Source: Myxococcales bacterium (GTDB lineage: Bacteria; Myxococcota_A; Polyangia; Fen-1088). From it: a stretch of 34,813 nt of DNA. Where the stretch lies: contig PNBO01000171.1 in the NCBI GenBank assembly GCA_003136095.1, forward strand, positions 1 through 34,813, written 5' to 3'. The notes under the pieces were generated by a model that was not told where the DNA came from, searched no databases, and saw only the letters and a program-made list of their open reading frames with translations. Positions within the stretch are counted from its first letter, which is position 1. Each line of letters opens with the position of its first letter. The position numbers were made by a program, and so were the translations under genes. This document shows positions 1 to 34,813 of the stretch, one piece after another.

Positions 1-36
1 AACTCTGTGTTCTCTGTGTCCTCTGCGGTGAAACTC
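1..36. repeat. Arm of a dispersed CTCTGTGTCCTCTGTG repeat
   Basis: The window opens with a stretch built from CTCTGTGT and CCTCTG units that ends in GCGGTGAA. It closely matches the right arm of the large palindrome at about 7353-7383 (CTCTGTGTCCTCTGTGTCC, then CTCCGTGGTGAA). Only one arm is visible because the window starts inside the element. It lies upstream of the hydrolase gene, so it probably marks the boundary of the preceding transcription unit. That role is inferred. Confidence 0.6.
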
Positions 37-76
37 GGTTTCTGGTGCGCTCTTCGCAAGTCACGCCGGTGCCACT

Positions 77-922
77 ATGATGGGGCCTGTGCGCGCCATG
101 CGTGTGCCCGGCGGCGGCGACAAGTCGCCCATCTTCATCCCCGGCAAGGGGTCGGCCGCGCTCTGCCTGCACGGTTTCACCGGTACGCCCTACGAGGTCG
201 CTCCGCTGGCGCGCGCCCTCGCGGCCGCCGGTTTCGCCGTGTCGGCTCCCCTGCTCGCCGGTCATGGCGACAGCCCGGCTGCCCTCGCGGCCACCCGCTG
301 GCAGGACTGGCTCGCCTCGGCCGAAGCCGCCTTCGATCGGCTGCATGCCGCCGTGCCCTCTGGCCTGGTGGCGGTCGCGGGATTCTCCATGGGTGGGCTT
401 CTGGCCCTGCGGTTGGCTCGCACGCGGCCCGGCGCGGTTGCCGCCCTCGCGCTCATGTCTGTCCCGCTCCGGTTGCCGCAATGGCAGGCCGCAGGGATGC
501 ATGGCTTCGCGCGCCTGCCCGCATTCCTGCGCCGCAGCCGCCTGGCCTCGTTGCGCAAACGTGGAGGCAGCGACGTCACCGACGCCGACGTGCGCGACGA
601 GAATCCCGCTCTCGTGGAGATGCCACTCGCGGGTATCGCCGAGCTGGTGTCCCTCGGAGAAACCGTTCGCCGCGACCTCACCCTCGTCGACGTGCCCGCG
701 CTGGTGGCGCACGGCGAGCGCGACCACACCGTGCCGCAGAGCGCGTCCTTCGAGCTCGCGGGCAGCCTCGCCTCCGCCACCGTCGAACGGCTGTGGCTGC
801 CCCGTTCAGGGCACCTCATCGCCGTCGATGTCGAGCGCACCCAACTCTGCGAGGCGGTGGTGCGCTTCTTCTCCACCCATGCGACCCAGACGGGCGCGTG
901 CGATGATAGGCAGGCCACATGA
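77..922 (+). CDS. Alpha/beta hydrolase, carboxylesterase-like
   Basis: A serine hydrolase of about 281 residues with a complete apparent triad: oxyanion-hole motif HGFTG at 32-36, nucleophile elbow GFSMGG with Ser104, Asp216 in GERDHTVP and His246 in SGHLIAVD. The pattern fits the thermostable carboxylesterase/monoacylglycerol lipase type (Est30-like), with a small lid-like stretch around 130-180. The substrate is not readable from sequence. Its stop overlaps the glycerol kinase start (ATGA at 919-922), so the two are translationally coupled. A short-chain or monoacylglycerol esterase releasing glycerol would fit this neighbour, but that is inference. The start is uncertain: ATGs at 77, 80 and 98 are all possible and none has a clear Shine-Dalgarno sequence. 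Confidence 0.88.
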   Translation: MMGPVRAMRVPGGGDKSPIFIPGKGSAALCLHGFTGTPYEVAPLARALAAAGFAVSAPLLAGHGDSPAALAATRWQDWLASAEAAFDRLHAAVPSGLVAVAGFSMGGLLALRLARTRPGAVAALALMSVPLRLPQWQAAGMHGFARLPAFLRRSRLASLRKRGGSDVTDADVRDENPALVEMPLAGIAELVSLGETVRRDLTLVDVPALVAHGERDHTVPQSASFELAGSLASATVERLWLPRSGHLIAVDVERTQLCEAVVRFFSTHATQTGACDDRQAT

Positions 923-2388
923 CGAGCAACCTCATTCTCGCCATCGACCAAGGAACGACCGGCACGACGGCGTTGGTCTTCGACGAGAACTGGGACGTGC
1001 GCGGCAGGGGCTACCGGGAAATCCCGCAGTTCTTCCCCTCGGCAGGCTGGGTCGAGCACGACGCCGAGGCGATTTGGCGCTCGGTGCTCGCCGCCCTCGC
1101 CGAGGCGCGTGCGCAGGCCGGGCCCGGCGCCATCGCCGGCATCGGTATCACCAACCAGCGCGAGACGGTCGTGTGCTGGGAGCGCAAGACCGGCCGGGCC
1201 GTGACCCCGGCCATCGTGTGGCAGGACCGGCGGACCGCCGACCGCTGCGCGGCCATGCGCCGGGCGGGGCTGGAAGAAATCTTCCAGCGCAGCACCGGCC
1301 TGCTCCTCGATCCCTATTTCTCCGGCACCAAGATCGCTTGGATGCTCGACAACCTGCCCGGGCTTCCCGAAGCCGCGGCATCCGGGGCCATCGCCTTCGG
1401 CACGGTCGACAGCTTCCTCGTATGGCGACTCTCGGGCGGCAAGAGCCACATCACCGACGTCTCGAATGCCTCGCGCACCCTGCTCTTCGACATCGGCAAG
1501 CTCGACTGGGATGCGGAGCTTTGCCGCCTGTTCGCCGTGCCCGCAGCCACCCTGCCCCGCGTGGTCTCCTCCGCGGGCCACCTGGCGACGACCCTCGACG
1601 TGGACGGGCTCGCCGACGGCACCCCCATCAGCGGCATCGCCGGGGATCAGCAGGCCGCTCTCTTCGGCCAAGGCTGCCTCGATCCCGGCGACGCCAAGTG
1701 TACCTTCGGAACCGGCTCGTTCCTGCTCATGAACGTCGGCGGCAGGCCCCTCCCCTCGCGGCACCGTCTGCTCGCCACCGTGGCCTGGCAAACCCCGAGC
1801 GGCACGAGCTACGCCCTCGAGGGCAGCGTCTTCGTCTCGGGGGCGCTGGTACAATGGTTGCGCGACGGCCTGGGTATCATCAAGTCCGCCTCCGAGATCG
1901 AAGCCCTGGCCGCCTCGGTTCCAGATGCCGGCGGGGTCACCATCGTGCCCGCGCTGGCCGGTCTGGGCGCGCCCCACTGGCGCCCGGAGGCGCGCGGGAT
2001 CATCTGCGGCATCTCGCGCGGCACCCGCGCGGCCCACATCGCCCGCGCCGCTCTCGAAGCCATGGCGCTGCAGAACGTCGATCTGGTGCGGGCCATGGAG
2101 CAGGACGCCGGTCGGCCCATCAGCCGCCTACGGGTCGACGGCGGCGCCACGGTGAACGGCCTGCTCATGCAGATGCAGGCCGACCTTCTTGGCGTGGAAA
2201 TCATTCGGCCGGCCATGGTCGATTCGACCGCGCTCGGCGCTGGCCGTCTGGCCGCGCAGGGCTTGGGACTTGCAAGCGGCCGCTCGCAGCAGCCACACTT
2301 AGGAGCATCGGTCTTCCACCCCCGTATGGCCCCGGACGAGCGCGAGCGGTCCCTGGCTCGCTGGCGCGATGCCCTGGCCAGAGCTTGA
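919..2388 (+). CDS. glpK: Glycerol kinase
   Basis: ATP-dependent phosphorylation of glycerol to sn-glycerol-3-phosphate in the cytoplasm. At 489 residues it has the normal FGGY-kinase length. The phosphate-binding start DQGTTGTTA (10-18), GITNQRET (76-83) and WQDRRT (101-106) are present. The expected glycerol contacts are all there: Arg81, Glu82, Trp101, Tyr133 and Asp243 in AGDQQAALFGQ. FGTGSF and the C-terminal GLGAPHW region also match. The start is fixed by the ATGA overlap with the upstream hydrolase. No glycerol facilitator or glycerol-3-phosphate dehydrogenase is adjacent. The next gene begins inside its 3' end. Confidence 0.96.
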   Translation: MTSNLILAIDQGTTGTTALVFDENWDVRGRGYREIPQFFPSAGWVEHDAEAIWRSVLAALAEARAQAGPGAIAGIGITNQRETVVCWERKTGRAVTPAIVWQDRRTADRCAAMRRAGLEEIFQRSTGLLLDPYFSGTKIAWMLDNLPGLPEAAASGAIAFGTVDSFLVWRLSGGKSHITDVSNASRTLLFDIGKLDWDAELCRLFAVPAATLPRVVSSAGHLATTLDVDGLADGTPISGIAGDQQAALFGQGCLDPGDAKCTFGTGSFLLMNVGGRPLPSRHRLLATVAWQTPSGTSYALEGSVFVSGALVQWLRDGLGIIKSASEIEALAASVPDAGGVTIVPALAGLGAPHWRPEARGIICGISRGTRAAHIARAALEAMALQNVDLVRAMEQDAGRPISRLRVDGGATVNGLLMQMQADLLGVEIIRPAMVDSTALGAGRLAAQGLGLASGRSQQPHLGASVFHPRMAPDERERSLARWRDALARA

Positions 2389-3211
2389 AGTGACTCCTTC
2401 GACAAAAACCATACCCGACGGGTCGCACCAGTTCTCCCCGGTCGCGTTGCGCCTGGAGGCCGCGGCGGCTACCCACGCCGGCCAGGTCCGCGAAGCCAAC
2501 GAGGACGTCTACGGTCTCTACCTCGACGAGCGCCTCTTCGTGGTGGCCGACGGCATGGGCGGCCGCGCCGCCGGCGAGGTGGCCGCGCGCCTCGCCGTGG
2601 ATGCCTTGGAGGCGTTCTGCCGGGAGAACCGCGATTCGCCGTCCGAGACCTGGCCCTTTCCCCTCGACGCGCGCTATTCCCGGCCGGTCAATCTGCTGCG
2701 CGTCGGGCTCAAGCTGGCCAACCAGCGGATCCGCGAGGAGGCCCGCAAGGATCCCGCGTGGTACCGCATGGGCGCCACCATCGCCGCGCTGACCTTCGAC
2801 GAGGATCACCTGGTCGCCGCCCACGCCGGCGACGTGCGCATCTACCGTTTTCGCAACGGCAGCGCTTCGCGGCTGACGCGCGATCACTCCATTGCGGAGG
2901 AGCTGAGAGCGGCGCAAGCGGCGTTCTCGTCCGCGGACCTTGCCGCCCTCGGCAACCGCAACGTCATCACGCGCGCCCTCGGCAGCAAGCCGGAAGTCGA
3001 GCCCACGGTGTATATGAATTCGTACGCCGAAGGGGATCTCTACCTGCTGTGCTCCGATGGTCTGTGGAATTGCCTGCCGGATGACGTCATCGCCAGCATC
3101 GCGCTCGAGCCGGCGGATCTGGAGTCGGCCTGCCATGCGCTGGTCGATGCCGCCAACGGCATGGGCGCCCCCGACAACGTCACCGCGCTGCTGGTGCGCG
3201 TGCAGCGATGA
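2369..3211 (+). CDS. PP2C-family serine/threonine protein phosphatase
   Basis: A soluble single-domain PPM/PP2C phosphatase of about 280 residues. Metal- and phosphate-site motifs appear in the family order: NED (44-46), ADGMGG (60-65), HAGD in the middle, CSDGLW and APDN near the C-terminus. It would remove phosphate from Ser/Thr of target proteins, likely opposing Hanks-type kinases, which are plentiful in Myxococcota. No kinase lies next to it here. The ATG at 2369 overlaps the end of glpK by 20 bases. The catalytic domain starts only near residue 30, so a shorter form cannot be excluded. The stop overlaps the ArsA-like ATPase start (ATGA at 3208-3211). Confidence 0.92.
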   Translation: MPWPELEVTPSTKTIPDGSHQFSPVALRLEAAAATHAGQVREANEDVYGLYLDERLFVVADGMGGRAAGEVAARLAVDALEAFCRENRDSPSETWPFPLDARYSRPVNLLRVGLKLANQRIREEARKDPAWYRMGATIAALTFDEDHLVAAHAGDVRIYRFRNGSASRLTRDHSIAEELRAAQAAFSSADLAALGNRNVITRALGSKPEVEPTVYMNSYAEGDLYLLCSDGLWNCLPDDVIASIALEPADLESACHALVDAANGMGAPDNVTALLVRVQR

Positions 3212-4344
3212 AACGCCGGCTGGCCAGCAAGAAGACCGTGGTGTGCGTCGGCCCGGGCGGCGTGGGCAAGACCACCACGGCCGCGGCGCTCGGCGTGATC
3301 GCCGCGCGCAGCGGCCTGCGGACCCTGGTCTGCACCATTGACCCGGCGCCGCGCCTGGCCGATGCCTTGGGCGTGGCCAATCTGGGGGCAAAGCCCTCGC
3401 CGATTGCCGCCGCTACGGCCGCGGCATTGGGCATCGCCTCGCCAGATAGGCTGCACGCCATGCGCGTCGATCCCTCGGCCGCGTTCGCCCAGCTCGTGAA
3501 CGAGCAGGTGGCCGACCCCGAGCTGCGCAGACACATCTTCGGAAATCCGCTCTACCGCAGCGTCACGACCAACCTGACCGGGTCGCAGGAATACGCCGCC
3601 ACCCTCGCCCTCTACGAAATCCGCCGCGACGGCGCCTACGATCTCATCGTGCTCGACACCCCGCCGACCGCCAACGCCCTCGAGTTTCTCGAAACGCCGG
3701 AGCGCCTGGCCACGGCCATTGCCAGCCCGGCCGTGCAGTGGTTCGCCCGTCCCGATCCGCGTGAGAAGCGCTTCTCGCTCAAACGACTGGGCGTGGGCGG
3801 CGCCATGGTCATCCGGCGCGCCGGCCGGCTGATGGGCAGCCAGTTCCTCGACGATCTCGGCGCCTTCCTGCTCGACATCCGGGAAGTGCTGGGCGGCTTC
3901 CTCGCGCGCGCACGTGAGATCGAGGCGGTGCTCAAGCAGCCGGACGTCGGCTTCGTGCTCGTCTTGACCCCGGCCGCCGCGGCCGTGAGCGAGGCGCTCT
4001 ACTTCGCGCGCCGGCTGCGCGAGACGGGCTCGCCCCTGTGCTGCTTCATCGCGAACCGCACCCTGCCCGAACCCGGTAACCATACGGCCGCGAGCCTCCG
4101 CGCCAGCCTCCTGTCGCTGCCCTCGCTCTGCGACCTGCCCAAGGAGGAACTGGACCTCGCCACGACCTGCCTCGCCCGCATGGCCGAGTTCCTCGCCAAG
4201 ATCGCGCGCGCGCAGAAGCAGGAGCTCGAACGCCTGTCACGCGAGGCGCCGGGAATCGAAATCACGACGGTTCCGCTCCTGCCCCACGACGTGTCCAGCA
4301 TCGATTCGCTGCGGGCCATCGCGGATCGGCTGGGAAGCGGTTGA
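3208..4344 (+). CDS. ArsA/GET3-family ATPase
   Basis: A SIMIBI-class ATPase of 378 residues. The deviant P-loop GPGGVGKTTT (15-24), the TIDPAPRLADALG switch-I-like segment (43-55) and DTPPT (150-154) identify the ArsA/GET3 family. There is one ATPase domain, unlike the duplicated ArsA of arsenic operons, and no arsB, arsC or arsR is nearby, so arsenite efflux is unlikely. Single-domain homologues are common in actinobacteria and myxobacteria, often in pairs, with unclear roles. The start overlaps the PP2C stop, suggesting coupled expression and possibly related function. A hydrophobic-client binding role like GET3 is possible but not shown by the sequence. Confidence 0.9.
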   Translation: MKRRLASKKTVVCVGPGGVGKTTTAAALGVIAARSGLRTLVCTIDPAPRLADALGVANLGAKPSPIAAATAAALGIASPDRLHAMRVDPSAAFAQLVNEQVADPELRRHIFGNPLYRSVTTNLTGSQEYAATLALYEIRRDGAYDLIVLDTPPTANALEFLETPERLATAIASPAVQWFARPDPREKRFSLKRLGVGGAMVIRRAGRLMGSQFLDDLGAFLLDIREVLGGFLARAREIEAVLKQPDVGFVLVLTPAAAAVSEALYFARRLRETGSPLCCFIANRTLPEPGNHTAASLRASLLSLPSLCDLPKEELDLATTCLARMAEFLAKIARAQKQELERLSREAPGIEITTVPLLPHDVSSIDSLRAIADRLGSG

Positions 4345-4347
4345 TCC

Positions 4348-4911
4348 ATGCTCCGCCTCTTCGTCGCGGTGGATCTCCCCGCCTCCGAACAACACGCGGT
4401 GGCCGCGCTGTGCACCGGCGTGCAAGGCGCTCGCTGGGCCAACCCCCACCAACTGCACATCACCCTGCGTTTCATGGGCGCAACCCCCGACGAGGAGTTG
4501 CCGGACATTCGCCAGCACCTGGCCACCGTGAAGGCGACATCGTTCCACCTGGCTCTCGCCGGCGTGGGGGTCTTTCCCGCCACCCGCAGACCGCGGGTGC
4601 TGTGGCTGGGACTCGAACCGGCCGGGCCACTGGTCCGGCTGAAGCACGAAATCGATAGCGCGCTAGCTCGTTCGCGCAGCGAGGAGCCCCTGGAAGAGAG
4701 GACGCAATTCCACCCCCATCTCACCCTGGCACGGTTTCCCGGCAAATCCGACGAAAGTCTGACGCACTTCCTAGCGCGGCATGCAAACTACCGCAGCACG
4801 GAGTGGGATGTAGGTTGCTTCCGGCTCTACAAGAGTATCCTGCACGCAAGCGGATCGGTGCACGAAACGCTTGCCGCTTATCCCATCACCGAGATCTGCC
4901 GAGAACGGTAG
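4348..4911 (+). CDS. thpR: RNA 2',3'-cyclic phosphodiesterase
   Basis: A 2H-phosphoesterase of the LigT/ThpR family, 187 residues, normal length. The two defining HxTx motifs are visible: HITL at 37-40 and HLTL at 124-127. The N-terminus LRLFVAVDLP is also typical. The family opens 2',3'-cyclic phosphates on RNA to 2'-phosphomonoesters. The ATG lies three bases after the ArsA-like stop, so it belongs to the same packed run. It is a soluble cytoplasmic protein with no added domains. Confidence 0.93.
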   Translation: MLRLFVAVDLPASEQHAVAALCTGVQGARWANPHQLHITLRFMGATPDEELPDIRQHLATVKATSFHLALAGVGVFPATRRPRVLWLGLEPAGPLVRLKHEIDSALARSRSEEPLEERTQFHPHLTLARFPGKSDESLTHFLARHANYRSTEWDVGCFRLYKSILHASGSVHETLAAYPITEICRER

Positions 4912-4917
4912 TACTGC

Positions 4918-5928
4918 GTGGCTGCCAAAGACATTCCATCCGCGATCATCGATGAGCCTTCGCGTCCCGTCCCGATTGCGGTGGACTGGGCGACGCCGAG
5001 GGTTCGCCTGCCGCTCGCCCCTGATTTCGAATTCGACATGTCGATTTTCGAGATCATTCTCGACCGGGTGGAGGACGGGGTGTACTTCGTGGATCGCAGC
5101 AAGCGCATCCGGTTATGGAATGGCGGGGCCGAGGCGATCACCGGGTTTTCGCGCGACGACGTCCTGGGCGAGCCGTGCGGCAATCACTGGCTCTGCCACG
5201 TGGACGCGGCGGGCCACACGCTGTGCGCCGAGAGTTGCCCACTCGACCGCGCCGTGAACAGCGAGACGCCGTTCGAGCAGGACGCCTACCTGCAACACAA
5301 GCTGGGCCATCGTATCCCTGTCCGCATCAAGACCTGGCCGCTGCGCGACAAGCAAGGCCAGCTCATCGGCGCCGTCGAGATCTTCCGCAGCACGATCCTC
5401 GGCCGCCGGCAGGAACAGCTCATCGAGGAGCTCTCCCATCTCGCCCTCATCGACGATCTGACCCACTTGCCCAACCGCCGCCACTTCGACCTTCAGCTCG
5501 ATCGGCGCCTGGCCGAGTTGAATCGTTTCGGCTGGCCTTTCGGGGTGCTGATGATCGACCTCGACCATTTCAAGCAGGTCAACGACGGCCACGGACATCA
5601 CGTCGGCGACCAGGTCCTGCACCTGGTAGCCCGCACCCTGCTCGCCAATTGCCGCTCGCTCGATACCGTCGCCCGCTGGGGTGGCGAGGAATTCGGGGCC
5701 ATCATCGCCAACGTGCGCGAGGACGAGCTACGCAGGGTGGCCGAGAAATTCCGCACCATGGTCGAGGCCAGCGGATTGCGCGAGTCGTCGAGCGCGCCCG
5801 TTCGGGTCACCATTTCGATCGGTTGCGCGATGGCGCAGCCGAATGAAACCGCGGCCGAGCTCATGAAGCGCGCCGACGCCATGCTCTACGCCGCCAAGCG
5901 ATCGGGCAGAAACCGGGTCTGCATCTAA
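4918..5928 (+). CDS. PAS-GGDEF diguanylate cyclase
   Basis: A probable c-di-GMP synthase. An N-terminal PAS domain (about 41-160) is followed by a GGDEF domain (about 170-336). The active site is canonical GGEEF (255-259). An inhibitory-site RxxD (RSLD, 246-249) sits five residues before it, so product inhibition is expected. The PAS core has a cysteine cluster: Cys87, Cys93, Cys103 and Cys107 in the C..(WL)CHVD...LC...CPL pattern, which suggests redox, metal or ligand sensing. No membrane segment is visible. The start is taken as GTG 4918, six bases after thpR. ATG 5038 (residue 41), just before the PAS domain, is an alternative. Confidence 0.92.
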   Translation: MAAKDIPSAIIDEPSRPVPIAVDWATPRVRLPLAPDFEFDMSIFEIILDRVEDGVYFVDRSKRIRLWNGGAEAITGFSRDDVLGEPCGNHWLCHVDAAGHTLCAESCPLDRAVNSETPFEQDAYLQHKLGHRIPVRIKTWPLRDKQGQLIGAVEIFRSTILGRRQEQLIEELSHLALIDDLTHLPNRRHFDLQLDRRLAELNRFGWPFGVLMIDLDHFKQVNDGHGHHVGDQVLHLVARTLLANCRSLDTVARWGGEEFGAIIANVREDELRRVAEKFRTMVEASGLRESSSAPVRVTISIGCAMAQPNETAAELMKRADAMLYAAKRSGRNRVCI

Positions 5929-5974
5929 CCCCAAAACCCGAATCTGTGCCTCGGGGCCGGCTTGTGATAGGGGT

Positions 5975-7201
5975 ATGGCCTCGATGAAACGAGGGCAGTC
6001 CCCGGACGAAGACGCACCGCCCACCCGCGTCGCGCGCTGGCCGTGGTGGGTCGCGTTGCTTTGCTGTCTCGCGGGCTTGTCGCTGTCGATTCTGCTCGAG
6101 CAGATCCACTTCAAGATCCACACCGATCCCACATTCCACAGCTTCTGCGCCATCGACCGCAGGGTGAACTGCGACATCGTCGCGCACAGTCCCTACTCCG
6201 TGTTCTTCGGCGTACCCGTGGCCGCGTGGGGCATCTTCGCGTACGCCGTGGCGGCCCTGGTTTCGCTGTGGGGCCTGCGCAGCCGCCGGCCGCAACTCGC
6301 CATCGGCTGCGGCGTGGGGCTGGGGCTCATCTACGCGGCTGGGAGCGCGATCCTGGGGGCCATCTCGGCCTTTCTGGTCACGGCGGTATGCATCCTGTGC
6401 CTGGCCACCTACGGCATCAATCTGGTCTTTCTCGTCTGCATGCTGCTGGCCGCGCGCCCCGTCGGCTTCTGGGCGGCCTTGGCCGAGCTCCCGCGGGTGC
6501 TGCGCGCCCGGCCGCTGCGCGTGCTCGCCGTGCTCGCGCTGCTCGGCGGGGCCAAGATCGCATTGATCGCTGCCCATCCGAACTACTGGAAGACGGCACC
6601 CAAGGCCAGCCGGACCCAGCCTACCGCGCCCGTTCTGCCCAACGGCATCGAGCCTGGCGGCGGACATTTCCTCGGCGCCGAGCAGCCGGTGGTCACTCTC
6701 ACCGAATTCAGCGACTACGAGTGCCCCTACTGCCGCCAGGCCCACGCCCAGGTTCGCGAGCTCCTCGAACGCTTTCCCACGCGCCTGCGGCTGGTCCACC
6801 GCCACTATCCGCTCGACCAGAGCTGCAATGCATCGATCAAGACGCGCATGCACGAAAACGCGTGCTTCGCCGCCATGGTCGCCGAGTGCGCCGGCCGGCA
6901 GAATCGCTTCTGGCAGGCCAACGACTACCTCTTCGCCGAAGCCCGCAGCCTGCACGCGCGCCCCAATGCCGAGATCGCGCGCGACATCGGGCTGGACGCC
7001 AAGGCCCTGGAAACGTGCCTGCGCGAGGCAGGCCCGCGCACCGTTGCCCTGGACGTGGACGAAGGCAATCGCCTGCAGATCCAGGGCACGCCGACCTTCG
7101 TCATCGAGGGCAAGACCTACATGGGCAACCTGCCACCCTGGGTGCTCGCGCGTCTACAGAGCGCAGCCGCCGGGGTCGACAGTGGTGTGCGGGAACCCTA
7201 A
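5975..7201 (+). CDS. VKOR-DsbA fusion, disulfide bond formation protein
   Basis: A self-contained oxidative folding protein. The N-terminal half is a vitamin K epoxide reductase domain with several membrane helices (about 22-195). It holds the loop pair Cys58/Cys66 and the quinone-side CxxC pair Cys139/Cys142. A periplasmic thioredoxin-fold DsbA-like domain (about 230-400) carries the CPYC active site (Cys250/Cys253) and a cis-proline region near QGTPTF. The DsbA part has extra cysteines in a helical insert, common in this fusion family. It would oxidise exported proteins and pass electrons to quinones. The Cys-rich exported lipoproteins in this window are plausible clients. ATG 5975 follows AGGGGT closely; ATG 5984 is an alternative. 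It converges on ybeY. Confidence 0.93.
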   Translation: MASMKRGQSPDEDAPPTRVARWPWWVALLCCLAGLSLSILLEQIHFKIHTDPTFHSFCAIDRRVNCDIVAHSPYSVFFGVPVAAWGIFAYAVAALVSLWGLRSRRPQLAIGCGVGLGLIYAAGSAILGAISAFLVTAVCILCLATYGINLVFLVCMLLAARPVGFWAALAELPRVLRARPLRVLAVLALLGGAKIALIAAHPNYWKTAPKASRTQPTAPVLPNGIEPGGGHFLGAEQPVVTLTEFSDYECPYCRQAHAQVRELLERFPTRLRLVHRHYPLDQSCNASIKTRMHENACFAAMVAECAGRQNRFWQANDYLFAEARSLHARPNAEIARDIGLDAKALETCLREAGPRTVALDVDEGNRLQIQGTPTFVIEGKTYMGNLPPWVLARLQSAAAGVDSGVREP

Positions 7202-7265
7202 AGCACCGAACGGGATGGTTTCTCCGAAGAATCTGGCCTTTGTGCCAGACGGGGGTAGCCGAAGG

Positions 7266-7390
7266 AATGAACCACAGAGGACACGGAGGACACAGAGCCC
7301 GGACCGGAATGGGAAGGGTTCGGATCCGGATCCGGGAGCCCTTCCCATCCGTCTCTGTGTCCTCTGTGTCCTCCGTGGTGAACCATTCGA
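7266..7390. repeat. Large imperfect palindrome between convergent genes
   Basis: Left arm ACCACAGAGGACACGGAGG (from 7271) continues to GACACAGAG. The right arm CTCTGTGTCCTCTGTGTCC, then CTCCGTGGTGAA (7353-7383), is its near reverse complement. Inside lies a second inverted pair, GGGAAGGG (7311-7318) with CCCTTCCC (7339-7346), around a CGGATCCGGATCCG centre. The whole could fold as one long hairpin. It lies between the 3' ends of the VKOR-DsbA gene and ybeY, where a bidirectional terminator would be expected. There is no T-run, so intrinsic termination is not proven. A single arm recurs at the window start, which makes this a dispersed element. Confidence 0.85.
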
Positions 7391-7421
7391 GAATGACTCG
7401 GCATTCAACCCGATTGGTGCT

Positions 7422-7874
7422 CTAGCCCCGGGTCAGCCGCAACAAGCGATTCTCCAGCTTGCGCATGGCCTTGGCCTGGGCCGGCCGATGATGATCGTGG
7501 CCGAAGAGATGGCAGAGGCCGTGGACCGCGATGCGGGCCAGCTCGCCGGGCAGGCGGCGGCCGGAGGCGCGCCGGAGCGCGGTTTCCACCGAGACGACGA
7601 TGTCGCCCAGGAAGACGCCGTCGCCCGCGGGATCGGTTTCGCCGCGCAGCTCTTGCTGATGAAAGCTGAGCACGTCGGTCGCGCGATCGAGCTGGCGGTA
7701 GCGCCGGTTGAGCGCACGGATCTCCGCATCCCCCGTGAACAGCAGCGTGACCTGCGAGCGCGATCGATACAGCAGGCGGAGAGCCGCGCGCAGGCGAGCG
7801 GCAAGCGCTCGGCGCAGGGGCGGAGGGAGCATCCCCCGGACCTCCGGCCGCAAGACGAGAGCCACCCTGCTCAC
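7422..7874 (-). CDS. ybeY: Endoribonuclease YbeY
   Basis: A single-strand endoribonuclease/rRNA maturation factor of 150 residues. The zinc-binding signature HGLCHLFGHDHH (118-129) is intact. The upstream sequence RATDVLSF (64-71) also matches the family. The GTG start at 7874 overlaps the TGA of the HD-GYP gene (GTGA), which fixes the start. A longer open frame extends upstream inside the HD-GYP gene and is a shadow. It is the last gene of the operon phoH, GAF-HD-GYP, ybeY. phoH-ybeY linkage is conserved across bacteria and places all three in RNA metabolism/ribosome maturation. Confidence 0.95.
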   Translation of the reverse strand: MSRVALVLRPEVRGMLPPPLRRALAARLRAALRLLYRSRSQVTLLFTGDAEIRALNRRYRQLDRATDVLSFHQQELRGETDPAGDGVFLGDIVVSVETALRRASGRRLPGELARIAVHGLCHLFGHDHHRPAQAKAMRKLENRLLRLTRG

Positions 7875-9559
7875 ATTACCCGCTTCCAGATTCCGGCCTC
7901 GACAAAGACGCGGAAGAGCTCGGCGTCGCACTTGCCGGCGCGCACCTCGCCCTCCAGGATGGCGAGGGCGCGGGGCACCGGCACCGCGGCCTTGTACGGG
8001 CGATCCGCCGCCGTGAGGGCATCGAAGATGTCGGCAATGGTCAACATGCGCGCCTCGACGGGAATGGCGTCGCCGCGCAGGCTCGCGGGATAGCCGCTGC
8101 CGTCGAGTAGCTCGTGGTGCGCGCCCGCGATACGCGGAATGCCGCGCAGGCTGCGGCCCCAGGGAATCGTGCGCAGGAAGGCAACGGTGTGCTCGACGTG
8201 GCTTTGGATCTGCAGCCGCTCGTCCGGCGTCAGGCTGCCCCGTGCCACCTGCAACGCGGACAGTTCCTCCGGCGTGAGATAGGGTTGCGTCTTCCCGTCC
8301 TCGTCGAGGTAGGTCAGGTTCGCCATCTCCGCCAGGCGGGCCAGGGCGGGACCATCCATCACCGTCGGTTCGTTGGCGGCCAGCACCACCTGCCAGCATT
8401 CGTCGACGCCGGCCAGACGGGCCGCCAGCTCGCGGTCGAGCGCGACGAGCCGCTCGTCCGTTCCCGCTGCGCCCGTCTGCATGCACGCAAGCTGGGCGCG
8501 TAAGGCCTCCGTCTCGAATGCCTTGCGGATGTAGCGAAAACGCATGCCCACCGCCACGAGCTGCCAGTCATAGAGCTTCTTGGCCTTGACCAGGACCTGC
8601 TCGCGCACCCCGACCTTGCCGAAGTCGTGCAGCACCCCCGCGTACTCGAGCTGGCGGAGATCGTCGCGCGAGAAGCGAAGGGGTGCGAGCGGCCCGTCGG
8701 AGATGCCATCGACCTTCTCGGCCAAGGCGACCGTCAGCGTGGCCACCCGCCGGGAATGGCCGGAGGTGGTCGGATCGCGAGACTCGATGGCGGTCACCGA
8801 GGCGTCGACGAAGCCCTCGAACAAGCGGCGAATCTCGTCGTAGAGGATGGCGTTTTCCAGCGACACGCCGGCCTGCGAAGCGAGGGCCAGCGCCATCTCC
8901 TCGGCGCGACGGTCGAAAGGCACGACCTGGGCGGCGAAGTCGGCTGGGCCACGCAGCTTGCTCGCCGGCGCGCGCTTCTTGTTGATGAGCTGGATGACCC
9001 CCATCACGTCGCCCATGGCCGACAGCATGGGCACGGTCAGCATCGAGCGCGCCTGGTAGCCGGTCTTCTGATCGAAGCTGCGATTGTGGGTCAGGCCGCC
9101 CTTGTCGGTGGCAGCGAGCGCGGAGAAATCGGGGATGTTGCTGGGTCGGCCGGAGAGCACGGCCTTGCCCGCGATGGACGACTCGTCGACCTTGAGCCGC
9201 GATTCCTGGAAATCGACGGCCATCGAGTCGTTCTGCGAGAGCATGAAGTGCAAGACGGCGCTGCCGTCGCGCCCCTCACCGAGCGCGGCCGAACGCCGGC
9301 GCGCGGCTTGTCGGATCGCGGGCACGGTGACCGCCGGTGCCACCGCCCCACTCGCATCCTCGTCCTGCGTCTCGAGCACGTAGACGCTGCCCGCGTCGGC
9401 TCCGGTGATCTGCCGGCTCTTGAGCAGAATGAGGTCGAGCAGCTTTTGGATGTCGCGTTCCGAGGAAAGCGCGCGAGATATGGCCAGAAGCTCGTCGCGT
9501 TCGTAGCGGGCTCGCGCCGCCGCCTGTTCCGCGCTTGCCTGGTCTTCCCCTGGAGCCAT
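7871..9559 (-). CDS. GAF-HD-GYP putative c-di-GMP phosphodiesterase
   Basis: 562 residues. A coiled N-terminus (about 5-30) leads into a GAF domain (about 35-235) and then an HD-GYP domain (about 245-540). HSRRV (268-272), HDFGK (311-315), HHELLDGSGYP (481-491) and ADIFDALTAADRPY (509-522) are all present, so hydrolysis of c-di-GMP or a related dinucleotide is expected. Roughly 105 residues (about 331-438) are inserted between VLVKAKKL and GSLTPDERLQIQSH, two pieces normally nearly continuous in HD-GYP domains. ATG 9559 is chosen because GGAAGGG precedes it and it sits 22 bases after phoH. It occupies the phoH-ybeY slot where many bacteria carry the 7TM-HD protein PgpH. Confidence 0.92.
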   Translation of the reverse strand: MAPGEDQASAEQAAARARYERDELLAISRALSSERDIQKLLDLILLKSRQITGADAGSVYVLETQDEDASGAVAPAVTVPAIRQAARRRSAALGEGRDGSAVLHFMLSQNDSMAVDFQESRLKVDESSIAGKAVLSGRPSNIPDFSALAATDKGGLTHNRSFDQKTGYQARSMLTVPMLSAMGDVMGVIQLINKKRAPASKLRGPADFAAQVVPFDRRAEEMALALASQAGVSLENAILYDEIRRLFEGFVDASVTAIESRDPTTSGHSRRVATLTVALAEKVDGISDGPLAPLRFSRDDLRQLEYAGVLHDFGKVGVREQVLVKAKKLYDWQLVAVGMRFRYIRKAFETEALRAQLACMQTGAAGTDERLVALDRELAARLAGVDECWQVVLAANEPTVMDGPALARLAEMANLTYLDEDGKTQPYLTPEELSALQVARGSLTPDERLQIQSHVEHTVAFLRTIPWGRSLRGIPRIAGAHHELLDGSGYPASLRGDAIPVEARMLTIADIFDALTAADRPYKAAVPVPRALAILEGEVRAGKCDAELFRVFVEAGIWKRVM

Positions 9560-9581
9560 CGCTAGCGCCCTTCCGGGCCCG

Positions 9582-10616
9582 CTACTTCTCGGGCCTCCCC
9601 GGAGCTCCCCGACCGGGCTCGCCGTCGGCCGGTTTGCGCTCGTAGGCACGGATGATCTTGGCCACCAGCGGGTGGCGGACCACGTCGACCTCGGTGAAGT
9701 AGCAGAAGGCGATGCCCTCGACGTCCTTGAGCAGGTACTCGGCCTCGGTGAGGCCGGAACGCCGCCGGTCGGGCAAATCGATCTGCGTGACGTCGCCGGT
9801 AACCACGGCCTTGGACTCGAATCCCAAGCGAGTCAGGAACATCTTCATCTGCTCGCTCGTCGTATTCTGGGCCTCGTCGAGGATGACGAAGGAATCGTTG
9901 AGCGTGCGGCCGCGCATGAAGGCGATGGGCGCGATCTCCAGGATGCCACGCTCCATGAGCTGCTCGACCCGGTCGAAATCAAGCATGTCGTGTAGCGCGT
10001 CGTAGAGCGGCCGCAGGTAGGGCGAAACCTTGTCCTCCATGGTGCCGGGCAGAAAGCCCAGACGCTCGCCCGCCTCGATGGCCGGCCGGGTGAGCACGAT
10101 GCGCTTCACACGCTTTTCCAAGAGCTCGCGCAACGCCAGCGCCATCGCTAGGTAGGTCTTGCCGGTGCCGGCCGGGCCGATGGCGAAGACGATGTCGCGC
10201 TCGCGGATGGCGTCCACGTAGCGCTTCTGGGCCAGGCCCTTGGGCGCGATGGGGCGGGCGCGGCTGCCGACGAGAATGGTGTCCGAGAAGACCTCTTGCA
10301 GGTTGGCGCCGGCGTCGCCGCGCAGAACCTCGGCGGCACGGCCCACGTCCTCGGGCCCGATGGGGCGCCCGCTGCGAGCCATGCGGTAGAGCTGCTCGAC
10401 CAGGCGCCGGGCCTGCGCGATGGCGTCGGCGCTGCCCATCAGGGTCAGCTCGTTGCCGCGGGAGTGCAGCCGAGCGTTGGTTTCCAGCTCGATGCGCTTG
10501 AGGTTGGCGTTGCGCTCGCCGAAGAGCATCAGCGCCACGCGGTTGTCGTCGAGGACCACCCGGTCGGACTCGACGTCGCCACTGCCACGATAGGGATCAG
10601 AAGATCGATGACTCAC
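9582..10616 (-). CDS. phoH: PhoH-like ATPase (YbeZ type)
   Basis: 344 residues. A KH-like N-terminal segment (about 20-80) precedes the PhoH ATPase domain. Walker A is GPAGTGKT (147-154) and Walker B is FVILDEAQ (243-250), followed by [13 protein letters not shown] and [11 protein letters not shown], all hallmark PhoH strings. It is a cytoplasmic nucleotide-dependent RNA-associated protein that works with YbeY. GTG 10616 is taken as start because similarity begins just after it; the open frame upstream reads as non-coding and a Shine-Dalgarno sequence is weak. It is first in the phoH, HD-GYP, ybeY operon and diverges from mazG across 112 bases that must hold both promoters. Confidence 0.94.
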
Positions 10617-10728
10617 GGTTGGTGTTTTCTCTGTAGCACGAGGCCCGCCCAAGAACCAGGCAGCAGTCAGCCGCACGACCAGCGACACGACTCGAAGCTG
10701 TGACAAATGCGGGCTAGACTGCCAGCCC

Positions 10729-11568
10729 GTGACCGAAGAAACACCTCCGCCCGCGATGAACCTGGATCCCCTGCCCGGCAAACAGACCGGCGCGAATCTG
10801 CCCCGGCTCGTGGGCCTCATGCAGCGGCTGCTCGCGCCCGACGGCTGTCCCTGGGACCGCGAACAGACCCTGACCACGCTGCTGCCCTATCTCGTCGAGG
10901 AAACCTACGAGGTGGTGGATGCCCTGCAAAGCGGCAGCGTCGCCGACCACCGCGAGGAGCTCGGCGACCTGCTCTTGCAGGTGATCTTCCAGGCCGAGCT
11001 GCGCCACGACGAGGGCGGCTTCGGCATCGACGACGTCATCGAAGGCATCGTGCGCAAGCTGGTGCGCCGGCACCCGCACGTCTTCGGCGAGGTACACGCC
11101 AAGAACGCCGACGAGGCGCTGGCAAGCTGGGCCAAGCTCAAGGCGACCGAGAAGGCGAAGCAGGGCAAGAAGGGCGCGCTCGACGGCATCCCGCGCAGCG
11201 CCCCGGCCCTGGTGCGCGCCATGCGCGCGGGCGAGAAAGCCGGCGCGGTCGGGTTCGACTGGCCGGACGCGGCGGGCGTGCGCGACAAGGTCAATGAGGA
11301 ACTGGCCGAATTCGACGAGGCGTGCGCCAGCCAGGACCGCGCGGCCATGCGCCGCGAGCTCGGCGACCTGCTCTTTGCCGTCGTGAACCTGGCGCGCAAG
11401 CTCGACCTCGACGCCGAGCACAGTCTGCGCGAGGCGACCGACCGCTTCGGCCGCCGCTTCGCCTGGATGGAAGAAAAGCTGGAGGCCGAAGGCCGTAGCA
11501 TCAAGGCGGCCTCGCCCGCGGAACAGAACGCTCTCTGGGAAGCGGCGAAGAAGGCAGGCGTGACGTAG
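10729..11568 (+). CDS. mazG: Nucleoside triphosphate pyrophosphohydrolase MazG
   Basis: 279 residues carrying two MazG all-alpha domains, as in the E. coli-type enzyme. The first has GCPWDREQT, then [10 protein letters not shown] and [15 protein letters not shown]. The second has EELAEFDEA and [15 protein letters not shown]. The acidic EExxE and ExxD metal ligands are present in both. It hydrolyses NTPs/dNTPs to monophosphate and pyrophosphate, as house-cleaning or in stress control. The start is taken as GTG 10729; ATG 10756 is also possible. It is the last core gene before the repeat-rich island. Confidence 0.94.
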
Positions 11569-11620
11569 GGTGGAGAGGAGCAGGAAGGAGTGCAGGTTGA
11601 TGGTGTTGACTCAAGATCTG

Positions 11621-11666
11621 TTATCGGCCATTTTGCGGATGCGATTCGGTGAAGGCCAAAAGACGC
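11621..11666 (-). repeat. Decayed IS end, outward facing (copy 1)
   Basis: Read on the minus strand this segment gives CCTTCACCGAATCGCATCCG, then CAAAATGGCCGATAA. It matches the other copies (CCTTGGCCGAAACGCATCCG, then CAGTAAAATGTCCGATA). It is inverted relative to the copies at 15.2, 18.2 and 21.5 kb, and its outer tip points left, away from the cellulase genes. It lies in the 233-base gap between mazG and the GH12 gene. The rest of that gap is somewhat AT-richer and shows no gene. Confidence 0.75.
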
Positions 11667-11801
11667 ATGCTCCGACTATGCTCAAAATGCAACCTTCCCA
11701 AATTGCATGACCTCTTGGTTTACTAGGCGTACTTCGGCAGGGGAGCTCGGAAGTCTCATCCGCCAAAGGCGACGAAAGTAGAAATCAGAAAGGATCGGAG
11801 A

Positions 11802-13331
11802 ATGGATTCGAGGTTTGGGTTGCATGCCGCTTCTAGGATGTCCTTCGCCCTTCCGGGCGTCATTCTGCTTGCCGGGGTCGCCGCATGTGGCGGCATGGGA
11901 GCACGTCCCGTGGAGGTGGATGCCGCCCTTCCGCCGGTTTGGCCGGCCGAGCAGACGGTCAGCAGCTGCGACGACTTTGCGACCATAGCCGTGGGTTCCT
12001 ACGTCCTGCAATCGAACTATTGGAACAAGGACACCTGTCCCGGAACCCAGTGCATCGAGATGAACAGCGTCACCGGCGCCTTCTCCGTGACCCAAGGTCC
12101 TCCAGCCTGCGGGAACAACGTCGCCTCCTTCCCCAACGTGCTCTACGGCTGCTCCTACGGGAACTGCACCCCTGCCAGCGTTCTGCCCAAGCCGGTCGGG
12201 CAGCTCTCCTCGTTGACAAGCAGTTGGGATTTCTCCGCAGGGGGTATCGCGAGCGACCGCTGGAACGTGTCCTACGACCTCTGGTTTTGCCCCGACAACA
12301 ACTGCGCGGCCAGCGGATTCCCCAACGGGCTCGAGTTGATGATCTGGCTGGACTACAACAACGCCTATGGCTGGAAGACCCACCTCGGCAGCGTGAGCCT
12401 GGCCGGATACACCTGGGACGTTTGGGCGGCCGACATGCTCGTCGGCGGGGCCTCCGCCAGTTGGAACTACATGAACTACATCCTCAAACCCCCGATGGTG
12501 ACGTCCGTGACCAAACTGGACCTGAATGCGTTCATCCGAGACGCAATCCAGCGAGGCTATGCCCAGAATTCCTGGTACCTCTACGCAATCCAGGCCGGCA
12601 TGGAGGTGCGATCCGGCGGCATGCCCTTCACCAGCAACAGCTTCTCCGTCACCATCAACGGCGAGACCGCGTCGACGGCCCCGGTGGCGAATCAGGGCCC
12701 GTCCTGCGACGGTGGCCTCCCCACCGCGGACGGGCAACTCAGCATCAGTGACAGTTACGTCACCGCGGGCCCGCTGCACGGATACGGCGCGGCCTGGACC
12801 TCGGCGGTAGGCGGCTCGACTGCCATCGTCTGCGGCACGCCCGTCTGCACCGGAGGGCAAGAGGGGGCAGCAGGGACTTGCTCACCGGCGTTGGGGCCAT
12901 CGGCTCTGTGCACGGCGGGCACCGTTTCGGCGGATCCAACCTATCATGCAGTGGCGGGCATTGGTTTCGAGCTCAACCAAGACTTGCTCGTCGCTGGCGG
13001 CGCCAGCGATGTCGATGGTGGCGACATTGCCCCTATCGGCACCATCACCATCCCCAACAGCCTCACGGTTGCCATCACAAAATCGGACTCCCTGGGCGGG
13101 GACTCCTCTCTGCGACTGCAACTCAAGGACGTGGACGGCAATCTCTTCTGTTACGCGGGCCCGCTGAACGAGGTCATACCCATCGACAAGCTCAACACCC
13201 AGTGTTGGAACAACAAGGGCGACTTCGCCACGTCCAGCACACTCTTCACCCGACTCGACGTCATCGTGCCGAGCAGCGCGACCACGGACCTACCGTTCTC
13301 CTACTGCCTGGCCAACGTCACGGTGCAGTAG
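11802..13331 (+). CDS. Lipoprotein GH12 endoglucanase with C-terminal extra domain
   Basis: 509 residues. A lipoprotein signal ends in VAAC (Cys29). Residues about 55-288 match glycoside hydrolase family 12: YVLQSNYWN (67-75), GTQCIEM, FPNVLYG (110-116), YDLWF, ELMIWLDY with probable nucleophile Glu178, and YAIQAGMEV with probable acid/base Glu268. It should cut beta-1,4-glucan (cellulose, mixed-linkage glucan or xyloglucan) at the cell surface with retention. Residues about 295-509 are a separate cysteine-containing, beta-rich-looking domain that I do not recognise; a carbohydrate-binding role is a guess. GGAG precedes ATG 11802. The GH9 gene follows after 33 bases, so the two are probably co-transcribed. 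Confidence 0.9.
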   Translation: MDSRFGLHAASRMSFALPGVILLAGVAACGGMGARPVEVDAALPPVWPAEQTVSSCDDFATIAVGSYVLQSNYWNKDTCPGTQCIEMNSVTGAFSVTQGPPACGNNVASFPNVLYGCSYGNCTPASVLPKPVGQLSSLTSSWDFSAGGIASDRWNVSYDLWFCPDNNCAASGFPNGLELMIWLDYNNAYGWKTHLGSVSLAGYTWDVWAADMLVGGASASWNYMNYILKPPMVTSVTKLDLNAFIRDAIQRGYAQNSWYLYAIQAGMEVRSGGMPFTSNSFSVTINGETASTAPVANQGPSCDGGLPTADGQLSISDSYVTAGPLHGYGAAWTSAVGGSTAIVCGTPVCTGGQEGAAGTCSPALGPSALCTAGTVSADPTYHAVAGIGFELNQDLLVAGGASDVDGGDIAPIGTITIPNSLTVAITKSDSLGGDSSLRLQLKDVDGNLFCYAGPLNEVIPIDKLNTQCWNNKGDFATSSTLFTRLDVIVPSSATTDLPFSYCLANVTVQ

Positions 13332-13364
13332 CCCGGCGGGCGGTCTACGACGATTCATTCTCGG

Positions 13365-15041
13365 ATGCCGTCTTTCACCTGGTTGCTCGCCCGTCCCCTG
13401 CTGGCCGTCGGCCTGTCCCTCGGCTGCGCCGCTTGCGTGGATCAGTCGTGTGCATCCGGCACCGAGAAGTGGAACGGTGATCTGTGCCAGCCCCCGTCCA
13501 CCGTACACGTGAACACGGTGGGCTTCCTGCCCGATCATGCCAAGGCGGCGGTGGTGTTGCAGGCGGCGACGACCTTCTCCCTCATGCGCGCCGACGACTC
13601 GGAGGCCATGTCCGGCAACGCGACCGGGCCCGTGCACGATGGCGACACCGGCCTGGATCTGTGGACCATCGACTTCTCGTCGTTCAGCGAGCCGGGCGAG
13701 TACTACCTGGACGTTCCCGGCGTCGGGCGTTCGGTGAGCTTTCGCATCGACGCCAATGTCTACACCGACGTGACGAAGACGCTGATGCTGGGCATGTACG
13801 GCCAGCGCTGCGGCGTCGCCGTCGAGCTCGAGCACGACGGCAAGACCTTCGCCCACGACCAATGCCACACGCACGACGCCATCCCCTGGGAAGACCAGGC
13901 CAGCGGTGCGGTGAAGGACGTGATCGGCGGCTGGCATGACGCCGGCGACTACGGCAAGTACAGCAACAACGCCGCGTTCTCGCTGGGCATGCTCTTCCGC
14001 GCCTGGGAGCTCTCCCCGGACAAGCTCGCCGGGCTGGCGCTGGCCATCCCCGAGCACGGCGGCCCCATCCCGGATTTCCTGGCCGAAGCCAAGGTCGAGC
14101 TCGCTCAGCTGCTGAACATGCAGCGCGACGACGGCAGCGTCTACCAGCAGGTTTCGGAAGTCAACTTCGAAGGCTTCATCTCGCCGAGCGCCGACACCGG
14201 CGCCCGCTACCTCTTCGGCTTCGGCACGGTGCAGGCCGCCGATGTGGTGGCCGTGGCCGCCGCCGGCGCGAGACTGTTTCTACCCTACGACACCGGGTAC
14301 GCCTCGCTCTGCCTGGCCGCCGCCCAGAAGTCCTGGGCCTACCTGCAAGCCAACGGTTTCGCCGCCGCGGACCTGAGCGGCACGAACCACCCCGGCTACT
14401 GGCGGCGCGACGACGCGCCCGAGCGGCTCTGGGCCGCGGCGGAGCTGTGGGAGACCACCGGGGCCGCGGACGCGCTGGCGGCCGTCGAGGCCAAGATCGG
14501 TACCACCTCGGTCTCGCCGAGTTGGGACTGGCCGAACGTCGGCAACCTGGGCATCTTCACGTACGTGTTGTCCAAGCGCGATGGCCGCGACGCGACGGTG
14601 CTCGCGTCCGTCATCGACAACATCAACAGCTCGGCAAACGCAATCCTTTCCCAAATTTCGACGAGCGGCTTCGCGCGCGGCATTCCGAGCTACAACTGGG
14701 GCTCCAACGGCTCGATCGCCCGGACGACGCTGAACCTGATGGTCGCCAACGTACTGCAGCCCGACGCCAAGCTCGTCGACGGCGCCGTCGCGCAGCTCGA
14801 TTACCTGCTCGGGCGCAACGTCTTCGGCCGCTCGTTCGTGACTGGCCTCGGACACTTCTCGCCCATCCACCCGCACCACCGTCCGTCGTCCATCACCGGG
14901 GCGTGGCCCGGCCTGCTGGTGGGAGGCCCCAACGGCAGCGCGACAGCGTGGAAGGACGACCAGGAGGTCTACCAGGAGAACGAGATCGCCATCAACTGGA
15001 ACACGGCGATGATTTTCGCCGCCGCCAGCCTGACGCCGTGA
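13365..15041 (+). CDS. Lipoprotein GH9 cellulase with N-terminal Ig-like domain
   Basis: 558 residues. A lipoprotein-type leader ends at Cys21 or Cys24. An Ig-like CelD_N domain (about 46-130) is followed by the GH9 alpha-barrel domain. GGWHDAGDYGKY (188-199) supplies the catalytic-base aspartates Asp192 and Asp195. HPHHRPS is the conserved His/Arg substrate motif. NEIAINWNTAM near the end supplies the acid Glu540. The enzyme is an inverting endo- or exo-glucanase, expected at the outer surface. Pairing GH9 with GH12 on one transcript suggests a small plant-glucan degradation unit. The module sits between outward-facing copies of the IS-end repeat. Confidence 0.93.
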   Translation: MPSFTWLLARPLLAVGLSLGCAACVDQSCASGTEKWNGDLCQPPSTVHVNTVGFLPDHAKAAVVLQAATTFSLMRADDSEAMSGNATGPVHDGDTGLDLWTIDFSSFSEPGEYYLDVPGVGRSVSFRIDANVYTDVTKTLMLGMYGQRCGVAVELEHDGKTFAHDQCHTHDAIPWEDQASGAVKDVIGGWHDAGDYGKYSNNAAFSLGMLFRAWELSPDKLAGLALAIPEHGGPIPDFLAEAKVELAQLLNMQRDDGSVYQQVSEVNFEGFISPSADTGARYLFGFGTVQAADVVAVAAAGARLFLPYDTGYASLCLAAAQKSWAYLQANGFAAADLSGTNHPGYWRRDDAPERLWAAAELWETTGAADALAAVEAKIGTTSVSPSWDWPNVGNLGIFTYVLSKRDGRDATVLASVIDNINSSANAILSQISTSGFARGIPSYNWGSNGSIARTTLNLMVANVLQPDAKLVDGAVAQLDYLLGRNVFGRSFVTGLGHFSPIHPHHRPSSITGAWPGLLVGGPNGSATAWKDDQEVYQENEIAINWNTAMIFAAASLTP

Positions 15042-15211
15042 TCCGCGGTACTTCACCACGTCTTCGTGCCAGCCCGTTCCGGTCGCCCGACGTTCCGTAT
15101 TCGTTCAGGGAACCGCGTCTGGTGAGCGACGGCGGCTTCAGGCAAGCTTCGTGCATGCCGAGGAGAATCCGCCTGGGCCGCAAGCTCCGGGCGCACCTGG
15201 TTGAGGAGCTC

Positions 15212-15345
15212 AAGCGCCATCTTTCCTTCACCGAAACGCATCTGCAGCAAATGTCGACACGAAACATTACGTCAACCACAGAGGCCTACACATCAATCTG
15301 CCCCTATACTCAAGGGTTACCTAACATCCTTTTATCGGACATTTG
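15212..15345 (+). repeat. Abutting right and left IS ends (copy 2)
   Basis: 15212-15258 is a right-end copy with CCTTCACCGAAACGCATCTG, ending in a damaged AAATGTCGACA tip. The outer flank ACCACAGAGGCCTACACATC continues to AATCTGCCCCTATACTC (15275-15310), shared with the copies at 18.2 and 21.5 kb. A left end at 15316-15345 matches 17771-17800 in 29 of 30 positions (TAACATCCTTTTATCGGACA core). A right end meeting a left end is the expected scar of adjacent or tandem insertions. Confidence 0.8.
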
Positions 15346-15669
15346 CAAAGTGGCGCTTCAAAGGACTATCCACCGGTGTATCGAAGAATTGAAGCAGTAG
15401 TAGTAGTGGTGCCGCTCTCGAGCCCGAAGGTTAGGTACTGCGGCGAGAGTTGCCGGGCATGTGGGCATGGTTGACATGGGGGGCGTTACCGGAGAACCTG
15501 GGAGGCAATGCGGCGGCAGCAGGAGTAGCCACATGCTCTATCCCCCGCCGATCTTCTCCTCACCGACGCATCCTGGCGCGGTAGGAAGAGGACAGCGGCC
15601 GCTTGGGCTGGGGCGCGTAAGATTCGAGGTGAGCGACTAGGGCAAAGACCGTTCGAGCAAGGGAGATTC
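15346..15669. other. Non-coding stretch upstream of the deacetylase gene
   Basis: I see no gene here. There is a short GTA microrepeat (CAGTAGTAGTAGTGG near 15397) and an AAGGGAG Shine-Dalgarno sequence just before ATG 15670. A promoter for the deacetylase/acyltransferase pair is likely to be in this stretch, but no confident -35/-10 pair was found. Confidence 0.5.
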
Positions 15670-16443
15670 ATGAGCCAGAGCAGCGCCGCATGGGTGACCC
15701 CCCCACAGTTCAAGCTAGCCAACCTGTCGCCGGCGATCTATCGCGCCTTCCTCAGCAAGGCCAAGCAGGCCGGGTACGCCTTCGTCCGCTTCGGAGAGAG
15801 CGACCGCGTTCCCTCGCAGCCCTACATCCTGCTCCGGCACGACATTGATCTGTCGCCTCGCTATGCAGCGGAAATGGCCAAGCTGGAACGAGACGCCGGC
15901 ATTGCGTCCACCTACTTCGTGCTCATCGACGGCCAGTTCTACAATATTCTTCGCCCAGACAACATCCGACATCTGCGCACGATCCACGACCTGGGCTTCG
16001 AGATTGGCCTGCATTTCTCGGTAACTCAATCGACCAAGGCTTCCGTCGAGGACGAAATCGAGTATCAGGTGCGCACGCTAGAGTCGATCATCGAGGCTCC
16101 GGTTCGGTCGATCTCGCAGCACGATCCCGTCAACACCGGCGCGTATCGTCCTGTTTCGAGCAGGTACGTCGACGCCTACGCGGCGTTTGATCGGCTCGGA
16201 TTGCTGTACGTGAGCGACAGCGGGAAGATGTGGCGGCAGTACACCTTCGACACGGCACTGGATACGGGACGCAATCTCTGTCTGCTGGCTCATCCCATTT
16301 CGTGGATCTGCGAGAAGTACGATTTGCTCTCGGTGATCCACGACATCAAGGAAGAGGAGGTCACGGCGCTCACCAATCGCTTCTCGACCTTTGCCCACAA
16401 CCACATCACGTACTACCAGAAGCGAATGGCCGAGGAGGAATGA
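15670..16443 (+). CDS. NodB-like polysaccharide deacetylase family protein
   Basis: 257 residues, soluble, no signal peptide. RHDIDLSPRYAAEM (56-69) is the metal-site start of the branch in which the usual TFDDG becomes HDID (His57, Asp58, Asp60). STYFVL (80-85) and FEIGLHFS (110-117) with His115 follow as expected. Members of this branch occur in surface-polysaccharide and glycan-modification loci. Removal of an N-acetyl or similar group from a sugar is the likely chemistry, probably in the cytoplasm. An AAGGGAG site precedes the ATG. The acyltransferase GTG starts one base after its stop, so the two genes are tightly coupled. The exact substrate is unknown. Confidence 0.85.
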   Translation: MSQSSAAWVTPPQFKLANLSPAIYRAFLSKAKQAGYAFVRFGESDRVPSQPYILLRHDIDLSPRYAAEMAKLERDAGIASTYFVLIDGQFYNILRPDNIRHLRTIHDLGFEIGLHFSVTQSTKASVEDEIEYQVRTLESIIEAPVRSISQHDPVNTGAYRPVSSRYVDAYAAFDRLGLLYVSDSGKMWRQYTFDTALDTGRNLCLLAHPISWICEKYDLLSVIHDIKEEEVTALTNRFSTFAHNHITYYQKRMAEEE

Positions 16444-16444
16444 C

Positions 16445-17443
16445 GTGCTTCGCGTCCAGCTAGAACAGCAAGAGCTCGCAGCAGCCCTCGGGATCGCGGC
16501 GGCCGCAAAGGCCTCAGGAGAACCAATTCGGTCCATCGGCACACTCGGCGAGCCGCAGGACAATGCGCTCTATTTCATCAGCCGTGGCCTCGACGACGCC
16601 CTCTCGGCCAGGTTCTCGACCCTGACGGGGTGTCTCTTCCTCGCCCGCCCCGGGCAGGGCCCATCCAGGCTGGGCGACGGTTCCGTCACCGTCGAGGTTG
16701 CGAATCCGCGACTGACGATGGCGCGTATCCTCCGCTTTGTGCGCGATCACGGTCGCCTGACCAAGCGCCTGAGCGAAAGCAGCATCCCGGCCTCAGCCCG
16801 AATCTCCCAGTGGGTTCATGTTGACGGCAATGTGGCACTGGGCCCTGAGGTGGTCATCGAGCCCTTCTGTTTCATTGGGGACGACGTCACAATCGGCGAC
16901 CGTACGGTCGTCCACTCAGGAGCTAGAATCCTGGCCCGCACCGAGATCGGCCCCGATTGCATCATCGGTCCCAATGCCGTCGTCGGATACGAAGGGTTCG
17001 GTCTCGAGCGCGACGAAAACGGATACTATCAGCGGCTCCCCCATTTGGGTGGAGTCCGAATCGGCGCCCACGTCGAGCTCGGTTCTCTCAGCACCGTTGA
17101 TGCGGGCACGCTGTCGCCGACCACAGTCGGCGATGGCGCAAAGCTCGATGCTCACGTGCATGTGGCCCACAATGCGCGAATTGAAGCCGACTGTATCCTC
17201 ACGGCAGGTGCCATCATCGGCGGAAGTGTGACCCTGGGGTCGGCCTGCTGGGTGGGGCTCAACGCCACGGTCCGAGACAGGGTGACCGTTGGCGGGCAAT
17301 GCTTCGTGAACATGGGAGCGATCGTGACTCACGACCTTCCCAACGGCGCTATCGTCTCGCACCAGGAGGAGAAGGTGGCTCGTCCGGCTCACCCCGTTCC
17401 CCCCGAGGTCATCCTGGCCGCCCGTTTCCGCTCCGAAGACTGA
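16445..17443 (+). CDS. LpxD-like hexapeptide N-acyltransferase
   Basis: 332 residues. An N-terminal LpxD-like substrate domain (about 1-105) is followed by a left-handed beta-helix of hexapeptide repeats (about 115-300). The region from GYEGFG (181-186) through VDAGTL and HVHVAHN aligns with the LpxD active site, and His242 in VAHN is at the catalytic-base position. It should transfer an acyl group from acyl-ACP or acyl-CoA to the amine of a nucleotide sugar. It is probably not the housekeeping LpxD: it lies in an IS-bounded island beside a deacetylase rather than near lpxA or fabZ. GTG 16445 is chosen because GAGGAGGAA lies just upstream. A longer frame from 16391 overlaps the deacetylase. 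Confidence 0.88.
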   Translation: MLRVQLEQQELAAALGIAAAAKASGEPIRSIGTLGEPQDNALYFISRGLDDALSARFSTLTGCLFLARPGQGPSRLGDGSVTVEVANPRLTMARILRFVRDHGRLTKRLSESSIPASARISQWVHVDGNVALGPEVVIEPFCFIGDDVTIGDRTVVHSGARILARTEIGPDCIIGPNAVVGYEGFGLERDENGYYQRLPHLGGVRIGAHVELGSLSTVDAGTLSPTTVGDGAKLDAHVHVAHNARIEADCILTAGAIIGGSVTLGSACWVGLNATVRDRVTVGGQCFVNMGAIVTHDLPNGAIVSHQEEKVARPAHPVPPEVILAARFRSED

Positions 17444-17720
17444 GTCACCGAGGGGACCCCGGCGGCGCTGTCATGTTGCTTCAGCACGACGCCGGCGCCT
17501 GGCCCGGCGGCCTTCTGGGCGAAAGGTCGCCCATCATCGAGGAAGTCGTGGGACTACGTCTACCTAGCTTCCCCCGTCGCGCGATCGAGCGAGTCCGTGA
17601 TGCCGAGACCTCCGGCCCGGTCGCGCAGATAGTGCCGTCGAAGCTGAGGTTGGCTAGCCCTCGACCGCTTCGCACACCGGCCGTGGCGGGAGCCGCTCGT
17701 AGTGGTCGTTGCGCTCGACG
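17444..17720. other. Gap with no recognisable gene
   Basis: The gap lies between the acyltransferase stop and the outer flank of the IS remnant. Open frames exist on both strands, but none has a start with a ribosome site or a recognisable motif. It is probably decayed DNA. Confidence 0.4.
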
Positions 17721-17887
17721 ACTGGGTATAGGGATAGTTCAGCTTAGTTCGGGCGCGTAAGTGAACGTAGGTTACATAACATCCTTTTATCGGACATTTG
17801 CCTGTAGCAGCCACATGAAAATGTCCGGTTCCAGCCAAGTAGAAATGTCCGCTTTCGGCGATGGGTTGTCGTGCGATAGCCGGACGT

Positions 17888-18140
17888 ATGGCGAAGGAAC
17901 TGGTGACCATGAGTCGAAGGGAAATCGACCGTCTAGCTGTGATCAGGCGCGTAGTTGAGAGACGGCTTTCACAGAAAAAAGCCGGAGAGCTAATAGGACT
18001 GAGCACGAGGCAGGTTCGGCGCTTGTGCCGGGCTTACGGCCGATGCGGGCCGATAGGCTTGGCGTCTGGAAAGCGCGGAATGCCGAGTAATCGCGGGTTA
18101 CCCGAGGAGCTTCGTAAGCGTGCAATGGCGATCGTGCGCG
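17888..18140 (+). pseudogene. Truncated IS1202/ISNCY-family transposase N-terminus
   Basis: The frame gives MAKELVTMSRREIDRL, then a helix-turn-helix region with KKAGELIGLSTRQVRRL and a GLASGKRGMPSNRGLPEEL segment, ending at IVRER. This is the typical N-terminal DNA-binding part of IS1202-group (ISNCY) transposases. The catalytic DDE portion that should follow is missing. After about residue 84 the frame runs into the right-end repeat (PWPKRIRSKMS) and stops at 18307. The start could also be ATG 17909. It cannot catalyse transposition, but could still bind element ends. Confidence 0.8.
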
Positions 18141-18141
18141 A

Positions 18142-18271
18142 GCGGATAGTCGTTTCGAGCGCCGTTTTGCCTTGGCCGAAACGCATCCGCAGTAAAATGT
18201 CCGATAAGAGACATTGCCTCAACCACAGAGACCTACACGTCAATCTGCCCCGAACTATCCCCTACACCCAG
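18142..18271 (+). repeat. Right-end repeat of the IS remnant
   Basis: This starts at GCGGATAGTCGTTTCGAGC and continues through CCTTGGCCGAAACGCATCCG, AGTAAAATGTCCGATAAG and ACCTACACGTCAATCTGCCC. Its first ~63 bases match the 21.5 kb copy with three mismatches. It is the best-preserved right end and provides the outward tip of the transposase remnant. Confidence 0.8.
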
Positions 18272-18314
18272 GGCGCTTGCCCGCCCCACGCAACGCCACT
18301 ACAATGAAAAGGCC

Positions 18315-19223
18315 ATGACCTGTCCTCGCGATGTCGTCGCCGTTCTCCTCTGTTGTCTACCCCTGGCGGCCGCGGCGCCCGCCGCGGCGGCGCCCGATCC
18401 CGCGCAAGGCAGGACGGCATTCGACGAGGGGCAGAAGCTGTTCGTGGCCGGCGACTACCGTCAGGCGCTGGCCTGGTTCGAGAGGGGCTTGCTGGACTCG
18501 GAGGACCCGGCCTTCTTGCTCAACATCGCCCAGTGCCATCGCTCCCTGGGCGAGCCCAAGGAAGCCTTGATGATGTTCAGGCTCTATCTCAAGTCGTCGC
18601 CGGAGGGAGTGAACCGGCAGGCCCGGGCCGTCGCGACGAAAGCCATCCGCGAGCTCGAGAGCGAGGCAGCGACGCCCGCGGTGGCCAAAGCCGTACCGGA
18701 TGCACGGCCTGCGCTGCCACCCGTCGCAGCGCCCGCGCCGGCAGAGCCCGCGCCGGCCATGCCGTCCACACCCTCGTCGGGGCGCTGGTTCCAGCAAGTC
18801 CCGGCCGCGCTGCCGGTCCTCGATCCTCTGCCGGAGCTCGAGGTGAAGGCCGCGCCGGCGGCGACGCCGAATGCGCCGGACAATACTGCGTCCACCGTAC
18901 GCCACCTGCGTCTAGCCGCCATCGCGTGTGACGGGGTCGGGCTGATCGCCGTCGGTACTGGCTTCTACTACTGGACGCGCGCCAGCTCGCTTTCCGATTC
19001 GGCCAACAAGGCGACCAACTACAACCAGGCCGCCTACGACGAGGGCAAGCGGGCCGAGAGCATGCAGTGGCTCTTCTACGGTGTCGGCGCGGTGGCGGTC
19101 ATGACCGGTGCGGGCCTCTTCGTCTACAGTAGGTGGTTGCCGACAGCGGAGCAGGCGAACGTGAGCCTGGCGCCCATGGTGGGGCCGGGCGCCGCTGGTC
19201 TCGAGGCCCGCGGAACATTTTGA
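18315..19223 (+). CDS. Secreted TPR protein with two C-terminal membrane helices
   Basis: 302 residues. A signal peptide (about 1-26) precedes TPR-like helices (about 30-115: FDEGQKLFVAGDYRQAL, PAFLLNIAQCHRSLGEPKEA). An Ala/Pro-rich linker (about 120-195) is followed by two hydrophobic helices (about 197-220 and 252-275), with a tail reading LAPMVGPGAAGLEARGTF. This architecture is frequent in Polyangia, often near Ser/Thr kinases, and its function is unknown. It probably sits in the inner membrane with the TPRs in the periplasm. AAAAGG precedes ATG 18315. The stop shares one base with the RCC1 gene start (TGATG), so they form one unit. Confidence 0.8.
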   Translation: MTCPRDVVAVLLCCLPLAAAAPAAAAPDPAQGRTAFDEGQKLFVAGDYRQALAWFERGLLDSEDPAFLLNIAQCHRSLGEPKEALMMFRLYLKSSPEGVNRQARAVATKAIRELESEAATPAVAKAVPDARPALPPVAAPAPAEPAPAMPSTPSSGRWFQQVPAALPVLDPLPELEVKAAPAATPNAPDNTASTVRHLRLAAIACDGVGLIAVGTGFYYWTRASSLSDSANKATNYNQAAYDEGKRAESMQWLFYGVGAVAVMTGAGLFVYSRWLPTAEQANVSLAPMVGPGAAGLEARGTF

Positions 19224-21046
19224 TGCGAAAAGCGTCGGCCCTTCGCGCGTACCTGCTCGTCGCCGCGGCCACGTCCTTCGGCGCGTGCGGCTTCGCTCCG
19301 CAGCCGAAGAGCGGAACCGTGGCCTGCAAACCGACTGGGGCCGCCTGTTGCCCCGAAGGCTACCTCTGCGTCGGGCGGGGAGCGAGCACAGCCGGCGGCC
19401 CCTCGGCCGGAACCTGCTGGAGCAAGCGGGATCTGCCACCCGCAGCGCTCGCTGCTGCGCATGACCACACCCCGACAGTTCCTAACGATCCCGCATGTCT
19501 GGTGACGGACTGGTTGCCGCTTGTCCCGGGAACGGGTGGGGCCCCTGGGCAGCTCGACGGTGGTGCGGCGGACGCTGCCTGGCTGCCCCCGACCGGCACG
19601 GGCGGGACCGTGACCATCGGTAAGCCCGACTCCGGCGCTGACGCTCCGCTGGGCCAAGACACCGCTTCCGATGTGCGGCTGTCGGGTACCGGCGGGTCCG
19701 GGGGACCGGCGGATGCCCCGGTCGTCGACGGTAGCGACACCGCTGCCGACGTCGCGTCCGAGGGGTGGCTACCAGTGCCCCTCGTTGACGCTGCCGACGC
19801 GCCGACGACGCCAACCATCGATGGTGCCTCCACCGATACGCCGCTGCCACCGGTCGATGATGCTGCTTCGATATCGCTCGACGGCGGTGCCGTCGATGGA
19901 GCCAGCCAGGAGGCTTCTGCCTCGCTGGATGCCGCGGACGATCTGGTCACGGGCGGCGAAGCTGGCGGCGTGGACACAAGCCCGGGCATCGAGGGAATCG
20001 TCACCAGCATCGGTGCCGGCACCTTCTTCACCTGCGCCGTGGTTCACGGCGGAGTGAGATGCTGGGGCAACAACGACCACGGCCAACTCGGCGACGGCAC
20101 GACCACGTTCCGAAGTGCGCCCCGCCCGGTGCCAGGTCTCGAATCGGGAGCTACCGTCGTCTCCGCCGGTTTCACCCATTCCTGCGCGGTGGTCAACGGC
20201 GGGCTGAAGTGCTGGGGCGAAAATCGGTACGGGGGCCTTGGCGACGACACGACAACAGACAGACAAAGCCCCGTTCAAGTAGTCGGCCTGGAAGCCGGCG
20301 TCACTACCGTTTGTGCCGGCTACCATCACACCTGCGCCGTGGCCAATGCCAAGGCGTGGTGCTGGGGCTACAACGACCACGGGCAGCTTGGAGACGGTAC
20401 CGCCATCGATCGACATGTTCCCGTCCTTGTTACTGGTCTGCCCTCGCAGGCTACGGTCGTTGCGTGCGGCACTGTGCACTCGTGCGCCGTCGCCGGCGGT
20501 GCGGCTTTCTGCTGGGGCGAGAACATGGGCCAGCTCGGCAACGGCGGCGGGATGGATTCCGAGGTGCCCGTTCAGGTGGGAGCCGTGACCTCGGGCGCTT
20601 CGGACATCTCGGCAGGAACCTACCTCGGCTGCGTCGTGGTCAATGGTGCGGCGTACTGTTGGGGCAACAATGGGAGCGGCGAGCTTGGCAACGGCGGCGA
20701 TCCGTACAAAACCGAGTACTCTCCGGTAGCCGTCTTTGGGCTGAGCGCCGGCGTTACGCGGATCTCCAGCAACGACCGCTCCCAAAGCTGCGCCATAGTC
20801 AATGGTGGCCTGCAGTGCTGGGGACTGGGCTCGTACGGATTGGGGGACGGGACCATCTACAACGCCACTACCCCCGTTTCCATCTTCGACGCCGGCACTG
20901 GCATTGTCGCCTTCAGCGTCGGCCACACCCACATTTGCGCCGCCACGGCCGACGCCCTGATGTGCTGGGGCCAGAACGCCGGGGGAATGCTCGGTGACGG
21001 CACCACGGTCGACAAACTCACCCCCGTTACAATCCCGCTGCCTTGA
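19223..21046 (+). CDS. RCC1-repeat propeller lipoprotein
   Basis: 607 residues. A lipoprotein leader ends in FGAC. A Cys-rich patch with CCPEGYLC follows, then a long Asp/Ala/Gly/Thr linker (about 100-255). The remainder holds seven RCC1/BNR-like repeats of the form HxCAVxxGxxxCWGxNxxGQLGDG, enough for one seven-bladed propeller. Each blade carries the paired cysteines CAV...CWG, suggesting a disulfide per blade. The protein is exported and lipid-anchored; its binding partner is unknown. Bacterial RCC1 proteins are not nucleotide exchange factors as a rule, so no such role is claimed. ATG 19223 is set by the TGATG overlap with the TPR gene. It is a likely client of a DsbA-type oxidase. Confidence 0.88.
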   Translation: MRKASALRAYLLVAAATSFGACGFAPQPKSGTVACKPTGAACCPEGYLCVGRGASTAGGPSAGTCWSKRDLPPAALAAAHDHTPTVPNDPACLVTDWLPLVPGTGGAPGQLDGGAADAAWLPPTGTGGTVTIGKPDSGADAPLGQDTASDVRLSGTGGSGGPADAPVVDGSDTAADVASEGWLPVPLVDAADAPTTPTIDGASTDTPLPPVDDAASISLDGGAVDGASQEASASLDAADDLVTGGEAGGVDTSPGIEGIVTSIGAGTFFTCAVVHGGVRCWGNNDHGQLGDGTTTFRSAPRPVPGLESGATVVSAGFTHSCAVVNGGLKCWGENRYGGLGDDTTTDRQSPVQVVGLEAGVTTVCAGYHHTCAVANAKAWCWGYNDHGQLGDGTAIDRHVPVLVTGLPSQATVVACGTVHSCAVAGGAAFCWGENMGQLGNGGGMDSEVPVQVGAVTSGASDISAGTYLGCVVVNGAAYCWGNNGSGELGNGGDPYKTEYSPVAVFGLSAGVTRISSNDRSQSCAIVNGGLQCWGLGSYGLGDGTIYNATTPVSIFDAGTGIVAFSVGHTHICAATADALMCWGQNAGGMLGDGTTVDKLTPVTIPLP

Positions 21047-21104
21047 GGTGGAAGCAGGCAGGTCGCTTGCTCCTCCCGCGCACCGCTGCCACCAAGCGAG
21101 GGCC

Positions 21105-21494
21105 ATGGCTCTCATTCGTGGTCTGGTCGCGGTTCTTGTGTGTTGTCTGACCCTAGCGGCGCCGGCGCCATCCCTGGCGGCGGCCGATCTTGCGCAAGGT
21201 AAGGGTCTCGCGCGAAGAAATCCGCGAAGAAATCTCTGGCACCTCCCCTCGGACAACCGCCGGCAAACCGCGAAGAAACCTCTGGCACCTCCCCCCTCGG
21301 TGAGCAACACCTCGAATGCGCAGGATTCCGCGTTGGAGGACGCTTCCACCATCCTTGATGGAGGGGCGTGTACCTGGCCCGCGAGTTTCACCCCCACTGG
21401 AGGGGATTCCGCTGTCGGGTGCTGGGCCCATGCGCTCTCTGGGACGACCGATGCCGGGTCATCGAGTTTCAGCTGCTTGGCATCCGGCGGATAG
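21105..21494 (+). pseudogene. Broken lipoprotein/TPR-leader gene remnant
   Basis: The first ~30 residues (GLVAVLVCCLTLAAPAPSLA, then AADLAQGKG) resemble the leader of the TPR gene at 18315 (VVAVLLCCLPLAAAAPAAAA, then PDPAQGR). The frame then departs into low-complexity sequence containing a 54-base-spaced direct repeat. It ends in a different piece (ILDGGACTWPASFTPTGGDS) that looks like part of another exported protein. No TPR helices remain. It ends where the right-end IS repeat begins. I read it as a recombination product, probably not functional. Confidence 0.6.
21219..21303 (+). repeat. Short direct repeat, two units
   Basis: CCGCGAAGAAATCTCTGGCA, then CCTCCCCTCGG (about 21221), recurs about 54 bases later as CCGCGAAGAAACCTCTGGCA, then CCTCCCCCCTCGG (about 21275). 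It lies within the broken leader gene and marks local duplication. Confidence 0.7.
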
Positions 21495-21605
21495 TCGTTG
21501 CAAGCGCCGTTTTTCCTTGGCCGAAACGCATCCGCAGTAAAATGTCCGATACGAAGCCTTACGTCCACTACGGAGACCTACACGTCAATCTGCCCCTACA
21601 CCCAG
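21487..21605 (+). repeat. Solo right IS end (copy 4)
   Basis: This begins GCGGATAGTCGTTGCAAGCG, has CCTTGGCCGAAACGCATCCG and AGTAAAATGTCCGATACG, then the outer flank GAGACCTACACGTCAATCTG to CCCCTACACCCAG. No transposase or matching left end is next to it. It closes the accessory island on the right. Confidence 0.82.
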
Positions 21606-22011
21606 TCTATCGTGGCTACTACCTCTGCATCACGCTACCTCAACTTGAGAGCGAATTCGAATCCGTCTAGACCAACGCTATGGCCGCCCATAAAGCCGTT
21701 GCAGCGGATGTGGTCGCCGCACGAACATCGCGTAGAATCGTGGGACCGGCTTGGAGGCGTCCAGACCGCTGAACGGCAAGGCGTTGACGGGCGGGGCCGG
21801 CTTGGGCGTTACTTGATGTAAGTCGAGAAGCGCCGCAACGATCGCAGGAGGGCAGCCGAAGCTCGTAGGCGCTGTCGAACAAGCCGATCAAGCTGAAGAT
21901 CCCGCCGCGGGGACATCGTAGTGTCATCGGAAGCCCCTGCCCGACGTGGAGTCGCCCGGTCTAGCCCTCGACGGTATGTAGATGGAACAATACCGAGCTC
22001 CGCACCGCCGT
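21606..22011. other. Intergenic region, no confident gene
   Basis: About 400 bases between the last IS-end copy and the pgpA stop codon. A minus-strand frame at 21667-21927 (beginning TLRCPRGGIFSLIGL) vaguely recalls the Cys-containing C-terminus of IS91-type transposases. It would need frameshifts to align, so I do not annotate it. Otherwise nothing is seen. Confidence 0.4.
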
Positions 22012-22467
22012 TCACAGCCACCCGAGCGCCCGCGCCGCGAGCACGAGGGCGGCGCCCCATAGGCCGGCGAAGACATCGTCCATCACCACGCCCCAGCCTT
22101 CGCGCAGACGCTCCGCCCGGCGCGCGGGCCAGGGCTTCCACTGATCGAAGATGCGAAAGAGCACCACGGAGGCGAGCACGCCTTGCCAGTTGTAGGGCGC
22201 GGCCGCGAGGGTGATGAGCACCCCGGCCACCTCGTCGATGCACACGATCTGCGGATCCTTGAGCCCGGTCGCGCGTACGACCTGCGTCGCGGCCCACACC
22301 CCGACGAAGGTGACGACGACGGCGCCCGCGGCGACGAACAGCGGCCCGCCGCGCGCCAGGAGCAAGTACAGCGGCACCGCCCCGATGGTCCCGGCCGTGC
22401 CCGGCATCTTGGGAACGCGGCCGCACCCGAACCAGACAGCCAGCCAGTAGGCCAAACGGTACTTCAT
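22012..22467 (-). CDS. pgpA: Phosphatidylglycerophosphatase A
   Basis: A 151-residue integral membrane lipid phosphatase that converts phosphatidylglycerophosphate to phosphatidylglycerol. The family motifs GCGRVPKMPGTAGT (14-27) and CIDEVAGVLITL (76-87) are present, along with FRIFDQWKPWPARRAE and MDDVFAG, plus three to four hydrophobic segments. ATG 22467 overlaps the upstream methyltransferase stop by four bases, which supports the start. It is the first core gene after the island. Confidence 0.93.
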   Translation of the reverse strand: MKYRLAYWLAVWFGCGRVPKMPGTAGTIGAVPLYLLLARGGPLFVAAGAVVVTFVGVWAATQVVRATGLKDPQIVCIDEVAGVLITLAAAPYNWQGVLASVVLFRIFDQWKPWPARRAERLREGWGVVMDDVFAGLWGAALVLAARALGWL

Positions 22468-23189
22468 GCGTCCTCGCCCAGCATACGCCGGACCTCGGCA
22501 GTGTAGCCACCGCTGTCGTGAACGACGAGCGACGGCTCGCTGCGGGCCTCGCAGCTTTCCCGGCGCACCTCGACGAGCACGCGGCCGGCAGAGGCGCCCG
22601 CACGGGGCACAACCAGGCGCGAACGCGCCACGGAAAATCCACGCACAGCGATGCCCTGCTGCAATTCGTCCCAACGGTCGAAGGGAAAGATCGTGGCCAG
22701 CCGGCCACCGGGCCGCAGGGCGACCGCCGCGACGTCGAGCCATTCCGCCAGGGTCAGGGTGACCTCGTGCTGGGCCAATGCCTTCTCGCGATCAGGCGGA
22801 AGCATGCCGGTGCCTACGGGGCGAAACGGTGGATTCGTCGCCACCAAATCGAAAGCCCCCGCCTCCACCACGCCCGCCTTGCGCACGTCCCCGAGGGTAA
22901 CACGCCACCGGCCCGCGAAGCCGTTGTCGCCCCTGCCCCGCTCCGCAAGCTCGGCCAGGCGTGGTTGGATCTCCACCCCTACTCCCGTCGCTGTAGCATC
23001 CTTTGCAAGAAGCAGGAAGGAAAGCGCGCCGTTGCCGCACCCGATGTCAAGAAAGCGTCCGCAGGGCGGCACGATGAACCCGGCCAGCAGCACCGGATCC
23101 AGGCTGCTGCGATACCCATTACGTGGCTGCAACAACTTCACGCGCCCGCGCAAAAGCGTATCGCGCGTGATCTCCGCTTCGTCGAGCAC
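22464..23189 (-). CDS. TrmN6-like N6-adenine tRNA methyltransferase
   Basis: 241 residues, class I SAM-dependent methyltransferase. The SAM-binding motif is FLDIGCGNGALS (46-57), and the catalytic motif NPPF (119-122) marks amino-methylation of adenine. The N-terminal LLQPRNGYRSSLDPVLLAGF (a YfiC/TrmN6 signature) supports tRNA A37-type activity rather than DNA or protein methylation. The exact tRNA target is not readable. It is translationally coupled to pgpA. Upstream lies a G-rich palindrome separating it from the DUF1015 gene. Confidence 0.88.
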   Translation of the reverse strand: MLDEAEITRDTLLRGRVKLLQPRNGYRSSLDPVLLAGFIVPPCGRFLDIGCGNGALSFLLLAKDATATGVGVEIQPRLAELAERGRGDNGFAGRWRVTLGDVRKAGVVEAGAFDLVATNPPFRPVGTGMLPPDREKALAQHEVTLTLAEWLDVAAVALRPGGRLATIFPFDRWDELQQGIAVRGFSVARSRLVVPRAGASAGRVLVEVRRESCEARSEPSLVVHDSGGYTAEVRRMLGEDA

Positions 23190-23228
23190 CCTGCTTCCGT
23201 CCTCCTACCCCGACGGCCAGGTGATTTC

Positions 23229-23324
23229 GTGGCCGTGGCCGTGGTCGTAGACGTGGTCGTATACGCAGACGATTTGTCCGGCCACGGCCACGGCCACGAC
23301 CACGTCTACGTCTGCGACCACGAC
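23229..23324. repeat. G-rich hexamer palindrome after the DUF1015 stop
   Basis: Left part CGTGGCCGTGGCCGTGGTCG and right part GGCCACGGCCACGGCCACGA form inverted arms. A perfect 15-base inverted pair lies inside: CGTAGACGTGGTCGT (23246-23260) and ACGACCACGTCTACG (23296-23310). The units are six bases long (GTGGCC/GTGGTC). It begins seven bases downstream of the minus-strand DUF1015 stop, a position suited to a terminator or mRNA-end stabiliser. A related single arm occurs at 29829-29865. Confidence 0.8.
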
Positions 23325-23330
23325 GATCTC

Positions 23331-24647
<1,317 letters not shown>

Positions 24648-24737
24648 GGCCGCAGGACTTTAGAGTCAGGGCGGTTGAATGCCAAGCGGGAACACTCGGC
24701 CACGACGTTCATTGGGGAGCGTGGGAGCGTGTATGCT

Positions 24738-25820
24738 CTACGGATTGATCCGCCCGATCTTGTCGCCCACCTGCTCGGCAAACCAGATATTGCCGTCGGG
24801 GCCCAGGGCGATGCCGTCGGGGCTGCTGTCCTTGGTCGGCACGGGGAACTCGACGATCTCGCCCGCGGTCGTGATGCAACCGATGTTGTTGCCCTTGTCC
24901 TCGGTGAACCACAGCGCGCCGCTCGGCGCGGCCACGATGGAGACCGGATAGCTCTCCGCGGTCGGGGTCTCGAATTCGGTGATCGCGCCCGCCGTGGTGA
25001 TACGGCCAATCCGGCTGACGCCGTATTCCGCGAACCACAACGCGCCGTCGGAGCCCGCGGCGATTCCCCACGGCTGGCTGCCGGCGCGCGGAAGAGCGAA
25101 TCTCGCCGCCAGACCGGTGAGCGAAAGCCGGCAAATGCTGTCGGCTCCCTGGCCAGTCAACCACAGATTGTCATCAGGCCCTGTGGTGATGCCGACCCAG
25201 ACGCCGTCGCCCGGACAGGTGAGGAGAATCGAACCCACGCCGGCATCGCTCACGGACGCCACATGCTCGGGCAGATAGCCCGTGAACCAGGGTTTGTCAT
25301 CAGGCCCCAGGGCGAGATTTCTGGGCAGACTCGCGGGCTCGGTCAGCGAGATCTCCACCACTTGCCCTGCCGGGGCGATGTAGCCGACCCGGTGGGCGAG
25401 CACCTCCGTGAACCAGATCGTTCCGTCGGGCGCCGTCACGATGCCGAAGGGGCCGGAGTTGCCCGTCAGGACGTGAAATTCGGCGATGTCGCCCACCGGT
25501 GAGATACGGCCCACGATGTCGGCGTTGTATTCGGTGAACCACAGGTTCCCGTCAGGACCGGCCACGATGCTGCGGGGCTGGCTGCGCTGCAAGGGCAGCG
25601 CGAACTCGGTCACGGTGTGCTGTCCGGCGCACGGATTGCTGGCTGTCGTCCCGCCCGTGCCCGTCGCGCCGCCGGTCCCGGTGGCGCCACCCGTGGCGGG
25701 AACGCCGCCCGCGCCGCTGGCGCCGCCTCGACCGGATTCCGTCGGAGGCTCCAGCATCCTCGAACGGCCACATGCCGCGATGGCCAGCAGCAGTGCCCAT
25801 ATCGTCGATCGGTTTCTCAT
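24738..25820 (-). CDS. Vgb-like seven-bladed propeller lipoprotein
   Basis: 360 residues. A lipoprotein leader ends in IAAC (Cys17). A Gly/Thr/Ala linker with GATGTGG repeats (about 36-60) follows. Then come seven repeats of the type GPDGNLWFTE...VGRI, a virginiamycin-B-lyase-like (Vgb/streptogramin lyase) propeller. True Vgb uses histidines and glutamates in its last blades. This protein has no histidine after His186, so antibiotic lyase activity is unlikely. It is better viewed as an exported binding propeller of unknown ligand. Confidence 0.88.
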   Translation of the reverse strand: MRNRSTIWALLLAIAACGRSRMLEPPTESGRGGASGAGGVPATGGATGTGGATGTGGTTASNPCAGQHTVTEFALPLQRSQPRSIVAGPDGNLWFTEYNADIVGRISPVGDIAEFHVLTGNSGPFGIVTAPDGTIWFTEVLAHRVGYIAPAGQVVEISLTEPASLPRNLALGPDDKPWFTGYLPEHVASVSDAGVGSILLTCPGDGVWVGITTGPDDNLWLTGQGADSICRLSLTGLAARFALPRAGSQPWGIAAGSDGALWFAEYGVSRIGRITTAGAITEFETPTAESYPVSIVAAPSGALWFTEDKGNNIGCITTAGEIVEFPVPTKDSSPDGIALGPDGNIWFAEQVGDKIGRINP

Positions 25821-25876
25821 CGCTCACCGAGAAGATGAACGATACCACCGTGCCACTCGCATGTCGGTGACGTGAG

Positions 25877-25986
25877 CTACAAAGTTCGCACCAGAGGCAA
25901 CGGCGACAGCCGCTCCGACCGGTAGACGCCGAAGTCGTTCGGCCGCTTGGGCTCCCACGTCGCCGGATAGACACCGCGGCGAACAA
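25877..25986 (-). other. Coding-like tail outside any complete gene
   Basis: On the minus strand, one base-frame away from the sugar transferase end, the sequence reads VRRGVYPATWEPKRPNDFGV and then YRSERLSPLPLV before TAG at 25877. Nearly every codon ends in G or C, like real genes here. No ATG, GTG or TTG start with a ribosome site is visible. It may be a frameshifted extension of the upstream transferase, a gene fragment, or chance. Confidence 0.3.
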
Positions 25987-27552
25987 CTACTGCTTTCCCG
26001 ATGGAGGGCCCGGCTCCAGGCCGCGATGATAGACCAGAATCTCGGACTGACTGCAGCGACAGATCGTGTAGTTGTTCGTGGCGACTCGATGGATGGTACG
26101 CCACGAAGACGGGTCAACGGAGGGATACCAGGACGGAAGAGTCGAAATGAAACGCACTTGGTCCAGCTCGGCGAGGGCCGCCTTCTCCTGGCGCAAAAGT
26201 CCGTGATGGTTGAGGCCGAGGACATCGAGGATTCGGTGGTCGCCGAAGTAGCGAGCGGCACCGGCATCCACCGCGCCGATAGTCTCGCCCGGCGGGACGT
26301 GGTCCTGCAACCACCTCGCCACGGCCACGTCCAGCTCCTCGATGTTTTGGCAGTTCCAGGCGAAGAGATCGGCGTTTCTGCGCAAGGTCCCCGGCCATGC
26401 GACGACCATCCCCACGATGAGCAGTGCCGTACCCATGGGATAGACTAGGCCCCAAGCACGCCAGCTTTTCTGCCAAGTCCAGGTGACGGCGCTTACCCCA
26501 CCCACGGCCATGGTCAAAAGCACGAAGGGCAGGGCGGGCATCAGGTAGCGCTGCCAGTAGAAGGCCGATACTTGCGGGAGGTTCCGCGACGCAGCCACGG
26601 CCAGCAGGAAAACCAGCGGAAAGATCACCACCGTGAGCCCGGCCAGCCATCCCTTGCGAAAGAGCAGAACCGCCCCCAGCCCCCACGACAAGCAGCCAGC
26701 GCCATAGGCGAACCAAGCGTAGGACGGAAACAACTGCACGAAGATCCCATCGAGATTCGCGTTGAGCCGGTGACGTCCGCTGGCGAACTTCGCATAGAAG
26801 GTGTTCGGCAAGGGGTGGCCGGTCACCCGCAGGCAATAGAGACTCCAAAGCCCTACCAGCGCGACGGTGGGAGCCAAGAGCGCAAGTCTCCGGCGCACCG
26901 GAGCGTGTTGCTGGTGTAGCTTCCACTGCAGCAGCGCCAGCACCAGCAACGAGAGAACGATGAGCTCGGGGCGGGCCAGGGGCGCGAGCCCGGCGCCCAG
27001 GGCCGCCCGGTGATGGCGCTCGTGCACCAGCTCGGACACGGTCCACAAGGCGACTGCGGCGGCCAGCGCCACCTCCATCCCCGACAGCTTGGCGAAGGTC
27101 AGCGTCGGCTCCGCCGCCAGGACGAGTCCCGCTGCCAACGCGGCGGCCATCCCGAATCCCAGACGCTGTACCAGTCGGCAGGCCGCCAGGCTGGCGGCTA
27201 CGGCCGCCAGCATACCGGTGATCTTCGCGGGCAGCACGATGCTGATGCCAAACCAGCGCGCCACCCAGCTGGCCGGCAGCAACGCCACGGTCCACAGGGG
27301 GCTGCTACATCCCGCCTCTGGTTGACCCGGGTTGTACTCGAAGCCCCTGAGCGCGGCCAAGCTGCGCGCATACACCATGTGAATCCAGGAATCGTCGAGG
27401 GGAAATCCCACCAACGCTGCCGAGGTGCCCGGCGCCCGATCCAGTAGAAACAGCAAGCCGGTCGCCGTATGTGCGGCCAGGAAAATGAGCACCAGTGTCC
27501 GCAGCCGCAACGGCCGGCTCACGGTCCGTGAAAAGCCTTCACTCGGTGACAC
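25987..27552 (-). CDS. GT-C-type polytopic glycosyltransferase
   Basis: About 521 residues, with many hydrophobic helices from residue ~18 to ~400, then a soluble C-terminal part (about 410-521). The first periplasmic loop has FPLDDSWIHMVYARSLA (50-66) with the Asp53/Asp54 pair, then YNPGQPEAGCSSPLW. This pattern is typical of lipid-linked-sugar-dependent GT-C enzymes related to ArnT/AftB-like families. It would transfer a sugar from a polyprenyl carrier to an envelope acceptor in the periplasm. The start is uncertain: GTG 27552 is chosen, a GTG ten codons later is possible, and the open frame continues upstream without a better start. Confidence 0.85.
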   Translation of the reverse strand: MSPSEGFSRTVSRPLRLRTLVLIFLAAHTATGLLFLLDRAPGTSAALVGFPLDDSWIHMVYARSLAALRGFEYNPGQPEAGCSSPLWTVALLPASWVARWFGISIVLPAKITGMLAAVAASLAACRLVQRLGFGMAAALAAGLVLAAEPTLTFAKLSGMEVALAAAVALWTVSELVHERHHRAALGAGLAPLARPELIVLSLLVLALLQWKLHQQHAPVRRRLALLAPTVALVGLWSLYCLRVTGHPLPNTFYAKFASGRHRLNANLDGIFVQLFPSYAWFAYGAGCLSWGLGAVLLFRKGWLAGLTVVIFPLVFLLAVAASRNLPQVSAFYWQRYLMPALPFVLLTMAVGGVSAVTWTWQKSWRAWGLVYPMGTALLIVGMVVAWPGTLRRNADLFAWNCQNIEELDVAVARWLQDHVPPGETIGAVDAGAARYFGDHRILDVLGLNHHGLLRQEKAALAELDQVRFISTLPSWYPSVDPSSWRTIHRVATNNYTICRCSQSEILVYHRGLEPGPPSGKQ

Positions 27553-27800
27553 GTCGGCGTCTTCATCTCCGGGGTTTGTACGCTGGGATAGAATAGCTCG
27601 CTCTTCACGGCTGCGTGCGCAGACATTCCCGAGATGCTTGTACGCAAGCGCGGTATCCTCAAGATTATTCGGGTTTCCGTGCACGCTGAGCTCAACCGGG
27701 CCGCTGACGGTCTCGCCTCCGATCCCATAGCTGTAGGGGAAGCCGCTTCGCGGTTCCGCTCGGCCATGGCATTCTGAGCGTCCGAGTCGACGCGCAGCCT

Positions 27801-28889
27801 TCACATCTCTGGGTAGAGGCGCCGCAGCCCCGCGGCGGTCGCGGGACAGACGCCGCGCTCGGTGATGATGCCGGTAACCAGCCGGGCGGGCGTGACGTCG
27901 AAGCCTGGGTTCGCGGCCGCGCTGTGCTCCGGCAGGACGTTCACCGCGACCACTTCGCCAAGGGCGGTGCGCCCGCGCACCCAGCGAACCTCGTCGGCGC
28001 TGCGTTCCTCGATGGGGATCTGCGCCAGACCGTCGGTGATGGTCCAGTCGATGGTGGGACCGGTGAGGGCCGCGTAGAAGGGCACGGAGCAGTCGTGGGC
28101 CGCCAGCGCCTTCAGATACGTGCCGATCTTGTTGCCCACGTCGCCAGCCGCCGTCGTGCGATCCGAGCCGACGATGCACGCATCGACCTGGCCATGCTGC
28201 ATGAGGTGGCCGCCGGCGTTGTCCGCGATCACGGTGTGGGGCACCCCGTGCTGGCCCAGCTCCCACGCCGTGAGCGAGGCGCCTTGGTTGCGCGGCCGGG
28301 TTTCGTCCACCCACACGTGGACGGGAATGCCAGCGTCGTGCGCCTTGTAGATGGGCGCCAGCGCGGTGCCGTAGTCGACGGTGGCCAGCCAGCCGGCGTT
28401 GCAGTGGGTGAGCACGTTGATGCGCCGGCCGGGGTTCTTCCGGGCCAGCTCGGCCAGGATCTGTTTGCCGTACTCGCCGATGGCAGCGCAGCTCGCCACG
28501 TCCTCGTCGCACAGCTCGGCGGCGCAGGCGAACGCGGCCGCGGCCCGCTCCGCCACCGGCAGGGGCGCCACGGTGGCCACCACCTCGTCCACGGCCCAGC
28601 GCAGGTTGACCGCGGTCGGCCGCGTGGCAACCAGCCGACGGCGTGCCTCCTCGAGCGCCGGCGTGGTGGCGTCGGACAGCAAGCCAAGGGCCATGCCGTA
28701 GGCACCGGTGGCGCCGATGAGCGGCGCACCCCGCACGACCATGTCCGCGATCGCCCGCACGGCGTCGTCGAGGCTGTGCAGTTGCACCAGCGCAAATTCG
28801 TGCGGCAGGCGCGTCTGATCGATGACCTCGACGCCGCCGCCGTCGCCGACGGGATAAATCGTTCGATAGTGTTTGCCGCCGACCTTCAT
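27801..28889 (-). CDS. mtnA: S-methyl-5-thioribose-1-phosphate isomerase
   Basis: 362 residues. It converts 5-methylthioribose-1-phosphate to 5-methylthioribulose-1-phosphate in methionine salvage. The expected active-site residues are present: Cys163 in [11 protein letters not shown] and Asp243 in [17 protein letters not shown]. The N-terminal [17 protein letters not shown] block is also typical of the family. The gene follows mtnP by only four bases, so the two successive steps of the pathway are encoded on one transcript. Later genes of the pathway (mtnB, mtnC, mtnD) are not in the window. Confidence 0.96.
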
Positions 28890-28893
28890 CGCC

Positions 28894-29763
28894 CTAGCCG
28901 AGGTACTTACCGAGGATGGGCGACAGGCGCAAGCTGACGTCCTCCGGAATCATGTTCCGGTCGCTCCAGATGGCGAGCTTGAGCGCCGCCTGGCAATCGC
29001 AGGGCACCTCGGCCTGGGCGGCGACGTGCGGCAACACCTGACCAATGAGGGCCATCGCATTCTGCGTCGCCGCCTTCACGTTGCCGATGATCTCTTCCAG
29101 CAGTTGCACCTTGTCCTCGTCGACGAGGCGTTTGCGCCAGCAATCGTAGTCGGTCACGAGCGTGACCGCCGCATAACAGATCTCCGCCTCGCGCGCCAGC
29201 TTGGCTTCGGGCATGAGAGTCATGCCGATGAGATCGGCGCCCCATGCCCGGTGCATCTCGCTCTCGGCGCGCGTCGAGAACTGCGGCCCTTCCATGCACA
29301 CGTAGGTTCCGCTCGAGTGCAATTTGAGGGGCAGACCCGCGCCCACGCCGGAGAGTAGGCTGCGCAGGGTCGGGCAGAAGGGATTCGCCATCTCGACGTG
29401 CACGGCGATGCCGTCGAAGAACGAGGTCGGCCGGCAATAGGTCTTGTCGATGACCTGATCGGGCAGCACCAGATCGCGCGGACCGATCTTCTCGCGCAAG
29501 CTGCCCACGGCGGCGCTGGCCAGGATGTGGGACACGCCCAGGCTCTTGAGCGCGAAGATGTTGGCGCGGAAGGGAACCGACGAGGGATTGAGCAGGTGGC
29601 CGTCCCCGTGCCGCGAGACGAGCGCGACCGGCACCCCGGAGATCTGGGTGGTGATGATGGGGCCCGACGGCATGCCGAAGGGTGTGTCGATGGTGTGGCT
29701 CTGCCCGGCGCCAAACGCGCCCAGCGATTCTCCCAGACCCGTGCCACCGATGATGCCAATCAT
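28894..29763 (-). CDS. mtnP: S-methyl-5'-thioadenosine phosphorylase
   Basis: 289 residues, PNP/MTAP family type. It cleaves methylthioadenosine to adenine and methylthioribose-1-phosphate. [11 protein letters not shown] (2-12), [20 protein letters not shown] (50-69), [10 protein letters not shown] (82-91) and [13 protein letters not shown] followed by [11 protein letters not shown] match MtnP. It supplies the substrate of the next gene, mtnA. Some bacterial members of this family also act on other purine nucleosides. A G-rich repeat separates its start from the upstream lipoprotein gene. Confidence 0.95.
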
Positions 29764-29828
29764 GCGATTCTCCTATTGTGCGAGCGAGAGTGCCCTGTCA
29801 CGCCTCGGATCGCAAGACGGCAATACAC

Positions 29829-29865
29829 CAGACGATCGTGGCCGTGGTCGTGGCCGTGGCCATGG
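29829..29865. repeat. G-rich hexamer repeat, second copy
   Basis: CAGACGATCGTGGCCGTGGT continues as CGTGGCCGTGGCCATGG. It shares the CAGACGAT edge and the GTGGCC/GTGGTC units with the palindrome at 23229-23324, but has only one arm. It lies about 12 bases downstream of the minus-strand stop at 29877, the same position relative to a gene end as the first copy. Confidence 0.7.
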
Positions 29866-29876
29866 TGGTAACCGGA

Positions 29877-30419
29877 CTACAGCTTGTACGAGATCTTGCC
29901 CGACAAGTGCAGGATGACGTCCACGGACCAGTCCTTGTCCGGCAGATCCCCCGCCAGGGTGACCGTGACCACCAGCTTCTTCACCGTCCAGATCTTGCTG
30001 ATGTCGATGGGGTACGGCGTTTGGGCCGTCAGCAGCGCGGTCGGCGCCTGGTGATCGGGACGCACGTAGTCCACCAGCTCGACGGGCATGGCCTTCTTGT
30101 CGGCGTCGGACATCGTGATATGCGCGTAGTGGATGAAGCTGAGATCTTGGACGCCGCTGGCGGCCTGCAGGTCGATCTGCGTGAGGTAGATCTTGGAGTT
30201 GAGATCCTTGACCCAGGACAAATTGTCCGAGGTCAGCGTGAAGGACTGCGTGGCCGACACCTCGCCGTGCCACCCGCCCGAGCTCGCGCCGCGAAAAGCG
30301 ACGCCCTTCTGGGTCACCTGCGCCTCGGGGATGTCGGCCTCGACCTGCGCGCAGGAAACCGCCGCCGCCGCGAGGACCATCGCCGCCGTCAGAGCCTTTG
30401 TGGTGTTTGACTTGAGCAT
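29877..30419 (-). CDS. Putative lipoprotein of unknown function
   Basis: 180 residues. Lys/Thr-rich start, hydrophobic stretch, then AVSC (Cys23) as a lipobox. The mature part looks beta-rich (alternating hydrophobics, such as KKLVVTVTLAGDL near 147-159) and has no motif I recognise. ATG 30419 is used; the longer open frame upstream overlaps the next gene. It lies seven bases after that outer-membrane-like gene, so the pair is probably co-transcribed and acts together in the envelope. Confidence 0.75.
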   Translation of the reverse strand: MLKSNTTKALTAAMVLAAAAVSCAQVEADIPEAQVTQKGVAFRGASSGGWHGEVSATQSFTLTSDNLSWVKDLNSKIYLTQIDLQAASGVQDLSFIHYAHITMSDADKKAMPVELVDYVRPDHQAPTALLTAQTPYPIDISKIWTVKKLVVTVTLAGDLPDKDWSVDVILHLSGKISYKL

Positions 30420-30426
30420 TGCCGCC

Positions 30427-31050
30427 TCACAACAGAAAGACGATGAGTCCGACCTTGAGGGATGACCCGAAACCTTTGATCTTCGGGTCCGAGCTGATCT
30501 GGACGACGGTGTCCGTGCCGGTGTTCGCCAAGGTGCCGCCGCCCCCGCGGAGTTGCGCCCACACCATCGACACGCCGCCGTGGACGAAGAAGGTGAAGTT
30601 CTTGCCGCCGAACTCGAGACCGGCGTGCGCGTTGGCGTACTGGTACTCCAGCTTCTCGAGCAGCGGGCTGCCGGCGAACTGGCCGCCCGCCATGCTGCGC
30701 ACCAGGCCGTTCGCGTCGCCCTGGGCGTAGCTACCATACTCGAGCGAAAGCGATGGACCCGAACCGAACGGAATCAAGGCGAGCCCCGTTCGCCAACCCT
30801 TGCTCACCGAATTGCTGCCCCCTCCGCCGTAAACCCGCGCCCACTTCAGCGGCCTGACGACCAGCGACCCGATCAGCCCATCCGGCACGCCCACGTCCAC
30901 CATGGCGCCCACGAGCGGCCAACGCTCGGCCTGCCGCGCCTTGAGGGCCGCCTCCACCGTGGCCGGCTCCTCGGCCCGGGCTGGCGCGGGCGCCAGCACG
31001 GCGACCCACCCAAGGGCTGCGGCCATTAGAATGGTGGACCTCATGATCAT
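30427..31050 (-). CDS. Probable outer-membrane beta-barrel or periplasmic protein
   Basis: 207 residues. A cleavable signal peptide ends in APARA before EEPA. The mature sequence has alternating aromatic/hydrophobic and Gly-rich strands (TGLALIPFGSGPSLSLEYGS, then YANAHAGLEFGG, NFTFFVHGGVS) and ends in hydrophobic LKVGLIVFLL, as small outer-membrane barrels do. No family is recognised. ATG 31050 and ATG 31044 are both possible starts. The upstream region (31051-31208) is noticeably AT-richer than the rest and probably holds the promoter. Confidence 0.72.
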   Translation of the reverse strand: MIMRSTILMAAALGWVAVLAPAPARAEEPATVEAALKARQAERWPLVGAMVDVGVPDGLIGSLVVRPLKWARVYGGGGSNSVSKGWRTGLALIPFGSGPSLSLEYGSYAQGDANGLVRSMAGGQFAGSPLLEKLEYQYANAHAGLEFGGKNFTFFVHGGVSMVWAQLRGGGGTLANTGTDTVVQISSDPKIKGFGSSLKVGLIVFLL

Positions 31051-31208
31051 ATACTGAACCTATCGGATAGTAATTTCAAATACATTAGTTATTGCATAAA
31101 ACTTTCTTCGCCGTCCTCTCCGTGGCCATTGCCACTGCGGAATAACCCATCGGAATCACTGTGGATTCATCCGCTTCTGCGAGGCATATGGCGGGCAGTA
31201 ATCTTCCC

Positions 31209-31802
31209 TCAGAGGGTGATCGCACCGCGCCGCAAGACTTCGAAGCCGCCGTCTCGCATCCGGACCAGCGTGCTGGGAGCGCCGCCAGGCGTCTGCCCGC
31301 CGTCCAAGAGAAAGACAGCGCTGCCCGCGAAGTGCGCGGCGACCTCTCGCGCGGTTTGGGCCGGCAAGGCGCCCGCGGGATTGGCGCTGGTGCAGGTGAG
31401 GGGACGCCCGACCGCCTCGACCAGCGCGGCCGCCACGGGATGCGATGACACGCGGGCCGCCACGCACCCATCGCTGACGATGGCGGCGGGGAGGTCGGGA
31501 CGTGCCGGCAAGGCAATGGTCAAAGGACCGGGCCAGTGAGTGGCAGCGAGCTCGCGCGCGCGCAACGGCACCTCGGCGCACAATCCGGCGAACATGGCCA
31601 GGTCCGCCACCAAGAGCGCGCTCGCCTTCTCCGCGCCCCGCCCCTTGAGGGCGAACAGGCGTTCGAGCGCGAATGCATCCAAGGCGTCCACGGCCAGCCC
31701 GTAGTAGGTTTCCGTCGGGAATGCGATGATCTCGCCCCGGCAAATGGCGGCTGCCGCGGCAGCGATTCGCTCGCGGTCGACGTTCGCACCTCGCGCATCC
31801 AT
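31209..31802 (-). CDS. tsaC: L-threonylcarbamoyladenylate synthase, YrdC/Sua5 family
   Basis: 197 residues, single YrdC domain without the extra Sua5 C-terminal domain. It makes threonylcarbamoyl-AMP from threonine, bicarbonate and ATP for the t6A37 modification of tRNA. The key strings are present: IAFPTETYYGLAVDA (about 25-39), LFALKGRG, WPGPLTIALP, VSSHPVAAAL and TCTSANPAG. The start matches the family length. It is probably its own transcription unit. Confidence 0.93.
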   Translation of the reverse strand: MDARGANVDRERIAAAAAAICRGEIIAFPTETYYGLAVDALDAFALERLFALKGRGAEKASALLVADLAMFAGLCAEVPLRARELAATHWPGPLTIALPARPDLPAAIVSDGCVAARVSSHPVAAALVEAVGRPLTCTSANPAGALPAQTAREVAAHFAGSAVFLLDGGQTPGGAPSTLVRMRDGGFEVLRRGAITL

Positions 31803-31868
31803 GGCCCCATCATACCCGGTGATGCCACGCGCGATCGCGACCTCCTTGTCATGCGATTATGACCTCGG

Positions 31869-33170
31869 CTACCTCTCCGTTTCCAAAGCACCAGGCGCGA
31901 TCCTCATCGGTCGCGCCGGGTTGCTTTTTGCGCACTTGAGTCCGCGAATCTGGAGAATCGTGAGGACCGTGACCGCGAGCAAAGCCAGGTTGCGCACGAC
32001 GAGCAGCACGATGGGGCCGCGCTTGAGGACCACCAGATCCCAGTAGAGGGCTGGGAATCCGATCTGGGTCAGCAAGGTCACCCCAAGCAGTCCCATCCCG
32101 ATCGCCAGCCGCCCCCGTCCGCCCGCCGCCGTGACCAGAGCGACGAGGGGAAAGGTCCACACCAGGAACTGCGGCGAGAGCACCTTGCTGGTGCACACCA
32201 GGCCGAGGATCATGCCGAGCATGACGAGGGGGACGTCGGCTAGGTTGTCGCGCAGATGCTGTCGGCTCCGCCAGGCGAGCCCATAGAGCGCGGCCAGACA
32301 AACGGCCAGCAACCACGGGGAGAGAGTCGCGAGGAAGCGTGTGGCGGGCGGCGCGATGACACCCTGGGATCCGTAGCTGGTCACGACCGTCACCTGGGCC
32401 AGGCCCGTGGTATGACCGAGCAGGTACGGGGACGCGAGCACGCTCTCGATCTGCAGGGGACGATTGGCATGGTACGTGAGGATGGAGAGCAACCCACGCC
32501 CGCCGCGTACCAGGTGCGGCAGAAACGGCGCCGTGGCCGCGACCACGAAGGCGATGGCCGAGTACACGATCGGACGGCGGCGAGCCGCGAGCAGGAAGAC
32601 CAGCGGCAAGAACATGGCTGGCGTCAGCTTGAGCGCGAAACCGGTGCCGAGCGCGGCGGCGGCCGGCCACCACCACCGGCGCGCCATGAAGTACGCGAAG
32701 ATCGCCATGTCCAGCGCGACGGCGGCATCGAAACGGTTGGCCACGAGGGGACCGGCCAGGAGGACGGCGGCCGCGAAGACCGCGCCGGTGGCGAGGGAGC
32801 GGCGCGTCCCCGGCCACAACCACGCGGCCGTGGCGGTGGCCACGCCGGCGGCGGCGGCGCAGAGGACCATCATCTCGCCCGCAAAGATCCAGTCGTAGCC
32901 ACCGAGAAACCCCAACCCACCGGGCAGGGTCAGAAGCGGCACGGCCAGGGGCGGATACTCGAAAAGGACGTCTCGATAGGGAGCAAGCCCCCGCGCGAAC
33001 ATCTCCGCGTACTCGCGGTAAATCGTGATATCGGAAACGTCGAAGAAGCCGTACCAGGGGTGGCGCACGTGGAACAGGTAGACGAGAGCCAGCCACGCGA
33101 CCGCTTGCATAGCGATCGCGGCGAGCACGGGGATGGTCGCTGATTTGCTTGGCTTCGGCTGTCCGCTCAT
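31869..33170 (-). CDS. GT87-like polyprenyl-sugar mannosyltransferase, membrane protein
   Basis: 433 residues from the chosen start, with about ten hydrophobic helices. FFDVSDITIYREYAEMF (42-58) gives the Asp pair expected in the first loop. EYPPLAVPLL (71-80), NRFDAAVAL, FALKLTPAMFLPL and SKVLSPQFLVW are typical of DUF2029/GT87 enzymes, which use polyprenyl-phosphate-mannose. The donor and acceptor here are not known. ATG 33170 is preferred because AGGTGG lies about ten bases upstream; in-frame ATGs at 33191, 33218 and 33281 remain possible. It diverges from the dehydrogenase gene. Confidence 0.86.
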   Translation of the reverse strand: MSGQPKPSKSATIPVLAAIAMQAVAWLALVYLFHVRHPWYGFFDVSDITIYREYAEMFARGLAPYRDVLFEYPPLAVPLLTLPGGLGFLGGYDWIFAGEMMVLCAAAAGVATATAAWLWPGTRRSLATGAVFAAAVLLAGPLVANRFDAAVALDMAIFAYFMARRWWWPAAAALGTGFALKLTPAMFLPLVFLLAARRRPIVYSAIAFVVAATAPFLPHLVRGGRGLLSILTYHANRPLQIESVLASPYLLGHTTGLAQVTVVTSYGSQGVIAPPATRFLATLSPWLLAVCLAALYGLAWRSRQHLRDNLADVPLVMLGMILGLVCTSKVLSPQFLVWTFPLVALVTAAGGRGRLAIGMGLLGVTLLTQIGFPALYWDLVVLKRGPIVLLVVRNLALLAVTVLTILQIRGLKCAKSNPARPMRIAPGALETER

Positions 33171-33308
33171 CGCGCGAGGTCCACCTGGCATCCTATCCGA
33201 GGGGGCGCTCGCCTCCATCGCCGCCACGGCGGATTGCCCTTCCCGGTTGCTTTTCCTGCCTCTGGGCAGGATCGCCGTCACAGCTCCGGCCCTGCTATGG
33301 TCTGGCCC

Positions 33309-34265
33309 ATGCGCATCGTGCTCCTCGACAGCAACACGGCCGACCAGGGCGACACGAGCTGGCCCGCGCTACGCGCCCTCGGGGAACTGACCGCGTACCC
33401 GCGCACGGAACCGACGCTGGTCCGGCAGCGCTGCGCGGGCGCCGAGGCCGTGCTGACCAACAAGGTCGTGCTTTCCGCCGAGCTCCTGGCCGCGCTGCCG
33501 GGGCTACGCTACATCGGCCTCACCTCGACCGGAACCAACGTCGTCGCTCTCGAGGCGGCGCGGGCGCGCGGGATCGCGGTCACCAACGTGCCGGCATACT
33601 CGACCGAGTCGGTGGCCGAGATCGTCTTCGCCATGATCCTGCACTTCGCCTTCCGCGTCGGCGAGCACGATGGGGCGGTCAAGGCCGGCCGCTGGGCCGC
33701 GGGACCGGACTTCTGCTTCTTCCTCACTCCGCTGCGCGAGCTCTCCGGCCAGACGCTGGTCGTGCTCGGGCTCGGCGCCATCGGCCAGGCCGTGGCCAGG
33801 ATCGCGAGCGCCTTCGGCATGAACGTCATCGCCGCCGCGGTGCCGGGCTCGACCAGCCGGGGCCGGACGCCGCTCGCGGAGGCGCTGCCCCTCGCCGATG
33901 TCGTGACCTTGCACTGTCCGCTCGGCCCCGCCACGCGGGGCATGGTGGATCGCGAATTCCTGGCCGCGCTGAAACCGGACGCGATTCTCATCAACACCAG
34001 CCGCGGGCCCGTCGTCGACGAGACCGCCCTTCTGGAGGCCTTGCGCGCGGGCAGGCTCGGCGGCGTCGGGTTGGACGTCATGGAACGGGAGCCGCCGCCG
34101 CCCGGCCATCCCCTGCTCGATCCCGGCGCGCCCTGGGCTAGTCGGTTGCTGGTGACCCCACACCTGGCCTGGGGCACCGTCGAAGCCCGTCGCCGCCTCG
34201 CCGCCGAAGTGGCGCACAACCTCGCCGCCTTTCTCGCCGGCGAGCGAAGAAATCGAGTGGACTGA
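33309..34265 (+). CDS. D-2-hydroxyacid dehydrogenase, glycerate dehydrogenase-like
   Basis: 318 residues. It has an NAD-binding GLGAIG (154-159) Rossmann motif and the catalytic set Arg232 (INTSRGP), Glu261 and His285 (TPHLAW). The HLAW form, and the N-terminal MRIVLLDSNTADQGD with SWPALRALGELTAYPRT, resemble hydroxypyruvate reductase/glycerate dehydrogenases rather than lactate or formate dehydrogenases. It would interconvert hydroxypyruvate or glyoxylate with D-glycerate or glycolate. ATG 33309 is chosen because similarity starts there; ATG 33297 is four codons upstream, and no strong ribosome site decides between them. Confidence 0.92.
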   Translation: MRIVLLDSNTADQGDTSWPALRALGELTAYPRTEPTLVRQRCAGAEAVLTNKVVLSAELLAALPGLRYIGLTSTGTNVVALEAARARGIAVTNVPAYSTESVAEIVFAMILHFAFRVGEHDGAVKAGRWAAGPDFCFFLTPLRELSGQTLVVLGLGAIGQAVARIASAFGMNVIAAAVPGSTSRGRTPLAEALPLADVVTLHCPLGPATRGMVDREFLAALKPDAILINTSRGPVVDETALLEALRAGRLGGVGLDVMEREPPPPGHPLLDPGAPWASRLLVTPHLAWGTVEARRRLAAEVAHNLAAFLAGERRNRVD

Positions 34266-34270
34266 TCCAC

Positions 34271-34813
34271 CTACCGCGCGGCCAGGATGGCGCGCGTGAC
34301 CTCGGCGAACCCCGCGGCGGATTCGGCCTGGGTGATGAAGGCCGGGCGATCCTCGCCCAGCTCGTCGAGAAAACGGTTCACGTTGCGCACGCCTACACTG
34401 GTGCGGCGCAGCCGCGCGAAGAGCGAGCGGTCGTTGCTGCTGTCGCCGACGAAAAGCATGGCCTCGTCGGGCGCGGCGCAGGCCACGGGATCAATGGGCC
34501 GCAGGGCCGCCAGCAGACCGTCGGCCTTGCCCCAGCCCGCCGGCCGCACGTGGATGTGGATCGAGCTGGCCATCACCTCGAACTCGGGATCGACGAGCTT
34601 GCCGCTCGCCGCGAGCGCGGCACTGTCGAAGCGCGCGGGCCGCACGAACGCCCGCTCGAACAGCCGGAAGGTGTCGTCCGGGGTCACCTCCAGCGCGTAC
34701 GCCTGGCACACCCGCGCACCGTTCTCCGCCAGGCGGGCGAGGAATCCCGGACCACGCTCGGGCCCGAGATCCATGCGCTCGCCGTCGCCGCCAAAGGCCA
34801 CCAAGCCGTTCTC
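34271..34813 (-). CDS. HAD-superfamily Cof-type phosphatase, N-terminus cut by window
   Basis: The window ends inside this gene; the N-terminal domain with the nucleophile Asp motif lies beyond 34813. The visible part begins with the ENGLVAFGGDGERMDLGP segment and contains the late HAD motif LFVGDSSNDRSLFARL, so it is a C2-type (HAD-IIB/Cof) phosphatase. The substrate could be a sugar phosphate or mannosyl-3-phosphoglycerate-like compound; the sequence does not decide. It converges on the dehydrogenase, with five bases between the stops. Confidence 0.82.
   Translation of the reverse strand, partial: ENGLVAFGGDGERMDLGPERGPGFLARLAENGARVCQAYALEVTPDDTFRLFERAFVRPARFDSAALAASGKLVDPEFEVMASSIHIHVRPAGWGKADGLLAALRPIDPVACAAPDEAMLFVGDSSNDRSLFARLRRTSVGVRNVNRFLDELGEDRPAFITQAESAAGFAEVTRAILAAR

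Follow-up and report, generated by a model that had tools for sequence, protein, structure and literature searches.

Six copies of a ~130-bp repeat bound and divide an insert of ~10.4 kb between the convergent genes mazG and pgpA. The best explanation, held here with good confidence, is that these units derive from an ISCR-like rolling-circle transposon of this bacterial family, as its non-autonomous solo ori ends, and that their spread, together with capture of DNA, would build islands. The identity of the unit as the ori end of an ISCR-like element (IS91 superfamily, HUH) is firm, with little room for doubt. Its rolling-circle spread is likely, and it is plausible, at roughly even odds, that the units assembled this particular island. 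The window, meaning the whole stretch of 34,813 nucleotides that was analyzed, is contig C394 of the draft genome G000 (6.03 Mb, 456 contigs, 84.75% complete, 6.73% contaminated), a MAG whose draft state limits the context available around the units; other genomes are labeled G001 and so on, and C numbers denote contigs.

The first-pass annotation had reported motifs shared by four loci of the window, and the core of this pattern stood. CCTTNNCCGAAACGCATCCG is found at 11636-11655 on the minus strand and at 15225-15244, 18170-18189 and 21515-21534 on the plus strand with 0-1 mismatches (chance expectation in the window, 0.06), and CCTACACGTCAATCTGCCCC at 15285, 18232 and 21577, also with 0-1 mismatches (chance expectation in the window, 0.00). 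The downstream AAAATGTCCGATA is exact at 18170 and 21515 only. Alignment of the genome-wide copies defines the repeat as a unit of ~130 bp, with a left border of G(C/T)GGATAGTC or GAGCATAGTC and a right border of CTATACCCAG. Both borders are sharp, per-column information being at background level just outside them. What had been taken for an outer flank, CCTACACGTC..CCCC, proved to be internal to the unit, which continues to TATACCCAG. The unit lacks the hallmarks of a MITE: its termini match over only 7 bp (GGATAGT/ACTATCC) and its flanks hold no conserved duplicated target. An RNA element was considered and rejected, as hairpin pairing is retained in 86.5% of cells with no convincing covariation and an Rfam search of the region gave no match to an RNA element, only one sub-threshold chance match. 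A tRNA search of the window found none, so a tRNA insertion site was likewise rejected.

The six copies in the window differ in completeness. U1 (11569-11683, minus strand), identified by alignment and a match to the R1 model at 11577-11682 (E=4.7e-14), is a diverged solo ori-end unit that begins directly past the mazG stop (11568) with its ter tip toward mazG. U2 (15199-15314, plus; R1 match 15210-15306, E=3.7e-18) is a solo unit with a degenerate ori end. It abuts U3 (15315-15373, minus), a short inverted unit with a weak R1 match (15318-15373, E=0.003), and the two form a near palindrome. U4 (17722-17802, minus; R1 match 17722-17811, model positions 42-129, E=5.9e-8) is an inverted unit without an ori end and is cut by an ISNCY fragment. 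U5 (18142-18272, plus; R1 match E=1e-33, borders from alignment) is the full-length solo unit used as type copy, and U6 (21487-21604, plus; R1 match E=6.3e-27), a solo unit with 89% identity to U5 over 110 nt, forms the right border of the island. Units are thus present in both orientations, the minus set comprising U1, U3 and U4 and the plus set U2, U5 and U6. The two matching "left ends" described previously do agree, at 97% identity over 32 bp (15315-15346 against 17770-17801), and both are parts of the minus-strand copies U3 and U4.

Homology places the unit at the end of full or partial IS91/ISCR-type copies, where it matches the final ~130 bp beyond the transposase gene. Four such copies in G000 carry the unit, or a diverged version of it, ~85-100 bp past the transposase stop; on C260 and C277 it lies ~85 bp past the 3′ end of an IS91-family transposase gene, and C98 holds two further IS91/ISCR-type copies with diverged versions. 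In G001, G004, G007, G012 and G017, the unit or a diverged version likewise lies ~85-100 bp past the stop of related transposases, with the same layout of CTTGTTTTC.. and then ..GTTGACRTAA..ATCGGACA..GGCGCTTG....CTA... The parent protein matches Y2_Tnp (PF04986, 1.1e-27), with the motifs HFH at 176 and RYHG at 363 that fit an HUH nuclease with a catalytic tyrosine, and bears an N-terminal zinc-binding domain, Zn_Tnp_IS91 (PF14319, 1.8e-07). Its best NCBIfam match is ISCR_clade_Ia (3.7e-77), in which it is a relative and no member, scoring 260 bits against the curated cut-off of 925 (NF052416). The ends of the parent element, AAAAGGGCGCTTGTGCTTCCTACGC and AAAAGGGCGCTTGAAATTCCTA, resemble those of ISCR2 (AAAAGGGCGTTTATTCTTCCTATACG) and ISCR1 (GGTGGTTTATACTTCCTATACCC) as read from plasmid records. 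The ori-end motif GGCGCTTG..TTCCTA is present in C98a, C249, G004 and G012, as in ISCR2, and the variant carried by the unit is GGCGCTTGAAACGACTATCC. From this arrangement and the resemblance of the parent's ends to those of ISCR2 and ISCR1, the unit is identified as the ori-end region of a rolling-circle transposon of ISCR-like type.

Two near-identical copies in G004 set the 3′ terminus at ..GGCGCTTGTAGTTCCTGTACGCA; target-site duplication is absent from these and from both C249 copies. With respect to the IS91/IS801 target (GAAC/CAAG), no conserved tetranucleotide is seen outside the ori end in 20 copies, and this rule may not hold for ISCR-like members. The inner border of the unit lies just past a CTTGTTTTCC box and reads CCTGGGTATAGGG in the main subfamily; copies of the C249 subfamily have CCCGGCTATCGGGGG there. 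Both sequences resemble small G+C-rich hairpins and may serve as internal termination sites. With an ori end, a ter end lost or new and, in most copies, no transposase, the units have the makeup of one-ended derivatives of the IS801 miniature type. By membership they are an ISCR-like derivative that departs from the IS91 target rule and falls below the ISCR clade Ia cut-off.

The first-pass annotation had proposed a single repeated, decayed, non-autonomous family of IS ends, and this was borne out: G000 contains 69 copies (sequence model of the unit, E<=0.01), often between accessory genes. Both checks that it had set, further copies in the genome and adjacency of mazG and pgpA in a relative, came out in its favor. 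The same model finds copies in 13 of 18 same-family genomes and none in G004, G006, G008, G010 and G012. A blastn search of 41 genomes from other families with the unit consensus gave no match. Of the GTDB genomes scanned with a degenerate pattern, only Myxococcales or "Proteobacteria" MAGs of the fen and Chersky series matched, and no unit was found in the viral contigs and plasmid records searched. Among the G000 units checked, 48 of 54 lack any trace of a transposase in the 700 bp on their ter side, which marks them as solo ends. The family is a genome-wide element, beyond a local curiosity, and more than ordinary IS debris.

That the ~10.4 kb in the window is an insert follows from G007, a relative without the island, where mazG and pgpA are only 8 bp apart. 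The two convergent genes are separated by 0.8 kb in G011 and 2.5 kb in G008. In G002 (same genus, 94% complete), a pgpA homologue was not found and mazG is followed by an unrelated convergent gene. Three pairs of plus-strand cargo genes occupy the island. The first comprises GH12 (11802-13331) and GH9 with CelD_N (13365-15041), the second, at 15670-17443, a presumed "deacetylase" (15694-16443) and an LpxD-like hexapeptide acyltransferase, and the third, at 18315-21046, a TPR protein and an RCC1-repeat protein. Pfam/NCBIfam profiles confirm the previous calls for the GH12 and GH9 cellulases, the acyltransferase, the TPR and RCC1 proteins, MazG and PgpA; the "deacetylase" has no match to any Pfam or NCBIfam model. 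A homologue of the latter occurs in one of 17 family relatives (G016), 52-53% identical and split in two. A 72% repeat (18269-18409 and 21059-21199) was also observed, in which the upstream region and 5′ part of the TPR gene, from the tip of U5, recur past the RCC1 gene without a unit.

The GH12-GH9 pair is syntenic on C540 of G001, with 81% nucleotide identity and homology that stops at the GH9 stop. A minus unit lies 93 bp past this stop in G001, and the minus unit U3 likewise follows in the window. Because the G001 contig begins inside GH12, its further context being too short to prove movement, the pair and its nearby unit could reflect vertical inheritance. None of the cargo in the window turned up joined to a unit at two clearly distinct loci. 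That the units assembled the island is made plausible by the GH12-GH9 pair near a unit in G001 and by a capture elsewhere, described below.

In the proposed mechanism, transposase from the few fuller copies would nick at the ori end (GACTATCC|, a hairpin end; the ori border reads GACTATCC(G/A)C|), and a single strand would then be copied through the unit. Copying that stops at the hairpin-like CC(C/T)GGGTATAGGG inside the 3′ region of the parent would yield a ~130-bp solo unit, and copying that stops further out in neighboring DNA would carry cargo. Islands like that between mazG and pgpA would then arise from many rounds of insertion and capture, together with recombination between repeats.

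One clear candidate for such a capture is found on C249. Here, a 1080-bp block made of the N-terminal part of an XPB helicase gene, a C-terminal transposase relic and a unit occurs twice, 3.7 kb apart, with 95% identity. The two loci (L176) span 459-2827 and 5542-6886 and hold the XPB gene with the adjacent DUF790 gene and a second, truncated XPB with transposase relic and unit. The donor block lies upstream of the intact XPB gene, with the DUF790 gene adjoining. One end of the copy falls precisely on the ori terminus of the unit (..GAAATTCCTA|) and the other within XPB, the pattern that would be expected of one-ended rolling-circle transposition.

At mfd, a unit occupies the identical place in G000 and G001, with 94% identity over 1.5 kb on the ori side and a wholly different ter side. 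The order in G001 (C606) is PPIase gene, mfd fragment, transposase relic, one gene, unit and mfd. In G000, C260 carries the PPIase gene, an mfd fragment, a full transposase gene, a unit and GH2, and C312 carries GH141, GH43, a unit, a radical-SAM-like ORF, a second unit and mfd; these contigs are presumably the two sides of one mfd island. The contents of this unit-bounded mfd-surA island (L055, L049, L109), which adjoins a PpiC-type PPIase gene, differ between the two sister species. At the 5′ border of the transposon lies an mfd fragment of 190 bp.

The different ter-side DNA next to the mfd unit would also be expected from recombination between repeats, and the units could be inert relics of one MITE-like spread of an ISCR-like miniature, carrying no cargo, with clustering and mosaicism produced later by recombination and permissive intergenic hot spots. 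This explanation is possible, if rather doubtful. Many unit copies are degenerate, in keeping with it, and most natural IS801 fragments in P. syringae have been ascribed to reorganization and not to one-ended transposition (PMC3189936). However, a block that ends at the exact ori terminus and inside a host gene, as on C249, is not predicted by simple recombination between units, nor does recombination explain the marked co-orientation of neighboring units.

Outside the window, neighboring units within 6.5 kb of one another point in the same direction in 33 cases and in opposite directions in 5 (17:1 in G000 and 16:4 in the other genomes). They are also clustered in G000, with 23 neighbor pairs observed against ~5 expected if placement were uniform. 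Segmental duplication does not explain these co-oriented clusters, as no other duplication was found in the flanks of neighboring units. When ter-side flanks were compared between loci, only the transposase was common, apart from the C249 block. Strand-biased insertion into single-stranded DNA at replication forks would give co-orientation without serial capture and would leave the intervening genes as bystanders. HUH transposons of the IS200/IS605 family do insert with lagging-strand bias, and co-oriented neighbors can belong to different subfamilies, as on C142 (74% identical). Against this reading, which is considered unlikely, unit orientation is uncorrelated with contig GC skew (11/31), GC3 skew (16/31) or gene strand, although the skew is weak and the contigs are short.

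A bolder extension of the solo-ori-end reading is trans-activated gene shuffling, in which a few ISCR-like transposases would act on dozens of solo ori ends, copy ter-side genes as single strands and deposit co-oriented cassettes between core genes. Such a system would be integron-like, yet rolling-circle and without a recombination platform. It is put forward tentatively, as a proposal more apt to fail than to hold.

The first-pass annotation had read the loci as ends of a single decayed two-ended element. As a two-ended IS of ISNCY type with terminal inverted repeats GGGTATAGGGATAGTTC and GAACTATCCCCTACACCC, of which 17721-18271 would be the best copy and the other loci mere ends, this is very improbable. 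The stretch 17725-18272 does have outward inverted repeats and an ISNCY transposase N-terminus, but these repeats are formed by the tips of two units that face opposite ways, and 17721-18271 consists of one minus and one plus unit flanking an unrelated remnant. This remnant (17803-18141, plus strand) has a probable TGT.. end and a transposase N-terminal HTH (NF033594, E=8e-16). Its coding part (17861-18141) covers only positions 2-70 of the 368 in the profile and lacks the DDE catalytic domain. ISNCY was rejected as the parent because the remnant is the sole ISNCY match in G000, whereas the unit is repeated without it, with fixed borders, and follows IS91/ISCR transposases elsewhere. The loci are instead solo ori ends in both orientations. 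Integron attC-type sites of a chromosomal cassette array, suggested by co-oriented repeats mostly 1-5 kb apart between genes, are scarcely credible, since the termini, read directly, are G(C/T)GGATAGTC and TATACCCAG without GTTRRRY/RYYYAAC core sites, the unit corresponds to a transposon's 3′ region, and both orientations occur within one array.

Several known systems resemble the solo ori ends. Like ISCR1 and ISCR2, the parent has an HUH Y-transposase with a zinc-binding domain and adjacent DNA is found with its end; the 3′-region terminus motif GCG(C/T)TT..TTCCTA is common to the parent and ISCR2, with a similar motif in ISCR1. In contrast, its transposase is only 37-39% identical to the plasmid ISCR proteins, below the clade Ia cut-off, and the ori ends are mostly transposase-free, at ~70 per genome, in co-oriented chromosomal arrays among non-resistance genes. 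One-ended transfer of adjacent DNA is presumed for ISCR elements as well, and as of 2018 experimental transposition had been shown for none (PMC6218425). A remnant ISCR28 with an extra oriIS, the two sandwiching a captured gene, was described in 2025 in work on sul4 (PMC12772301). Right-end fragments of 229-679 nt are known for IS801 of P. syringae (IS91 family), where they are left by one-ended transposition, which carries adjacent DNA (PMC3189936). In its workings the present case resembles these examples. The units share with these miniatures their derivation from the right end and the potential to carry neighboring DNA. They differ in that a single size class of ~130 bp, its inner border unchanged, recurs in at least two subfamilies, across genera and at high copy number, and the IS801 tetranucleotide rule is not seen. 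REP/BIME sequences with TnpA-REP are also short, hairpin-bearing intergenic repeats tied to an HUH nuclease, but are ~20-40 nt long and linked to an IS200-like TnpA, whereas the unit is the end of an IS91/ISCR element. Non-autonomous Helitrons are rolling-circle elements reduced to their ends, with a 3′ hairpin, gene-fragment capture and tandem co-oriented insertions. The units are likewise rolling-circle ends; Helitrons, however, are eukaryotic, encode a RepHel protein with a helicase and have other terminal sequences.

What is new here is scale and form: a recurrent solo ori unit of ~130 bp, in ~70 copies and co-oriented arrays. ISCR elements are blamed for moving resistance genes. The start and stop points of such transfer can be compared in this natural lineage, which has ~70 solo ori ends, the duplicated fragment of a host gene on C249 and the paired islands of sister species. 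The lineage also suggests a route, independent of integrons and phages, by which carbohydrate-active genes could form mosaics between core genes.

Glycoside hydrolase genes were noted near units on several contigs, namely GH5 and GH16 (C277), GH43 and GH141 (C312), GH2 (C260 and C294) and GH59 (C414), as well as GH9 and GH12 in the window, an impression formed without a background control. Another short repeat, of the ACCACAGAGGACACGGAGGACACAGAG type, occurs in the window in direct and inverted copies at 7271-7297, 7353-7382 and 3-32.
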